A program made the translations under genes and the position numbers. Under the pieces are notes generated by a model. That model searched no databases, had not been told where the DNA came from, and saw only the letters and a list, made by a program, of their open reading frames with translations. From Antrihabitans stalagmiti (GTDB taxonomy: Bacteria > Actinomycetota > Actinomycetes > Mycobacteriales > Mycobacteriaceae), in contig NZ_JAEMNV010000004.1 in the NCBI RefSeq assembly GCF_016482825.1, forward strand, positions 523,655 to 587,654: a DNA stretch of 64,000 bases, given 5' to 3'. Shown here one piece after another: positions 1 through 64,000 of the stretch. The stretch's first letter is position 1, and every line of letters begins with the position of its first letter.

Positions 1-660
1 GCCGGCTTCACCTCGATCGTCGCCACCAATTGCGAGCAGACCTACCACCGCTACCTTCGCCTCGGCGAAGAAGTGACGATCTCGACGGTGCTGGAAGGTG
101 TTGTCGGACCGAAGAAGACAGGCCTCGGCGAGGGTTGGTTCGTCACCACCCGCAACGTGTGGGCGGTCGGCGACGAGGTCGTAGCGGAGATGCTGTTCAG
201 AGTTCTGAAGTTCGCGCCGAGGCAGGCTGCGTCGGCGCCAGAGGGCATCGATCCGGCGGAAGCGATCCGGCCGATGGTTTCCAAGGACACCGAGTTCTTC
301 TGGGCAGGCGCTGCGCTCGGTGAGCTGAGAATTCAGAAGCTGCCCGATGGTTCGCTGCGCCATCCACCGATACCCGCTGTGTGGCTGGACAAGTCGGAGC
401 AGTCCGACTACGTCGTCGCGTCGGGTCGCGGCGAAGTATTCAGCTTCGTAGTCCACCACGCACCGAAAGTGCCCGGTAGAACCCTGCCGTTCGTGGTTGC
501 GCTGATCGAGTTGGAGGAAGGTGTGCGGATGCTGGGTGAACTGCGTGGTGTCGACCCTTCGTCCGTCGAAATAGGGATGGGTGTCGACGTGGAGTTCGTG
601 AAGATCGACGACGACCTGACGCTGCCCGCATGGCGTCCGCGGTCGGGAGCGACGGCATGA
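1..660 (+). CDS. chsH2: ChsH2, 3' part (MaoC hydratase subunit fused to DUF35), 5' end outside window
   Basis: The frame is open from base 1, so the start lies upstream. About the first 60 visible residues are the end of a MaoC-like hot-dog domain. Residues about 90-215 form a DUF35 OB-fold of the kind that partners SCP-x-type thiolases. In mycobacteria the N-terminal domain pairs with ChsH1 to hydrate the C22 enoyl-CoA steroid, and the DUF35 domain binds the aldolase Ltp2. Here the stop overlaps the chsH1 start and ltp2 follows, which is the same gene order. The missing upstream neighbours are expected to be the ChsE1/ChsE2 acyl-CoA dehydrogenases (inference). Confidence 0.9.
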   Translation, partial: AGFTSIVATNCEQTYHRYLRLGEEVTISTVLEGVVGPKKTGLGEGWFVTTRNVWAVGDEVVAEMLFRVLKFAPRQAASAPEGIDPAEAIRPMVSKDTEFFWAGAALGELRIQKLPDGSLRHPPIPAVWLDKSEQSDYVVASGRGEVFSFVVHHAPKVPGRTLPFVVALIELEEGVRMLGELRGVDPSSVEIGMGVDVEFVKIDDDLTLPAWRPRSGATA

Positions 661-1070
661 TCGCGCCGGTGGCAGGGGACAGGCTCCCGGAGTTCACGGT
701 CACGGCCGACCCGACGTTCGTCGTCAGTACGGCATTGGCTACCAGGGACTTTCAGGATGTCCACCACGATCGTGACAAGGCGATCGCACGGGGTTCCAAG
801 GATATCTTCGTCAATATCCTTACTGACACCGGTCTAGTGCAGCGGTTCGTCACGGACTGGGCAGGCCCGACAGCGGTTGTCCGATCGATCGCATTGCGCC
901 TCGGTGTGCCGTGGTACGCCTACGACACCCTTGTTCTGACGGGTGAGGTCACGGAAGTGGTCGGCAACGACATCGGTATCGACGTCGTCGGCAAAGATGC
1001 GTTGGGAGACCACATCACGGCAAAAGTGACGATTACCCTTCCGTCACAGGCAGCAGGGTCTCAGCTATGA
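657..1070 (+). CDS. chsH1: ChsH1, MaoC-like steroid enoyl-CoA hydratase subunit
   Basis: This is a 137-residue single hot-dog-fold protein. The stretch RDFQDVHHDRDKA matches the conserved hydratase motif region of MaoC proteins. The ATG at 657 overlaps the chsH2 stop (ATGA), so the two are translationally coupled; a start at 630 would only extend into chsH2. Known family role: with the N-terminal domain of ChsH2 it hydrates the double bond of 3-oxo-4,17-pregnadiene-20-carboxyl-CoA, giving the 17-hydroxy substrate of Ltp2. Its stop overlaps the ltp2 start by four bases. Confidence 0.9.
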   Translation: MIAPVAGDRLPEFTVTADPTFVVSTALATRDFQDVHHDRDKAIARGSKDIFVNILTDTGLVQRFVTDWAGPTAVVRSIALRLGVPWYAYDTLVLTGEVTEVVGNDIGIDVVGKDALGDHITAKVTITLPSQAAGSQL

Positions 1071-2236
1071 GCGGCCTCTCGAACAAAGCGGCCATCGTCG
1101 GTATAGGGGCAACCGACTACTCGAAGGACTCGGGGCGAAGCGAACTCCGACTCGCGACCGAAGCAGTGACTGCCGCGCTCGCCGACGCCGGTCTCACCCC
1201 TGCCGACGTCGACGGACTTACGACGTTCTCGATGGATTCCAACCGGGCAACCGCAGTCGCGCGATCGGTCGGCATCCCTAGCCTGAAGTTCTTCAGCCTC
1301 ATCGATTTCGGTGGCGGCGCCGCGTGCGCGACCGTGCAGCAGGCTGCGATGGCCGTTGCGACCGGGGTGGCCGATGTCGTTGTCGCCTATCGTGCATTCA
1401 ACGAACGCTCTGCAACCAGATTCGGCCAGGTGTCTACAGCCTTGGCGGGGACGCCGTCGTCGGCAGGCGTCGACGCGAGTTGGTCGTATCCGCACGGGCT
1501 CGGCACTCCCGCCAGCCAGGTCGCGATGGTCGCCAGGCGCTATATGCACGTATCCGGTGCTACCAGTGCCGATTTCGGTCGGGTCGCGGTCGCTGATCGT
1601 AAACACGCGGCAGTCAATCCGGCAGCCTTCTTCTACGGCAAGCCGATCACACTCGAAGATCATCAGGCGTCGCGGTGGATCGCCGAACCGCTGCATCTGC
1701 TCGATTGCTGTCAGGAATCCGACGGTGGCATCGCGATCGTTGTCACCTCCGTCGAACGTGCGAAGGATCTGCGCTGCAAACCTGCCGTGATCGCTGCGGC
1801 GGCACAGGGCTCAGGAACGGATCAGTTCATCATGACCAGCTACTACCGCGACGCCATGACAGGCCTGCCGGAGATGGGACTGGTCGGCGATCAGTTGTGG
1901 GCGCAGTCGGGTTTAAGTCCACATGACATGCAGATGGCAGTTCTCTACGACCACTTCACACCGTTCGTGTTGATGCAGCTCGAGGAACTCGGCTTCTGTG
2001 GTCGTGGCGAAGCGAAGGACTTCATCGCAGACGGCGCAATCGAACTCGGCGGCAGGCTGCCCATCAACACTCACGGCGGCCAACTCGGCGAGGCGTACAT
2101 TCACGGCATGAACGGCATCGCCGAAGGTGTGCGGCAAGTTCGCGGGACGTCGGTGAATCAGGTGCCCGATGTCGAAAATGTGCTGGTTACCGCCGGAACA
2201 GGCGTCCCCACATCGGGTCTCGTACTGACGGTGTGA
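1067..2236 (+). CDS. ltp2: Ltp2, steroid side-chain-cleaving aldolase (thiolase superfamily)
   Basis: This 389-residue SCP-x thiolase-fold protein has GGGAACA where a normal thiolase has its nucleophilic Cys motif. Tyr294 (in LYDHFTP) and Tyr344 (in EAYIHG) fall at the numbers I recall for the catalytic tyrosines of the characterised Ltp2 aldolase. The reaction is retro-aldol cleavage of 17-hydroxy-3-oxo-4-pregnene-20-carboxyl-CoA to androstenedione and propionyl-CoA, in complex with the DUF35 domain of ChsH2. It is the last gene of the chsH2-chsH1-ltp2 operon and is followed by a strong hairpin. Confidence 0.93.
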   Translation: MSGLSNKAAIVGIGATDYSKDSGRSELRLATEAVTAALADAGLTPADVDGLTTFSMDSNRATAVARSVGIPSLKFFSLIDFGGGAACATVQQAAMAVATGVADVVVAYRAFNERSATRFGQVSTALAGTPSSAGVDASWSYPHGLGTPASQVAMVARRYMHVSGATSADFGRVAVADRKHAAVNPAAFFYGKPITLEDHQASRWIAEPLHLLDCCQESDGGIAIVVTSVERAKDLRCKPAVIAAAAQGSGTDQFIMTSYYRDAMTGLPEMGLVGDQLWAQSGLSPHDMQMAVLYDHFTPFVLMQLEELGFCGRGEAKDFIADGAIELGGRLPINTHGGQLGEAYIHGMNGIAEGVRQVRGTSVNQVPDVENVLVTAGTGVPTSGLVLTV

Positions 2237-2238
2237 AG

Positions 2239-2284
2239 ATCGTGAAGACTCGAGCCCCCTACAGGGGGTATAGGTCTTCACGAT
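2239..2284. terminator. Bidirectional terminator between ltp2 and tetR
   Basis: An 11-bp perfect outer stem (ATCGTGAAGAC at 2239-2249 with its complement at 2274-2284) encloses a second stem, CCCCC (2255-2259) with GGGGG (2264-2268). It lies just after the ltp2 stop and overlaps the last codons of the convergent tetR gene, so it can end transcription from both sides. There is no T-tract. Confidence 0.7.
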
Positions 2285-2889
2285 TTCGGAGCAGTGCCGA
2301 CACCGCGCAGGAAGGTCGACACGGCTGCGGTCAGCTGGGCAACACTCGCCGACGTGCCGGCCACGAATTTGTCCAGCGATCGCGCACCGGCGAATCGGTC
2401 GAACACCAATCCTTCGCAGAGGCTGACCAGGTCCGCGGCTGCAGCGTAGGGATCGGCGGCGTGCAATTGTCGAAACAACTCGGTCGCATGGTCGCGGGAG
2501 AAGAAGCACGACGCGAGCGCTGCTCGCAGATCGGGATCGTCGGCCACCTCGATTGCAAGCGCGTAGCGAGCGGCAATGTCCGCACGTCGTCTGGCGAGTA
2601 AGTGATCCAGCGATCTGCCGATGACGACGCTGGTTCTGTCGAGATCCGGTAGCGCAGCCCTACGGGTCGAACGGAAATCCTGGCGCGACTTCTCGGTGAG
2701 GTGCCCGACCATTGCCTCGAGTAGCGAGCGCCTGGTGCGGTAGTAGTACGACGTCGAGCCGGCTGGCAGTCCGAGCCGGTCGTCGACGGCCCGATGCGTC
2801 AGTGCGCGCATGCCGTCGGTGCCGACGATGTTGATCGCGCATTCGGCTATACGACTGCGCCGGTACGGATCTCGGGATGTCTGCTCCAT
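2278..2889 (-). CDS. TetR-family transcriptional regulator
   Basis: The protein has 203 residues. Its N-terminal TetR helix-turn-helix (about residues 10-55) includes ALTHRAVDDRLGLPAGSTSYYY, and a TetR C-terminal ligand domain follows. The ATG at 2889 is preferred over the GTG at 2892 because AAGGAG sits at normal spacing. It is divergent from a ZapE-like ATPase gene. A perfect 17-bp palindrome covers that gene's predicted -10 box and start codon, so the ATPase gene is the likely target (inference). The ligand is unknown, and nothing in the sequence ties it to sterols. Confidence 0.85.
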   Translation of the reverse strand: MEQTSRDPYRRSRIAECAINIVGTDGMRALTHRAVDDRLGLPAGSTSYYYRTRRSLLEAMVGHLTEKSRQDFRSTRRAALPDLDRTSVVIGRSLDHLLARRRADIAARYALAIEVADDPDLRAALASCFFSRDHATELFRQLHAADPYAAAADLVSLCEGLVFDRFAGARSLDKFVAGTSASVAQLTAAVSTFLRGVGTAPKS

Positions 2890-2898
2890 CACTGCTCC

Positions 2899-2937
2899 TT
2901 GCTGCAGTTCGCTCGGTACTCATAGAGTAACTCTATG
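2899..2937 (+). promoter_or_regulatory. Predicted leaderless promoter and TetR operator of the zapE-like gene
   Basis: TTGCTG (2899-2904), an 18-bp gap and TAGAGT (2923-2928) form a -35/-10 pair that places transcription start on the ATG at 2935. The perfect palindrome CATAGAGT-A-ACTCTATG (2921-2937) spans the -10 and the start codon. Repressor bound there would block RNA polymerase directly. The divergent tetR gene is the obvious source of the repressor (inference). Confidence 0.65.
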
Positions 2938-3921
2938 GATGTAGAGGAACGGCGTCTCGTCGACACAATCGCCGAACGAGCGGTCCGCGAAGGGTTCGCC
3001 CTTGACCACGCACAACTGCGAGCCGCTGAGGTTCTGGCCGCACGAGGCGCGCACGGGGTGTACCTCTCCGGTCCGGTCGGTCGCGGTAAGACCTGGTTGC
3101 TCGATGCCTACTTTGGTTCCCTTGTCACGCAGCGCAAGCGCCGCTACCACTTCCATTCCTTCTTCGCCGACCTGCACCGAGGCGCGCACAAACAGGGGTC
3201 GATCGACAGCGCAATCGCGTCGCTCGTCGGCGACTGCGAAGTGCTCTGTTTCGACGAGCTTCACGTTCACGACATCGGCGACGCAAAGCTCGTCGCGAAG
3301 GTGCTCGAGTACATTTTCGGGCGCCAGATCCGCCTTGTCGTCACCTCGAACTATCGGCCCGACGAGCTGCTCCCAAATCCGTTGTTCCACATGAAGTTTC
3401 TCCCGACGATCGCTTCGATCCTGCGGATGATGACCGTCGTCGCCGTCGACGGCACGCAGGATTATCGCCGGACCGCTACGTCTCGCGCAGCTACGGGATT
3501 CGCGGGTGGCTCGTACGCTGTTGGGCTACGAAATCCACGTTGCGGCACGATCATGATCCCGGTCGGTGGTAATCGGTCGGTCCGCGCCATTGCGTTCGGG
3601 GAGAACGACATCCGACTGACGTTCGACGACCTGTGCGGTCGGCCGACGGGTCCGGCGGACTATGTGATTCTTGCCAAGACGTTCAAACGCTGGACGATCG
3701 TGGGTGTTCCGCGCCTGGCCACTTCGAACTCCGACGCGGTCGCCCGCTTCTGCAGCGTTGTGGACGTACTGCACGACTCAGCTGTCCAACTGTCCGTCGA
3801 AGCCGAGTTGCCCCTCGCCGAAGTGCTGAGGGGTACCGAGGAGGTGCTCGACATAGGCCGCGCAGCAAGTCGCCTGTACACACTGCACGAGGCTTCCCCG
3901 AGTTCGGTGTCTACGGCGTAG
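2935..3921 (+). CDS. zapE: ZapE/AFG1-like P-loop ATPase
   Basis: The 328-residue protein has Walker A GPVGRGKT (residues 46-53), Walker B LCFDE (about 104-108) and the sensor stretch VVTSNYRPDELLP. These are typical of the AFG1/ZapE AAA family, linked to FtsZ-ring stability in E. coli and to mitochondrial protein turnover in eukaryotes. The C-terminal third is less conserved. No ribosome-binding site precedes the ATG, which fits the predicted leaderless promoter. The neighbouring tetR suggests induced rather than constitutive expression, which is unusual for a housekeeping ATPase (inference). Confidence 0.85.
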   Translation: MDVEERRLVDTIAERAVREGFALDHAQLRAAEVLAARGAHGVYLSGPVGRGKTWLLDAYFGSLVTQRKRRYHFHSFFADLHRGAHKQGSIDSAIASLVGDCEVLCFDELHVHDIGDAKLVAKVLEYIFGRQIRLVVTSNYRPDELLPNPLFHMKFLPTIASILRMMTVVAVDGTQDYRRTATSRAATGFAGGSYAVGLRNPRCGTIMIPVGGNRSVRAIAFGENDIRLTFDDLCGRPTGPADYVILAKTFKRWTIVGVPRLATSNSDAVARFCSVVDVLHDSAVQLSVEAELPLAEVLRGTEEVLDIGRAASRLYTLHEASPSSVSTA

Positions 3922-3931
3922 TGTGCCGGGA

Positions 3932-5281
3932 ATGGGCAACGCACAGCTCATCATTGCTGCCATCGTCGGCGTTGCCGTCATCGTGGTAGCGATCACGTGG
4001 CTGAAACTCCATCCATTCGTATCTCTGACGGTCGGGGCCATCGGCGTCGGCATCGGCGCGGGACTCGGTGCAACCGACTCGGTGAAAGGCTTCACCAACG
4101 GGTTCGGTTCCACCATGGGCAGCGTCGGAATCCTGATCGGCTTCGGTGCCATGTTCGGCAAGCTGCTTGCCGATTCCGGTGGCGCCGACCGCATCGTCGA
4201 CACCCTCGTCGGTCGGTCCAATACCAAGTATCTGCCGTGGACGATGGGACTGGTCGGCGCGGTCATCGGTCTACCGATGTTCTTCGAAATCGGGCTGGTG
4301 CTGTTGATGCCGGTCATCATTCTGGTTGCGCGACGGTCAGGTCTGTCGCTGATCACGATCGCGATCCCGACTCTCGCCGGTCTATCCGCGATGCACGGTC
4401 TCGTACCACCGCACCCAGGACCGCTGGTCGCGGTGGCAGCGTTGGACGCCAATCTCGGGCTCACCCTGGGATTCGGTGTGCTCGTTGCGATCCCGACGAT
4501 CGTGATCGCGGGCCCCCTGTTCGGCAAGCTCGCCGCGCGATGGGTGGACGTGCCAGTGCCTGCACTGTTTCTGACATCGGAGGACGACGAGGAGGCAGAG
4601 GCAAAGAAGCAGCGGCCATCGTTCGCGATCGCGCTGACCGCGATCCTGCTTCCCGTTGTTCTGATGCTCGGTAAGGCACTCGCCGATGTGGTTGCCGAGG
4701 AGTCGACGTCCCCGGCGAAGGCAGTGCTCGACTTCCTCGGCACGCCCGTCATCGCGCTCGGACTCGCGTTGCTTGCGGGCATCGTCCTGCTCGGTCGTGG
4801 CGGCGGTATGGACCGCAACGACATCTCCAAGACTCTGGAAAACTCGTTGCCGCCGATCGCGGGCATTCTGTTGATCGTCGGCGCGGGCGGTGGCTTCAAG
4901 CAGGTGTTGATCGACACCGGCATCGCCGATGCGATCGCCGATGCGATCAAGGGCAGCTCGCTGCCGGTGTTGTTGCTTGCGTGGTTCGTCGCTGTGCTGA
5001 TCCGCGTCGCAACCGGTTCGGCAACGGTTGCGACGGTGACGGCGTCCGGAATTCTCGCGCCCGTTGCGCTCGATCTGTCCAGCACTCACGTGTCGCTTAT
5101 GGTGCTTGCAATCGGGTCCGGATCGCTGTTCCTGTCCCACGTCAACGACGCCGGGTTCTGGCTGGTGAAGGAGTATCTCGGGGTCACCGTCGTCCAGAAC
5201 CTCAAGACCTGGACCGCGATGGAGTGCGTCATCTCGGTGTCCGGGCTCGTCGGAGTCCTCGCGTTGAGTGTTGTCGTATGA
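3932..5281 (+). CDS. gntP: GntP-family gluconate:H+ symporter
   Basis: This is a polytopic membrane protein of about 449 residues with 12-14 hydrophobic segments and GntP landmarks such as FGAMFGKLLADSGGADRI near residue 70 and GLVPPHPGP in the middle. It should import gluconate or a related aldonate. The stop overlaps the start of gluconokinase, giving a two-gene uptake and activation operon. The ATG at 3932 is taken as the start; a GTG at 3923 in the same frame lies two bases after the zapE-like stop and is the alternative. Confidence 0.88.
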   Translation: MGNAQLIIAAIVGVAVIVVAITWLKLHPFVSLTVGAIGVGIGAGLGATDSVKGFTNGFGSTMGSVGILIGFGAMFGKLLADSGGADRIVDTLVGRSNTKYLPWTMGLVGAVIGLPMFFEIGLVLLMPVIILVARRSGLSLITIAIPTLAGLSAMHGLVPPHPGPLVAVAALDANLGLTLGFGVLVAIPTIVIAGPLFGKLAARWVDVPVPALFLTSEDDEEAEAKKQRPSFAIALTAILLPVVLMLGKALADVVAEESTSPAKAVLDFLGTPVIALGLALLAGIVLLGRGGGMDRNDISKTLENSLPPIAGILLIVGAGGGFKQVLIDTGIADAIADAIKGSSLPVLLLAWFVAVLIRVATGSATVATVTASGILAPVALDLSSTHVSLMVLAIGSGSLFLSHVNDAGFWLVKEYLGVTVVQNLKTWTAMECVISVSGLVGVLALSVVV

Positions 5282-5796
5282 CGGTCCTCGTCGTCATGGG
5301 TGTGTCCGGGACCGGAAAGTCGACTGTTGCAACTGCTCTTGCGGAGCACTTCGGCTGGCAACTGCAAGAGGGCGACGACCTCCATCCGAAGGCGAACATC
5401 GCCAAGATGGCGGGCGGTCAACCGCTCGACGACAACGACCGCTGGCCGTGGCTCCAGCTGATCGCGGACTGGATCGGCGCCCACATCGATTCGGGAACGT
5501 CCGGCATCGTCACGTGTTCTGCACTCAAACGAACCTATCGGGATGTGCTTCGCCGAGACGGCGTCGTGTTCGTTTACCTGGAGGGTTCGGAGGAACTGCT
5601 ACGGGGACGGATGGAGAGCCGGACCGGCCACTTCATGCCTGCGTCGTTGCTGACATCGCAGCTGCACACACTCGAACCACCACAGTCGGACGAGGCAGCC
5701 ATCACTGTCGACATCGATCAGACCGAGGATGAGTTGACCGCGGCGATCATCGAACAGTTGGTACCGCTGATCGAGGTGCCAGACGTACCATCGTGA
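5278..5796 (+). CDS. gntK: Gluconokinase (GntK family)
   Basis: The 172-residue P-loop kinase has GVSGTGKS at residues 8-15, EGDDLHP, and TCSALKRTYRDVLR followed by the LEGS and GHFMP stretches typical of thermoresistant gluconokinases. It phosphorylates gluconate to 6-phosphogluconate in the cytoplasm, feeding the pentose phosphate route. The ATG overlaps the transporter stop. No GntR-type regulator is adjacent. Confidence 0.93.
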   Translation: MTVLVVMGVSGTGKSTVATALAEHFGWQLQEGDDLHPKANIAKMAGGQPLDDNDRWPWLQLIADWIGAHIDSGTSGIVTCSALKRTYRDVLRRDGVVFVYLEGSEELLRGRMESRTGHFMPASLLTSQLHTLEPPQSDEAAITVDIDQTEDELTAAIIEQLVPLIEVPDVPS

Positions 5797-5837
5797 CAAA
5801 CGACCCGGTCGTCGTCGTCCGGGATTGAGGATCACGG

Positions 5838-6764
5838 ATGGGCGGTACCGGTCGACCAGTTGGACGCACCGCCGCACTGTTGGCGCTCGTAGTCATTGCG
5901 GCAGTGTCGTTGCGCGGCTATCTGCCCGCGGTCGACGCGCCCCTCAAACATGAAGCCGCAGGCGGAACGGCATCTTTCCTCGCCGTTCACTTCCTGCTCG
6001 GAGCGTCGGTTCTGATCTTGCTTATGGCTGTCATCGCGTCGTGGAACCAACGTAAGACGCGGGTGCACCTGCCGATCGACACCAGTTCGGTCGCACTGGA
6101 TCGGCGCACCGTCGCCGCGGCCATCGTCATCGGTGTGCTGTTCGTCGCCGTGTTCGCTCTGCTCGGCAGAGCATCGCTCGGCGCCGAACCCGAAGACACG
6201 AGCGATGCGACGTCCGAACCGGATGCTGCGGAGGCGGGAGACGGCGGACCAACGGCCGACGTTGTCGAGCCCGTTGTCTCCGACGAGCCGACGCTCGGGC
6301 CGACGATTGTTGTGACCGGCTTGCTGTTGCTGATCATTGCAACAGCTGGCGTTGTGATCGCGGCTCGACGACCTGTGCGCGACGTCGGTGCCGAACCGAC
6401 CGGGGACGACACCGAGGACAGCGAAGACTCGGTTTCCGAATCACTGGCTCGCGCTGCCGAATTGGGTTTGGCGGCAATGTCGGATCCGGATCGCGACCCG
6501 CGTACCGCGATCATCGCCTGCTACACGGCGATGGAGCGAGCCCTGTCCGCGGCTCCGGAGGCCGCGCCGCTGGCATCGGACACTCCGACCGAAGTGCTGG
6601 CCCGTGCAGTCGGGAACGGTGTGCTGCATTCGGGTGCGGCCGCAGAGTTGGTCGGCCTGTTCACCGAAGCCAGATTCAGTCAGCATCGGATGACGGAAGC
6701 GGACCGTGAGTCCGCGATCGGACTGCTCCGCTTGGTGTCCGAGGACCTGCGGAGCCCACTGTGA
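5838..6764 (+). CDS. Membrane protein with C-terminal DUF4129 domain
   Basis: The 308-residue protein has hydrophobic segments near residues 13-30, 45-65, 95-112 and 155-175, an acidic linker around 115-150, and a cytoplasmic DUF4129 domain (about 205-305, with IIACYTAMERAL). It opens a tight six-protein operon with MoxR and DUF58 genes. Such operons are widespread in actinobacteria (compare the Rv3692-Rv3695 region of M. tuberculosis) and are thought to act in chaperone-like assembly or envelope stress. The exact role is unknown. Confidence 0.8.
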   Translation: MGGTGRPVGRTAALLALVVIAAVSLRGYLPAVDAPLKHEAAGGTASFLAVHFLLGASVLILLMAVIASWNQRKTRVHLPIDTSSVALDRRTVAAAIVIGVLFVAVFALLGRASLGAEPEDTSDATSEPDAAEAGDGGPTADVVEPVVSDEPTLGPTIVVTGLLLLIIATAGVVIAARRPVRDVGAEPTGDDTEDSEDSVSESLARAAELGLAAMSDPDRDPRTAIIACYTAMERALSAAPEAAPLASDTPTEVLARAVGNGVLHSGAAAELVGLFTEARFSQHRMTEADRESAIGLLRLVSEDLRSPL

Positions 6765-7246
6765 CAAAGATTCTGGGCGGTGGCATCGCGGTGGTGGTGG
6801 CGGTCGAGCTATTGGTGCTCGCTGCGGATCGCCGCTCGATACTGTTGCTCGTGACGGGTATTGCGGTGGCGCTCGTGCTGCTGGGTTTCGTGCTCTGGTT
6901 GGCGAGCACCGAAGACGATGCCGGACAGGTCGAATCGGACTCGCTTGCCGTTGAAGCGTTGCGGCGGTGGCGATCTCGAACCGAGATCAAGTTGAGCTGG
7001 TCGGAGGGATCGAGGGGCGACTGGGACCGGCATCTGCGGCCACTGCTTGCTCGGGAATTCTCCTCCTCCAGCGGGCATCGACAAACGAAAGACCGTGCAG
7101 CACTTGTTGCGTCGGGCCGCATGCTGTTCGGCCCGACGCTGTGGCAATGGGTCGACCCACTCGACGTGTCGTTCGCCGACCGCGACGACCCCGGGCCTGG
7201 GCGGACTGCTTTGGACGAGATCCTCGAGCGATTGGAGAAGTTGTGA
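6761..7246 (+). CDS. Small membrane protein of the MoxR operon
   Basis: The 161-residue protein has two hydrophobic helices near the N-terminus (about residues 5-22 and 27-45) and a soluble tail containing a conserved-looking TLWQWVDPLDV stretch. The GTG start overlaps the stop of the DUF4129 gene, and the moxR start lies 14 bases beyond its stop. I do not recognise a named family. Its position implies a role with the MoxR ATPase. Confidence 0.75.
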   Translation: MTKILGGGIAVVVAVELLVLAADRRSILLLVTGIAVALVLLGFVLWLASTEDDAGQVESDSLAVEALRRWRSRTEIKLSWSEGSRGDWDRHLRPLLAREFSSSSGHRQTKDRAALVASGRMLFGPTLWQWVDPLDVSFADRDDPGPGRTALDEILERLEKL

Positions 7247-7259
7247 AGGTGAGGTCACC

Positions 7260-8219
7260 ATGACTGCGCCATCGGACATCACGACTGCGCGCGCCGAGGC
7301 GGTGCTCGTCGAACTCGAACGTGTCGTCGTCGGCAAACGCGACGCCATGACCATGATCATGATGGCGGTACTTGCCGGCGGGCACGTACTGATCGAAGAT
7401 CTGCCAGGTCTCGGAAAGACGTTGATAGCCAGATCTTTTGCTGCGACTCTCGGGCTCGATTTCAACCGCGTCCAGTTCACACCCGATCTGCTGCCCGCCG
7501 ATCTGCTCGGCTCGACGATCTACGAAATGCACTCGGGCAGATTCGAATTCAGGCCCGGTCCGATCTTCACGAATCTGCTGATGGCGGACGAGATCAACCG
7601 AACACCACCGAAAACCCAGGCGGCCCTGTTGGAGGCGATGGGTGAAGGGCAGGTGAGCATCGACGGTGAAACGCGAAAGTTGCCGTCACCGTTCATCGTT
7701 CTAGCGACCGACAACCCGATCGAGTACGAGGGCACCTATCCGCTGCCGGAAGCTCAGCTGGATCGCTTCGCCATGCGGCTGCGGCTCGGCTACCTAGGCG
7801 AGGAGGACGAGCACACGATGCTGCGCCGCAGACTGGACCGGGGGTCCGTCGTGGCCACGGTGCGGCAGGTGATCGACTCGACCGACCTACTCGCCATGCG
7901 CGAATCGGTCGAGCAGGTGTCCGTGCACCGAGATGTATTGCGCTACGTCGTCGCGCTTGCGGGTGCGACGCGCAGTCATCCGCAGGTCGAGGTCGGCGCG
8001 AGTCCGCGCGCGGAATTGGACCTGGTGCAGCTCTCGCGGGCACGGGCATTGCTGCTCGGCCGTGACTACGTCATACCCGAAGACGTCAAGGCACTTGCTG
8101 TCCCAGCGATCGCCCATCGAATCAGTCTTCGACCGGAGATGTGGGTCCGCAGAATTCACGGTGAGGACATCGTCGAGGAACTGCTCAAGCGATTGCCGGT
8201 CCCTCGGACGTCGGGATGA
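7260..8219 (+). CDS. MoxR-family AAA+ ATPase
   Basis: The 319-residue protein has Walker A DLPGLGKT (47-54), Walker B LLMADEINRT (106-115), a sensor 1 stretch ATDNPIEYEGTYPLPEAQLDRF, and the C-terminal lid. These are hallmarks of MoxR ATPases, which work as chaperone-like remodelers with von Willebrand A/DUF58 partners. The DUF58 gene overlaps its stop. The ATG at 7260 follows AAGGTGAGG; the open frame upstream overlaps the previous gene and is not used. Confidence 0.92.
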   Translation: MTAPSDITTARAEAVLVELERVVVGKRDAMTMIMMAVLAGGHVLIEDLPGLGKTLIARSFAATLGLDFNRVQFTPDLLPADLLGSTIYEMHSGRFEFRPGPIFTNLLMADEINRTPPKTQAALLEAMGEGQVSIDGETRKLPSPFIVLATDNPIEYEGTYPLPEAQLDRFAMRLRLGYLGEEDEHTMLRRRLDRGSVVATVRQVIDSTDLLAMRESVEQVSVHRDVLRYVVALAGATRSHPQVEVGASPRAELDLVQLSRARALLLGRDYVIPEDVKALAVPAIAHRISLRPEMWVRRIHGEDIVEELLKRLPVPRTSG

Positions 8220-9478
8220 CCACCTCGATTCCAGCGGCGCATGATCGTGCAAGCAACGAGGTTGCCTTGCGTTGGAGTCCATCGGCATTGACGCTGTCGG
8301 TGGTCACCTGCGCCGCTGCCGCACTCGCGGTCGCGGTCATCGGTTCGAGTTGGCAGTTGTTGGCTTTCGCCGCACCGCTGATAGGTGTGCTTGCCTCGGT
8401 GCTGTGGCAGCAACGGGAGACGAGGGTGCGGGTCACGGCCAGTCCCGGACTTGTCAGGTGTTTCGAAACCGAAGACGCCGAGATCGAGGTTCGGTTCGAC
8501 ACGACGGATTCGTCGAATTCGATTGTCCGCGTTGCCCCGACAGCGGTTCGTGGTCTCGACGTCGAATCCGACGGCGATACCATGCGCGTCTCGGCGCAAT
8601 TGTGGGGCCGGTATCTGCCGATGGTTCGCGTCGAAGTCACCTCCGCGGCGGGGCTGTTGGTCGGCACCGCGGACGCGGAGGTCGGGGAGGTCCACGTCTA
8701 CCCGCTCGCGGCCACACAGCGCACCCCGATCCCTCGCATCGATCTGCCCGACCGCCTCGGCACACATCTGACGCGCCATCACGGACCGGGTGTGGAATAC
8801 GCCGACATTCGGCCGTATGTACCGGGAGATCAACTGCGAGTGATCAATTGGCCTGTGTCCGCGCGGCGCGGGCGATTGCATGTGACCGAACGGCTCACCG
8901 ATCGGGCGGCCGACGTGGTCGTCGTGATCGATACCTACGACCAGGCGCCGGGGCCTGCGACCGAGGCGACCGAGCGTTCGGTACGCGGTGCAACACAGGT
9001 GGTGCAGAGCGCGCTGCAACGTGGTGATCGCACGGGAGTCATCGGGCTCGGTCGGGCGCCGCGTTGGCTTGCGCCGGACATGGGTCGTCGCCAGTTCTAT
9101 CGGATTTTGGACACAGTTCTCGCTGTCGGCGACGAGTTTGCCAGCACTACAGGCACTTTGGCGCCACGGGCGGCCTTGCCGCCCGGAGCGTTGGTGGTTG
9201 CGTTCTCCACGTTGCTCGACACCGAATTTGCGTTGTCGCTGATCGACCTCCGGAAGCGGGGACATCCGGTAGTTGCGGTCGATGTATTGCGTGGACCCCC
9301 GTTCGAAGACGAACTCACCCCTGGGTTGGCACGAATGTGGCGGCTCGAGCGCGCTGCGATGTATCGCGACATGGGGACGGTCGGGGTGGATATCGTGGCG
9401 TGGCGAGAAGGAATCACCCTCGACCTGGTGCTGCAGTTGGTCCCCGACCATGCAGGCAAACACAGGGTGCGGCGATGA
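8216..9478 (+). CDS. DUF58 / von Willebrand A-like membrane protein
   Basis: The protein has 420 residues, with two hydrophobic helices (about 24-62) and a beta-rich middle. A DUF58 core begins at EYADIRPYVPGDQLRVINWPVSAR (about residues 197-220) and a VVVVIDTYD strand follows. DUF58 proteins are the usual MoxR partners. ATG overlaps the moxR stop and the stop overlaps the next gene, so the set is translationally coupled. Confidence 0.88.
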   Translation: MTTSIPAAHDRASNEVALRWSPSALTLSVVTCAAAALAVAVIGSSWQLLAFAAPLIGVLASVLWQQRETRVRVTASPGLVRCFETEDAEIEVRFDTTDSSNSIVRVAPTAVRGLDVESDGDTMRVSAQLWGRYLPMVRVEVTSAAGLLVGTADAEVGEVHVYPLAATQRTPIPRIDLPDRLGTHLTRHHGPGVEYADIRPYVPGDQLRVINWPVSARRGRLHVTERLTDRAADVVVVIDTYDQAPGPATEATERSVRGATQVVQSALQRGDRTGVIGLGRAPRWLAPDMGRRQFYRILDTVLAVGDEFASTTGTLAPRAALPPGALVVAFSTLLDTEFALSLIDLRKRGHPVVAVDVLRGPPFEDELTPGLARMWRLERAAMYRDMGTVGVDIVAWREGITLDLVLQLVPDHAGKHRVRR

Positions 9479-9990
9479 CCTCGACGAAGACCTCGCAAAA
9501 GCTCCCGCAGAACCTCGCCTATCGGCTGTTCGCCGTCGCAGCGGGCTTGGTCATGGTTGCCGCGACGCTGCCCAGCGCGCCAACGATTGCGATGGCTGTC
9601 GCTGCCCCTGCCGCCCTGCTCGTCGTTTTGAGTGCGTGGATTCGTTCCGCGGCAGCGCCCGCGGTACTTGCCTGCGTCGCGGTTCTGGCGTTGGGCGAGC
9701 CGTCGGCAGTACTGGCCTCGGCAGCCGGTCTTGCCGCGACGTTGTATCTGCTGATGATTCACGCAGAGGCGACGACCACCGTGCAGTCGCTACCGACGAC
9801 GTGGCAGACCCTGCTCGGCGCAGTCGGTTTCGCGTGCGTCGGTCTTGCGGTCGTTGCTGTTCCACTGGAGGTGGCGTGGCTGCCGGTGTTCGCCCCGGTT
9901 GTCGTCGTACTGCTGTTCGCGTTGGCCGTTGCGCCGATCGCGGCGGCTACTTCAGGCCAACGTAAGGACCACATCGGACAGGGCAGGTGA
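9475..9990 (+). CDS. Integral membrane protein ending the MoxR operon
   Basis: The 171-residue, very hydrophobic protein has about five to six predicted helices and no recognised family signature. The ATG overlaps the DUF58 stop. Its last 39 bases overlap the 3' end of the convergent hydratase gene on the other strand, where the operon meets the steroid cluster with no terminator between them. Confidence 0.75.
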   Translation: MTSTKTSQKLPQNLAYRLFAVAAGLVMVAATLPSAPTIAMAVAAPAALLVVLSAWIRSAAAPAVLACVAVLALGEPSAVLASAAGLAATLYLLMIHAEATTTVQSLPTTWQTLLGAVGFACVGLAVVAVPLEVAWLPVFAPVVVVLLFALAVAPIAAATSGQRKDHIGQGR

Positions 9991-10812
9991 GTTGTCGCGA
10001 TCGACGACCGACGCGTCGACGATCAGGTATCCGTCCGCCTGCCAGATGCGGATACGGAGCGTCTCGCCGGGAAACACAACTCCGGCGAAACGGGCGCGGA
10101 AACCCTTGACGCGCGCGGCGTCGCCGCCGAGCGCCGCGTCCACAACACTCTTGCAGACGATTCCGTACGTGCAGAGGCCATGCAGAATCGGTCGCGGGAA
10201 TCCTGCTGCAGCGGCGAACGCGGGATCGGAATGCAGCGGATTTCGGTCGCCGCACATCCGGTACAGCAGCGCCTGCTGGGGCAGCGTCGTCGTCTTCACC
10301 TCGAGGTCGGGTGCGCGGTCGGGCAATTCTCGCGACTCGGAAGGGCCACGCTCACCGCCGAATCCGCCTTCACCACGGGCGAAGATGGACGAGCGGGACT
10401 GCCACAGCTCGTTGCCGTCCACGTCGACCGTTGTCGATTCCTGAACGATCACCGCAGCCTTGCCCTTGTCCCACACCTCGGCAATGCGCGTTGTCGTCGT
10501 CGCTTTTCCGGATGCAGGCAGCGGCCGGGTGACGGTGACCTCCTGGCTGCCGTGCACGATCTTTGCGAGATCTATTTCGACGCCGGGAAACGACACCCGA
10601 GGTGCTTCGGTTGCATGGAAGGTTGCTGCGACGGTTGCAAACGTGGGAAGCACCTGTGGTGCAACATCTTCCAGGTAGCGCAGCTCGGTGTCTGCCAGCG
10701 GGCTCGCGCCCGCGCCGAGTGCGAGATGGTAGAGCTGCACGTCGGACGGGTCCCAGCTGAACGACGCCGCGGGTAGTTCGGCACCGATTGCGGTACTCGG
10801 ATCGATGGGCAC
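9952..10812 (-). CDS. chsH3: Two-domain MaoC-type enoyl-CoA hydratase (ChsH3/Rv3538-like)
   Basis: The 286-residue protein has a degenerate N-terminal hot-dog half and a C-terminal MaoC half carrying YRMCGDRNPLHSDP (about residues 182-195), the R-specific hydratase signature. The family resembles the hydratase part of peroxisomal multifunctional enzyme 2 and should hydrate a steroid side-chain enoyl-CoA. GTG start. It lies nine bases after kstD on the same strand, an order shared with Rv3537-Rv3538. The gene symbol follows that homology and is less certain than the chemistry. Confidence 0.82.
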   Translation of the reverse strand: MPIDPSTAIGAELPAASFSWDPSDVQLYHLALGAGASPLADTELRYLEDVAPQVLPTFATVAATFHATEAPRVSFPGVEIDLAKIVHGSQEVTVTRPLPASGKATTTTRIAEVWDKGKAAVIVQESTTVDVDGNELWQSRSSIFARGEGGFGGERGPSESRELPDRAPDLEVKTTTLPQQALLYRMCGDRNPLHSDPAFAAAAGFPRPILHGLCTYGIVCKSVVDAALGGDAARVKGFRARFAGVVFPGETLRIRIWQADGYLIVDASVVDRDNSPALSDVVLTLA

Positions 10813-10821
10813 TGATCGTCC

Positions 10822-12525
10822 TCAGTTCGTGATGCGGTCGGCGGTCTGGGACTTCGACTTCGCCCGTTCGGCGATGTCGAGTACGGCGAGATAGCCGAAT
10901 GTCATTGCGGGACCGATGGTTGCTCCGGGGCCGGCGTAGGTGTGTCCCATCACCGGTGCGCTGGTGTTGCCGACCGCGTAGAGACCGTCGATGACGCTGC
11001 CGTCCTCGCGCAGCACTCGAGCAGCGGTGTCGGTGCGCAACCCGCCCTTGGTGCCGAGGTCGCCGGGCACCATCTTGATCGCGTAGTAAGGCGCCTTTTC
11101 CAACGCTCCGAGACTCGGGTTCGGTTTGTTGCGCGGATCGCCGTAGTAGTGGTCGTAGCCGCTGACTCCGCGACCGAAGTCGTCGTCGTGGCCTTTGTGC
11201 GCAAAGCCGTTGAACCGCTCGACCGTTGCAGTCAGAGCGTCTGCAGGCAGACCGACCTTGGTCGCAAGCTCGGCGATGGTCGGCGCCGAGGTGACGATTC
11301 CGGCCTCTACCCATCGTTTCGGAAAACGTTGCTCCGGTTGCAGTCCCGCGAACATATAGCGGTCGCGATAGCGCTGATCGAGGATCATCCACGTCGGGAC
11401 GTTTTCGCCTGGCCCCTCGCCGATGCCGTTTTCGCCGCCGTACATCCGGTGTACTGCTTCGACGTAGGGTGCGGCCTCGTTGAGGAATCGTTGCCCGCGG
11501 TCGTTGACCATGATCGCGCCGGGCAGGTTGCGTTCGGCAAGGCAGAACCACGGCCCGCCGGTGAGCGGGATCGATGGACCCCACCATGCGTCTTCCATCA
11601 GATCTGTTGCAGCACCAAGTTTCTGACCGGCCTGGATGCCGTCGCCGGTGTTCGCTTTCGCGCCGACAGTCCACTCGATGCCGATGGGCTCGCGCTGATA
11701 CTTCTTGCGCATCTCCTCGTTCTGTTCGAAACCGCCGGAGGCGAGGATGACACCGTAGCGAGCTGTGATGAGCTGCGGTTGCCCGTTGATCAACACGTCG
11801 ACGCCGGTGACGACACCGTTCTCGGTGCGGAGATCGGTCATCGGGGTGTCGAGCATGATCGGAACGTTGGCGTCCAACAACCCTTTTCGCATGCCGGCGA
11901 CAAACGCCTGGCCACGACCGAGCAGATGTTTGCCGGTGAGCCGCGCGAGCGTGAGCCGCGCACCGACCCGCATGATACGAAGTTTGCCCCTGTAGTGCCG
12001 CTTGCGGAGGTTGAGCCACTTGTAATCGGCCTGTGTGACAACGACGTTCAGCGGAGCTTTGCCGTAATCGGGCTCGAGATTGGCAAGTTCGGCGCCGAGC
12101 GTCTTGGCGTTGAAAGGTTTGGGCTCCATCGTGCGGCCACCGAGACGACCGCCGGGTGCCTCGGGGTAGTAGTCGGAGTAGCCGGGAACCCAACTGAACC
12201 GCAGCGGGGTGTGTCGCAGCACGAACGAGATGACCTCGGGTCCACGATCGATGTAGGTGTCGATCTTCTCGGGCGGCACGTCTGCGCCGACGATGTGGTG
12301 GAGGTAGGTCCGCGCGGCTTCGAGGTCGTCGTCGACGCCGTCCGCAGCGAGTGCCTCGTTGGTCGGGATCCAGACGCCACCACCGGAGCGGGCTGTCGAG
12401 CCGCCGTAGTGGGGTGCCTTTTCGATGATGACGACACTCAGTCCGCGGTGGGCCGCGGTGAGGGCGGAGGTCATGCCGCCGGCGCCACTGCCGACAACGA
12501 CGATGTCGTATTCGAGCTTGCTCAT
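10822..12525 (-). CDS. kstD: 3-Ketosteroid delta1-dehydrogenase
   Basis: The 567-residue flavoprotein has an FAD-binding VVGSGAGG near residues 10-17 and a C-terminal HTYAGPGATIGPAM motif containing the catalytic Tyr and Gly of KstD. It introduces the C1-C2 double bond into 3-ketosteroids; together with KshA this opens ring B. The ATG at 12525 is preceded one base away by a perfect KstR-type operator, so the transcript is probably leaderless or nearly so. A long upstream in-frame extension crosses that operator and is rejected. Which KstD isoform it is cannot be settled from sequence reading alone. Confidence 0.93.
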   Translation of the reverse strand: MSKLEYDIVVVGSGAGGMTSALTAAHRGLSVVIIEKAPHYGGSTARSGGGVWIPTNEALAADGVDDDLEAARTYLHHIVGADVPPEKIDTYIDRGPEVISFVLRHTPLRFSWVPGYSDYYPEAPGGRLGGRTMEPKPFNAKTLGAELANLEPDYGKAPLNVVVTQADYKWLNLRKRHYRGKLRIMRVGARLTLARLTGKHLLGRGQAFVAGMRKGLLDANVPIMLDTPMTDLRTENGVVTGVDVLINGQPQLITARYGVILASGGFEQNEEMRKKYQREPIGIEWTVGAKANTGDGIQAGQKLGAATDLMEDAWWGPSIPLTGGPWFCLAERNLPGAIMVNDRGQRFLNEAAPYVEAVHRMYGGENGIGEGPGENVPTWMILDQRYRDRYMFAGLQPEQRFPKRWVEAGIVTSAPTIAELATKVGLPADALTATVERFNGFAHKGHDDDFGRGVSGYDHYYGDPRNKPNPSLGALEKAPYYAIKMVPGDLGTKGGLRTDTAARVLREDGSVIDGLYAVGNTSAPVMGHTYAGPGATIGPAMTFGYLAVLDIAERAKSKSQTADRITN

Positions 12526-12526
12526 G

Positions 12527-12540
12527 TAGAACACGTTATA
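12527..12540. promoter_or_regulatory. KstR-type operator upstream of kstD
   Basis: TAGAACACGTTATA matches T-nn-AAC-nn-GTT-nn-A at every fixed position. It lies one base from the kstD ATG and covers a TATAAC -10-like hexamer read on the minus strand. The identical 14-mer occurs upstream of kshA. Confidence 0.88.
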
Positions 12541-12604
12541 GAATGATGGGCCTGCGGGTCCAATCTTTCTGCCAGGAAGTATCGCGGAATTTTGCGAGCC
12601 AAAC

Positions 12605-12618
12605 CGAAACACGTTGCA
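12605..12618. promoter_or_regulatory. Weak KstR-like site upstream of the flavoprotein gene
   Basis: CGAAACACGTTGCA keeps the AAC-nn-GTT core and the terminal A but has C for the first T. It lies 22 bases before the ATG at 12640 and could control the flavoprotein-hsaEGF operon together with the strong site at 12527. Confidence 0.45.
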
Positions 12619-12639
12619 GTTTTGCGAGAGGTGCAATCG

Positions 12640-14241
12640 ATGACCTGGGATCTTTCGGCCGATGTGGTCGTTATCGGCTACGGCGCGGCCGGTACGTCGG
12701 CGGCACTGGAGGCTGTGGCCGGGGGCACGAAGGTCGTTGCGATCGACCGTTTCAACGGCGGCGGTGCGACCGAACTCTCCGGTGGCGTCGTGTACGCGGG
12801 CGGCGGAACGTCGATCCAGCGGGCAGCCGGAGTCGAGGACACACCGGAGGCGATGTTGGCCTACCTGACCCACGAGGTCGGCGACGCTGTGTCCCCGGAG
12901 ACGCTGCGTCGATTCGTCGACGGCAGCCCAGCGATGATCGATTGGCTCAGCGCACACGGTGTCCCGTTCGAAGGGTCGCTGTGCCCGTACAAGACGTCCT
13001 ACCCGAGCAACAAGCACTATCTCTACTACTCGGGAAGCGAAGCGGCAGGTGCCTTCCGTGGCATCGCAAAGCCCGCGCCGCGAGGACACCGCGCGAAAGC
13101 CAAGGGAACGTCGGGCAAGAAGATCTCGGGTCCACTGGCAGCCGCGGCGAAGGTTGCGGGTGTGGACTTCCGGCCGCACACCCGCGCGACGAAGTTGGTC
13201 ACCGACGACGAGGGGCGAGTGATCGGCGTGGAGGCCACGACGATGCGCGACGCACCGGCAAAGGTGCAGACCCTGTTCGCCAGATTGGCGCGGCTCTCGG
13301 CAAAACCTGGCATCTACTACCCGCCACTGCGGCGGGCGTTGGAAGCTCGGATCCTGAAGCTCGAACGCGCGCATGCCAAACCGATTCGTATCGAAGCTCG
13401 GTCCGGTGTGATCGTGAGTGCAGGCGGCTTCATCGCCAACCGCGAACTCGTCAAGGAACACGCACCGCAATACCGTGGCGGCCTGGTTCTCGGAACGACG
13501 GGTGACGACGGCAGCGGTATCGCGCTCGCGCAGAGTGTCGGCGCCGCCACCGATCGGCTCGGCAACGTCTCCGCATGGCGTTTCATCGTTCCGCCGTCAG
13601 CGTTCCTGCGGGCATTGGTCGTCGACAAGGCCGGGTCGCGGGTGATCGACGAATCCCGATACGGCGCCGCAGTCGGTCACGCCCTCATCGCCGACCACGA
13701 GGGCAGGGGCTGGTTGCTCGCCGACGCCGACCTCGTTCGCGAAGCGCGTTCCCAACTCGGCGACCAGTCGACCTGGTTTCAACGATTGCAGGCCGAGGGG
13801 CTCTTCCGGCTCGAAGCCAAGAAAGGCGCCACAGTCGAGGAAGTGGCGCGACGTGCGGGTGTCGACCCCGCGGGTCTGCTTGCAACCGTGACCGAACACA
13901 ACCTCGCCATCGACGCGGGCGAACCCGATCCGGTCGGGAAGCCCGCCGAGTTCACCAAAGCCGTACGGACGCCGCCCTTCTCGTTGTTCGATATCTCTAT
14001 CAAACCGAGCGTGACGAATCCGTGCCCGATGCTGACGCTCGGTGGCGTCGTCGTCGACGAAGCAACGGGAGCCGTCAAGACAGCGGGTGGGCAGGATATT
14101 CCAGGTTTGTATGCGGCGGGCCGGACCGCCGTCGGAATTTGCTCGAACTCCTACGTCAGCGGGTTGTCGATCGCGGACTGCATTTTCTCCGGCAGGCGCG
14201 CTGGTTTGCATGCCGCGCAGCGTGCCCGGGTAGCCAGGTAG
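12640..14241 (+). CDS. KstD-like FAD-binding steroid dehydrogenase, second paralogue
   Basis: The 533-residue protein has an N-terminal VVIGYGAAG FAD motif (residues 10-18) and a C-terminal NSYVSGLSIADCIFSG, which differs from the YAGPGATIGPAM motif of the adjacent kstD. It belongs to the fumarate reductase/KstD flavoprotein family and may oxidise another bond, for example as a 3-ketosteroid delta4-(5alpha)-dehydrogenase (inference). GAGAGG precedes the ATG at 12640. It opens an operon with hsaE, hsaG and hsaF, pointing to a role in ring degradation. Confidence 0.75.
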   Translation: MTWDLSADVVVIGYGAAGTSAALEAVAGGTKVVAIDRFNGGGATELSGGVVYAGGGTSIQRAAGVEDTPEAMLAYLTHEVGDAVSPETLRRFVDGSPAMIDWLSAHGVPFEGSLCPYKTSYPSNKHYLYYSGSEAAGAFRGIAKPAPRGHRAKAKGTSGKKISGPLAAAAKVAGVDFRPHTRATKLVTDDEGRVIGVEATTMRDAPAKVQTLFARLARLSAKPGIYYPPLRRALEARILKLERAHAKPIRIEARSGVIVSAGGFIANRELVKEHAPQYRGGLVLGTTGDDGSGIALAQSVGAATDRLGNVSAWRFIVPPSAFLRALVVDKAGSRVIDESRYGAAVGHALIADHEGRGWLLADADLVREARSQLGDQSTWFQRLQAEGLFRLEAKKGATVEEVARRAGVDPAGLLATVTEHNLAIDAGEPDPVGKPAEFTKAVRTPPFSLFDISIKPSVTNPCPMLTLGGVVVDEATGAVKTAGGQDIPGLYAAGRTAVGICSNSYVSGLSIADCIFSGRRAGLHAAQRARVAR

Positions 14242-14257
14242 GACAGGGAAGGGACCA

Positions 14258-15043
14258 ATGCTCACCACAGAGGAACGCGCCGACATCGCGGGCAGGCTCG
14301 CCGCTGCCGAGCGTGACCGGACGCCGATCGGTCCGCTCACCGCAGCTTTTGCCGACATCGACGTCGTCGACGCCTACGAAATTCAGCTACTCAACATCCG
14401 GAACAGGCTCGCCGCCGGAGCCAGGGTGGTCGGGCACAAGGTCGGGCTGTCGTCGAAGGCGATGCAGCAGATGATGGGCGTCGACGAACCCGATTACGGC
14501 CACCTCCTCGCCGACATGGCGGTGAGCGAAGACGAACCGATACCGGCTGCGCGATACTGCTTTCCGCGCGTCGAGGTCGAGGTCGGGTTCGTACTCGGCG
14601 CCGATCTGCCCGGCGAGGACTGCACCGAAGCCGACGTCCTCGCGGCAACCGAGGCCGTCGCGCCGTCCATCGAATTGATCGACAGTCGCATCACGGATTG
14701 GAAGATCAAGCTCGAGGACACCATCTCCGACAACGCGTCCTCCGCGGGTTTCGTCCTCGGCAAGGAACGAGTAAAGCCCGGCGACATCGACCTGCGCGGG
14801 ATCGATGCGACCCTGCATCGCAACGGCGAACTCATCGCCGAAGGTCGCAGCGACGCGGTTCTCGGTGATCCGGTGATTGCCGTCGCGTGGCTTGCCCGCA
14901 AGGTCGCGAGTTTCGGTGTGCGGTTGAAAGCCGGCGACATCGTCCTGCCCGGGTCGTGCACGCGGGCGATCGACGTTCGGCCAGGTGACAGTTTCCACGC
15001 AGACTTCAGCGGGCTCGGGTCCGTTTCGCTGCAATTCGTATAG
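14258..15043 (+). CDS. hsaE: HsaE, 2-hydroxyhexa-2,4-dienoate hydratase
   Basis: The 261-residue protein belongs to the 2-keto-4-pentenoate hydratase (MhpD/HpaG) family, shown by [18 protein letters not shown] near residue 53 and the acidic metal-site region [10 protein letters not shown]. It hydrates the small dienoate released when HsaD cleaves the opened ring A. AGGGAAGGG precedes the ATG. hsaG follows after eight bases and hsaF after that, the conserved meta-cleavage tail order. Confidence 0.92.
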
Positions 15044-15051
15044 GGGTTCAG

Positions 15052-15954
15052 ATGACTAAAGCGACAGTGGCCATTGTCGGTTCCGGCAACATCAGCACCG
15101 ACCTGTTGTACAAGTTGCAACGCTCCGACGTTCTCGAAGCGCGGTGGATGATCGGTATCGATCCCAACAGCGACGGACTTGCCCGGGCCCGCGGTCTCGG
15201 CCTGGAAACCTCTGCGGGTGGCGTCGATTGGCTGCTTGCACAGCCCGAGTTGCCCGACCTGATCTTCGAAGCCACGTCGGCATACGTGCACAGGGCCGCG
15301 GCGCCAAGGTATGCCGAAGCTGGCATTCGCGCGATCGATCTGACACCCGCTGCGGTCGGGCCTGCCGTCGTGCCGTCGGTGAACCTCGGTGAGCATCTCG
15401 ACGCGCCGAACGTCAACATGATCACGTGTGGGGGACAGGCGACCATCCCCATGGTTGCTGCGGTCTCGCGTGTCGTCGAAGTCTCCTATGCCGAGATCGT
15501 CGCATCGGTGGCCTCGGTCTCCGCGGGTCCGGGGACGCGCGCGAACATCGACGAGTTCACCAAGACGACCAGCCGTGGCGTCGAAACCATCGGTGGCGCG
15601 AAGCGGGGCAAGGCGATCATCGTGCTCAATCCGGCCGATCCGCCGATGATCATGCGCGACACCATCTTCTGTGCCATCCCCGAGGATGCCGACACAGCCG
15701 CGATCACCGAATCGGTACACCGGATGGTGGCAGCCGTGCAGGACTACGTACCCGGCTATCGGTTGCTCAACGAACCGCAGTTCGATCCGCCGTCGGTGGT
15801 GTCCGGCGGTCTTGCGAAGGTGTCCATCTTCGTCGAAGTGGAAGGTGCCGGGGACTATCTGCCGCCCTACGCGGGCAATCTCGACATCATGACCGCGGCC
15901 GCCGCCAAGGTTGGCGCCGAAGCCGCGAAGCAAATACTCGACGTGCGTGTGTGA
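15052..15954 (+). CDS. hsaG: HsaG, acylating acetaldehyde/propionaldehyde dehydrogenase
   Basis: The 300-residue protein has an NAD-binding VGSGNIST (residues 9-16) and the catalytic Cys126 in ITCGGQAT. It oxidises the aldehyde made by HsaF to its CoA ester using NAD and CoA, normally by channelling inside an HsaF-HsaG complex. In the steroid route the aldehyde is propanal and the product propionyl-CoA. Confidence 0.94.
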
Positions 15955-15965
15955 GGAACAGACTT

Positions 15966-17024
15966 ATGACGAACAAGACGAATACGCCTCGCCCCTTCTC
16001 CGACGCGATCGACATCCGAGTCACCGACACCTCACTGCGTGACGGGTCCCACCACAAGCGGCACCAATTCACGGCGGAGGACGTCGAGAACATCGTTGCG
16101 GCGCTCGACGGTGCCGGCGTACCTGTCATCGAGGTGACCCACGGGGATGGCCTCGGTGGCTCGTCCTTCAACTACGGATTCTCGAAAACACCTGAACAGG
16201 AATTGATTTCGATCGCGGCAAAGACTGCCAAGAATGCGAAGATCGCCTTCCTGATGCTGCCTGGTGTCGGTGTCAAAGAGGACATCGTGATCGCTCAGGA
16301 CAACGGTGCATCGATCTGCAGAATCGCGACGCACTGCACCGAAGCCGACGTGTCGATCCAGCACTTCGGTCTCGCCCGCGAACGCGGCCTGGAGACCGTC
16401 GGCTTCTTGATGATGTCGCACACGCAACCGCCGGAGTTCCTGGCCAAGCAGGCGCGGATCATGGCGGACGCGGGATGTCAGTGCGTGTACGTCGTCGATT
16501 CGGCGGGAGCCCTGGTTCTGGAGCAGGTGTCGGATCGAGTCGCCGCCATCGTCGACGAACTGCACGGTGATGCTCAGGTCGGGTTCCACGGTCACGAGAA
16601 CCTCGACCTCGCTGTCGCCAACTCGGTGTATGCGATTCGCGCGGGTGCCTCGCAGATCGACGGCAGTACAAGGAGATTCGGCGCCGGTGCCGGCAATACG
16701 CCGGTCGAGGCTTTCGTCGGTGTCTGCGACAAGTTGGGCGTGCAGACGGGCATCGACTTCTTCAAGATCGCCGACGCCGCCGAAGACGTCGTCCGGCCGG
16801 TCATGCCGCAAGAATGTCTGCTCGATCGGCAGGCGCTGATGATGGGCTACGCGGGTGTGTACTCCAGCTTCCTCAAACATGCTGAGCGGCAAGCGGAACG
16901 CTACGGGGTATCGTCCGCCGAGATGCTCGTGCGAGCAGGTGCCCGAAAACTGGTCGGCGGCCAGGAGGACCAATTGATCGACATAGCAATCGAACTGCAG
17001 AAGGAAGCGGCGGCGAAGGGTTAG
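15966..17024 (+). CDS. hsaF: HsaF, 4-hydroxy-2-oxohexanoate aldolase
   Basis: The 352-residue protein belongs to the DmpG/HMG-CoA lyase-like metal aldolase family. [14 protein letters not shown] (about residues 22-35) carries catalytic and metal ligands, and [11 protein letters not shown] carries the metal-binding histidines. It cleaves 4-hydroxy-2-oxohexanoate to pyruvate and propanal, passed to HsaG. The ATG at 15966 lies 11 bases after the hsaG stop. Its stop overlaps by four bases the stop of a convergent minus-strand gene. Confidence 0.93.
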
Positions 17025-17512
17025 TGCCGTCGCTCGGTCGAGCGGTCCTGAATTGCTGCCTCGACTTCGTCGAGAGCGGTACGGATGAGCGTCCCGTACG
17101 CGTCGTCGGGAAGCGTGTCCAAACAGCCTCTGGCGGCGACGATCTCATCGTGTGCGACGTCGAAAGAACCGAGTAGACGGTAGTTTTCGGCCAGGTTGAG
17201 ATGCAGCGACGGGTAGAACGCCCGGACGTCCAGGTCGGCGTGGTGTTGCTGCGCACGGTCGTTGGTCAGGCTGTCCGCCGCGTCGAGTGCTCTGATGTCC
17301 CAGACAAGCGCCTGAGCGGGGTCGGTGTACAGATCGGCCAGGTAGTGGGCGAGCGTGCGCCGGTGCAGTGGATCGCCCGCAGGCCCGATCGTCGCCCAGG
17401 CTTCTAGCAGTGCCTCGCGTGCACCATCCTGATCTCCGTCGTGTCCCAATGCGACCGCCTGCGTTATGACGGCCATCGTAGCGTTCGCGGTGACAGTGTC
17501 CGGTGTGGTCAT
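17021..17512 (-). CDS. TPR-like helical protein, function unknown
   Basis: The 163-residue, alpha-helical protein contains tetratricopeptide-like stretches such as [21 protein letters not shown] and counting-type alternation throughout. No enzyme motif is visible. The ATG overlaps the stop of the upstream MerR-clamp gene (ATGA), so the two are co-translated. The acidic, Ala/Leu-rich composition fits a protein-protein interaction module. It may bind the MerR-clamp protein (inference). Confidence 0.7.
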
Positions 17513-18582
17513 TGCACTCCTTCGGTGAAGTTGTCGGGCATACGTGGCATCACGAGAGTGGTCAGATCGCCGTCGTCGCCCGAGCGGACGACGACGGGTT
17601 GGTCTCCTCGTGCGAGATCGAGCATGAGGTCCGGCCCAACGGTGGTCGCAATGGCCGGACGCAGCGTCGCGGGATCGAAGGAAACGTCGAAGCGAGGGCC
17701 CGTCACCGTCGCAGGTAAGTGTCTTGGTCCCTCGTGTGTAGCCGACACCATCGCGATGTCGCCGTCGAAAGTGCATCTCAGCGATGCGCCTCCCACCTCG
17801 TCGATCGCTGCGAGCATCGCCTCACGGGCGACGACAACCCGGGTCACTACAGGCGCGAGGCTCCCGATCATCGTCCGATAGTCGGGAAACGGTTCCCTGA
17901 TCGTCATGCAGCGGAATTGGGCACCGGCGCCGGCGACAAGCAAACCGCTGGACGTCGGCGTCAACGCCACGATGTCTAGCTGCCGCAGCGCAGGTGCCAG
18001 TGCCGCAAGGTCGCTGGACACGACGACTGTCGACCAATCCGAGCGTGCATCGTGGTGGAGCGCAAGACTTCGCGTGATCAGTCGGTACCTATCGGTCGCG
18101 GTGAGGGTCAGTGCGTTCGAACGAGTTTCGAGGAACATGCCGGTGAGTACTGCATGGTCGTTGCTGCATGCGGCCGCTGTACCTACCAGGTCGATGGCAC
18201 CTGCTAGCGCTGCTCCGGACAGAGTCACGGTGTTGAGAGATTGCAGTGACGCCTTGACTGAGGCGGCGACCTTCGCGGCGTTGTGCGCCCTCCGCTCTAG
18301 TTCACCCACGTGTTCGTCGAGTAGTCGGGCGGCTGCGTCGTCGTCGCTCGACAGAATCACGGCGACGGCATCGAGCGGAATATCGATCGCCCGCAATTGT
18401 CGAATCAGCACCGCTCGTTGGCATTGGGCCTCTTTGTAGTAGCGGTAGCCGGTGGCGTCGTCCACCGCCGCAGGAACAAGGAGACCGCAATCGCCGTAGA
18501 ACCTGATTGCGCTCGGGGTTAGCCCGCTGGCTCGAGCCAGGACGCCGATCGTGATCAGCGGGTCGTCGCGCGAATTGCTCAC
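17509..18582 (-). CDS. MerR-type regulator fused to a DNA sliding-clamp (DnaN)-like domain
   Basis: The protein has 357 residues. Residues about 9-75 are a MerR winged helix-turn-helix (TIGVLARASGLTPSAIRFYGDCGLL) and a dimer helix runs to about 115. From about 118 to the end the chain reads like domains II and III of the DNA polymerase III beta clamp: LTGMFLE (147-153), TATDRYRL (161-168), PFPDYR (231-236) and LVMPR (343-347). These line up in order with GMLFE, VATDGHRL, RFPDYR and VMPMR in E. coli DnaN. Domain I is absent, its place taken by the MerR head. GTG start. It is flanked by dhaKL upstream and a TPR-like gene downstream. Confidence 0.88.
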   Translation of the reverse strand: MSNSRDDPLITIGVLARASGLTPSAIRFYGDCGLLVPAAVDDATGYRYYKEAQCQRAVLIRQLRAIDIPLDAVAVILSSDDDAAARLLDEHVGELERRAHNAAKVAASVKASLQSLNTVTLSGAALAGAIDLVGTAAACSNDHAVLTGMFLETRSNALTLTATDRYRLITRSLALHHDARSDWSTVVVSSDLAALAPALRQLDIVALTPTSSGLLVAGAGAQFRCMTIREPFPDYRTMIGSLAPVVTRVVVAREAMLAAIDEVGGASLRCTFDGDIAMVSATHEGPRHLPATVTGPRFDVSFDPATLRPAIATTVGPDLMLDLARGDQPVVVRSGDDGDLTTLVMPRMPDNFTEGVQ

Positions 18583-18599
18583 GGGCCAATCATGAAGGT

Positions 18600-20336
18600 T
18601 CAGGTAAGTCGAAGGTCAAGTCGATCGACCGCTGCAGCGGCTTCGGCGAAGAACCACGAGATGACCAGCGCACCAGGATCGATAACCCCGCGCGCGGCGG
18701 CACCGACGTAGCTTGCCCTGCCACGTTTCGCGACGAGGTCGGTGGTTGATCGGGCCCCGCGCCCTGCTGCGTCGGCAGCAGCGGACAGTCCTGCTGCGAG
18801 ATCGCTCCCGTCTGCGACCGCATGCTCCAGCGCGTCGACTGCTGGTGCGATGGCATCGATCATGGTCTTGTCACCCGTTCTTGCATTGCCTAGCTCGGCG
18901 ATGGTGTCGAGGCCCTGTCGGGCGGCAGCAGCAATGGTGGCTACCGTCAGCCCTTTTTCGGCTGCTCGATAGAACTCACGAAACCAGATTCCGAACAGCG
19001 CACCGGACGTACCGCCTGCATGGCCGAGGTAGGCGTCGGAGATGGTTCGGAACGCCGTTGGCAGCGTGAACGTGTCCCGAACCCCGGAGATATCGACGTG
19101 ATCGAGTGCGGCGACCATGTTGGTGCCGAAGTCACCATCGCCGGCCTGTCGATCGAGGTCGGTGAGCTCGGGCTCGGCAGCGACAACCTTCTCGACGAAG
19201 TTGCCGAGCCAGCTGCCGACGGCTGCGCGGTCGAGGCAGTCGGGTTCGGTGCTCGCCTCCGAGTCACCGCGGTCGGCGGCGATCGGCGCACGAAACACGA
19301 CGTCGGAGGATGCGGGAACCTGCGCGGCCTCGGTTGACGGCGCATTGGGCCACCCCGGCGCCGCAGTCGGCGCGTCCCACAGTTGCACGATCTCCTCGTC
19401 GCAGCGTACGAGGGTTACGGATGCGCCTTCCATGTTCAACGCGGTGACGAAGCTGCCGACTATGGTCCGCCGCACGACGATCGACCTGGTGGCGAGGTAG
19501 TCGACGAGTTCGGCGAAAAGCAGCTGTAGCTGCAGCGGATGGGTGCCGCCGAGGCCGTTGACGATCACGAACACTTCTTCGTCCGCGTCAAGGCTCAGCG
19601 ACGCGATCACAGGATCGGCCAGACGACGAACGAGTTCGTTCGCCGGCAGTGCGGCGATGCGATCGACACCGCGTTCGCCATGGATGCCGATGCCTATTTC
19701 GATCTCGTGGTCGGCGAGATCGAACGACGGCGACGAGGCACCTGGCAGGGTGCACGCGCGCAATGCAACGGCCATCGTGCGAGCGTTGTCGGCGACGCGC
19801 TGGCCAAGCATGGTTACCGTGGCCAGGTCGTCACCGCGCTCTGCAGCTGCGCCGCATATCTTTTCGACCGCGATGACGGCTGCGGTCCCGCGTCGTCCAG
19901 GTCCCTCGTCGCTTTCGGTGGCGACGTCGTCGGCCACGAGTACCTGGCTGACGGTGACCCCCGATTCGGCCGCAAGGTTGCTGCCGATCCGGAAGTTGAG
20001 AACGTCGCCCGTGTAGTTCTTGACGATATGAACGACCCCGGCTCCTGCGTCGACGGCGCGAGTAGCTGCGGCGATCTGCAGTGCGTTCGGCGATGTGAAG
20101 ACCAATCCCGGGCAGGCGCCGGTCAGCATGCCCGCGCCGACAAACCCTGCATGTAGGGGCTCGTGGCCCGAACCGCCGCCAGAAAGCAGCGCGACCTGCC
20201 CAGGCGGCAACGGCTTTCCTCGGGTCAGGTAGCCCGGTTCGGAGTGCCAGACGAGGTCGTCGGCCGAGGTGAGTGCCCCGCGTAGAGCATCTGCGACGAA
20301 GGTCTTGGCCGAGTTGAGAAACTGTGGCTGCGGCAT
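18600..20336 (-). CDS. ATP-dependent dihydroxyacetone kinase, DhaK-DhaL fusion
   Basis: The 578-residue protein has DhaK in its N-terminal half, with SGGGSGHEP and AGFVG, and the GIHGE His region near residue 220. A short Ala-rich linker leads to DhaL (about 375-578) with DLDRQAGDGDFGTNM, the Mg-ATP aspartate cluster. It should phosphorylate dihydroxyacetone or a related short ketose or aldose directly with ATP; no PTS partner DhaM is present. ATG 20336 is preferred to GTG 20339. The MerR-clamp gene begins 17 bases after its stop, so regulator and kinase share a transcript. Confidence 0.88.
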   Translation of the reverse strand: MPQPQFLNSAKTFVADALRGALTSADDLVWHSEPGYLTRGKPLPPGQVALLSGGGSGHEPLHAGFVGAGMLTGACPGLVFTSPNALQIAAATRAVDAGAGVVHIVKNYTGDVLNFRIGSNLAAESGVTVSQVLVADDVATESDEGPGRRGTAAVIAVEKICGAAAERGDDLATVTMLGQRVADNARTMAVALRACTLPGASSPSFDLADHEIEIGIGIHGERGVDRIAALPANELVRRLADPVIASLSLDADEEVFVIVNGLGGTHPLQLQLLFAELVDYLATRSIVVRRTIVGSFVTALNMEGASVTLVRCDEEIVQLWDAPTAAPGWPNAPSTEAAQVPASSDVVFRAPIAADRGDSEASTEPDCLDRAAVGSWLGNFVEKVVAAEPELTDLDRQAGDGDFGTNMVAALDHVDISGVRDTFTLPTAFRTISDAYLGHAGGTSGALFGIWFREFYRAAEKGLTVATIAAAARQGLDTIAELGNARTGDKTMIDAIAPAVDALEHAVADGSDLAAGLSAAADAAGRGARSTTDLVAKRGRASYVGAAARGVIDPGALVISWFFAEAAAAVDRLDLRLT

Positions 20337-21392
<1,056 letters not shown>

Positions 21393-21406
21393 TCCAAAAG
21401 TTTCGA

Positions 21407-21443
21407 CACAGAACCCCCGACCGAATCGGTCGGGGGTTCTGTG
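21407..21443. terminator. Terminator after rpf
   Basis: A 17-bp perfect stem (CACAGAACCCCCGACCG at 21407-21423 with its complement at 21427-21443) has an AAT loop. It lies between rpf and the convergent gene ending at 21456. No T-tract follows. Confidence 0.85.
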
Positions 21444-21455
21444 CGTGAGTGCGGT

Positions 21456-21803
21456 CTAGCTGCCGTCTCGGTCGCGCACTTCGATCAATCCTTCGACGAC
21501 CGCGCGGTTGATGCTGGCCTGCAGTTGTGCACAGGAGTCCGGGCGTGGTGCGCCGTTGCCCTGTGCGGCCGCGTCACGGAAAACTGGGCATGTCCGTTCG
21601 GGTTCGGCGGTCCACTGCACGCTTGTGTGTTTGAAGCTGTTCTTGCGAACGAGCACGTTCGTTGCGCACGTCCGGCACTGCACGGGTTGCATGCCGGAGT
21701 CGAGATAGTTCTGCTTGTCGACGGCGGTCTGGGCGCGGACGGCATCGATCCTGCCGGGTTGGCCTGCGAAATCCGGTGCCTTTGCCCATGACGGCCCGCT
21801 CAT
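21456..21803 (-). CDS. Conserved hypothetical protein linked to kshA (Rv3527-like)
   Basis: The 115-residue cysteine-containing protein has a CRTC motif near residue 43 followed by two more Cys at about 72 and 90, a pattern suited to a small zinc or iron-sulfur site. It starts three bases after the kshA stop, so the two are co-transcribed. A short protein sits in the same place beside kshA in M. tuberculosis (Rv3527). Its function is unknown; a helper of the KshA system is a reasonable guess (inference). Confidence 0.75.
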   Translation of the reverse strand: MSGPSWAKAPDFAGQPGRIDAVRAQTAVDKQNYLDSGMQPVQCRTCATNVLVRKNSFKHTSVQWTAEPERTCPVFRDAAAQGNGAPRPDSCAQLQASINRAVVEGLIEVRDRDGS

Positions 21804-21806
21804 CGG

Positions 21807-22976
21807 CTACACGCCCGCGGGATGTTCGGCGACAGTCGGCTGATTTTCCGCTGCAGCTTCTGCTTCCTTCTTTCGGCGCAGATTTTCCTGCACCTCCGCC
21901 TCCCACGCTTCGTTCGCCTTCGTGGTGTCGACCTCGAACTCGAATCGCTGCGTCATCTTCTCGGTGACGTCGGCGATATCGACGTAGAACTGGTCGTACC
22001 AGCGTCGCAGCTGATAAACGGGTCCGTCGTCCTCGCAGAGCAGCGGGTTGTCGATCTTCGACTTGTTCTTCCAGATCTCGACATCTTGAAGAAAGCCGAC
22101 GCTGATGCCTTCGGTGAACTTCTCGGCGAGCCTTTGTGACGTCTTGTCGTCGATGCCCGCGGGCTTCTTCACACTGACACCCCACTGCAGGACGAAAGAA
22201 TCCTGCGTCACGGGGTAGTGGCAGTTGATCAGCACCGATTCCACTTCGTAGCCGCCGTAGATGTTGATCAACGGATTGACCATGTACGACGGGCCGAAGT
22301 AGGAGGCTTCCGACTTGAGCAGGGTGTCGCCACCGTACTGCGACGCCATCCCGATGTCGGGCCTGCCTTTGGTATTCAGGTACTGCGTAGCGACCTGGCC
22401 TTCGAAGACGTTTTTGAAGTACGTCGGGAACGCGTAGTGAATGTAGAAGAAGTGCGCCATGTCGACGACGTTGTCGATGATCTCCCTGCAGTTGGCACCC
22501 TCGATGAGCATCGAGTTCCAGGTCCAGTCGGTCCACTCGTCGCTGTACGCGCCTTCGATGCGTGGGATCGTGACGTCGTCGGGTGGGGGATTGCCTTCGT
22601 GGTCGTGCCAGACGAACAACTGTCCGTTCTGTTCGAGAGTCGTCCACGCGCGCGTGCGAGCCAGCGGCGGTACTCGGCGGGCATAGGGAATCGACGTACA
22701 TTTTCCGCTCGCGCCCCAGCGCCAGTCGTGGAACGGGCAGGCGATGTCGTCGCCTTTCACTTCACCCTGGGTGAGATCGCCGCCCATGTGACGGCAGTAC
22801 GCGTCGAGGACTCGCAGTACGCCCGCGCTGTCGGCCCAAATCACCAACTTGGTTCCGAACGCTTGGATCGCGTGTGGCTTGCCGTCCCTGAAGGGTTCCG
22901 TGAGTCCGAGGCAGTGCCAGCCTCGTGCGTACCGGGTCGGCGTAGTGCCGACATCGATCTCCCGAATCTTCGCCAT
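21807..22976 (-). CDS. kshA: KshA, oxygenase of 3-ketosteroid 9alpha-hydroxylase
   Basis: The 389-residue Rieske oxygenase has its [2Fe-2S] ligands at Cys61, His63, Cys80 and His83 (CRH and CPFH), and mononuclear iron ligands include His175 and His180 in DMAHFFYIH. It hydroxylates C9 of ADD/AD-type steroids; with KstD action this opens ring B. The reductase KshB is not in the window. The ATG at 22976 is preceded by GGGAGCGG. A perfect KstR-type operator lies 30 bases upstream, and hsaA is divergent. Confidence 0.95.
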   Translation of the reverse strand: MAKIREIDVGTTPTRYARGWHCLGLTEPFRDGKPHAIQAFGTKLVIWADSAGVLRVLDAYCRHMGGDLTQGEVKGDDIACPFHDWRWGASGKCTSIPYARRVPPLARTRAWTTLEQNGQLFVWHDHEGNPPPDDVTIPRIEGAYSDEWTDWTWNSMLIEGANCREIIDNVVDMAHFFYIHYAFPTYFKNVFEGQVATQYLNTKGRPDIGMASQYGGDTLLKSEASYFGPSYMVNPLINIYGGYEVESVLINCHYPVTQDSFVLQWGVSVKKPAGIDDKTSQRLAEKFTEGISVGFLQDVEIWKNKSKIDNPLLCEDDGPVYQLRRWYDQFYVDIADVTEKMTQRFEFEVDTTKANEAWEAEVQENLRRKKEAEAAAENQPTVAEHPAGV

Positions 22977-23005
22977 AGTGTCCTGTCCGCTCCCTTGGCT
23001 TGTAC

Positions 23006-23019
23006 TAGAACACGTTATA
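23006..23019. promoter_or_regulatory. KstR-type operator, kshA side
   Basis: TAGAACACGTTATA is identical to the 14-mer upstream of kstD and matches every fixed base of the KstR consensus. It lies between kshA and hsaA, nearer kshA. Confidence 0.9.
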
Positions 23020-23110
23020 GAACTTGTGTCAGAAACGCTAGATTTTCGCCGGTTCCGCCACGCCTGCTGTGTTGTCTGACCTGCTAGCAAGGCCGCATCT
23101 CGACATAAAC

Positions 23111-23124
23111 GGTAACGTGTTCTA
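23111..23124. promoter_or_regulatory. KstR-type operator, hsaA side
   Basis: GGTAACGTGTTCTA matches the KstR consensus except for G at the first position. It lies 45 bases before the hsaA start, so each divergent operon has its own site, 92 bp apart. Confidence 0.8.
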
Positions 23125-23168
23125 GTCTCAGGAGCAGTGAAACACGGCACCGAAAAAGGAGCGTCGGA

Positions 23169-24344
23169 GTGAGTGACCACGACAACCATGAGGTCGTAGC
23201 AAGGGTCGAAGCGCTGCTACCGACATTGCGTGAACGCGCGCAGGACGCCGAAGATCTACGGCGCATTCCGGACGAATCGATCAAGCAGCTACAGGAGACC
23301 GGGTTCTTCCGCCTGCTACAGCCTTCCCAGTGGGGCGGCTACGAGGCCGACCCGACCCTGTTCTACGACGTGGTTCGGCGGATCGCGAGTGCCTGCGGGT
23401 CGACGGGATGGGTGTCCTCGATCATCGGTGTGCACAACTGGCATCTCGCGCTGTTCCCCCAAGAGGCGCAGGAAGACGTGTGGGGCAAGGACTCCGACGT
23501 CCGCATCTCCTCGTCCTACGCGCCGATGGGTGCTGGGGAGGTCGTCGACGGCGGCTACAAGGTCAACGGCGCCTGGGCTTGGTCGTCGGGTTGTGATCAT
23601 GCGGATTGGGCTGTGCTCGGCGGTCCGGTGATCAAGGACGGTCGCCCGGTCGACTTCGTCAGCTTCCTGATTCCGCGCGAGGACTACCGCATCGACGACG
23701 TCTGGAATGTTGTCGGTCTACGCGGCACCGGCAGCAACACCGTCATCGTCAAAGATGCCTTCGTTCCTCGTCATCACACCCTCAGCTTCCGCGCGATGAG
23801 CAACCTCACGGCGCCAGGCCTCGAACGCAACACCGCTCCGGTCTACAAGATGCCATGGGGCACAATCCATCCCACGACGATTTCCGCTCCGATCGTCGGT
23901 ATGGCATACGGCGCCTACGACGCTCACGTCGAGCATCAGGGCAAACGGGTCCGCGCCGCATTCGTAGGCGAGAAGGCCAAGGACGACCCGTTCGCCAAGG
24001 TCCGCATCGCCGAGGCATCCAGCGACATCGACGCCGCGTGGCGCCAGTTGTCGGGCAACGTCGCCGACGAGTACGCACTGCTGACCGCGGGCAAAGAGGT
24101 GCCGTTCGAAATGCGTCTGCGTGCTCGACGTGATCAGGTGCGCGCAACGGGCCGGGCAATCTCGTCCATCGACAAGCTCTTCGAAAGTTCGGGAGCAACC
24201 GCTCTGTCGAACGGCACACCACTGCAACGGTTCTGGCGTGACGCCCATGCCGGACGTGTTCACGCGGCAAACGACCCGGAACGCGCATACATGATATTCG
24301 GTGCCGGCGAGTTCGGTCTGCCGATCTCGGACACGATGGTCTAG
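23169..24344 (+). CDS. hsaA: HsaA, oxygenase of 3-HSA 4-hydroxylase
   Basis: The 391-residue flavin-dependent monooxygenase has the acyl-CoA dehydrogenase fold (group D). It hydroxylates 3-HSA to the catechol 3,4-DHSA with reduced flavin from HsaB. Visible marks include GWVSSIIGVHNWHLALFP near residue 80 and the FAGAGEFGLP-like C-terminus. GTG start with AAGGAG eight bases upstream. It is the first gene of hsaA-hsaD-hsaC-hsaB. Confidence 0.94.
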   Translation: MSDHDNHEVVARVEALLPTLRERAQDAEDLRRIPDESIKQLQETGFFRLLQPSQWGGYEADPTLFYDVVRRIASACGSTGWVSSIIGVHNWHLALFPQEAQEDVWGKDSDVRISSSYAPMGAGEVVDGGYKVNGAWAWSSGCDHADWAVLGGPVIKDGRPVDFVSFLIPREDYRIDDVWNVVGLRGTGSNTVIVKDAFVPRHHTLSFRAMSNLTAPGLERNTAPVYKMPWGTIHPTTISAPIVGMAYGAYDAHVEHQGKRVRAAFVGEKAKDDPFAKVRIAEASSDIDAAWRQLSGNVADEYALLTAGKEVPFEMRLRARRDQVRATGRAISSIDKLFESSGATALSNGTPLQRFWRDAHAGRVHAANDPERAYMIFGAGEFGLPISDTMV

Positions 24345-26137
<1,793 letters not shown>

Positions 26138-26144
26138 TCGAACG

Positions 26145-26711
26145 GTGGCCGTGAATCCCGGTGTGCTCGATCCCCGTACCTTTCGTACGGTATTGGGCCA
26201 GTTCTGCACCGGCGTCACCATCATCACGACGATGGACGCCGAGGGGCCTGTCGGATTCGCCTGCCAGTCGTTTGCCGCACTGTCCCTCGATCCGCCGCTC
26301 GTGCTCTTCTGCCCGACCAAGGTGTCGCGGTCGTGGTCGGCGATCGAGCAGTCCGGAAAGTTCTGCGTGAACGTCCTCGCCGAGGATCAACAGGCGACCT
26401 GTGCCCGGTTCGGCTCCCGCGAGCCGGACAAATTTGCCGGCATCGGCTGGCAACCGTCGCCCTTGGGGTCGCCGATCCTCGACGGCGCCCTCGCCCACAT
26501 CGACTGCACGGTCGAGCAGGTACACGATGGCGGCGACCACTTCGTCGTCTTCGGTCGTGTTTCGTCGCTCAGTGAACTCAAAGACGAACGGCCGCTGCTG
26601 TTCTACCGAGGTCAGTACACCGCAATCGAGCCGGACAAGACGGTTCCCGCGCCTTGGCGCGACGACCTCGAAGCCTTCCTCACGACAACATCGCTCGATA
26701 CTTGGCTGTAG
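26145..26711 (+). CDS. hsaB: HsaB, flavin reductase partner of HsaA
   Basis: The 188-residue protein belongs to the flavin reductase-like (HpaC) family, with FCTGVTIIT, GFACQSFAALS and PTKVSRSW typical of this fold. It uses NADH to supply reduced flavin to HsaA. GTG at 26145 gives an N-terminus of family length; an in-frame GTG at 26130 overlaps hsaC and is the alternative. The stop touches the first copy of an intergenic hairpin repeat. Confidence 0.92.
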   Translation: MAVNPGVLDPRTFRTVLGQFCTGVTIITTMDAEGPVGFACQSFAALSLDPPLVLFCPTKVSRSWSAIEQSGKFCVNVLAEDQQATCARFGSREPDKFAGIGWQPSPLGSPILDGALAHIDCTVEQVHDGGDHFVVFGRVSSLSELKDERPLLFYRGQYTAIEPDKTVPAPWRDDLEAFLTTTSLDTWL

Positions 26712-26781
26712 GGCCTTCGGCCTCGTGAGTCCTTTTGGTGGTCGGGCCCTCCGGAAAGACTCACGAGGCGCGTAGCGCCCC
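26711..26781. repeat. Dispersed intergenic hairpin repeat, copy 1
   Basis: A 10-bp stem (CTCGTGAGTC 26722-26731 and GACTCACGAG 26758-26767) surrounds a GC-rich centre, with imperfect GC arms outside. Copy 2 at 27677 is nearly its exact reverse complement, and copy 3 is at 37906. It follows hsaB and could terminate it. Confidence 0.85.
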
Positions 26782-26799
26782 GCACGGTAGGTTGCAAGC

Positions 26800-27678
26800 A
26801 TGGATGCTGCGACAGTCGGGCGATACGCCAAACCACTGGACACCGTACACACGCTGTCGTACTTCTCGCCCCTTGTGGCGGAAAGCCTCGTAGACGCAGG
26901 CCTCGAAGCAGGCCGAATGTGCTACTTCGCCAGTCGGTCGGCTGCGATGGGTCAGGTCAGTGCGCCCGTTGTCGCCGCGACGTTCTACAACTTCAATCCC
27001 GTATTGATCGCCGAGTCGATTCCGCGAGCCTGGGAACTCTGTACGCCCGAGGAGATCGTGGCCGCCCGCGTCCGCGGTGTCGATGCGGCCATGCGTGCTG
27101 TCCTCGGTGACCGACTTGTCGAATCGTCGAACGTCGCCGAGGCCGCGGATCTTGCAGCCACAGCGGCACTTTCGGCGGCGCCGGACGGGCGTCCCCTTTT
27201 CGCCGCGCACGCTGGGCTGACTTTGCCCGATGAACCGCATTTGCGCCTGTGGCACGCGTTGACGCTGCTGCGTGAATACCGCGGCGACGGACATACCGGT
27301 GCTTTGATGACGGTCGGACTGTCGGGGCTCGAGGCGCTGATTACGCACACAGCGACCGAGCGCGGCTTCGTCGCCGACATGGCCATGGCCCTACGAGGGT
27401 GGTCGCAAGAGCAGTGGGACGGCGCTGCTGCAGGCTTGCGTGATCGGGACCTGCTCGACGGCGCCGGCGTACTGACCGAACTGGGCACCGAGGTGCGACA
27501 AGCCGTCGAGGAGCTGACAGACGATCTGGCGCTGGCACCGTGGGAAGCGTTGGGAGACGACGGATTCGAGCGTCTGGGGTCGATCTGCCACGAGTTGCAC
27601 ACAACGATCATGGCGTCGGGGGTCTTCCCACGCAGTGCGTTCGGAGCATCGTGGGCGAACGAGGTCTGGCCGGACTAG
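26800..27678 (+). CDS. SCO6745-family helical protein
   Basis: This 292-residue, Ala/Leu-rich helical protein resembles the actinobacterial SCO6745 family (winged-helix-like, often named SalK). Landmarks are YFSPLVAESL near residue 24, ASRSAAMG and a C-terminal HELHTTIMASGVFPRSAFG. No enzymatic motif is evident. It sits where M. tuberculosis has nat, but lacks the Cys-His-Asp pattern of an arylamine N-acetyltransferase. Two copies of a repeat flank it in inverted orientation. Its link to sterols is positional only. Confidence 0.7.
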   Translation: MDAATVGRYAKPLDTVHTLSYFSPLVAESLVDAGLEAGRMCYFASRSAAMGQVSAPVVAATFYNFNPVLIAESIPRAWELCTPEEIVAARVRGVDAAMRAVLGDRLVESSNVAEAADLAATAALSAAPDGRPLFAAHAGLTLPDEPHLRLWHALTLLREYRGDGHTGALMTVGLSGLEALITHTATERGFVADMAMALRGWSQEQWDGAAAGLRDRDLLDGAGVLTELGTEVRQAVEELTDDLALAPWEALGDDGFERLGSICHELHTTIMASGVFPRSAFGASWANEVWPD

Positions 27679-27746
27679 GGCGCTGCGCGCCTCGTGAGTC
27701 TTTTCGGAGGGCCCGACCACCAAAAGGACTCACGAGCCGAAGGCCC
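27677..27746. repeat. Dispersed intergenic hairpin repeat, copy 2 (inverted)
   Basis: CTCGTGAGTC (27691-27700) and GACTCACGAG (27727-27736) form the stem. The element is almost the reverse complement of copy 1. It lies between converging genes and supplies the stop codon and final residues of the minus-strand acyl-CoA dehydrogenase. Confidence 0.85.
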
Positions 27747-28809
27747 AATTTGCAGCGAATCGCTCGACATACTCGTCGGGCTGACCGAACAGTTGCGAAC
27801 TGCCATGCGCGCGTTTGAAATACAGCTGCGCGTCGTGCTCCCACGTGATCGCGATACCGCCGTGCAGCTGAATTGCTTCGGCTGCAACGTGGCTGAACGC
27901 CTCCGAGCAGTACACCTTGGCGACCGCGCAGTCGGCGGGATCCAGCGAAGCCGAAGCGGCGTCGGCCGCCGACCTCGCGGTCTCGACGAGCGCGTACATG
28001 TCTGCCATTCGATGCTTCAGTGCCTGGAAACTGCCGATCGGTCTGCCGAATTGCACGCGTGACCTGGTGTAGTCGACGGTGAGTTCGAGGCAACGTTGGG
28101 CGGCGCCGACCTGCTCGGCAGCAAGTGCCGCACACGCGATGTGTCGAACCCGCGCCAGTGTCTGTTCGGCGTCTACGGTTGCGATGGGTCTGGCATCGAC
28201 CTCGGAGAACTCCACGACCGTAAGCGGTCGCGTCGGGTCCATGCCGGGTGAGGTACGTCGGACGACGCCGTCCTGTCCCGGATCGACCTCGAACAGCGAT
28301 ACGCCCTGCGACGCGCGTGCGGCGACGATCAAGACGTCGGCGCCTTTGCCGTCCAGCACGTAATGTGCTGTGCCACTGAGGGTGCCGTTGCCAGCGACAC
28401 GCGGACCCGGCGTCGACCAACCGGATGCGTCTGCCCAGCAGAAGGCGGCGATCGTGGTGCCGTCGGCAATCCCGGGTAGCAGTCGTGCGCACGCGTCGGG
28501 GTCGTTCGACTCCAGCAAAACGTGCGCTGCGAGCACGGCTGATCCGAGCATCGGCGAGGGCACGAGCGCTCGTCCGAGTTCGGTGAGCACGAGGTTCGCT
28601 TCGACGAGGCCTGCTCCGATTCCGCCGTACTCCTCCGGTATCGCCAGTGCCGCGACTCCGACCTGGTCACACAACAACGCCCATAGCTTCTCGTCGTAGC
28701 CGCGTTCGCTCGAGGCGGCCGCTCGCACCGCTGTCGGACCTGCATGTTTCGCGAAGACCGCGCGGACGGTCGCGGCAAGCGTTAGCTGTTCGTCGGTCGG
28801 CGGGCTCAT
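27730..28809 (-). CDS. fadE33: Acyl-CoA dehydrogenase subunit FadE33
   Basis: The 359-residue acyl-CoA dehydrogenase-fold protein carries QFGRPIGSFQALKHRMADM and the C-terminal QLHGGIAITWEHD typical of the family. By order (fadE33, fadE32, fadE31, then fadD3) it matches Rv3564. FadE32/FadE33 are known as the IpdE1/IpdE2 heteromeric dehydrogenase acting on a HIP-derived acyl-CoA. The ATG at 28809 overlaps the fadE32 stop. Its last codons lie inside repeat copy 2. Confidence 0.87.
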   Translation of the reverse strand: MSPPTDEQLTLAATVRAVFAKHAGPTAVRAAASSERGYDEKLWALLCDQVGVAALAIPEEYGGIGAGLVEANLVLTELGRALVPSPMLGSAVLAAHVLLESNDPDACARLLPGIADGTTIAAFCWADASGWSTPGPRVAGNGTLSGTAHYVLDGKGADVLIVAARASQGVSLFEVDPGQDGVVRRTSPGMDPTRPLTVVEFSEVDARPIATVDAEQTLARVRHIACAALAAEQVGAAQRCLELTVDYTRSRVQFGRPIGSFQALKHRMADMYALVETARSAADAASASLDPADCAVAKVYCSEAFSHVAAEAIQLHGGIAITWEHDAQLYFKRAHGSSQLFGQPDEYVERFAANWAFGS

Positions 28810-29807
28810 GACACGGTCCGCAAGGAATCGGCCACACGTTGCCGGTGTATCGCTGGAGTTCCCCAGGCAGCGAGCAGAGCGCGGATCTTGGTGAGCCACA
28901 GGGAAAGGTCGTATTCGGCGGTGTACCCGATTGCGCCGTGCGTTTGCAACGACTTCCGCGCTGCGCGGTAGGCGGCGTCCCCACATGCGACCTTGGCGGC
29001 AGAGATATCGCGCGACGCAGTCGGTTCGTTGTTCGAGACGGCGACCGCGGCGCCGTACAGCAGTGGCTTCGCCATTTCGAGGCTTACCATCGCGTCGGCC
29101 AAATGGTGCTTGATCGCTTGGAATTCGCCGATGGGTCGGCCGAATTGCACTCTGCCCTTCGCGTATTCGGTGGCCATGTCGAGCGTGGCATAACCCGCAC
29201 CGAGCAGTTGAGCAGCGCACGCCAGCGCTGCTCGATCGAAAGCTGCTGCTGTTGCCTGCTTTACGTCGGAACCCGACGCGATCGACTCTGCCGCGTCGAC
29301 CTCGTAAAGCCGCCGTGCTGCATCGACCGACTTCACGCTGGACGCTGCATTGCCGTAATGCAGCATGGACCCGTCGCTGTGCACCACGACGTCGCAGATG
29401 TCGGCATCGAGGGCGCGCGGTGTCCACGGTTGCACGACGAGTGAGCCGAGTGCATCGCCGTCCGCAATGCGCGGTAGCCAGTGCTCCGCACTTGCGTTGT
29501 CCTGCAATGCTCCAAGTAGCGCGGGGATCGCCGCAGCCGATTCGACCAACGGACCGGGTACACCGGCGCGGCCAATTTCGACGAACGCTGTCACCAGGTC
29601 GACTGGATGATCGCCGAGCCCGCCCGTCTCCTCAGCGATCCCGAGCCCGAACACCCCCGTGTCTGCCAATCGGCGTAGCAACTTGCGGCCCTGATCGTGT
29701 TCGCCCGCACCCCAGGATCGGATCACATCGGGCGTCTTCGCGCTGGCGAGGAGGTCGCGCAGGCTGGCTGCGAAATCCTGCTGCTCGGTGGAAAGGGCGA
29801 ATCTCAT
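28806..29807 (-). CDS. fadE32: Acyl-CoA dehydrogenase subunit FadE32
   Basis: The 333-residue acyl-CoA dehydrogenase-fold protein has RVQFGRPIGEFQAIKHHLADA and THGAIGYTAEYD near its end. It should pair with FadE33 as one heteromeric enzyme, which explains their overlapping genes. Both are shorter than standalone dehydrogenases of about 380 residues, as usual for heteromeric steroid enzymes. The ATG at 29807 overlaps the fadE31 stop. Confidence 0.87.
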   Translation of the reverse strand: MRFALSTEQQDFAASLRDLLASAKTPDVIRSWGAGEHDQGRKLLRRLADTGVFGLGIAEETGGLGDHPVDLVTAFVEIGRAGVPGPLVESAAAIPALLGALQDNASAEHWLPRIADGDALGSLVVQPWTPRALDADICDVVVHSDGSMLHYGNAASSVKSVDAARRLYEVDAAESIASGSDVKQATAAAFDRAALACAAQLLGAGYATLDMATEYAKGRVQFGRPIGEFQAIKHHLADAMVSLEMAKPLLYGAAVAVSNNEPTASRDISAAKVACGDAAYRAARKSLQTHGAIGYTAEYDLSLWLTKIRALLAAWGTPAIHRQRVADSLRTVS

Positions 29808-30943
29808 CGGCTCGCTTTCGGAAGTCCAAGTAGCCGCTCGGCGACTATGTTGCGTTGAATCTCGTTGGTGCCCGCGTAGATCGGACCCGACAGTGAGAAC
29901 AGGTAGCCGTCCTGCCACGAACCCGCGAGTTCGGCATCGGGTCCGAGAAGATCGAGCGCGGTCTCGTGCAGCGCCACGTCGAATTCGGACCAGAAGATCT
30001 TGTTGATGGACGACTCGGCGCCGAGCGAGCCACCGTCGCTGAGCCGGGTAACGGTGCCGAACGTGTGCAGGCGGTATGCCTGTGCACCTATCCACGCGTC
30101 GACGACTCGATCGCGCAACGCGGTGTCGGCAGGGTCGGCGCTCGAATTCCACAGTTCCACAAGCCGATCGGCGGCTGCATTGAATCGGCCCGGGCTTCGT
30201 AGCGACAACCCCCGCTCGTTGCTCGACGTACTCATGGCGACCCGCCAACCGTCGTTGACAGTCCCGATGACGTCGCTGTCCGGTACGAAGACGTCGGCAA
30301 AGAAGATCTCCGCGAACCCTGGCTCCCCGTCGAGTTGCGGTATCGGGCGTACTGTCACGCCGTCGGCAGTCAGCGGAAACATGAAGTAGGTCAGGCCTTT
30401 GTGACGCTGCGCAGCCGGGTCGGTGCGGAACAGCCCGAAGCCCCAGTCAGCGAAACTGGCTCGCGAACTCCAGGTCTTCTGCCCGTTCAGGATCCAACCG
30501 CCATCGGTCTGCCGAGCAGTGGACCGGATGGAGGCCAGGTCGCTGCCCGCTTCGGGCTCCGACCACGCCTGCGCCCAGATGTCGTCGGCTCGGGCCATCC
30601 GAGGCATCAATCGAGCGAGCTGCTCGGGAGTTCCGTGCTCGAAAAGGGTTGGTGCCAAAAGGAAGATGCCGTTCTGACTGACCCGTCCCGGTGCCTGTGC
30701 CGCGTAGTACTCCTCCTCGAACAACACCCACTCGAGCAGCGATGCGTCTCGGCCACCCAGCTCGGTCGGCCATGCGACGACGGACAGCCGCGCCGCCGCC
30801 AGTGTGCGTTCCCATTCGCGATGCGCCTCGAAACCCGCTCTGGTGTCCATCGATGCCAGCGGAGTGGCGGGGACATTGGCCGCGAGGAAATCGCGGACCT
30901 CGTCCCGGAACGTCGTCGCAGCCTCGTCGAGGTCGAGATCCAT
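29804..30943 (-). CDS. fadE31: Acyl-CoA dehydrogenase FadE31
   Basis: The 379-residue protein has AWSEPEAGSDLASI (FAD/substrate region), NGQKTWSS and the C-terminal YAGTNEIQRNIVAERLLGLP, all canonical. Order places it as the Rv3562 homologue in the HIP pathway, though its exact substrate is not settled to my knowledge. It shares one base with the stop of the upstream hydratase-like gene, so it lies in the fadD3 operon. Confidence 0.87.
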   Translation of the reverse strand: MDLDLDEAATTFRDEVRDFLAANVPATPLASMDTRAGFEAHREWERTLAAARLSVVAWPTELGGRDASLLEWVLFEEEYYAAQAPGRVSQNGIFLLAPTLFEHGTPEQLARLMPRMARADDIWAQAWSEPEAGSDLASIRSTARQTDGGWILNGQKTWSSRASFADWGFGLFRTDPAAQRHKGLTYFMFPLTADGVTVRPIPQLDGEPGFAEIFFADVFVPDSDVIGTVNDGWRVAMSTSSNERGLSLRSPGRFNAAADRLVELWNSSADPADTALRDRVVDAWIGAQAYRLHTFGTVTRLSDGGSLGAESSINKIFWSEFDVALHETALDLLGPDAELAGSWQDGYLFSLSGPIYAGTNEIQRNIVAERLLGLPKASR

Positions 30944-31824
30944 TATTCTGCAGCCTTGTCCTTGGAAGCGCCGACCTCGGAAGCACTGTCTTTCATGGAC
31001 TTCGCGTTCATCCCACCGAGTGAATCGGCGCCGACCTCGGCATTGTGAGCGTGCGCGAAGTGGTGCAGACCGAACACGGAATCCATACCGTTACGCATGC
31101 CCATCTGGTCTTCGCACTGATTGACAGCCTTTTTGGTGAGTGCCAACCCGAACTGTGGCATTGCCGAGATTCGCTCCGCGATGGCAAAGGTTTCCGTCTC
31201 CAGATCTTCGCGTGGCACTACACGGTTGACCATGCCCCACTCGTAGGCGCGCTGTGCGGAAAAGCGGTCGCCGGTGAACAAGATCTCCTTCGCGGCTCGT
31301 GGCCCGAGCACCCATGGATGTGCGAAGTATTCGACACCCGGGATACCCATTCGCACAACGGGATCGGAGAAGAACGCGTCGTCGGACGCCACGATCATGT
31401 CGCAGACCCAGGCCAGCATCAGTCCACCGGCTATACACGCGCCCTGGATCATGGCGATCGTCGGCTTCGGCAGTTCGCGCCAGCGCCGACACATGCCAAG
31501 ATAGACCTCCATCTCCCTGGCGTAGCGCTGATCACCGCCTGCACGGTCGACGTGGTCCCACCACATGACCGCCTTGTTGTCGTAGTGCACGTGATGGTCG
31601 CGACCAGGGGTGCCGATGTCGTGTCCCGCGCTGAAGTGTTTTCCGTTGCCCGCCAACACGATCACCGACACATCGGCGTCATCGACCGCCCGCTGAAAGG
31701 CAGCGTCCAACGCGTAGGTCATGACGGAGTTCTGCGCATTCCGGTACTCGGGGCGGTTCAGCGTGACAACCGCGATCTTGCCGCGCTTGGCGTAGGTGAC
31801 CGCTTCGTTCTCGGGATCTGTCAC
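30943..31824 (-). CDS. Crotonase-fold protein lacking the usual hydratase glutamates
   Basis: The 293-residue crotonase-fold protein has an HFSAGHDIG oxyanion-hole region near residue 63 and GACIAGGLMLAWVCDM about 60 residues later. In a standard enoyl-CoA hydratase the two catalytic Glu follow GGG-C and sit in the PE before the LGTIPG loop; here those positions read Met and Val. It is therefore probably not a simple hydratase; a ring hydrolase or other crotonase reaction is possible. GTG start overlapping the fadD3 stop. A Lys/Ala/Ser-rich tail extends beyond the family core. Confidence 0.75.
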   Translation of the reverse strand: MTDPENEAVTYAKRGKIAVVTLNRPEYRNAQNSVMTYALDAAFQRAVDDADVSVIVLAGNGKHFSAGHDIGTPGRDHHVHYDNKAVMWWDHVDRAGGDQRYAREMEVYLGMCRRWRELPKPTIAMIQGACIAGGLMLAWVCDMIVASDDAFFSDPVVRMGIPGVEYFAHPWVLGPRAAKEILFTGDRFSAQRAYEWGMVNRVVPREDLETETFAIAERISAMPQFGLALTKKAVNQCEDQMGMRNGMDSVFGLHHFAHAHNAEVGADSLGGMNAKSMKDSASEVGASKDKAAE

Positions 31825-33398
31825 GACGACTCCTCGCGTAGCTGACGTTTGAGTACTTTGCCGCCCGCGTTGCGGGGAAGGGCATCGACGAATTCCACCA
31901 CTCGTGGCACCTTGAAGTTCGCCAATTCTGTTCTGGCGAAGGTGATCACGTCGTCGGCGCTGACACTGCGGCCGGGTGCGGTAACAACGAACGCTTTGCC
32001 GACCTCACCGAGGCGTTCGTCGGGAATGCCGATGACGGCAGTCTCCGCGACCCCGTCGATTCTGGCCAACGCCTGTTCGATCTCGGCGGGATAGACGTTG
32101 AAACCACCACTGATGTACATGTCTTTGAGGCGGTCGGTGATACGAAGATTGCCGCGTTCGTCGAGCGACCCTATGTCGCCGGTGTGCAGCCAACCGTCGG
32201 AATCTATTGTCTTGGCCGTGTTTTCGGGATCGTCGAGATATCCGAGCATCACGTTCGGTCCGCGTAGCAGTACTTCGCCGGAGTCGGCGATGCGCAACTC
32301 GAAGTCGGCGATCGGGCGTCCGCAGGTCGTAGCAACAGTGACAGCGTCATCGTCGGCGTTGCACATGGTGCCGAAGCCCGATGCCTCGGATAACCCGTAG
32401 GCCGTCAACACGATATCGATGTCGAGTTCGGCTTGCATACGTTCGATCATGACGACAGGAATCACCGCGGCGCCGGTGACTGCGAACCGCAGCGAGCTGA
32501 GATCGTATGTGCCGCGAGCGGGGTGGTCGAGAATTGTTTGATAGATCGTCGGAGGACCGGGCAGCACGGTGATCTTCTGTTCGTCCACGTTACGCATGGC
32601 CGCTTCCACGTCGAAGACGAGTTGCGGTACGAGCGTCGCCCCGGTTTGCAGGCACGCCAGGATGCCGGCCTTGTAGCCGAAGTTGTGGAAGAACGGGTTG
32701 ATGACCAGGTAGCGGTCGGCGCTGCTCAGTTGGCCGCATTTCGCCCAGGCGCGCGATGTGGCCAACGATTGTCTGTGTGCCGACATCGCGCCTTTGCTGC
32801 GTCCTGTGGTGCCCGAGGTGAACATGATGTCGGCGAGGTCGTCGGGTGCGACAGCCAGCGCGCGTTCGTCGGCATCGTTGGGCGACACCGCGCGAGCGAA
32901 CAGTTCGAGGTCGGCCCAGGTGAGATCACCAGATGTGGCATCGGTTTCGTCGTCGTCGACGGGGATTCGGATCACCGTCTCGATCGCCAGCTCGCCGGAA
33001 ACCGAACGTAGGTCGGCGAGTCGGTCTTTGCCGAGGAACCTGCCTGCGACGAAGAGTGCTCGCGCCTGCGAACGGTGGATGATGTCGTGCGCCTCGGTCC
33101 CGGTATAGCGGGTGTTGATCGGGACGACCGCGGCTCCCGCGTACTGCGCGGCGAGGGCGGCGACGATCCAGTGGTGTGTGTTGGGTGCCCAGATCGCGAT
33201 GCGATCCCCAGTGTCGATGCCGCGCGCAATCAACGCGCGAGCTGCGGTTCTGACCTGTTGCAACAGGTCGGAGTAGGTCCACCGCACGGTGCCGTCGACG
33301 ATTGCGTCGTGGTCGCCGAAGGCGCGCGCAGCATGATGCAGCGCAGCCGGAGTGGTCTGCGGGGCCTCGGTTGCCCCAGAGACAGCGTCGTCTGTCAC
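31821..33398 (-). CDS. fadD3: FadD3, HIP-CoA synthetase
   Basis: The 525-residue ANL-family acyl-CoA synthetase has a P-loop FTSGTTGRSKGAM near residue 195, YGLSEASG, and the C-terminal GGFNVYPAEIE and GKVLKRQ with the adenylation Lys. FadD3 activates HIP, the C/D-ring propanoate, and its product is the inducer that releases KstR2. GTG start at 33398. It opens the minus-strand operon fadD3-ech-fadE31-fadE32-fadE33 and diverges from fadE30 across a KstR2-type operator. Confidence 0.92.
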   Translation of the reverse strand: MTDDAVSGATEAPQTTPAALHHAARAFGDHDAIVDGTVRWTYSDLLQQVRTAARALIARGIDTGDRIAIWAPNTHHWIVAALAAQYAGAAVVPINTRYTGTEAHDIIHRSQARALFVAGRFLGKDRLADLRSVSGELAIETVIRIPVDDDETDATSGDLTWADLELFARAVSPNDADERALAVAPDDLADIMFTSGTTGRSKGAMSAHRQSLATSRAWAKCGQLSSADRYLVINPFFHNFGYKAGILACLQTGATLVPQLVFDVEAAMRNVDEQKITVLPGPPTIYQTILDHPARGTYDLSSLRFAVTGAAVIPVVMIERMQAELDIDIVLTAYGLSEASGFGTMCNADDDAVTVATTCGRPIADFELRIADSGEVLLRGPNVMLGYLDDPENTAKTIDSDGWLHTGDIGSLDERGNLRITDRLKDMYISGGFNVYPAEIEQALARIDGVAETAVIGIPDERLGEVGKAFVVTAPGRSVSADDVITFARTELANFKVPRVVEFVDALPRNAGGKVLKRQLREESS

Positions 33399-33421
33399 TC
33401 ACATTCCTAACCGCTCGACAA

Positions 33422-33435
33422 AGCAAGTGCTTGGT
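33422..33435. promoter_or_regulatory. KstR2-type operator between fadD3 and fadE30
   Basis: AGCAAGTGCTTGGT fits A-n-CAAG-nn-CTTG-n-T at all fixed positions. On the fadE30 side TATCCT (33440-33445) can be the -10, seven bases before the GTG at 33452, making fadE30 leaderless. Confidence 0.9.
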
Positions 33436-33451
33436 AGGTTATCCTACCCGT

Positions 33452-34639
33452 GTGGGAGTGAGCCAGGGCAGGACCGACGACGACGAGTTGTTCGCGACGT
33501 CCATACGGACGTGGCTTGCCGACAATCTGACGGGTGAGTTCGCGAAGCTACGCGGCCTCGGCGGTCCTGGTCGTGAACATGAAGGTTACGACGAACGGCT
33601 GGCGTGGGACAGGCATCTAGCGGCAGCCGGTTGGACGTGTCTCGGCTGGCCGACGGAGTACGGCGGACGTGCGGCGACGCTGGAACAACAGGTGATCTTC
33701 CACGAGGAATACGCCCGCGCCAACGCACCGGCGCGCGTCTCCCATATCGGCGAAGAACTGCTCGGCCCGACGCTGATCGCATTCGGCACCGAGGAGCAGA
33801 AGCAGAGATTTCTGCCGGGTATCAAGAACGTCACCGAGCTGTGGTGCCAGGGCTACTCCGAACCCGGGGCCGGATCGGATCTGGCGTCTGTATCGACCGC
33901 GGCCCGTCTCGACGGCGACCGCTGGTCCATCAATGGTCAAAAAGTGTGGACCTCGCTTGCTCACGTCGCGGACTGGTGTTTCGTCGTCGCGCGGACCGAG
34001 CCGGGTTCGGTTCGGCACAAAGGGCTTTCCTACCTTCTTGTCCCCATGAAGCAACCGGGCATCGCCGTGCGCCCGATCATTCAGCTGACCGGTACGTCGG
34101 AATTCAACGAGGTCTTCTTCGACGACGCACACACCGATGCGGATCTGGTGGTCGGTGGCATCGGCGAAGGTTGGCGAATTGCCATGGGCACCCTCACCTT
34201 CGAGCGTGGTGTCTCGACGCTGGGTCAGCAGATCGGCTTCGCACGCGAACTGGACGGTATTGCCGAACTCGCGGAACGTAATGGGGCAGCGCAGAATCCG
34301 CTGATCCGCGCCAAGCTCACTCGCGCGGCCATGGGGTTGCGCGTCATGCGCGCGCACGCGCTGCGAACGATGGACTCCGCCGATTCGTCCGGCGGCGCTG
34401 CCTCGGTGGCCAAACTGTTCTGGGCCAACTGGCATCGAGGTCTCGGTGAGCTTGCGATGGAGGTGCTGGGCGCGCAGTCGCTCGTCGCCGACGGAGCCGT
34501 CGAGAACGGTGGACTACAGGAACTGCAACGGCTGTACCTCTTCACCAGAGCCGACACGATTTATGGCGGTTCGAACGAGATACAGCGCAACATCATCGCC
34601 GAGCGTGTGCTCGGCCTGCCGAGAGAGGCGCGACCGTGA
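33452..34639 (+). CDS. fadE30: Acyl-CoA dehydrogenase FadE30
   Basis: The 395-residue acyl-CoA dehydrogenase contains LWCQGYSEPGAGSDLA, NGQKVWTSLAH and YGGSNEIQRNIIAERVLGLP. Near-identity in landmark stretches with Rv3560c supports the name. It dehydrogenates 5-hydroxy-HIP-CoA early in C/D-ring breakdown. The GTG at 33452 is chosen because it lies at the predicted transcription start; GTG 33458 is an alternative and the longer frame upstream crosses the operator. Its stop overlaps ipdF. Confidence 0.92.
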   Translation: MGVSQGRTDDDELFATSIRTWLADNLTGEFAKLRGLGGPGREHEGYDERLAWDRHLAAAGWTCLGWPTEYGGRAATLEQQVIFHEEYARANAPARVSHIGEELLGPTLIAFGTEEQKQRFLPGIKNVTELWCQGYSEPGAGSDLASVSTAARLDGDRWSINGQKVWTSLAHVADWCFVVARTEPGSVRHKGLSYLLVPMKQPGIAVRPIIQLTGTSEFNEVFFDDAHTDADLVVGGIGEGWRIAMGTLTFERGVSTLGQQIGFARELDGIAELAERNGAAQNPLIRAKLTRAAMGLRVMRAHALRTMDSADSSGGAASVAKLFWANWHRGLGELAMEVLGAQSLVADGAVENGGLQELQRLYLFTRADTIYGGSNEIQRNIIAERVLGLPREARP

Positions 34640-35433
34640 CCGACTCGTTGTCGATTGCACCGCAAGAGATTCCAGGCCACGGACTGCTCACCGGTCGAGT
34701 GGCGGTGGTAACCGCTGCTGCGGGAACCGGTATCGGGTCCGCGACGGCGCGCCGCATGCTGGCCGAGGGCGCTGACGTCGTTGTATCCGATTGGCACGAA
34801 AGACGTTTGGAGGCGACACGTGCCGAACTGGCCGAGGCTCATCCGGAGCAGCGGGTCGGCGCGGTCGTGTGCGACGTGAGCTCGTCGGAACAGGTGACCG
34901 CATTGTTCGCGGCGGCGGCGGATCAGTTGGGGCGCGTCGATATCGTCGTCAACAATGCCGGCCTCGGGGGAGAGGTACCGGTTGTCGACATGACGGACGA
35001 GCAGTGGGACCGCGTCATCGACGTCACCTTGAACGGCACGTTCAGGTGTACGCGGGCAGCGCTGAACTATTTTCGGCGCGCGGGACACGGCGGCGTGATC
35101 GTCAACAACGCAAGTGTTCTCGGCTGGCGGGCGCAGCATGGCCAGGCGCATTACGCCGCGGCGAAGGCAGGTGTCATGGCGTTGACCCGCTGCAGTGCAA
35201 TCGAGGCGGCGGAGTTCGGGGTCCGAATCAACGCGGTCGCGCCGAGCATCGCCAATCACGCATTCCTCGCCAAGGTGACGTCGGAGGAACTGTTGTCGCG
35301 ACTCGCCGCGGGTGAAGCGTTCGGTCGCGCTGCGGAACCATGGGAGGTTGCGGCAACGATCGCGATGCTCGCAAGCGACTACACGACGTACCTGACGGGC
35401 GAGGTTGTCTCCGTCAGCAGCCAGCGAGCCTAG
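34636..35433 (+). CDS. ipdF: IpdF, SDR 5-oxo reductase of HIP-CoA
   Basis: The 265-residue short-chain dehydrogenase has AAAGTGIG as its nucleotide-binding motif, NNAG, and the catalytic Ser/YAAAK pair near residues 155-178. It is the Rv3559c-type gene next to fadE30; that enzyme reduces the 5-oxo group of HIP-CoA. GTG start overlaps the fadE30 stop. kstR2 follows after about 50 bp. Confidence 0.88.
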   Translation: MTDSLSIAPQEIPGHGLLTGRVAVVTAAAGTGIGSATARRMLAEGADVVVSDWHERRLEATRAELAEAHPEQRVGAVVCDVSSSEQVTALFAAAADQLGRVDIVVNNAGLGGEVPVVDMTDEQWDRVIDVTLNGTFRCTRAALNYFRRAGHGGVIVNNASVLGWRAQHGQAHYAAAKAGVMALTRCSAIEAAEFGVRINAVAPSIANHAFLAKVTSEELLSRLAAGEAFGRAAEPWEVAATIAMLASDYTTYLTGEVVSVSSQRA

Positions 35434-35451
35434 GGATGTACAGATATGCCT

Positions 35452-35465
35452 AGCAAGCGTTTGGT
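35452..35465. promoter_or_regulatory. KstR2-type operator upstream of kstR2
   Basis: AGCAAGCGTTTGGT matches the KstR2 consensus with one change (TTTG for CTTG). It is 17 bases before the kstR2 start, consistent with autoregulation. Confidence 0.75.
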
Positions 35466-35481
35466 AACTAAAGTTCCAGAT

Positions 35482-36093
35482 ATGACGTCGTCACTTGGAT
35501 TCAACGATCAGACGAAGGCAACAGGACGCCGAGACGAGTTGCTCGAGCTTGCTGCCAGGCTTTTTGCCGAACGCGGCATGCGCGCGACGACCGTCCGCGA
35601 CATCGCAGATGCGGCAGGCATCCTGTCCGGCAGCCTCTATCACCACTTCGACTCGAAGGAGTCGATGGTCGACGAAATCCTCAGCAGCTTTCTCGATGCA
35701 CTGTTCGCTCGCTACCGCGAGATCGTCGACGCCGGGCTCGGTCCTCGCGACACCTTGGAGGCCCTGGTTGTCGCGTCCTTCGAAGCGATCGACGCGTCGC
35801 ACTCGGCTGTCGCGATCTACCAGGACGAGGCGAAGCGGCTGCGCACCGTCGAGCGGTTCGCCTACATCAACGACCGCAACGTCGAGTTCCGAGCGCTCTG
35901 GATCGGGGTGCTCCGCGCGGGCGCCAAGGACGGCAGCTTTCGCCCGGACATCGACGTCGAACTCGTCTATCGATTCCTACGCGACACCGTCTGGGTCGCC
36001 GTGCGGTGGTACCGCCCTGGCGGATCCTTCACCGCCGAGACGATTGCCAAACAGTATCTTGCCGTCGTACTCGACGGCCTTGCCAAACCCTGA
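35482..36093 (+). CDS. kstR2: KstR2, TetR-family repressor of the HIP regulon
   Basis: The 203-residue TetR protein has ARLFAERGMRATTVRDIADAAGILSGSLYHHF as its DNA-binding head and VYRFLRDTVWVAVRWYRPGG in the ligand domain, both characteristic of KstR2. It is released from DNA by HIP-CoA. The ATG at 35482 is preferred because an earlier in-frame ATG at 35446 would place the operator inside the gene. It is followed by fadA6 on the same strand. Confidence 0.92.
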   Translation: MTSSLGFNDQTKATGRRDELLELAARLFAERGMRATTVRDIADAAGILSGSLYHHFDSKESMVDEILSSFLDALFARYREIVDAGLGPRDTLEALVVASFEAIDASHSAVAIYQDEAKRLRTVERFAYINDRNVEFRALWIGVLRAGAKDGSFRPDIDVELVYRFLRDTVWVAVRWYRPGGSFTAETIAKQYLAVVLDGLAKP

Positions 36094-36122
36094 CTGCAAC
36101 AACAAGATCCGAGGAGTTCGTC

Positions 36123-37277
36123 ATGCCCGACGCCTATATCGTCGATGCCATCCGCACAGCAGTAGGGAAACGTGGCGGTGCACTCTCCACGGTTCACCCC
36201 GCCGATCTCGGTGCGACGGTGATTCGAGCGATCATCGAACGTAACGGCATCGATGCTGCGAAGGTCGACGACGTCGTCTTCGGCTGTGTCGATGCGATCG
36301 GTCCGCAGGCTGGAAACATCGCTCGCACAGCGTGGTTGGCGGCAGGTCTGCCCGAGGAAGTGCCAGGCGTCACCGTCGATCGCCAATGCGGATCGAGCCA
36401 GCAGGCGATTCACTTTGCGGCGCAGGCGATCATGAGCGGAACCGCCGACCTCGTTGTAGCCGGCGGTGTACAGAACATGAGTCAGATCCCGATTGCAGCA
36501 GCGATGTTGGTCGGGCAGCAGTATGGGTTCCAAACTCCGACCGCTGGGTCGAAGGGGTGGGCGGCTCGCTACGGCGACCAGGAGGTATCGCAGTTCCGTG
36601 GCGCGGAAATGATCGCCGAGAAGTGGGATATCAGCCGAGAAGACATGGAGCGTTGGGCTTTACGTAGCCACGAACGCGCGCGAGCGGCCATCGCCGATGG
36701 CCGTTTCGACAAGCAGATCGTCCCGGTCGGTGACTACAGGACCGACGAAGGTCCACGTGAAACAAGCCTGGAAAAGATGGCGTCACTCAAACCGTTGAGT
36801 CCTGAGGGTCGACTGACTGCCGCTGTCGCAAGCCAGATTTCCGACGGTGCGAGTGCAACGTTGCTGGCGTCGGAACGCGCTCTCGCTGAACATGATCTGG
36901 TCCCACGTGCTCGCATTCATCATCTCAGTGCCCGCGGCGCCGATCCGATATTTATGCTGAGCGCCCCGATCCCCGCGACCGAATACGCACTCGCCAAGTC
37001 CGGCCTTTCGATCGACGACATGGACGTCATCGAGATCAACGAAGCGTTTGCGCCGGTCGTGCTCGCCTGGTTGAAGGAGACGGGTGCAGATCCGGACCGC
37101 GTCAACGTAAACGGTGGAGCAATAGCGCTCGGGCACCCGCTCGGCGCGACGGGGGCGAAGTTGTTCGCGAGCCTGCTCGCCGAGTTGGAGCGGACCGGCG
37201 GCCGCTACGGACTGCTGACGATCTGCGAAGGTGGCGGAACGGCGAACGCGACGATTATCGAGCGTCTCGACCACTGA
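36123..37277 (+). CDS. fadA6: FadA6, thiolase of HIP catabolism
   Basis: The 384-residue thiolase has nucleophile Cys89 in DRQCGSSQQA, the general-base His in GGAIALGHPLGATG and the second Cys in TICEGGG. It cleaves a beta-keto acyl-CoA late in ring C/D breakdown. GAGGAG precedes the ATG at 36123; the upstream extension overlaps kstR2. It is the Rv3556c-type gene and sits directly after kstR2 as in mycobacteria. Confidence 0.92.
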   Translation: MPDAYIVDAIRTAVGKRGGALSTVHPADLGATVIRAIIERNGIDAAKVDDVVFGCVDAIGPQAGNIARTAWLAAGLPEEVPGVTVDRQCGSSQQAIHFAAQAIMSGTADLVVAGGVQNMSQIPIAAAMLVGQQYGFQTPTAGSKGWAARYGDQEVSQFRGAEMIAEKWDISREDMERWALRSHERARAAIADGRFDKQIVPVGDYRTDEGPRETSLEKMASLKPLSPEGRLTAAVASQISDGASATLLASERALAEHDLVPRARIHHLSARGADPIFMLSAPIPATEYALAKSGLSIDDMDVIEINEAFAPVVLAWLKETGADPDRVNVNGGAIALGHPLGATGAKLFASLLAELERTGGRYGLLTICEGGGTANATIIERLDH

Positions 37278-37367
37278 GTGGCGTTCAGCGTTCGTTAAGA
37301 GGCCGCACAGGGCTACCGGCGAAGCTTTCTCTCAACGCACTACTTCACACCGAGAGAAGGCAACAAC

Positions 37368-37907
37368 ATGATCACCATCCGTACGTTCGCCCGCACCGCC
37401 ATCGTCGCAGCCGTCATCGGCACCACTGCGGTATCCACTGCGGCGCTGTCGAATGCAGCACCGAAGGCGCCGTGGGGACCGGCGCAGGCGATCGCCGACG
37501 CGTTCCCCGATCTGCTCCCCGCCTCGCCGTCGGCCACCGGATACCACGGTGCCTCGTGCGAGACGAACGCATCGCCGGGTGAGGAATCCGGTGCCACGGC
37601 CGGCATCGAGTGCAAGGACGCCGACGCCGTCGAGTTCGGGATCTACAGCTTCCCGACGGCGTCCGCTGTCGACACCGCGCTGGCGACGCTCGAACTGTCG
37701 GAGCCGCAGCCGGGCCAGCTCGATGATGGCTCGGACTACACGCTCTACTCGCTCGAAGACAGCCCCGAAGGCGCCGTCGTGTTCCTCACCTTCGAGGCGA
37801 AGAATCTGCAGAAGTACCTGCTGGTCGTCGGCAAGGAAGGTGCGACGGTCGACGAACTCGGCGAGACCTGGGGCCACGATGCCCCGATCGGCACCGACCG
37901 GGCGTAG
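37368..37907 (+). CDS. Small exported protein, function unknown
   Basis: The 179-residue protein has an N-terminal signal peptide (about residues 1-31, ending SNAAP) and a soluble acidic domain with two Cys (about 64 and 82) that could form a disulfide. I do not recognise the family. AGAGAAGG precedes the ATG. It lies in a non-steroid interval and ends against repeat copy 3. Confidence 0.8.
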   Translation: MITIRTFARTAIVAAVIGTTAVSTAALSNAAPKAPWGPAQAIADAFPDLLPASPSATGYHGASCETNASPGEESGATAGIECKDADAVEFGIYSFPTASAVDTALATLELSEPQPGQLDDGSDYTLYSLEDSPEGAVVFLTFEAKNLQKYLLVVGKEGATVDELGETWGHDAPIGTDRA

Positions 37908-37977
37908 GGCGCTGCGCGCCTCGTGAGTCTTTTCGGAGGGCCGCACCTCCGAAAAGACTCACGACCGGCTGCGCCGC
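37906..37977. repeat. Dispersed intergenic hairpin repeat, copy 3 (likely bidirectional terminator)
   Basis: A 19-bp perfect stem (37921-37939 with 37946-37964, TCGTGAGTCTTTTCGGAGG and complement) has a six-base loop. Outer arms resemble copies 1 and 2. It lies between converging genes and encodes the C-terminus of the P450. Confidence 0.88.
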
Positions 37978-39410
37978 CTCAGGTGCAGGCGGAAGCCCTC
38001 CGGCATAAGCGTCAGCCGTTCCTGCACCCGCAGCTGGTAGTCCGCGTCGGGCTCGAGGTCGTACCGACGCAGGATCGTCCCCAAGACGAGCACCGCCTCG
38101 TGAAGCGCGAATTGTCTTCCGATGCAGGCGCGTTCACCTGTTCCGAACGGTTTGTAGATGTGCGCCGGACGTCCTTTCACCCGGGCGGGGAGGAAGCGGT
38201 CGGGGTCGAACACATCGGCGTCGTGTCCCCATGCCGGGTCGCGGTGCAGCGACGGTATGGACACGAGAACACCGTCGCCTGCTCGCATCGGATACTTGCC
38301 GACGAGCGTCGTATCCTCGCGAGCTTCGCGACCGTAGATGGGTGCGGTCGGCCACATCCGAAGGGCTTCGTCGAGCACCCGGCGGACGTGCCGAAGCTTG
38401 GCGATCTGTTCGAACGACGGGTCGACTCCTGTGTCGGGACCCCACACCTCGTCGACCTCGGCCTGCGCTTTCGCGAGTATCTCGGGATGTCGGGACAGAT
38501 AGTAGAACGCGAACGACAAGGCGCCAGAGGTTGTTTCGTGCCCGGCGACGAGGAAGGTCAGCACCTGGTGTCGGATGTTGACGTCGTCGATACGGTCGGG
38601 GTCGTCGTCGCGCGCCGCCCGCATCATCAACTCCAGCAGGTCGTCGGGGCCGGTATGGCCAACCTCGCGCCGCTCACGAATCACCTCGTCGACGACGCCG
38701 TTCATAAAAGCGATGCGGTCCAGGTTGCGTTTGTCCGCGCGGCGCCACAGCAGTTCTCCGACCAGCGGCGGACTGAGAAACGTACGTAGTTGCGCATGCC
38801 GAAGCGCGCCGACCATCGCCTCGACGAACGGGTGCAACCGCTCGCGTCGGAACGAGTCGAACGGATGGCTGAACCCGGTGCGGCCGATCGTCTCCAACGT
38901 CAGCTTGGTCATGTCGGCGGATACGTCGACGGTCGTTCGGGTGTCCCAATCCGCGACGAGTTCGCGCGCTACGTCGACCATGATCTGGTGGTAGGAGCGC
39001 ATCGCGGCCTGAGTGAACGCGGGACGCAGGAGATTGTGTGCTTTGCGCCAATTGGGCTCGTCGTTGTAGGCGGTGAAGAGACCGTCGCCGCCGATCTGCC
39101 GCAATCGTGCGACCGCTGGACTGAGGTACTTTGCGAATCGGGCCTCGTCGGACAACTCGGCAACCATGTCGGCGCCGGAAACGAAGACGAGCCTGCGTCC
39201 GAAGATCTTGCGCTCGAAGATCGGTCCCAATTGCTTGCCGAATCGCATCACATCTTGAATAGGTCTGCGCGGACTGGAGTTTCGGACGTCACCGAGGATC
39301 GGGATACGGCCCGGCGGGTGTGGAATCGACGCCGGTGACTCTTGTTCGAGAACCTCGGTGCTCACAGGCGCCTCCACATATAAACGAGCCAGCTCCGTTG
39401 CTGAACCCAT
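37959..39410 (-). CDS. Cytochrome P450, standalone
   Basis: The 483-residue P450 has an I-helix AGHETTS, an ExxR in DEALRMWP and the heme loop FGTGERACIGRQFAL with the Cys ligand. Its layout resembles the heme domain of CYP102-type fatty-acid hydroxylases, but the gene ends after the heme domain, so no fused reductase is present. The substrate is unknown. It is divergent from a TetR gene across 56 bp holding candidate operators. It is probably not part of the KstR regulons, as no such site is near. Confidence 0.88.
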   Translation of the reverse strand: MGSATELARLYVEAPVSTEVLEQESPASIPHPPGRIPILGDVRNSSPRRPIQDVMRFGKQLGPIFERKIFGRRLVFVSGADMVAELSDEARFAKYLSPAVARLRQIGGDGLFTAYNDEPNWRKAHNLLRPAFTQAAMRSYHQIMVDVARELVADWDTRTTVDVSADMTKLTLETIGRTGFSHPFDSFRRERLHPFVEAMVGALRHAQLRTFLSPPLVGELLWRRADKRNLDRIAFMNGVVDEVIRERREVGHTGPDDLLELMMRAARDDDPDRIDDVNIRHQVLTFLVAGHETTSGALSFAFYYLSRHPEILAKAQAEVDEVWGPDTGVDPSFEQIAKLRHVRRVLDEALRMWPTAPIYGREAREDTTLVGKYPMRAGDGVLVSIPSLHRDPAWGHDADVFDPDRFLPARVKGRPAHIYKPFGTGERACIGRQFALHEAVLVLGTILRRYDLEPDADYQLRVQERLTLMPEGFRLHLRRRSRS

Positions 39411-39454
39411 GTCTAGTAGCGAACTTACGCGCTACTGAACCCGTGTCAAGTAAC
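39401..39454. promoter_or_regulatory. Candidate TetR operators between P450 and tetR
   Basis: Two 20-bp direct repeats (39401-39420 and 39435-39454, 17 of 20 identical, starting CTGAACCC) enclose an inverted repeat AGTAGCG (39415-39421) / CGCTACT (39430-39436). The first direct repeat overlaps the P450 start codon. Repression of both genes is likely (inference). Confidence 0.6.
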
Positions 39455-39466
39455 ATCGAGGCGGCA

Positions 39467-40069
39467 ATGACATCGGCACGAAAGAGACTCGATCCGGAGC
39501 AACGGCGAGAGCAGTTGCTCACCATCGGCGCGCGCTTGTTCGCGGGACGTCCCTACGAAGATGTGTGGATCGAAGAGGTCGCCGAACTCGCCGGTGTATC
39601 TCGCGGTCTGATGTACCACTATTTCCCGACCAAGCGCGACTTCTTCGCGGCGATCATTCGGCTCTCGGCCGAGAAATTACTCGCCTCGACCGAGGTCGAT
39701 CCGGAACTGCCGATCGCCGACCAGGTCGCTGCCGGACTCGACGCTTACATCGACTTCGTCGTCGACAATCCGCACCACGTCATGGCGGTCAATCGTGGCG
39801 CACTGTCGGGGGAGAAGGACATTCGCGAGATCGTCGAATGGGAACTCGGTGTGCTGCAGCAGCGGATCGTCGAAGCCGTTGGTTTGCAAGGGCATTCGAA
39901 AGACGTCGCAACGATTGCGGTCCGCGGCTGGCTGGTCTTCACCCGGGCGGTGTGCGTCGACTGGGTCGAAAGTCGTGCGGTCACCCGCGACGAGCTACGA
40001 GAGCTGTGCCTGCGTACGCTCGCCGGCGCCCTCGGTCCGTCGGTGCCGCTCGACGAACCGCCTCACTGA
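39467..40069 (+). CDS. TetR-family regulator of the P450 locus
   Basis: The 200-residue TetR protein has LTIGARLFAGRPYEDVWIEEVAELAGVSRGLMYHYF as its DNA-binding head and a helical ligand domain. The ATG at 39467 is chosen because a longer frame would run through the candidate operators. The divergent P450 is the natural target. The last seven bases overlap the convergent NAD-binding gene. Confidence 0.87.
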   Translation: MTSARKRLDPEQRREQLLTIGARLFAGRPYEDVWIEEVAELAGVSRGLMYHYFPTKRDFFAAIIRLSAEKLLASTEVDPELPIADQVAAGLDAYIDFVVDNPHHVMAVNRGALSGEKDIREIVEWELGVLQQRIVEAVGLQGHSKDVATIAVRGWLVFTRAVCVDWVESRAVTRDELRELCLRTLAGALGPSVPLDEPPH

Positions 40070-40728
40070 CGAGAGGCGGCGCGAATGTCGCCGGATTCGA
40101 GCACACGTTTGTCGGTGCCGTTGGCGGCTACCGCAAGCATCGCTGCACCGATCTGGTCTGTCGTAACGACGAGATTGGGCGCCACTCGCTTCAGCACGAA
40201 GAACAGCGGGGTCGCGGCGGTGTATGCGGTGCGGTACAGCCGCGTCTTCGACTGCACGCCGTGCAGCGGCTGAATTATTCCGGGGCGAAACATGTAGGCA
40301 GAGAACGGGAGTGCAAGCAGTTCGTTCTCGGTTCTACCTTTGACCCTGGCCCACATCGAGCGACCCTGCTCTGTACTGTCGGTTCCTGCACCGGAAACGT
40401 AGACGAACGTCGAATCCGGGTTCAGCCGCGCCAGGGTGCGCCCGACCGACATCGTATAGTCGTACGTCACCCGGGTGTAGTCGGCTTCGTCCATACCCAC
40501 CGACGATGTGCCGAGGCAGAACAAGCAGGCGTCGTACCCGGTGAGTCGGTCCTCGATAGACTCCAAGTTCAGCAGATCCGAATGAATCAACTCGGTGAGC
40601 TTGGGGTCGTTGCGCTGCAACGGAGTCCGGCCGACCGCAAGTACTTCGGTCACGCGCGGGTCGAGTAGGCATTCACGTAGAACGCCTTGGCCGACCATCC
40701 CGGTCGCACCGAACAGGATCACCTTCAT
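40063..40728 (-). CDS. Atypical SDR / NAD(P)-binding epimerase-like protein
   Basis: The 221-residue Rossmann protein begins MKVILFGATGMVGQG (GxxGxxG NAD-binding motif) and contains VYVSGAGTDST, typical of the HTATIP2/SDR_a5-like group. Its substrate is unknown. It starts about 20 bases downstream of the stop of ipdC on the same strand and may be read through from that operon, although its family is not a steroid one. Confidence 0.8.
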   Translation of the reverse strand: MKVILFGATGMVGQGVLRECLLDPRVTEVLAVGRTPLQRNDPKLTELIHSDLLNLESIEDRLTGYDACLFCLGTSSVGMDEADYTRVTYDYTMSVGRTLARLNPDSTFVYVSGAGTDSTEQGRSMWARVKGRTENELLALPFSAYMFRPGIIQPLHGVQSKTRLYRTAYTAATPLFFVLKRVAPNLVVTTDQIGAAMLAVAANGTDKRVLESGDIRAASRQ

Positions 40729-40747
40729 GATGACCAGTCTGCACTGC

Positions 40748-41809
40748 TCAGCGAGTCAGCGTCGCAATCGCATGGATGCGGTCGGCTGCGTCGTCGACGA
40801 TTCGGGTGATCAGATCAGCACACGTTGGTAGGTCGTCGAGCATGCCGACAACCTGTCCCGACGCGAGCACCCCCGCAGCGGTGTTCCCCTCGACGAGCCC
40901 CGCGCGGAGCAGCATCGGTGTGTTCGCGGCCATCACAACCTGAGACCACGTGAGTTCCTTGGCCTTGCGCATCGCGAGTCCGTCGCGGACCAGTGTCGAC
41001 CACTTCATGCCGGTCATGTTCTTGAACTTCGCCGCATTTCCGACAGCTGCGACGAGTCCTCTTGTGCTGGAGGAATCTTCGAGTTTGTCGACCAAGTCGG
41101 TTCGCAGCACTCGATGTGGCATACCATCGACCTTCTTCGACACGATCGTGTCTTGCAGCCCGCGCTGCAGATACTCCTGCTTCACCGAATCCGGCACCGT
41201 CGATTCCTGGGTGAGCAGGAAGCGTGTCCCCATTGCGACGCCTGCCGCGCCGTAAGCCAACGCCGCTGCCAAACCTCGTCCGTCGTAGAAACCGCCGGCT
41301 GCGACAACCGGAATATCGACCGCGTCGAGAACCGACGGCAGCAGCAGGGTCGTCGCGACCGGACCCGTGTGTCCGCCGCCCTCACCGCCCTGCACGATCA
41401 CCGCATCCGCACCCCACGCTGCGACCTTCTTGGCATGTTTGGCGGCACCGATGGACGGAATCACCACCACGCCAGCTGCTTTGAGCCGTGCGATCAACGC
41501 TTCCTTCGGAGCAAGGGCGAACGACGCAACTCGTACTCCCTGCTCGATAAGTAGCTCGATTCGCTGCGGGGCGTCGCTTGCGTCGGCACGGATGTTGACG
41601 CCGAACGGTCGATCGGTCAGAGTTTTGGTCTTCGCGATAGCGGCTTCGAGTTCCGGGTAGGTCATGGTCGCAGACGCCAGAATTCCGAGTGCACCCGCCT
41701 CTGCCGTCGCCGCAACCAGTCGTGGTCCGGCTACCCAACCCATCCCGGTCTGGACGATCGGATGTTCGATGCCGACCAACTCGGTCAGCGGTGTCACGAG
41801 TGTGCTCAC
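40748..41809 (-). CDS. ipdC: IpdC, flavin-dependent (nitronate monooxygenase-fold) oxidoreductase
   Basis: The 353-residue protein belongs to the 2-nitropropane dioxygenase/NMO family, with VQTGMGWVAGPRLVAA at its start and VQGGEGGGHTG and AAGGFYDGRGLAAALAYGAAGVAMGT as flavin phosphate-binding stretches. It matches Rv3553; IpdC acts on a hydroxylated HIC-CoA intermediate before ring D cleavage. GTG start overlapping the ipdB stop within ipdA-ipdB-ipdC. Confidence 0.9.
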   Translation of the reverse strand: MSTLVTPLTELVGIEHPIVQTGMGWVAGPRLVAATAEAGALGILASATMTYPELEAAIAKTKTLTDRPFGVNIRADASDAPQRIELLIEQGVRVASFALAPKEALIARLKAAGVVVIPSIGAAKHAKKVAAWGADAVIVQGGEGGGHTGPVATTLLLPSVLDAVDIPVVAAGGFYDGRGLAAALAYGAAGVAMGTRFLLTQESTVPDSVKQEYLQRGLQDTIVSKKVDGMPHRVLRTDLVDKLEDSSSTRGLVAAVGNAAKFKNMTGMKWSTLVRDGLAMRKAKELTWSQVVMAANTPMLLRAGLVEGNTAAGVLASGQVVGMLDDLPTCADLITRIVDDAADRIHAIATLTR

Positions 41810-42558
41810 GCCGCGACCTCCTTGTTTCGGAACCCGCGCGGATCGATCACCTCGCGGATCAGTTGCAACTCATCGGCATTCGGCAACCTGGTGGTTCCTG
41901 CGGCGGCGAGTTCGACGATCTCGAAGGTTGTGTTCGCTACGACGTCGTCCGGGCTGACACCCGGGTGGAGGGTCACCGCACGCATCGCGTGATTCGGTCC
42001 GCCGAAGTCGAACACACCGAGATTGCTGACGACGCGGTGGACGTTCAAGTATTTGTACGCCGGGTTGTCGGGATCGATTGCGTCGTAGCCGACGCCCGAT
42101 ACGACGTCGACCTTGTCGACGAAGACACGGGCCGAATGCTTCGGTACCCAGTAGCTCGTCGCATGATTGATCGTGTTTCCCGGCGCGCCTCGAACGCCGA
42201 ACATCTGTCGCGTCGGGTGCTGCAGCGGTCCGAAGGCGGACAGGTTCTGGTTGCCGTAGCGGTCGATCTGATTGGCGCCCATCACGACGTGCCGTCGTCC
42301 GGACGCGACGACGTCGAACACCTTGCGAAACGGGAGCCAACCCTCGATCGGAGCCTTCGCACCGAGCGCCGGGGTAGCAGCGAGGAGCAGGGCCTCACCG
42401 TCGGAGATGAGGAGGTCGGGTTCGGTCGTCAGACGTGCGAGCCGAGCTCCGATACTCGGTAGGGTCGCCATCGGACTTGCCATGATTTCGCCTGCGCCGG
42501 TGAAGAGTTCGGCGCAGGCTATCGCGCAAACCTCTGCTCGGGTGATCTGCTCGCTCAT
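41806..42558 (-). CDS. ipdB: IpdB, beta subunit of COCHEA-CoA hydrolase
   Basis: The 250-residue protein belongs to the CoA-transferase beta superfamily. It has VVMGANQIDRYGNQNLSAFG near residue 90 and RAVTLHPGVSPDDVVANTTFEI at the C-terminus. With IpdA it forms a hydrolase, not a transferase, that opens ring C of COCHEA-CoA. ATG overlaps the ipdA stop by four bases, as expected for obligate partners. Confidence 0.93.
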   Translation of the reverse strand: MSEQITRAEVCAIACAELFTGAGEIMASPMATLPSIGARLARLTTEPDLLISDGEALLLAATPALGAKAPIEGWLPFRKVFDVVASGRRHVVMGANQIDRYGNQNLSAFGPLQHPTRQMFGVRGAPGNTINHATSYWVPKHSARVFVDKVDVVSGVGYDAIDPDNPAYKYLNVHRVVSNLGVFDFGGPNHAMRAVTLHPGVSPDDVVANTTFEIVELAAAGTTRLPNADELQLIREVIDPRGFRNKEVAA

Positions 42559-43454
42559 TGCCTGCCCTCACCGTTCGTTGCGGCGTCCGTGAACTTCCGC
42601 ACGGCCGCTTGGTAGTCGTCCTCGCTACCGGCGAGGTACGTGTCGACGAATTGTTGCCACGCAGCAGGATCTTTCGCGGCCTCGGCATAGTGGCGCTGGA
42701 ACTTCTCGTCTCGGCCGTAGCTCTCGCCCGCGAGTGTGAAGTGCGCTCCGCCCGGCGCCTCGACGACGCCGTCGACCATCATCCTGTTCAACAGAAGTGC
42801 CTGCAGGGGAACAGCTTCGATCAACTCTTCGGTCTCGACTATGCGCTCGACCGATACGTACCGCTTCGTTGCGGCCATGCAGTAGAGGTCGTCGAAGTAC
42901 GGATCGACGCCGGTGTAGGCGGCGTTGCCGTGCTTGTCGCCGAGGTTCAGATGCACCAGCGCTGCGTCGAGCGTCAAGGCAGGCATCGCGACAAGAGTTT
43001 CCGCCCGACCCGATTCGTCGAGGTAAGGCGATGTGACGGTGCGTAATTCGTCGCCCCAGAAGTTGCGAACGTCGGAACCGAGTCCGGCACGGATCGGCAG
43101 GAACGGTAGACGTGCGCCTGCTGCCTCGAGTCCGCATTTCAGCATGCCTTCGTCCATTTCGCGAACTTCGATGCTGCCGGTCGTGCGGGCCTGTGCGAAC
43201 CATGGATCGTAGAACGGTGCAGAGTCCAGGGATACGAAGCCGTAGTAGGCCTTTCGGACCTTGCCTGCCGAACAGAGCAGGCCGAGGTCGGGACCGCCGT
43301 AGGTGACGATGGTCAGATCGGTCAGGTCCGATCGAAGGATCGCTCGGATGAATGCCATCGGCTTGCGGCGCGAGCCCCAGCCGCCGATTCCGATCGTCAT
43401 GCCGCTGCGGAGTTCGCCGACAACTGCGTCGAGCGTCGTTCGCTTGTCTCGCAT
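42555..43454 (-). CDS. ipdA: IpdA, alpha subunit of COCHEA-CoA hydrolase
   Basis: The 299-residue CoA-transferase alpha-like protein has GMTIGIGGWGSRRKPMAFIR (residues 18-37), where class I transferases have their glycine-rich loop. Glu102 in EMDEGMLK probably corresponds to the catalytic Glu105 reported for the M. tuberculosis subunit (alignment by eye). Its start shares a base with the echA20 stop. Confidence 0.93.
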   Translation of the reverse strand: MRDKRTTLDAVVGELRSGMTIGIGGWGSRRKPMAFIRAILRSDLTDLTIVTYGGPDLGLLCSAGKVRKAYYGFVSLDSAPFYDPWFAQARTTGSIEVREMDEGMLKCGLEAAGARLPFLPIRAGLGSDVRNFWGDELRTVTSPYLDESGRAETLVAMPALTLDAALVHLNLGDKHGNAAYTGVDPYFDDLYCMAATKRYVSVERIVETEELIEAVPLQALLLNRMMVDGVVEAPGGAHFTLAGESYGRDEKFQRHYAEAAKDPAAWQQFVDTYLAGSEDDYQAAVRKFTDAATNGEGRQ

Positions 43455-44227
43455 CAGTGCGTTCCTCCTGCAGCGCGCTGTCGCGCGAGGTCGTCTTCGA
43501 AACGTTCACGGATCTCGTCGGCCGCACCCGAGAGGTTGAGTTCGAAGGTGAATCCCTGTTCGTAGCGGTAGCTGCGGTGCACGTTCTGTAGATCGATGCC
43601 GTTCAAGGCTTCCTTTGCAGCGCGGATGACCCGGCCGTCTTTGGCTGCGATGTCTGCTGCGACTTCCATAGCGGCATCGTCCAACTCGCTCCTCGGGACA
43701 ACTTTGAACACCGAGCCGTGGTGCTGCAGTTCCTGTGCTGTGATCGTCCGCGCCGTGAAGAACAGTGCGCGCATCAAGTGCTGGGGCACCAGACGGGCGA
43801 GATGTGTTGCGGCGCCGAGCGCACCACGGTCGACCTCGGGCAAACCGAAGGTGGCGTCGTCGGAGGCGACGACGATGTCGGAGTTGCCTACGATGCCGAT
43901 GCCGCCGCCGAGGCAGAAGCCGTTGACCGCGGTGACCACTGGGACCTGGCAGTCGTATACCGCTGAAAACACCTCCGCGCAGCCACGATTGGCGTCGATC
44001 AGGCTTTGATGGCCGGGATTGCGCTGGATCTCCTTGATATCGACGCCAGCGCAGAAGCCGCGATTTTCCGCTCTGACGACGACGACACGGTTGCGCTGGT
44101 CGCGGCCGGCGTTGCGCACGGCGTCCGCCAGATCGAACCAGCCCTTGGTGGGAAACGCGTTGACCGGCGGGTAGTCGATGGTGACTACTGCAACCCCTGA
44201 TCCGTCGGTCTGTGAAGTGATTGGCAT
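43454..44227 (-). CDS. echA20: EchA20, crotonase-fold ring D hydrolase
   Basis: The 257-residue crotonase has FCAGVDIKEIQRNPGH and GFCLGGGIGIVGNSDIVVASDDATFGLPEVDRGALG. It is the Rv3550-type enzyme that opens ring D of HIEC-CoA to give COCHEA-CoA for IpdAB. It opens the minus-strand operon echA20-ipdA-ipdB-ipdC, with a KstR2-like palindrome just upstream. Confidence 0.92.
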   Translation of the reverse strand: MPITSQTDGSGVAVVTIDYPPVNAFPTKGWFDLADAVRNAGRDQRNRVVVVRAENRGFCAGVDIKEIQRNPGHQSLIDANRGCAEVFSAVYDCQVPVVTAVNGFCLGGGIGIVGNSDIVVASDDATFGLPEVDRGALGAATHLARLVPQHLMRALFFTARTITAQELQHHGSVFKVVPRSELDDAAMEVAADIAAKDGRVIRAAKEALNGIDLQNVHRSYRYEQGFTFELNLSGAADEIRERFEDDLARQRAAGGTH

Positions 44228-44252
44228 GTGTGGTTCCTAAGGTTGTCGCCAA

Positions 44253-44270
44253 ACCAAGCGATTGCTTGGT
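44253..44270. promoter_or_regulatory. Variant KstR2-like operator between echA20 and the SDR gene
   Basis: ACCAAGC (44253-44259) and GCTTGGT (44264-44270) are perfect arms four bases apart. One half, with the following TAGGTTA, is the same 13-mer seen at the fadE30 promoter. TAGGTT (44270-44275) would place transcription start at the SDR GTG (44282). Confidence 0.75.
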
Positions 44271-44281
44271 AGGTTAGCACG

Positions 44282-45106
44282 GTGAGTATCGACGTATCCC
44301 TCGACGGCACGGTCGTCCTGGTGACCGGTGGCGTCCGCGGCGTCGGCGCAGGCATCAGCCGGAAGTTTCTGGAAGCAGGCGCTTCTGTAGTCGCCTGTGC
44401 TCGACGACCACCCGAGCACACCGTCGAATTCGGTGGCCGCACGGTGCATTTCGAATCGTGCGACATCCGAGATGCCGCGGCCGTCCGAGACCTGACGGCC
44501 CGCATCGTCGCCGAGTACGGCAGCCTGGACACAGTTGTGAACAACGCGGGCGGATCACCGTTCGCCGCGGCGGCCGAGGCGAGCGCGAACTTCCACGCCA
44601 AGATCGTCGAACTGAATTTGCTTGCACCATTGCTGGTGTCGCAGGCCGCCAACGAGATCATGCAGAAGCAGCCGAACGGCGGATCGATAGTGATGGTGTC
44701 GAGCGTCAGCGGGGGTCGCCCGTCGCCCGGCACGGCTGCCTACGGCGCTGCAAAGGCTGGACTCGACAACCTCTCCGCAAGCCTCGCCGTCGAATGGGCG
44801 CCGAAAGTTCGGATCAACTCGATCGTCGTCGGTCTCGTCGAGACCGAACTCAGCGATCTGCACTACGGCGGTCCCGACGGACTCGGGCGGGTCGCGAACA
44901 CGATCCCAATGCTGCGTATGGCGAGGCCAGAGGATGTCGGCAACGCCGCGGTGTTCCTCGCGTCCCCACTTGCCTCCTACATCAGCGGGACGACCTTGAC
45001 AGTCCACGGCGGCGGCGAACGTCCGGCATTTCTTGCTGCGGCCGCGGGTCGAGAACCTGCCGCCGTTGCGCCATCTACTACCGACAACACGAACAGGGAG
45101 AACTGA
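44282..45106 (+). CDS. SDR oxidoreductase of the HIP regulon (Rv3549c-like)
   Basis: The 274-residue short-chain dehydrogenase has GGVRGVGAG as its nucleotide-binding motif, NNAG, a catalytic Ser in SSVSGG and YGAAK. The C-terminal extension beyond HGGGERP is Ala-rich and untypical. GTG start at the predicted transcription start. The next gene, another SDR, starts on the base following its stop codon. Two SDRs in tandem opposite echA20 mirror the Rv3548c-Rv3549c/Rv3550 arrangement. Confidence 0.87.
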   Translation: MSIDVSLDGTVVLVTGGVRGVGAGISRKFLEAGASVVACARRPPEHTVEFGGRTVHFESCDIRDAAAVRDLTARIVAEYGSLDTVVNNAGGSPFAAAAEASANFHAKIVELNLLAPLLVSQAANEIMQKQPNGGSIVMVSSVSGGRPSPGTAAYGAAKAGLDNLSASLAVEWAPKVRINSIVVGLVETELSDLHYGGPDGLGRVANTIPMLRMARPEDVGNAAVFLASPLASYISGTTLTVHGGGERPAFLAAAAGREPAAVAPSTTDNTNREN

Positions 45107-46015
45107 GTGACCGGAATATGTGCCGATCGCGTCGTCATCGTCACCGGCGCCGGCCGAGGTATCGGGCGAGCGCACGCCCTCGCATTCGCGGCGGCGGGCG
45201 CGAAAGTGGTCGTCAACGATCTCGGCGCAGGGCTTGACGGCTCGGCATCGGTGGACGATCCAGCGCAGGCGGTGGTGGCTGAGATCGAGGCGGCAGGTGG
45301 TGCTGCCGTCGTCAACGGCGACGACGTCGCGGACTGGGCAGGCGCGAAGCGCCTTGTCGGTACCGCGTTGGAGCATTTCGGTCGACTGGACGTATTGGTC
45401 AACAACGCCGGCTTTCTGCGCGACCGAATGCTCGCGAATCTGAGCGAGGACGAGTGGGACGCCGTTGTGCGAGTTCATTTGAAGGGGCATTTCGCACCGA
45501 TGCGGCACGCGATCGAATATTGGCGAGCGGAATCCAAAGCGGGCAGGGCAGTCGATGCGCGCATCATCAATACAAGTTCGGGTGCCGGATTGCAGGGCAG
45601 CGTAGGTCAGGGCAATTACGCAGCAGCGAAGGCCGGCATTGCCGCGTTGACCCTGAATGCAGCGGCAGAATTCGCGCGATACGGCGTGACGGTCAATGCA
45701 ATAGCGCCAGCAGCCCGGACCCGTATGACCGAGTCTGCCTTCGCCGACACGATGGCGAAACCCGACGCCGGCTTCGATTCGATGGCGCCGGAAAACATCT
45801 CTCCCCTCGTTGTGTGGTTGGGCAGCAGCGAATCGGCGCAGGTGAGCGGTCGTGTATTCGAGGTGGAAGGCGGCAAGATCGCGATCGCGGATGGCTGGCG
45901 ACACGGGGACCCGATCGACAAAGGCGAACGTTGGGATCCGTCGGAACTCGCCGATGTCGTAAGCAAACTAATTTCGAGCGCCCAGCCTCCTGTGCCGGTA
46001 TACGGCTCGATGTAG
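45107..46015 (+). CDS. SDR oxidoreductase (Rv3548c-like, hydroxyacyl-CoA dehydrogenase type)
   Basis: The 302-residue SDR has VTGAGRGIGRAHALAFA, NNAGFLRDRML and NTSSGAGLQGSVGQGNYAAAKAG. These resemble the dehydrogenase part of peroxisomal multifunctional enzyme 2 and suggest a hydroxyacyl-CoA substrate. A GGGAGAA site lies at the end of the previous gene. It ends the operon; a 160-bp gap follows. Confidence 0.87.
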   Translation: MTGICADRVVIVTGAGRGIGRAHALAFAAAGAKVVVNDLGAGLDGSASVDDPAQAVVAEIEAAGGAAVVNGDDVADWAGAKRLVGTALEHFGRLDVLVNNAGFLRDRMLANLSEDEWDAVVRVHLKGHFAPMRHAIEYWRAESKAGRAVDARIINTSSGAGLQGSVGQGNYAAAKAGIAALTLNAAAEFARYGVTVNAIAPAARTRMTESAFADTMAKPDAGFDSMAPENISPLVVWLGSSESAQVSGRVFEVEGGKIAIADGWRHGDPIDKGERWDPSELADVVSKLISSAQPPVPVYGSM

Positions 46016-46176
46016 CGCAGAGCGAATTTGTTGAATAGGGTTGACATAAGCACAGGCCGGGGAGCGGATTCGCGCAGTGCGTGACGGCGAGTTATGTCGT
46101 GGGGTTACTCGGCGGCTATTCTTGCGAAGGCTCGAGTACGATTCGCCGGGCTGGTCCGAGACAGAGGGGAGGGACC

Positions 46177-47331
46177 GTGATTCGCGACCGTGCTGTCCGC
46201 CTCGCGGCCGCTGTCGGCGTAGCCGTCGGCCTCGCTTTTATGGCTCCGAACGTCGCCGACGCCGCGCCCAAGAACTCCGACAACGGCGGAAATTCGTCCA
46301 ACCACGGACCCTCGGGCAACTCGAGAGGTGGCCCGAACTCGGGCGGCAGCAGCAGGCCGAGCAACAACGGTCCGTCGAATCACGGTCCCTCGAACAGTGG
46401 TGGCCCCTCGAACAGTGGACCCTCGAGTAGAGGCCCTTCCAATAGCGGACCCTCGGGCAACTCCGGTCAGCCCAATCGTGGCGGCGCAGGAAATCGTGGT
46501 GGCGTACCGGACTTCGACGGTCCGTCCAACCGCGGTCCGTCGAACAATGGCCCTTCCAGCAGCGGTCCGTCGAACAGCGGAAACAGCTCGGGCCATCGCT
46601 CTGGAAACGGCGGCCCGAGTTCGTCGCCGAATGCCAACACGAACTCGAACTCGCCGAACAGCCTGAACTCGCCCAACACTCAGAACTCGCCGAACAGCCT
46701 GAATACGCAGCATTTCCACCCGGATCCGCCCGGCTTCGAGCTACCCGATGTCGACTTGCCCGACGTAGACCTGCCCGAGGTCGAGCTGCCTGAGGTCGAG
46801 CTGCCGTGGATCGACCCGCCGTGCCATCACCATCCTTCGCCGCCGTCCTCGGGTGGTCGGGGAAGGTCGTGGGGGTCCAGCCCGTCGGTGGTCACTCCGT
46901 CGGTCGAAACGCCGGCGCAGCCGACAATCGGCACGAGGCTTAATCCGCGACTCGGTGTGCCTGCCGTGCCCGCGGCACCTCCGATCATCGTTCCGGGATT
47001 GCCGCTATCGGGAGCACCCGGCATTGTCGCGCTGTCTTCGGAGACAAGCGCACCTGCCGAGCAGATCGTGGCGCCGCCCGCAGCAGTGCCGCCCGCAGTA
47101 GTTCTGCCACCGCCTGCGGCGAGTATCCCGGTGATCGTGAGTGCGCCGCCCGATGTCGCCAACACCAATGCATCGTCACCGTTGCCGAACCCGCTCGGCG
47201 TGTTGGGCGGCCTGCTCGCGCTTGCTCTCGCAGGCGGCGGCGCGGCCGTGATCAGCTATAACGGCGCCAACCTCGCGCAGGCTCGTATCGCGTCTGCGCG
47301 TGCCGAATTGTTCGGTCCGGGCGTCGGCTGA
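46177..47331 (+). CDS. Secreted Asn/Ser/Gly/Pro-rich surface protein with C-terminal membrane anchor
   Basis: The protein has 384 residues, with a signal peptide at about 1-30 (ending VADAA). Residues 31-180 are a low-complexity region of irregular GPSN/SG units. A tandem of LPDVD/LPEVE pentads spans about 189-211, followed by a Pro/Ala-rich stalk and one hydrophobic helix (about 338-360) with a short tail. GGGAGG precedes the GTG at 46177; the longer frame from 46081 would bury the signal peptide. Its stop overlaps the peptidase gene. It looks like an envelope-spanning or adhesive surface protein (inference). Confidence 0.75.
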   Translation: MIRDRAVRLAAAVGVAVGLAFMAPNVADAAPKNSDNGGNSSNHGPSGNSRGGPNSGGSSRPSNNGPSNHGPSNSGGPSNSGPSSRGPSNSGPSGNSGQPNRGGAGNRGGVPDFDGPSNRGPSNNGPSSSGPSNSGNSSGHRSGNGGPSSSPNANTNSNSPNSLNSPNTQNSPNSLNTQHFHPDPPGFELPDVDLPDVDLPEVELPEVELPWIDPPCHHHPSPPSSGGRGRSWGSSPSVVTPSVETPAQPTIGTRLNPRLGVPAVPAAPPIIVPGLPLSGAPGIVALSSETSAPAEQIVAPPAAVPPAVVLPPPAASIPVIVSAPPDVANTNASSPLPNPLGVLGGLLALALAGGGAAVISYNGANLAQARIASARAELFGPGVG

Positions 47332-47843
47332 TGACTCCGAACTCCACGAGGGGCGGCACTCGGTCGTACCGCAGAGTCGCGGCTGCCGTCGATGCGGTGT
47401 GTGACCTGGCGGCAGATTCCGACTCGGTGACGCTGGATCAGGTGGTGGACGCAGTTGCGCGCGAGCGCAAGCGACCGATCGAAATAGCTGCTGCGGATCT
47501 AGGTCCTGGTGTCTGCGGTCAGCGTCGCGCCTACCCGGACCGTGACGTCATCGTTCTTGCGAAAGGCCTGCCGAGTCGTAATCGGACGCTCGCACACGAA
47601 CTGGGACACATCGTTTTCAAGCATCCTGGTGCTCCTGCCAGAGAGGTGACTCTCGAGGCGAGCGACGACTTGATTGCGTACATGCTCAGTCAGCGCTCGT
47701 ATCAGCAGGTCGACGACGGCGACGACGATCTCGCCGAGTGGGAAGCAGAAACCTTCGCGAGCATGCTGCTCAACCGACTGAGGGTTTTCGGGAATCGAGG
47801 AACAGGCGTTTCGGTCCTGAGATTCGACGAGGCTCTCGGGTGA
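47331..47843 (+). CDS. ImmA/IrrE-type zinc metallopeptidase
   Basis: The 170-residue protein has HELGH (residues 89-93) as the zinc-binding HExxH motif, and EAE in WEAETFASMLL (about 138-143) can supply the third ligand. IrrE/ImmA peptidases usually cleave a cognate XRE-type repressor. An XRE (EspR-like) gene lies nearby in convergent orientation, and membrane-protein and surface-protein genes flank this one with ATGA-type overlaps on both sides. Confidence 0.88.
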   Translation: MTPNSTRGGTRSYRRVAAAVDAVCDLAADSDSVTLDQVVDAVARERKRPIEIAAADLGPGVCGQRRAYPDRDVIVLAKGLPSRNRTLAHELGHIVFKHPGAPAREVTLEASDDLIAYMLSQRSYQQVDDGDDDLAEWEAETFASMLLNRLRVFGNRGTGVSVLRFDEALG

Positions 47844-48832
47844 TCTTTTGGTTGACCGCGCTGGCAGTGTGGATCGCAGCCGGCGCGAGAGTTGGACGCG
47901 TGCTGGTTCGACCGGCAACCACTGTGCGCGTCGCCATCGTTGTTGCCGTCGCGTGTGTGGCGGCTGCCTCGACGGTCGCGATACCGGATGTCGCTGTGAG
48001 TATCGATCGACTCGCCCCCGGTGGAGTCCGTGACGGTGAACGACTGTCGGTGTTGCTTGTCATCTCGATGTGGGTCGGGTTCACGACGGCGACGACCGTT
48101 GTCGCGGCGGCGACCTGGCCGATCACGTCGCGTAAGAACCTGCGTCATTCGGCCATGATCATCTACGCGCTCGGGACTGCCGTCGTTCTCGCAGTTCTCA
48201 TGTGGTCGGCGCGATTCGGCTGGGGTGCGGTCACATTCGGATCGGTCGTCATCGCCATCACAGGTCTGCGGGCTCTCGATTGGACGCCGCTCGGTCGCGG
48301 TATCGCCATCTTCGTTGCTGGAACGGCCCTGGTGGCGGCGTTGTCTGCCTGGCAGTTGCGGCATGAGATTCTCGACGATTCGGTCACCGCGCGTACCCAG
48401 GAATTCGCCTGGGCCTGGTCGATCGCAAGTCTGCTGATCAGCATCGGTGCGATCTTCATTTTGGTAGAGATCTGGATTCGTGCTCGTGTGTTGTTACGTC
48501 GGGTGCGGGTCCTCCATCGAGTTCTCACCGAACGGTTCCCTGAGGTCACCCAGGACGATGCCGAGCACACGACGACTGTTCTACGTGCGTCGGACCAGGT
48601 AGCTCAGATCATGGATGCGCTGTTTCTGCAGGCGGGTAGCGGTGCATTCGTCGACGGAGGTTCGACGCCGATCGAGGGCCCCGAACGTGCTCGTTCGGTT
48701 GCGCGCTGGGTGATCGATCCGCTGCAGTCGGATCCACTCGATACTCGCTGGATTTCGCCGCCGGGCGGGGTCTCGACTCGGCGTTGGGTAGGCGACATAG
48801 CGGTCGCGTACGCGAAGGAATCCGGAAGCTGA
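47840..48832 (+). CDS. Multi-pass membrane protein (MAB_1171c-like)
   Basis: The 330-residue protein has seven or so hydrophobic segments in its first 220 residues and a cytoplasmic tail with helical content. GTG overlaps the peptidase stop; an earlier in-frame ATG lies inside that gene. The family is found in actinobacteria beside XRE regulators and ImmA/IrrE peptidases. It could be a sensor or transporter (inference). Confidence 0.75.
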   Translation: MIFWLTALAVWIAAGARVGRVLVRPATTVRVAIVVAVACVAAASTVAIPDVAVSIDRLAPGGVRDGERLSVLLVISMWVGFTTATTVVAAATWPITSRKNLRHSAMIIYALGTAVVLAVLMWSARFGWGAVTFGSVVIAITGLRALDWTPLGRGIAIFVAGTALVAALSAWQLRHEILDDSVTARTQEFAWAWSIASLLISIGAIFILVEIWIRARVLLRRVRVLHRVLTERFPEVTQDDAEHTTTVLRASDQVAQIMDALFLQAGSGAFVDGGSTPIEGPERARSVARWVIDPLQSDPLDTRWISPPGGVSTRRWVGDIAVAYAKESGS

Positions 48833-48844
48833 GCTGACGAGGTG

Positions 48845-49261
48845 TTATTCGGTGCCGTCGGGTGGGACCTCGGGCAGTCCCTCGCTTGCGCGCAGCTTCT
48901 CCGCCATCGACGTCAGCAGGTTCTGCGATTCTTCCGACAGGTCGAATGCGCGACTGGACAGCCGTCGCAACCCGTAGCCCTGCAGCTGTGACAGGAGCTC
49001 GAGGTCGTGATCGATCTTGGCTGCGTAGATGTCGTTGAAGAAGTAGTCGGACTTTACCTTGAAGAACTTCGCAAGCGCGGCGACCGTCTCGTCGGACGGA
49101 TTGGTGCGCTGCCCGGATCGCAGCTGCGATAGGTAGGGCTTGGATATCGGATGCCCGCTCTCCGTCAAGGCAGCTGCTACCTCGGCGTTGGTGTGGGGCT
49201 TGCGCCCAGGCGGGTGCACGGTTTCGAACAGCTTGTTCAGCCGCGCAGAAAAATCAGCCAT
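48845..49261 (-). CDS. EspR-like XRE-family DNA-binding protein
   Basis: The 138-residue protein has NKLFETVHPPGRKPHTNAEVAAAL at its start, then SKPYLSQLRSGQRTNPSDETVAALAKFF as the helix-turn-helix. The stretch PYLSQLRSG-RTNPS is shared with EspR (Rv3849), the nucleoid-associated regulator of ESX-1 genes in M. tuberculosis. The second half is a helical dimerisation region. The ATG at 49261 is chosen by comparison with EspR. It converges on the surface-protein/peptidase/membrane-protein operon with a 12-bp gap. Confidence 0.87.
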   Translation of the reverse strand: MADFSARLNKLFETVHPPGRKPHTNAEVAAALTESGHPISKPYLSQLRSGQRTNPSDETVAALAKFFKVKSDYFFNDIYAAKIDHDLELLSQLQGYGLRRLSSRAFDLSEESQNLLTSMAEKLRASEGLPEVPPDGTE

Positions 49262-49783
49262 GATGAGCCGCCCCACATCCCTTCGTTGGTATCTGACCTG
49301 TTACTTGCAAAGAGCTCTGTTTCGATATTAGCGGCTCAGTAACTGAAATCATACGATTGGGGTCCGTTTTATGGCCAACGTCCGAGCGCGCGTACTCCCG
49401 TGACCACGTGGAAACGCCAGTTTGCCAAAAGTTGCAGCGATGTTCTGGTCGCGTGTCCAGTTTGGAAAAGCGCCCAGTCGCGACGCCCAGTAGGGCGATC
49501 TCTTGGGTTGCTGAAAGGTAGCTATTGTTGTCTACTTGGTCGGTCATCCAACTTGGATTGTGGCGAGGAACACCGGGAGTTACGCATGTGTAAGCGCGAA
49601 TCTGTGCTCGTGGCTGCAAATGCACGCACGGTGCGGGCGGTATCTCGCGCACGGAGCTCCTGGTGTGATCGAGCGTCCGACCTCGGTTGTGCATGACCGA
49701 AGCAAGCGCCTGTGGAAGGTGTCGATGGTGCGTTCGGGGGAGTGGCTTGCGGAGTGCGTGGGGAGCGACTGGGGAGTGATGTT
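49262..49783. promoter_or_regulatory. Intergenic region between EspR-like gene and a hypothetical gene
   Basis: No convincing gene is seen on either strand. The part nearest the EspR-like gene is AT-rich and must contain its promoter. A direct repeat CCAGTTTG..AAAA occurs at 49417-49430 and 49457-49470, 40 bp apart, about four helical turns. It could be a binding site for the EspR-like protein, which in M. tuberculosis binds pairs of distant sites (inference). Confidence 0.4.
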
Positions 49784-50116
49784 GTGATAGAGCGGTTTTC
49801 GTTGCACTATCGGCAGAGCGAGTGGGTCCTTGGAGCGGGTGGGGAGCGGTCGAATCCGGACTATGAACAAACGGTGCCTACCGAACGGGCGATCCTTACG
49901 CACGTCTCGGCCGAACTCGATCGGTGGGAGCAAACGTTTCCTGCTGCGCGATCGGAAACCGCACCCGTCCTGGCACCGCGATTCTCGGTCGAGCTGTCGT
50001 CGTCGCCCGGCTGGGTATGCCTGACAGTGACTCACCCGAGCATCGACGAATCCGATCAGATTACATTGATGCGTCAAGTTGCAGCGATCATCAACGACCT
50101 GACACGCCGAAACTGA
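49784..50116 (+). CDS. Hypothetical protein
   Basis: This 110-residue hydrophilic protein matches no family I recognise. GGGGAG lies eight bases before the GTG at 49784; an ATG at 49712 in the same frame is possible. Codon usage looks normal for the window, with third-position GC, and no other frame is better. It ends 42 bases from the fadA5 stop on the opposite strand. Confidence 0.5.
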   Translation: MIERFSLHYRQSEWVLGAGGERSNPDYEQTVPTERAILTHVSAELDRWEQTFPAARSETAPVLAPRFSVELSSSPGWVCLTVTHPSIDESDQITLMRQVAAIINDLTRRN

Positions 50117-50158
50117 GTTGGCTTCTGTCCGAGGAGGTTCGGCAACGAGTAGGCCCGA

Positions 50159-51394
<1,236 letters not shown>

Positions 51395-51442
51395 CTACCT
51401 GCCATTTCTTCACAACTCCTGACACCTGTGCTTGAATGCATG

Positions 51443-51456
51443 TAGAACGTGTTCCA
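51443..51456. promoter_or_regulatory. KstR-type operator, cyp125 side
   Basis: TAGAACGTGTTCCA matches the KstR consensus fully. It lies 41 bases before the preferred cyp125 start; a longer cyp125 start (GTG 51449) would fall inside it and is therefore unlikely. Confidence 0.88.
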
Positions 51457-51496
51457 CATCATGGACGATGTGCACAGCATCCTTGAGGAGATACTC

Positions 51497-52744
51497 GTGG
51501 CAGAGCCGAACCTTCCCCCGGGATTCGATTTCACGGACCCTGACGTCTACAAGGATCGAGTTCCGTTCGAGGAATATGCAGAGCTTCGCAGGGCAGCGCC
51601 CATCTGGTGGAATGCCCAGCGGCCGGACGTCGGCGGATTCAACGACGGCGGCTTCTGGGTCGTGAGCAAGCACGCGGAGGTCAAGGAAGTTTCGCGCCGC
51701 AGCGACGTCTTCTCGACGCACGAGAACACCGCAATACCGCGCTTCTCGGACGACATACCGCGCGAGAACATCGACCAGCAGCGGTTCATCCTGATCAACA
51801 AGGATGCGCCCGAACACACGAAGCTTCGCAAGCTTGTGTCCCGCGGCTTCACCCCGCGAGCGATCAACAGTCTGCGTGACGAACTCACGGCCAGAGCAAA
51901 AACGATCGTCGAGACGGCGGCCGCGGCCGGCGCAGGCGACTTCGTGACGCAGGTGGCGTGCGAGTTGCCGCTGCAGGCGATTGCCGAACTCATCGGTGTT
52001 CCGCAAGAGGACCGTATGAAGATGTTCGATTGGTCGAACCAGATGACGTCGTACGACGATCCCGAAGTCGACGCGGACCCGCGTTTGGCGTCCATGGAGA
52101 TCCTTGGCTACGCCTACAACCTCGCTGCCGAACGTAAGAAGTGCCCAGCTGACGACATCGTGACGCGGTTGATCGAAGCAGACGTCGACGGCGACGAGCT
52201 CAGCCCCGAGGAGTTCGGCTTCTTCGTGATTCTGCTTGCGGTTGCAGGCAACGAGACGACGCGCAACGCCATCACACACGGCATGGCAGCCTTCATCGAC
52301 AATCCGGATCAGTGGGAGCTCTACAAACGAGAGCGCCCTGCGACTGCCGCGGACGAGATCATCCGATGGGCAACGCCGGTGACGTCGTTTCAGAGAACTG
52401 CGCTCGAAGACACCGAACTCGGCGGCGTCGCCATCAAGAAGGGCCAACGCGTCGTCATGCTCTACAGTTCGGCGAACTTCGACGAGGACGTGTTCGAGAA
52501 CGCGACGAAGTTCGACATCACGCGAGATCCGAATCCCCACGTCAGCTTCGGCGGAACGGGCGCGCACTTCTGCCTCGGCGCCAACCTCGCTCGCCTCGAG
52601 ATCGATCTCATCTTCAACGCAATTGCCGATGTTCTGCCTGACATCACCAAGGTCGGCGACGAGCGACGACTGCGCTCGGGATGGCTGAACGGAATCAAGG
52701 AGTTTCAGGTCGACTACCAGACGAAGTGCCCTGTCGTGCACTGA
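51497..52744 (+). CDS. cyp125: CYP125, steroid C26/C27 monooxygenase
   Basis: The 415-residue P450 begins with the CYP125 hallmark AEPNLPPGFDFTDPDVY, and has APIWWNAQ, AGNETTRNAITHGM (I-helix) and heme loop FGGTGAHFCLGANLAR. It oxidises the terminal side-chain methyl of cholest-4-en-3-one to start side-chain beta-oxidation. GAGGAG (51485-51490) lies six bases before the GTG at 51497, which is preferred over ATG 51461 and GTG 51449. A strong terminator follows. Confidence 0.95.
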   Translation: MAEPNLPPGFDFTDPDVYKDRVPFEEYAELRRAAPIWWNAQRPDVGGFNDGGFWVVSKHAEVKEVSRRSDVFSTHENTAIPRFSDDIPRENIDQQRFILINKDAPEHTKLRKLVSRGFTPRAINSLRDELTARAKTIVETAAAAGAGDFVTQVACELPLQAIAELIGVPQEDRMKMFDWSNQMTSYDDPEVDADPRLASMEILGYAYNLAAERKKCPADDIVTRLIEADVDGDELSPEEFGFFVILLAVAGNETTRNAITHGMAAFIDNPDQWELYKRERPATAADEIIRWATPVTSFQRTALEDTELGGVAIKKGQRVVMLYSSANFDEDVFENATKFDITRDPNPHVSFGGTGAHFCLGANLARLEIDLIFNAIADVLPDITKVGDERRLRSGWLNGIKEFQVDYQTKCPVVH

Positions 52745-52756
52745 CAGGTCTTTCGC

Positions 52757-52797
52757 ATCGATAAGGCCCCTGCTCGAGGAGCAGGGGCCTTATCGAT
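52757..52797. terminator. Strong bidirectional terminator after cyp125
   Basis: A 19-bp perfect stem (ATCGATAAGGCCCCTGCTC at 52757-52775 with its complement at 52779-52797) has a three-base GAG loop. It lies between cyp125 and the convergent SnoaL-like gene. Confidence 0.92.
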
Positions 52798-52822
52798 ATC
52801 TTGGTCGAGATTGTGCGAGGAA

Positions 52823-53236
52823 TCAGACTTTGCGCGCCGTGCGCATTGCGCGCTCGATCTCCCAGAAGGCCCGCAGTGCAAGGATTTTGCCACTGTCGTC
52901 GACGCGATAGGTGAAGACCCCTTCGGCGTCGATCACCATGCCGCCCACCACCGACCTGATCGTCCCGGTGAAAACGGCCTCGCTACCGCATGCGAACGAA
53001 TCGTCGAACAGGAACTCGATGGACTCGGTGGTACCGATGCTCATGTCCCAGAACTTTCCTATGGCCGCACGGCCGTGATGGCCCGTACCGGCGGGGTCGA
53101 AACCTGAACGCCCGACCGGATCTTCGACAGAGCCATCCGCGGCGAACAGATCGAGCCAACTCTCTTTGTCCTTCGCGCGAACGGCTGCCTGCGATGCGAG
53201 TCCTGCTGCGCGCGCCGGATGTTGCTCAACGGTCAT
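52823..53236 (-). CDS. SnoaL/NTF2-fold protein (ketosteroid isomerase-like)
   Basis: The 137-residue protein has KDKESWLDLFAADGSVEDPVG near the start, typical of SnoaL-type NTF2 folds that include delta5-3-ketosteroid isomerases. Whether it isomerises, hydrates or only binds is unclear. It ends the minus-strand operon DUF35-ltp4-ltp3-LLM-SnoaL, starting three bases after the LLM stop, so a steroid role is likely. Confidence 0.78.
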   Translation of the reverse strand: MTVEQHPARAAGLASQAAVRAKDKESWLDLFAADGSVEDPVGRSGFDPAGTGHHGRAAIGKFWDMSIGTTESIEFLFDDSFACGSEAVFTGTIRSVVGGMVIDAEGVFTYRVDDSGKILALRAFWEIERAMRTARKV

Positions 53237-53239
53237 CGA

Positions 53240-54112
53240 TCATGCCTGCCCGGAGATGTTGACAGCGGCAAACTTTCGCAACGATTCCTGCTTTGCTTCC
53301 AACGGTCCGTCGAAGGCAACGCCGTCGAACAGCCACGGCACGACTATCGCATCGGTGATTCCCGCTGCGTCCATCTCCTCGTAGCCCGCGGTATCGAACC
53401 TGTCGATGCACACCGCCTGAATTTCGAAAGGTTCGTCGGCGCGACCGTATTCCGAACGCAGTCTGTCCAATTCGGCTTTCGTCGAAACGAGGTCGTCGAA
53501 GGTCATCATCGCCGAACACCAGCCGTCGCCGACCTTTGCTGCCCTGCGAAGCGCGGGTCCGGTGTGGCCGCCGACGTAGAACGGAACAGGCTGTGTCGGT
53601 GTAGGACTCATCTGCAGTTTGTCGAAATCGAAGAACTCACCGTGGTATTCCACCATTCCACCGCCGAGAACGAGTTTGATCACCTCGATCATTTCGTCGA
53701 CACGGGCGCCGCGCTTGGCGTACGGCGCACCGCACCACTCGAATTCCTCGGGTGCCCAGCCTATTCCGACGCCGAACCCGAACCGATTTCCCGTCATCGC
53801 TGCTACCGAGCCGAGTTGCCGCGCAAGCAGCAGCGGATTTCTGGAGCCGAGCTTGAGCACATTGCTGTAGAACCGCAATGTCGTGGTCACGGCTGCCATT
53901 GCGGTCGCGCCGATCAATGGATCGACCCACGGTGTGTCGGCGTTCCACATCCGTGAACCGTCGGGGGTGTACGGGTATTTCTCCGCCGCCGTTTCCATGT
54001 AGAACAACGAGTCGGGCAGAGCGATGGATGCGAAGCCGCATTCTTCGGCGGTCTTGGCAAGCTCCGTGAGTTGATCGAGCGGACTCATCGCGATGCCGAG
54101 TGTGAACTTCAT
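53240..54112 (-). CDS. LLM-class flavin oxidoreductase, probably F420-dependent
   Basis: The 290-residue luciferase-like monooxygenase-fold protein has MKFTLGIAMSPLDQLTELAKTAEECGFASIALPDS and RFGFGVGIGWAPEEFEWCG, typical of the F420-using subgroup. It shares four bases with the ltp3 gene end. The substrate is unknown, but operon membership argues for a sterol or sterol-CoA intermediate. Confidence 0.8.
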   Translation of the reverse strand: MKFTLGIAMSPLDQLTELAKTAEECGFASIALPDSLFYMETAAEKYPYTPDGSRMWNADTPWVDPLIGATAMAAVTTTLRFYSNVLKLGSRNPLLLARQLGSVAAMTGNRFGFGVGIGWAPEEFEWCGAPYAKRGARVDEMIEVIKLVLGGGMVEYHGEFFDFDKLQMSPTPTQPVPFYVGGHTGPALRRAAKVGDGWCSAMMTFDDLVSTKAELDRLRSEYGRADEPFEIQAVCIDRFDTAGYEEMDAAGITDAIVVPWLFDGVAFDGPLEAKQESLRKFAAVNISGQA

Positions 54113-55302
54113 GCGGACCGGCTTCCGTTCGTTTCGGGGCGCTCGGAGCCGACCACCCACATCGAGAAGTATTGCGAACCACCGCCGTACGCGTGGCCGA
54201 ACGCTTTCTTGGCATCGGCCACCTGGTGATCGCCTGCGCGACCCATAACCTGCATGGCTGCTTCCGCGAAGCGAATCAGCCCGGACGCTCCAATCGGATT
54301 GGACGACAGCACGCCGCCGGAGGGGTTGACGGGCAACCTGCCGCCGCGCTCGGTTTCGCCAGCGGCCGTCAGCTTCCAACCTTGGCCTTCAGGTACGAAT
54401 CCGAGGTTCTCCAACCACATCGGTTCGAACCAGGAGAAGGGGACGTAGATTTCCGCGACATCGATTTCGGCGAGTGGGTCGGTAATGCCTGCGGCACTCC
54501 ACAATGCGGCTGCCGCGTCTTTACCCGCCTGCGGGTTCACTTGATCGCGGCCTGCAAAAGTCGTCGGTTCGGTTCGCATAGCCGTCGCGTGTACCCAGGC
54601 CACCTTCCGACCTCCGTCCTCGACTCGACGCGCAGACTCCTCGTCGCCGATCACCAAGGCACAGGCGCCATCGGAAGACGGGCAGGTCTCGTCGTAGCGG
54701 ATCGGGTCCCACAGCATCTGTGACGACTGAACGGATTCGAGCGTGATCTCCGGCTGCTTCAGGTGCGCATAGGGATTGACGCTGCCGTTGCGGCGGTCCT
54801 TCACGGCGACCATCGCACCGACGTGGTCGGGTGCACCGGAGCGGCGGATGTAGCTGCGGACGTGTGGCGCGAAGTACCCGCCTGCACCCGCGCCGACTGG
54901 CATGTTGAAGGGCACGGGAATCGACAACGCCCACATGGCATTCGACTCGGACTGCTTCTCCCACGCGACGGCGAGAACCCGCTTGTGCACACCGGCCTGA
55001 ACGAGGCTCGCCGCAACCACTCCGGTCGATCCGCCGACCGAACCGGCCGTGTGCACGCGGATCAGCGGTTTGCCGGTGGCACCCAAGGCATCGGCCATGA
55101 AGAGTTCGGGCATCATGACGCCTTCGAAGAGGTCGGGTGCCTTGCCGACCACCACTGCATCGATGTCGTCCCACGTGACGTCGGCGTCCGACATAGCGCG
55201 ATCGATAGCCTCGCGGCACATCCCTGACATCGTGACGTCGTGCCGTTTGGCGACGTAGTGGGTCTGGCCGGTGCCGAGCACAGCCGCAAGCGCTTTGGTC
55301 AT
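54109..55302 (-). CDS. ltp3: Ltp3, SCP-x thiolase-like protein
   Basis: The 397-residue thiolase-superfamily protein has HTAGSVGGSTG where a thiolase has its nucleophilic Cys, so the Cys is missing. AYGGGSQYFSMWVVG closes the protein. Ltp3 and Ltp4 are known to be needed for degradation of C24-branched sterol side chains in Rhodococcus. Like Ltp2 it may be a repurposed aldolase. ltp4 overlaps on one side and an LLM gene on the other. Confidence 0.88.
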   Translation of the reverse strand: MTKALAAVLGTGQTHYVAKRHDVTMSGMCREAIDRAMSDADVTWDDIDAVVVGKAPDLFEGVMMPELFMADALGATGKPLIRVHTAGSVGGSTGVVAASLVQAGVHKRVLAVAWEKQSESNAMWALSIPVPFNMPVGAGAGGYFAPHVRSYIRRSGAPDHVGAMVAVKDRRNGSVNPYAHLKQPEITLESVQSSQMLWDPIRYDETCPSSDGACALVIGDEESARRVEDGGRKVAWVHATAMRTEPTTFAGRDQVNPQAGKDAAAALWSAAGITDPLAEIDVAEIYVPFSWFEPMWLENLGFVPEGQGWKLTAAGETERGGRLPVNPSGGVLSSNPIGASGLIRFAEAAMQVMGRAGDHQVADAKKAFGHAYGGGSQYFSMWVVGSERPETNGSRSA

Positions 55303-56348
55303 TCTCCGGCCTCCAGAACTGCGACGAGGTTGTGCTGCAGCAGCGGACCGCTGGTTGCGTGCGCGAGGGCTCGTCCCGCGGTGCCCGAAATGATCTGCTG
55401 CGCTGCGAATCCGATGCGCTCGAGCCCCGCGGCGAACATCGGGTTGGCTGCGAGCGGGCCGCCCGAAGGGTTGACGATCGTGCGGTCGCCAAGTCCGAAC
55501 GCTTCGGTGAGGATCAACTGCTGGTGGGTGAACGGTGCGTAGATCTCCGCGATGTCGTAGCTGGTGTCACTACCCGATGCGGCGGCTGCGGCGGCTGCCG
55601 CGGACGGTGCGATCGTCAGGTCACGCGCACCGATGTTCGGGGAGTCGATGCGGTGCTCGATCCCGCTGATCCAGGCCGGCCGTGCACACAGTTCCCGTGC
55701 TCTGTCACCGGCTGCGAGGACGATCGCGGCGGCGCCGTCGGTGATCGGTGCGCAGTCGTGTCTGCGGAGTGGATCTGCCACATAGGGTCCCGAGAGGAGT
55801 GCGTCGATGTCGACGGGTCCTCTTCGGATGCCCTGTGCTGCTCGAGAACTCCCGAACGCGACTTCGGCCATCGACCGTTCCGTCCACTTGCCGGCGTCGA
55901 TGCCCGCGCGCGCTTGCAAGCCGGCAAGGGCTATCGAGTCGGGCCACAGTGGTCCGACCGTGTACGGATCGAGCTGCATGGCAAGGACTTTGCGGAGCGG
56001 ACCGGCGGAGGACTTGCCGAAGCCGTAGACCAGCGCGGTGTCCACCTCGCCTGTCTTGATCTTGATCCAGGCCTCGTACAGCGCCCAGGCGGCGTCCATC
56101 TCCACGTGTGATTCGTTGATCGGTGGCACAGCGCCGACGGCGTCGATCGCGGAAATGAACGAGAAGGCTCGGCCTGCCAGGTAGTCGGACGACCCCGAGC
56201 ACCAGAAGCCGATGTCTGCCTTGGTGATTCCCAGTTCGCGGTAGAGCTGTTGGAAGCAGGGGACCAGCATTTCGACGCCGTTGGTCGTGCCATCCGTCTC
56301 GCGAACATGGGGAGCGTGCGCGAAGCCGACTATCGCAACGTCGGTCAT
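55299..56348 (-). CDS. ltp4: Ltp4, SCP-x thiolase-like protein
   Basis: This 349-residue thiolase-superfamily protein is Rv3522-like, with SSDYLAGRAF near residue 50, GFGKSSAGPLRKVL, and C-terminal NPSGGPLAANPMFAAGL. It is shorter than Ltp3 by about 50 residues. Overlapping genes suggest an Ltp3-Ltp4 heteromer. It lies between ltp3 and the tandem DUF35 gene, which supports a multi-subunit aldolase similar to Ltp2-ChsH2 (inference). Confidence 0.87.
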   Translation of the reverse strand: MTDVAIVGFAHAPHVRETDGTTNGVEMLVPCFQQLYRELGITKADIGFWCSGSSDYLAGRAFSFISAIDAVGAVPPINESHVEMDAAWALYEAWIKIKTGEVDTALVYGFGKSSAGPLRKVLAMQLDPYTVGPLWPDSIALAGLQARAGIDAGKWTERSMAEVAFGSSRAAQGIRRGPVDIDALLSGPYVADPLRRHDCAPITDGAAAIVLAAGDRARELCARPAWISGIEHRIDSPNIGARDLTIAPSAAAAAAAASGSDTSYDIAEIYAPFTHQQLILTEAFGLGDRTIVNPSGGPLAANPMFAAGLERIGFAAQQIISGTAGRALAHATSGPLLQHNLVAVLEAGE

Positions 56349-56356
56349 GGGGCTCC

Positions 56357-57364
56357 TCAGAGGTGGTTTTTGTAGGTGTCGTATTCCGCATCCGGTTCAC
56401 CGGACGGGCGGAAGTGGTCGATGTTCTCCAGCGTGAAACCCCACTGGTCCTGCGGTTTCCAGACCGCCTCGACCCGCATGCCCATGCGCACCTCGGCGGG
56501 ATCGCAATCGAGGATCAGGTGCAGGAACGCGATATCGGCGCCGTCGAGCAATACGTACGCCGCGATGTAGGGCGGTTTGATGCGTTGCCCGAGGAAGGGC
56601 ACGTTGACGATGCAGAACGTGGTGATGGTGCCTTTGTCGGGCAGTTCGACCTGCTCGCGGGTCGGCAATCCGTCGGTCGGACTTGCACCGCGCGGCGGAA
56701 TGTAGACCTTGGCGCCCTGGTGTGTTCGCCCGCCGATCAGCTTGCCCTCCGCGAGTCCGCGCAGGTAGAAGCTTTCCTCGTAGGACGCCGAGTGGTGGAA
56801 CTGCAGTCTGACCGGCGTCGTGATCATGGTCACCGGTTCGGAAGCCGCTGCTGCGGAATCGCTTTCGCTGCTGGCCTCGGCTTCGCCTGGTTCGAAGCAG
56901 GCGATGTCGAGGATCGACCCCGTTGTCTGTTCTGCCCACCGAATGTGGACCCGCATACCGGTGCTCATGCGCTCGGGCGAGCCTGCGTCGACGGCGTGAA
57001 GTATGGCCGAATCGGCGCCGTCGAGCTGTACGAAGGCCCAGGCGAACGGGTGTTCCAGTGGCTGACCGTCGATCGGTTCGGCCGCCCAGGTCCAGGTTTT
57101 CACCGTGCCGACTGATTCGACGTCGACGAAGTCGGTCAGCGGTTCGTGGGTGACGGCGTCGAATTCGGGTGGTGGAACGAGAACACGTCCGTCGCTGCCA
57201 CGGACACCGACGACGCGACGATCCCGCAGCCCGGTGAGAAAGCCGCCGATGGTCGGACCGACGGACCTCGTGTAGTCGAACTGCACGTTCAGGGGGGCAG
57301 TGAGCGGCTTGTCGCGCTCGTCGATGTGGTGAACATCTGGTGCCGTACTGTTCACAATGGTCAC
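56357..57364 (-). CDS. Tandem DUF35 OB-fold protein (Rv3521-like)
   Basis: The 335-residue protein has two DUF35 units: about residues 25-170 (VQLDGADSAILHAVDA) and about 185-330 (VLLDGADIAFLHLILD). An Ala/Glu/Ser-rich linker joins them. DUF35 domains partner thiolase-fold aldolases, so this is the natural partner of Ltp3 and Ltp4. GTG start at 57364, ten bases from a KstR-type operator. It opens the DUF35-ltp4-ltp3-LLM-SnoaL operon. Confidence 0.87.
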   Translation of the reverse strand: MTIVNSTAPDVHHIDERDKPLTAPLNVQFDYTRSVGPTIGGFLTGLRDRRVVGVRGSDGRVLVPPPEFDAVTHEPLTDFVDVESVGTVKTWTWAAEPIDGQPLEHPFAWAFVQLDGADSAILHAVDAGSPERMSTGMRVHIRWAEQTTGSILDIACFEPGEAEASSESDSAAAASEPVTMITTPVRLQFHHSASYEESFYLRGLAEGKLIGGRTHQGAKVYIPPRGASPTDGLPTREQVELPDKGTITTFCIVNVPFLGQRIKPPYIAAYVLLDGADIAFLHLILDCDPAEVRMGMRVEAVWKPQDQWGFTLENIDHFRPSGEPDAEYDTYKNHL

Positions 57365-57373
57365 GAAGTCGAG

Positions 57374-57387
57374 TAGAACAGGTTCTT
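57374..57387. promoter_or_regulatory. KstR-type operator between DUF35 and LLM genes
   Basis: TAGAACAGGTTCTT matches the KstR consensus except the last base (T for A). It lies ten bases from the DUF35 start and 51 from the LLM start, and may serve both. Confidence 0.8.
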
Positions 57388-57438
57388 ATTCTGGTGGCAA
57401 GTGCCACTGTTGCAGCGCCGCTCAGGTGGAGGTCGACG

Positions 57439-58479
57439 ATGAAGCTCGGATTGCAGCTCGGCTACTGGGGCGCGCAGCCTCCCGCGAACCACGGTGAGTT
57501 GGTTGGTGCGGCGGAGGCCAACGGTTTCGACGCGGTTTTCGCCGCCGAATCCTGGGGATCGGATGCGTTCGCGCCACTCGCCTGGTGGGGCTCGTCGACG
57601 CAGCGAGTCAGGCTCGGCACGTCGGTTGCGCAGCTGTCCGGTCGGACGCCGACGAATTGCGCGATGCACGCGTTGACGCTCGATCACCTGAGCGGGGGGC
57701 GCGCGATACTCGGATTGGGTGTCTCGGGGCCGCAGGTTGTCGAGGGTTGGTACGGGCAGCCGTTCGAGAAGCCGCTAGCGCGAACTCGTGAATACGTCTC
57801 GATCGTTCGGCAGGTGCTTGCTCGCGAGGCGCCGGTGCGAAACGACGGTCCGCACTACCCGCTCCCGTACCTGGGCGCCGGTTCGACGGGGCTCGGCAAA
57901 CCGCTCAAGCCGATCACCCATCCGCTGCGGGCAGACCTGCCGATATGGCTCGGTTCGGAGGGTCCGAAGAATGTCGCGCTGACGGCGGAGATCGCAGACG
58001 GCTGGTTGGCGATCTATTTCTCGCCGCGCTTGGCGCCGATGTACAACGAGTGGCTCGACGAAGGTTTCGCGCGCGAAGGTGCGCGCCGAACGCGTGCCGA
58101 GTTCGAGATCGCCGCGTCCTGTCAGGTCGTGATCACCGACGACCGCGCAGCCGAGATTGCGCGCGTCAAGCCCGTCGTTGCGCTGTACGTCGGTGGGATG
58201 GGTGCGCCGGAGTTGAACTTCCATGCCCAGGTGTACCGGCGGATGGGCTACGAGTCCGAGGTTGCCGAGATCGGTCGACTTTTTCAGGAAGGACGCAAGG
58301 CGGAGGCCGTTGCGGCCGTGCCGGACGAGATGGTCACCGAGACGATGATCATCGGGGATGCAGAGCACGTTCGCTCCGAGATCGGAGTGTGGGAGGCGGC
58401 CGGCGTGACCATGCTTCTGGTTACCTGTGGGGACACCGAACAACTCCAGCGGCTCGCATCTGTCGTTGGGACTTGCTGA
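57439..58479 (+). CDS. LLM-class F420-dependent oxidoreductase (Rv3520c-like)
   Basis: The 346-residue luciferase-like protein has MKLGLQLGYWGAQPPANHGELV, FDAVFAAESWGSDAF and ILGLGVSGPQVVEGWYG, typical of the F420-binding LLM group. GGAGG precedes the ATG at 57439. Its placement beside the DUF35 gene and a KstR site is as in M. tuberculosis. Substrate unknown; likely a steroid ketone or enoyl-CoA (inference). Confidence 0.85.
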   Translation: MKLGLQLGYWGAQPPANHGELVGAAEANGFDAVFAAESWGSDAFAPLAWWGSSTQRVRLGTSVAQLSGRTPTNCAMHALTLDHLSGGRAILGLGVSGPQVVEGWYGQPFEKPLARTREYVSIVRQVLAREAPVRNDGPHYPLPYLGAGSTGLGKPLKPITHPLRADLPIWLGSEGPKNVALTAEIADGWLAIYFSPRLAPMYNEWLDEGFAREGARRTRAEFEIAASCQVVITDDRAAEIARVKPVVALYVGGMGAPELNFHAQVYRRMGYESEVAEIGRLFQEGRKAEAVAAVPDEMVTETMIIGDAEHVRSEIGVWEAAGVTMLLVTCGDTEQLQRLASVVGTC

Positions 58480-58502
58480 GTCGGTAGAACACGTTCTAGA
58501 TT
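58473..58502 (+). promoter_or_regulatory. Leaderless promoter with KstR-type operator for the acyl-CoA synthetase
   Basis: TTGCTG (58473-58478), an 18-bp gap and TAGATT (58497-58502) put transcription start on GTG 58509. The perfect palindrome TAGAACACGTTCTA (58485-58498) overlaps the spacer and the -10. Confidence 0.8.
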
Positions 58503-58508
58503 CGAGTG

Positions 58509-60071
58509 GTGACCGACACCGATACCGTCGAACCTGGTTTGTGGAACATCGCCGCGAGCGATCCGGATCGAATCGCCCTTGTCGACCCGGGCGGCGCCGA
58601 GACGACCTACGCAGAACTGGCCGCTGCCGCCGACCGCTACGGCAGGGGTCTGCAGGCGATGGGTCTGCGGCCCGGCGATTCGGTTGTGATGATGCTGCAC
58701 AACTCCGCCGACCTCGTCGCGTTCTACTTCGCGGCGTTCGAGACGGGTCTGTACATCGTCGCGGTCAATTGGCATCTGACGGCACCGGAAGTCGCGTACA
58801 TCCTTCGGGACAGCGAAGCGAAGGCGTTCGTCGCAAGCGATCGCTTCGCGGCAGTCGCCAGAAATGCGGCCGACGAAGCGGAATTGCCTGCCGGAGGACG
58901 GTTCTCGGTGGGGACGATCGACGACTTCACGCCGCTGTCCGATCTCGGCGCCGACGAGGTCGGCAGGCCGGACATCCGCACGGCAGGTGGTCCGATGTTG
59001 TACACGTCGGGAACAACGGGTCGGCCGAAGGGCGTTCGACGTCCGCTCACCGGCAACGACCCCGACACGGTGCCCGTTGCTGCGAGCGGTTTCTTCGGAA
59101 TCTTCGGCATCCGCCCGTTCGACGACCACGTGCACATCTGTGGGTCGCCGCTATATCACACCGCTGTGCTGAACTTTGTCGTCATCTCGATTCAGTTGGG
59201 GCACAAGGCGGTCCTGATGGATCGGTGGGATCCCGAGGACATGTTGGCGCTGATCGAGCGGCATCGGGTCACCCACAGCCACATGGTCCCGACGCAGTTC
59301 CATCGCCTGCTCGCGCTGCCCGACGAGGTCCGTGCCCGGTACGACGTGTCGTCCTTGCGCTGCATGATCCACGGCGCCGCTCCGTGCCCGCAGGAAACGA
59401 AACGCCGAATGCTCGAGTGGTGGGGACCGGTCGTCACCGAGTATTACGCGGCGACCGAAGGCGGCGGCACAGCGATCAACGGCGAGGAGTGGCTGCGCAA
59501 GCCGGGATCGGTCGGCAAGCCGTGGCCGTGGTCGGTCATCAAGGTCCTCGGCGACGACGGTGCGGAGCTACCGGTCCGCGAGCCTGGCCAGGTGTACATG
59601 CGAATGGGTGGGTCCAGCTTCGAGTACCACCACGACAAGAAGAAGACCGAGGAAGCCCGCGTCGGCGACCTGTTCACCCTCGGCGACATCGGTTATCTCG
59701 ACGAAGACGGCTACCTGTATCTGTGCGACCGCAAGTCGGACATGATCATCTCCGGTGGCGTCAACATCTACCCCGCTGAGATCGAAGGTCAGCTGGCAAT
59801 CCATCCCAAGGTTGCCGATGTCGCCGTTTTCGGTGTCCCACATGCGGATTGGGGCGAGGAGATCAAGGCCGTAGTGCAACCGGTCGACGGGGTCGTCGGT
59901 GACGACGCTTTGACGGCGGAGTTGCTCGCCTTCGCCAGCGAGCGCCTCGCGAAGTTCAAGCTCCCTCGCTCGGTCGACTACATGACCGAGCTGCCGCGAG
60001 ATCCGAACGGCAAACTGCCGAAACGCAAACTCCGAGATCCGTACTGGGCAGCCCAGGAGCGGGCAATATAG
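58509..60071 (+). CDS. Acyl-CoA synthetase of the KstR regulon
   Basis: The 520-residue ANL-family enzyme has the P-loop YTSGTTGRPKGVRR, EYYAATEGGGTAIN, SGGVNIYPAEIEGQL and GKLPKRKLRDPYW with the adenylation Lys. The strong KstR-type operator at its start codon argues for a sterol-derived acid as substrate, but which one is not evident; it is distinct from FadD19 and FadD3, both present in the window. GTG 58509 fits the promoter; GTG 58506 would add one residue. Confidence 0.87.
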   Translation: MTDTDTVEPGLWNIAASDPDRIALVDPGGAETTYAELAAAADRYGRGLQAMGLRPGDSVVMMLHNSADLVAFYFAAFETGLYIVAVNWHLTAPEVAYILRDSEAKAFVASDRFAAVARNAADEAELPAGGRFSVGTIDDFTPLSDLGADEVGRPDIRTAGGPMLYTSGTTGRPKGVRRPLTGNDPDTVPVAASGFFGIFGIRPFDDHVHICGSPLYHTAVLNFVVISIQLGHKAVLMDRWDPEDMLALIERHRVTHSHMVPTQFHRLLALPDEVRARYDVSSLRCMIHGAAPCPQETKRRMLEWWGPVVTEYYAATEGGGTAINGEEWLRKPGSVGKPWPWSVIKVLGDDGAELPVREPGQVYMRMGGSSFEYHHDKKKTEEARVGDLFTLGDIGYLDEDGYLYLCDRKSDMIISGGVNIYPAEIEGQLAIHPKVADVAVFGVPHADWGEEIKAVVQPVDGVVGDDALTAELLAFASERLAKFKLPRSVDYMTELPRDPNGKLPKRKLRDPYWAAQERAI

Positions 60072-60113
60072 GAGTCGCGACGATCTTCGTCGCATCGATG
60101 GGGGCGACGAGAC

Positions 60114-60518
60114 GTGGCGACAGTGCACAAGGCGATGCTGCTCGCGACCGTACTTCTGCTGGGCGGTTTGGTTGCATGCGGTTCGGGCGGTACCGAAGGT
60201 TCACCGACCGGTGTGAGCGACGAGGAATCGATCCGAGACGTGGTCGAGCAGAGTTTCGACGCGCTGCGAACATTGGACGACGAGCGGTTCCAGGGCTACG
60301 CATGCGAAGCGAAGCGGCAGCCTGTCAGTAGTTCGCGCGAATCATCGCCGTTCGACGAGGTGTTCCTCGGACTCCGATTGCAGAGCGTCGACGACATTCG
60401 CGTCGACGGCGCGAAAGCTTCGGCACAAACCCGCCACTACAGCGTCGACGAACCAGACGACATCCTGTCCGACTCGATCGATCTTGTGCGCGAGGGTGGC
60501 GCTTGGAAGGTCTGCTGA
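60114..60518 (+). CDS. Small lipoprotein, function unknown
   Basis: The 134-residue protein has a signal sequence ending in the lipobox LVAC (Cys22), so it should be lipid-anchored outside the cell membrane. The mature part resembles NTF2-like (SnoaL) folds in pattern (SFDALRTLDDERFQGYACEAKRQ), but I cannot assign it firmly. GTG start, 42 bases after the acyl-CoA synthetase. Confidence 0.72.
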   Translation: MATVHKAMLLATVLLLGGLVACGSGGTEGSPTGVSDEESIRDVVEQSFDALRTLDDERFQGYACEAKRQPVSSSRESSPFDEVFLGLRLQSVDDIRVDGAKASAQTRHYSVDEPDDILSDSIDLVREGGAWKVC

Positions 60519-60553
60519 CCCGCGTCGGGTTGTGGGGAGAGAAGTCCCCATGC

Positions 60554-60572
60554 AATATGGGTAGCCCATATT
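60554..60572. repeat. Short perfect inverted repeat
   Basis: AATATGGG-TAG-CCCATATT at 60554-60572 lies in the AT-rich gap between the lipoprotein and the MFS gene. It may be an operator or a weak hairpin. Confidence 0.5.
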
Positions 60573-60692
60573 TTGAACCAAGTGCACATCTGACCCGTAT
60601 CGAGTCGATTCTTCTAATTTAATTCGTCTGTTGGACAACAACTTTCGTGCATCGCCAATGGTGTCTCGAGGCGGCCGACGCCAGTGTCGCAA

Positions 60693-60711
60693 GGTGGACA
60701 GTTTGCCCACC
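60693..60711. promoter_or_regulatory. Imperfect palindrome upstream of the MFS transporter
   Basis: GGTGG..CCACC with further partial symmetry spans 19 bp at 60693-60711, 78 bases before the MFS start. It could be an operator for an efflux regulator; no regulator gene is adjacent. Confidence 0.35.
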
Positions 60712-60788
60712 CTTAGGTGTCTTTCTGCCGAATGTGCAATTCGGACAACCTCGCAATAGTCCTGTCAGCACGACTATTGGAGCGGCAC

Positions 60789-62219
60789 ATGTCATCTCAC
60801 CAGCGTCCACCAGACGATCACGACGAACGCCGGACCAAGCGACGACGAATCGGCGCACTGGTCGCAGCATCGGGCGGTGCCTTCATCGGCCTGCTCGATG
60901 CGACGATCGTCAACGTCGCGTTTCCGAGTATGTCGGAGACCTTCTCCGGCGCGGATCGATCCCAGCTCTCGTGGATTCTCGACAGCTATTTCATTGTTCT
61001 TGCGGCGCTGATGGTTCCGGCAGGAGCGCTGGCCGACCGCTACGGTCGCAAGAAGGTGTTCCTCGCCGGAATCGGAGCCTTCGTCGGCTCGAGCATTCTG
61101 TGTGCAGTAGCCCCGACATTGGAACTCCTTGTCGCGGCACGGGTTCTGCAGGGCGCGGCAACCGCTGTCATCGTCCCTGCGTCACTTGCGTTGGTACTGC
61201 GCGAATTCCCGATCGGCCAGCGCAGCACGGCGGTTGCTGTGTGGAGTGCTGCCGCAGCGTTGGCTGCGGCATCCGGACCGCCCGTCGGCGGCCTGTTGGT
61301 CGAGATCGCCGACTGGCGCTGGATCTTCCTGATCAATCTGCCCCTCGGCGCAGTTGTCGCTGTCCTCGGCATTCGCACACTTCGCGATAGCCGGGATACG
61401 GAGTCGACCGGACTTCCGGACCTTCTTGGGTCCGCCGTCGCTGTCGGTGCGCTCGGTCTGTTGACACTCGGTCTCGTCGAGGGTGACAACTGGGGCTGGA
61501 CGAGTCCGGCCGTGCTCGGGTCGTTTGCGGTGTCGGCTCTGCTCGGTTGTGTGTTGGTGTGGCGTTCGCTGCAGCACGACCGTCCCGTGATCGATCCCGC
61601 CCTCATGGCCATTCAGTCGTTTCGAGTCGGCAGTCTCGGGATGCTGGTCTTCGCAACGGCGATGTTCGCGGTGATCCTCGGCAACGTCCTCTTCCTCACC
61701 AGCATCTGGGACTACTCGGTGCTGCAGGCTGGATTGGCCGCCGTGCCAGGGGCTTTGGCTACGACGATCGTCGCACGCCCAGCCGGCCGACTGGCCGACC
61801 GCTTCGGTCATCGTGCCGTGATCCTGCCCGGTGTCGCGTTGTACGCACTCGGTGTTGTCGGGCTCTGCTTCGTGGGGTCCGAGCCGAATTTCCTGCTCGA
61901 CTGGATGCCGTGGACGATCACGAGCGGGATCGGCATCGGATTGGCGTTGCCAATCATGGGAGCCGCGGCGGTTGCGGACGTGCCTGAGCAGCGATTCGGT
62001 GCGGCGAGTGCGCTGAGCGCGACGTTCCGTCAGATCGGGGCTGTCATCGGAACCGCAGCACTTATTGCGATTCTCGGTTCGCCCGTATCGATCGACGACG
62101 CGATGAGCCATGCGGATCGGGCGTACCTGTTCGCCGCGATCGTCGCAGTCGTGTCAGGGTCGTTGGTGTTGTCGCTACGGCCGGCAAACAAGGTGAAGGA
62201 GCTGGTTCCCGCACGCTAG
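60789..62219 (+). CDS. MFS transporter, DHA2 (14-helix) drug efflux type
   Basis: The 476-residue protein has 14 predicted helices, LDATIVNVAFPSM in helix 1 (motif of the DHA2 family), and GALADRYGRKKVF (motif A) between helices 2 and 3. It likely exports drugs or amphipathic compounds by proton antiport. GGAG lies six bases before the ATG at 60789; an upstream extension adds a hydrophilic stretch without support. No KstR site is near; its place beside echA19 may be incidental. Confidence 0.87.
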   Translation: MSSHQRPPDDHDERRTKRRRIGALVAASGGAFIGLLDATIVNVAFPSMSETFSGADRSQLSWILDSYFIVLAALMVPAGALADRYGRKKVFLAGIGAFVGSSILCAVAPTLELLVAARVLQGAATAVIVPASLALVLREFPIGQRSTAVAVWSAAAALAAASGPPVGGLLVEIADWRWIFLINLPLGAVVAVLGIRTLRDSRDTESTGLPDLLGSAVAVGALGLLTLGLVEGDNWGWTSPAVLGSFAVSALLGCVLVWRSLQHDRPVIDPALMAIQSFRVGSLGMLVFATAMFAVILGNVLFLTSIWDYSVLQAGLAAVPGALATTIVARPAGRLADRFGHRAVILPGVALYALGVVGLCFVGSEPNFLLDWMPWTITSGIGIGLALPIMGAAAVADVPEQRFGAASALSATFRQIGAVIGTAALIAILGSPVSIDDAMSHADRAYLFAAIVAVVSGSLVLSLRPANKVKELVPAR

Positions 62220-62232
62220 GCGCGGGCACGAG

Positions 62233-63087
62233 CTATCGGCCCTCGAACGTTGGCGGACGCTTCTCCGCGAACGCTCGAGGGCCTTCCTTGGCGTCCTTGG
62301 ACTTGAAGACTTCGACGCCGAGGCGGGCGTCGATCTGGAAAGCCTCTTCCTCGTGCAATCCTTCGGTGTCGCGGATCGTCTTGAGGATCGCCTGGACAGC
62401 GAGCGGTCCGTTCTTGGCAATCAGTTCGGCCAGTTCGAGCGCCTTCTCCAGAGCCTGACCGTCCGGTACGACGTGTCCGATCAGGCCGATCTCCTTGGCT
62501 TCGGGTGCCTTGATGTGCCGGCCGGTCAGCAAAATGTCGGCCGCGATCGTGTACGGAATCTGCCGAACGAGCCGAACCGCGGATCCACCGAGTGGAAACA
62601 GTCCCCATTTGGCCTCGGAGACACCGAATTTCGCACTCTCACCCGCGACTCGGATATCTGTGCCCTGCAAGATCTCGGTGCCACCTGCGATCGCCGGACC
62701 CTCGACTGCTGCGATGAGCGGCTTCGTCAGCCGTCGTCCCTTCAGCAGTGCCTCGATCTTCGACATGTCCCAGCCGCCGCTCGAAAACGAGTCGCCGGGG
62801 TGGGTCGACGTCATTGCTTTGAGGTCGGCGCCTGCGCAGAAGGCGCCGCCCGCGCCGGTGAGGATGGCGACGCGGATCTCCGGGTCTGCGTCGACGCGAT
62901 CCCATGCGTCGCGCATGATCGCCATCATTTCTCCCGACAGCGCGTTGCGTGCCTCGGGACGATTCATCGTCACGATCAGGACGTGGCCGCGCTGTTCGAC
63001 CAGGCAGTGTGGTTGCGATGCAGGCGATGTAGAGGCTCCGGTCGAATTGTCCGGTTCGGTCGTTGTCGATGTCGAAGCGGTGGACAT
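62233..63087 (-). CDS. echA19: EchA19, steroid side-chain enoyl-CoA hydratase
   Basis: The 284-residue crotonase has [10 protein letters not shown] (oxyanion hole) and both catalytic Glu, in GGTEILQG and [12 protein letters not shown]. It hydrates steroid side-chain enoyl-CoA, as reported for EchA19 in M. tuberculosis. A Ser/Thr-rich N-terminal stretch of about 25 residues precedes the core. It is divergent from fadD19 across a KstR-type site. Confidence 0.9.
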
Positions 63088-63131
63088 GTCTGGTGCTCCC
63101 GATTCGGTGTGAGCTGGGTCTCGTTACGGTC

Positions 63132-63160
63132 TTGCCAGAAACGGTAACACGTTCTATTTT
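63132..63160 (+). promoter_or_regulatory. Leaderless promoter with KstR-type operator for fadD19
   Basis: TTGCCA (63132-63137), a 17-bp gap and TATTTT (63155-63160) put transcription start on GTG 63167. GGTAACACGTTCTA (63143-63156), a KstR match with G at the first position, overlaps the spacer and the -10. Confidence 0.78.
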
Positions 63161-63166
63161 TGTGAC

Positions 63167-64000
63167 GTGGCCTATAACATTGCCGACCTTGTCGAGCACG
63201 CCGTCGACCTGATGCCCGAGCGCGTTGCGCTCGCCGATGAACGACGCGAGGTGACCTATGCCCAACTGGAGGAGCGAGCTAACAGACTCGCTCATTACCT
63301 GCACGAACAAGGTGTGGAGCCCGGCGACAAGGTAGGCATCTACTCGCGGAACACGATCGAAGCCGTCGAGGCGATGGTCGCTGTGTTCAAGCTGCGCGCA
63401 GTGATGGTCAACGTCAACTACCGCTATGTCGAGAACGAGTTGCAACACATCTTCGAAAATTCGGACATGGTGGCCCTGGTGCACGAGCGCCGATACTCCG
63501 ACAAGGTCGCCGTTGTCGCGGAGAAGTGTCCGCTGCTGAACACGTTCGTCGTCGTCGAAGACGGCACCGATCTCGCCTACGCCGGAGTCGAATACGAGGA
63601 CGCGCTCAGCCAGGCCTCGCCCGAACGCGACTTCGGCGAGCGCAGCCCGGACGACCTCTACATGCTCTATACCGGCGGAACGACAGGCAATCCGAAGGGC
63701 GTCATGTGGCGTCAGGAAGACGTCTGGCGCGTACTCGGTGGTGGCATCAACTTCATCACCGGCGTGTACGTCGAGAACGAATGGGAACTCGCGAAAGCTG
63801 GCGCAGCGAATCCGCCGATGACGCGCTTTCCCATCCCGCCGATGATTCACGGCGGCGCCCAGTGGGCCACGTTCCAGAGCCTCTTCGGTGGTGGCCGCAC
63901 AGTGATGCACCCCGAGTTCGATGCACACGGTGTGTGGCAACTGATCGACAAACTCGGCATCAACCTGATGTTCATCACCGGCGATGCGATGGCGCGACCG
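63167..64000 (+). CDS. fadD19: FadD19, steroid C26 acyl-CoA synthetase, 5' part only
   Basis: The frame runs open to the right edge (278 residues seen). It has YNIADLVEHAVDLMPERVAL at the start, VNVNYRYVENEL, the P-loop LYTGGTTGNPKGVMW and NPPMTRFPIPPMIHGGAQW, which are FadD19 landmarks. FadD19 activates the C26 carboxylate after CYP125 and is needed for C24-branched sterols in Rhodococcus. GTG start at the predicted transcription start; the 3' end lies outside the window. Confidence 0.92.
   Translation, partial: MAYNIADLVEHAVDLMPERVALADERREVTYAQLEERANRLAHYLHEQGVEPGDKVGIYSRNTIEAVEAMVAVFKLRAVMVNVNYRYVENELQHIFENSDMVALVHERRYSDKVAVVAEKCPLLNTFVVVEDGTDLAYAGVEYEDALSQASPERDFGERSPDDLYMLYTGGTTGNPKGVMWRQEDVWRVLGGGINFITGVYVENEWELAKAGAANPPMTRFPIPPMIHGGAQWATFQSLFGGGRTVMHPEFDAHGVWQLIDKLGINLMFITGDAMARP

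Follow-up and report, generated by a model that had tools for sequence, protein, structure and literature searches.

A MerR-type regulator with a DnaN-like sliding-clamp tail in Antrihabitans stalagmiti and other Actinomycetes: a candidate sensor of clamp-pocket ligands

Several drug sensors of the MerR family, among them BmrR, TipAL, BrlR and EcmrR, combine a dimer helix with a C-terminal ligand domain, act on long-spacer promoters and control either their own genes or exporter genes. Their sensors are GyrI-like or TipAS-type domains. The fusion protein of Antrihabitans stalagmiti described here matches these regulators in its head and recalls their general layout; unlike theirs, its putative sensor is a fragment of a sliding clamp. 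A sensor domain related to the target class of the drug itself, as we propose for the fusion, is also known from BlaR1/MecR1, which, unlike the fusion, are membrane protease receptors for beta-lactams and are unrelated proteins. Sliding clamps are themselves drug targets: according to one study, the griselimycins and mycoplanecins are actinomycete drugs directed at the clamp pocket, and an additional DnaN gene within the respective biosynthetic clusters (GriR and MypR) is interpreted as giving the producers self-resistance (PMC10817943). The fusion resembles GriR and MypR as an extra clamp-derived actinomycete protein with a proposed tie to clamp-binding compounds; unlike the fusion, these are DnaN genes and not transcription factors. 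The term 'MerR' was not found in the main text of that study (PMC10817943), and no description of a MerR-clamp fusion was among the papers listed in searches of the open-licence literature.

Domain composition, fold and distribution of the fusion

The window, i.e., the whole stretch of 64,000 nucleotides of A. stalagmiti DNA that was analysed, carries the fusion gene with the following parts:

17509 to 18582, minus strand: MerR-clamp fusion gene, 357 aa, GTG start (open reading frame, profile matches, AlphaFold, Foldseek)
18346 to 18552, minus strand: MerR winged-helix head, residues 11-79 (Pfam MerR_1, E 9.3e-14)
18238 to 18342, minus strand: long helix, residues 81-115, the usual antiparallel MerR dimer helix, presumably forming a dimer (AlphaFold)
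17863 to 18228, minus strand: DnaN-like domain II, approximately residues 119-240 (Pfam DNA_pol3_beta_2, AlphaFold, Foldseek)
17545 to 17850, minus strand: DnaN-like domain III, approximately residues 245-346 (TIGR00663 up to residue 346, hhalign, AlphaFold)
18079 to 18099, minus strand: pocket motif ATDRYRL, residues 162-168, equivalent to E. coli 171-177, subsite I
17875 to 17889, minus strand: pocket motif FPDYR, residues 232-236, equivalent to E. coli 241-245
17545 to 17556, minus strand: pocket motif LVMP, residues 343-346, equivalent to E. coli 360-363

The head exceeds the Pfam cut-offs of both MerR_1 and MerR (E 2.7e-10), and residues 121-234 of the tail exceed that of DNA_pol3_beta_2 (E 1.2e-10); the TIGR00663 dnaN model aligns with residues 117-346 over model positions 125-364 at an E-value of 5.7e-13, below its curated cut-off. 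AlphaFold predicted the helix 81-115 followed by two clamp-type domains (mean pLDDT 94.5, pTM 0.78). When this model was compared with the PDB using Foldseek, 570 matches were obtained at E up to 0.001, and the best 50 of the 570 were all DnaN clamps, the top one with E 2e-19 and prob 1.00 over 243 columns at 2.3 A; the matches listed include clamps bound to natural products and clamps bound to clamp-binding peptides. Moreover, hhalign of 66 fusion tails against 22 host DnaNs and that of E. coli gave a probability of 99.9 and an E-value of 2.1e-33. The clamp resemblance of the tail is not due to chance.

A sequence-only reading of the window had proposed a plain MerR head standing in place of clamp domain I and followed by domains II and III, and had staked this on a clamp fold of the tail. 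Pfam, TIGR00663 and the predicted structure bear out the head and the replacement, AlphaFold and Foldseek returned the clamp fold, and the landmarks that had led to the proposal are present (GMFLE at 148-152, ATDRYRL, PFPDYR at 231-236 and LVMPR at 343-347). The fusion is thus confirmed: a MerR head with its dimer helix precedes two domains, II and III, of a DnaN clamp of the actinomycete type; the three clamp domains per chain of a DnaN were not found, domain I being missing. The genome has its own dnaN elsewhere (contig C4), away from the fusion.

The fusion is not unique to the window and occurs in well over 150 sampled genomes of Actinomycetes. In a phylum-wide sample, full-length fusions were found in 11 of 396 genomes at a score of at least 332 bits, all within one class, and the next matches, at no more than 152 bits, mostly covered the tail only, as plain DnaN does; full-length fusions could be told apart from plain DnaN because the bit scores separate them. 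At E-values up to 1e-50, matches were obtained in 121/397 genomes of the order, 32/394 of the class and 93/180 of the family f15, samples that overlap and in which some matches are partial. Thirty-nine plasmid records also carried a match, and in nine of them the match spans 80% or more of the query. Among the inspected plasmid copies, five are annotated only as 'MerR family transcriptional regulator', as had been anticipated for possible relatives, and two have no annotation. Exact peptide patterns for related loci were found nowhere in the genome contigs and were possibly too narrow. Another odd actinomycete MerR sensor was seen at one locus (L016) and in plasmid matches H23-H27, where MerR heads carry a PP2C phosphatase-like domain.

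Tail statistics are based on 66 of 68 loci, leaving out L098 and the truncated L136. By their C-terminal motif the tails were split into 52 of type A and 14 of type B (20 members if B is defined by the operator), a division with which the tree agrees roughly, and group means are approximate. In a quick tail tree (SH-aLRT support only) the host DnaNs form one clade (99), and the fusion tails branch apart from them, A and B tails together splitting from DnaN at 82. A single origin of A and B tails is likely from this tree, not proven; the genomes compared are related samples and not independent events. The MerR-clamp fusion is real, coherent and widespread in Actinomycetes.

Pocket, ring interface and DNA channel of the clamp tail

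The pocket list and the ring-interface positions were taken from a review (PMC11139829). The reference consisted of 22 DnaNs of fusion-bearing genomes, usable sequence being obtained from 22 of 30 DnaN loci, and positions at which at least 90% of these shared one residue class were compared, 10 in subsite I versus 107 others. Mean same-class retention at the subsite-I positions was 0.93 in the A tails and 0.99 in the B tails, versus 0.46 and 0.49, respectively, at the other host-conserved positions (Mann-Whitney p 1.7e-5 for A, 1.8e-4 for B), and none of 20,000 random draws reached the subsite-I retention of the A tails. Subsite-I positions 242 and 246 were excluded from the statistic since their host conservation is too low; Pro242 is retained in 52/52 A and 11/14 B tails, and position 246 is variable. 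The fusion in the window, which has an A-type tail, retains L146, T163, R165, Y166, R167, L168, P233, M238, L343, M345 and P346, host DnaNs having mostly Leu at the equivalent of M238; at E. coli position 152 it has H143, where hosts have Leu. The retention of the pocket may partly reflect folding, since structurally important residues also evolve slowly. The invariant Arg at E. coli position 174 (R165 in the window) had looked specific to the family when compared with DnaNs mostly of other classes; as Arg is found there in 22/22 DnaNs of fusion-bearing genomes, it is inherited, and it was rejected as a family signature.

Positions 198 and 205 of the E. coli clamp, which we take to represent the basic DNA channel, are K or R in 22/22 hosts; they are S and P in the window fusion and are lost in both A and B tails. 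The ring positions 272, 273 and 304 are L, V and E in 22/22 host DnaNs and G, A and R in the window fusion. Neither type of tail has kept positions 273 and 304, and position 272, Leu in hosts, is lost in A tails and is Val in 8/14 B tails, so that all three ring residues are mostly missing from A tails. The fusion shares with DnaN (TIGR00663) the predicted fold of clamp domains II and III as well as subsite I of the pocket; unlike DnaN, it lacks domain I and the basic channel, has mostly lost the ring interface and carries a DNA-binding head. Judged by these residues, the tail is a pocket and not a ring.

Two ideas that had been raised for the tail fare differently on these data. Use of the fold for binding a peptide or another ligand is supported by the retained pocket residues. 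The proposal that a dimer encloses DNA in an incomplete ring of clamp domains could build on the two clamp domains per chain in the AlphaFold model, but the residues of the DNA channel and most of those of the ring interface are lost; we regard it, together with the suggestion that the fusion regulates dhaKL (see below), as scarcely credible. It is also very improbable that the tail is a structural or oligomerization module only, with the MerR part working without a pocket ligand. MerR proteins with varied tails do exist, for example with a MerR head before a PP2C-like domain, yet here the pocket has been selectively retained against losses elsewhere in the tail.

Subsite II separates the two types of tail. 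It is largely lost in A tails, where the residue class of N320, Y323 and R365 is kept in fractions of 0.12, 0.12 and 0.38 (D, T and M in the window fusion), and it is kept in B tails, where N320, Y/F323 and R365 are conserved by class in 14/14.

Operator, partner gene and regulon

Two further features adjoin the fusion gene:

18589 to 18619, minus strand: MerR-type operator-promoter, with -35 TTGACC (18614-18619), a 19-bp spacer with dyad and -10 CATGAT (18589-18594)
17021 to 17512, minus strand: partner gene for a 163-aa TPR-like protein, overlapping the fusion stop codon (ATGA)

In the window the operator dyad lies inside the 19-bp spacer of the promoter, as is typical of MerR regulators, and the start codon of the fusion follows 6 nt past the -10 element. 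The same operator (TTGAC(C/T)(C/T)TC, 19-bp dyad spacer, -10) is found just upstream of the fusion in 65 of 68 loci, and 60 of these have an in-frame start codon 6-8 nt past the -10 element, a short distance that suggests a leaderless fusion transcript. The three loci without the standard arrangement have a variant (L116), the operator ahead of partner and fusion (L138) or none (L147).

The window operator reaches into the 3' end of the gene before the fusion, called dhaL in the sequence-only reading, which had suggested looking for binding sites upstream of dhaKL. Regulation of dhaKL is not supported: at the end of dhaL stands the sole operator of the window with a score above 15, and it is directed towards the fusion instead of dhaKL, and a dhaKL group is absent among the 45 recurring neighbour groups listed. 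In the whole A. stalagmiti genome the operator occurs once (up to 3 mismatches). When 20 A-type genomes were scanned with the A consensus (up to 3 mismatches, reversed pattern as control), 17 sites were obtained in 14 genomes and none with the reversed pattern, six genomes being without a site; by position, 12 sites lie at the fusion, three at the TPR partner (G667, G596, G659) and two without a fitting gene. As to the wider neighbourhood, the regions around 10800-17000 and 22000-25300 of the window resemble by eye a steroid-degradation cluster (flavin dehydrogenase, hydratase, acetaldehyde dehydrogenase, aldolase, Rieske oxygenase and HsaA/HsaD-like genes), within which the MerR-clamp/TPR pair stands as an interruption together with dhaKL and a gene resembling those of resuscitation-promoting factors.

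Homologs of the partner gene adjoin the fusion in 35 of 68 loci. In 31 they lie within approximately 100 nt downstream; in L117 the partner lies downstream, split over two frames, and in L124 it is 1.6 kb away. In L138 it precedes the fusion in a reversed operon under the fusion-type operator, and in L098 partner and fusion form a single chain of 533 aa. The other 33 loci have no nearby partner, L096 retaining a 39-aa remnant; what look by eye like remnants are also present in L126 and L134. The family matches TPR_12 in 28 of 34 members at E up to 0.1 (best 1.3e-7), the window partner matching TPR_4 only (E 0.19), and the partner part is all-helical in the AlphaFold model of the L098 chain. 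An all-against-all comparison of the flanks led us to reject other conserved neighbours, since the 45 groups listed consisted mainly of shadow frames of fusion and partner and of sets common to related genomes. A second type of partner, which measures 210-231 aa and has an additional conserved segment at its C-terminus, was observed beside a distinct group of A-type fusions (L139, L142, L143, L146, L148, L149, L104, L109, L130, L019, L020).

Searched alone, the partner was found in 91 of 298 genomes of the order. Twenty places away from a fusion were picked by eye, for the most part among the highest-ranking matches, and ten of them have the operator just upstream, two with weaker scores (17.6 and 29.1). 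The operator was present at the unlinked partner in 10/10 fusion-bearing genomes (G667, G691, G620, G461, G601, G051, G672, G587, G532, G659) versus 0/10 fusion-lacking ones, the latter comprising eight without a fusion match and two (G023, G040) without a full-length match (Fisher's p, by hand, 2/184756 = 1.1e-5; six of the ten come from one genus and the rest from families f14 and f16). The TPR relatives without operator in fusion-lacking genomes are those of L163, L165, L170, L174, L176-L180 and L182.

Could the TPR protein itself be the ligand of the clamp tail, as a co-regulator or anti-activator closing a feedback loop? It is the most constant neighbour of the fusion, occurs with it as one chain in L098 and stands under the same operator where the two are unlinked. 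However, nearly half of the fusion loci (33/68) have no nearby TPR gene, TPR relatives exist without the operator in fusion-lacking genomes, and no clear clamp-binding motif was seen by eye in the partner. A docking of the partner on the clamp tail was sought in the L098 chain model and rejected, its pTM of 0.54 giving no reliable arrangement. We therefore hold this role of the partner to be improbable.

The regulon is wider in the genus g45, presumably Micromonospora. A scan of 20 genomes with the B operator (up to 2 mismatches, reversed pattern as control) yielded 41 sites, versus one for the reversed pattern; 19 were assigned to fusion promoters, 10 to TPR genes, six to MFS genes, three to the dnaA-dnaN region and two to YunG genes, and one had no gene. 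In L200 the MFS gene starts approximately 100 nt from the site. Among the 68 fusion loci, L140 and L144 have an ATGA-coupled MFS gene directly after the fusion in the place of the TPR gene. The MFS proteins of L205, L189 and L200 and the coupled ones of L140 and L144 all pass Pfam MFS_1 (5/5), resemble the H+ antiporters of TIGR00900 and, below curated cut-offs, drug exporters such as Tet(V), Mef or Tap; the remaining three MFS genes of g45 were recognised by eye from their near-identical starts. The two YunG genes under a B-type operator (L211 and L263, in G683 and G469) both pass Pfam YunG (PF24585).

Furthermore, a weight-matrix scan of the 1.1 kb upstream of dnaN, for which 12 of 46 upstream regions were not located and so not scanned, revealed the operator in 19 of 20 g45 genomes with scores of 24-41.6. 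It points at dnaN and lies in the oriC region between dnaA and dnaN, 690-776 nt ahead of the dnaN start. By comparison, 102 background windows scored no higher than 8.2, and 14 genomes from other groups no higher than 0.0. In 90 further f15 genomes, scanned on the dnaN strand only, it was present in 7/7 of g45, 0/44 other fusion-bearing and 0/39 fusion-lacking genomes, which makes 26 of 27 g45 genomes overall. As the operator at dnaN is confined to this genus, it is a recruitment in one lineage. The dnaN of A. stalagmiti (L001, L252) has no operator site, nor has an exporter gene, the genome having a single operator. In an alignment of the 20 g45 genomes the 37 operator columns are 78% identical and the 60 columns just before 18%; the mean window of the dnaA-dnaN region is 86% identical, and conservation equals or exceeds that of the operator in 66% of windows, as ends of coding sequences and origin elements fall in this stretch too. 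Since the operator lies so far upstream, dnaN may not be the transcript that it drives. GTG or ATG codons stand at leaderless distance after the operator in the aligned regions (L188, L202, L212 and others); a small leaderless reading frame following it was rejected, as the frames differ between the three loci read. Second DnaN-like genes, possibly second clamps, were observed in G1016 and G1035 as N-terminal DnaN matches of 97 bits (G1016:C1:3580504, L283; G1035:C27:61790, L282) in frames of 429 and 460 aa, the TDxxRL pocket motif not being found in them by pattern. They were rejected as operator targets, no operator lying within 5-6 kb.

These targets bear on the closest rival to drug sensing, namely clamp-binding peptides under replication stress. 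The pocket would then sense an internal signal, free clamp-binding motifs of polymerases and repair proteins, reporting replication stress or clamp demand and adjusting dnaN in g45. According to the review, the LF portion of clamp-binding motifs is bound by subsite I (PMC11139829), and this subsite is retained in A and B tails; B-type tails keep subsite II too (14/14 by class), and the operator at dnaN and oriC in g45 would fit. On the other hand, such a signal does not readily account for exporters being part of the regulon, subsite II is largely lost in A tails, and the cassette is patchy and found on plasmids, unlike core replication control. On this evidence we judge an internal signal unlikely, though it deserves consideration.

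Proposed mechanism and significance

On balance we consider it probable that the fusion is a MerR activator sensing clamp-pocket ligands through captured DnaN domains II and III. The captured copy of the clamp would no longer form a ring or slide on DNA and would have kept the hydrophobic peptide and drug pocket, subsite I. A presumed dimer would occupy the over-long 19-bp spacer of its own promoter, and a clamp-pocket ligand would switch it to an activating, DNA-distorting state in the usual MerR way. The activated regulator would then raise its own expression and that of the small TPR partner and, in some lineages, also that of an MFS exporter, YunG and dnaN. The likeliest signal would be a small molecule or peptide occupying the clamp pocket.

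An exporter and a drug target under the same operator point to DnaN-targeting antibiotics, and a ligand of the griselimycin/mycoplanecin kind is a plausible, still tentative candidate. R365 is reported to form a hydrogen bond with mycoplanecin A (PMC10817943); since subsite II including this residue is largely lost in A tails, the A-type ligand may differ from a mycoplanecin-like one. In its full extent, the proposal that actinomycetes captured the clamp pocket as a sensor for antibiotics directed at the clamp or for peptides that bind it, and that they respond with increased expression of exporters, of a TPR effector and, in a single genus, of dnaN, is an attractive possibility that falls somewhat short of probable.

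The fusion adds a new type of sensor to the MerR family; it does not constitute a new kind of clamp. If the proposed mechanism is true, a transcription factor would have been made from a part of the replisome, linking a clamp-like sensor to the clamp gene, and a drug would be sensed by a decoy of its own target. It would also mean that actinomycetes have long and widely been exposed to pressure from compounds that target the clamp. The fusion would then offer a ready-made reporter with which natural products that bind the clamp could be found, and its targets would constitute a resistance-type regulon to watch as DnaN inhibitors are developed.
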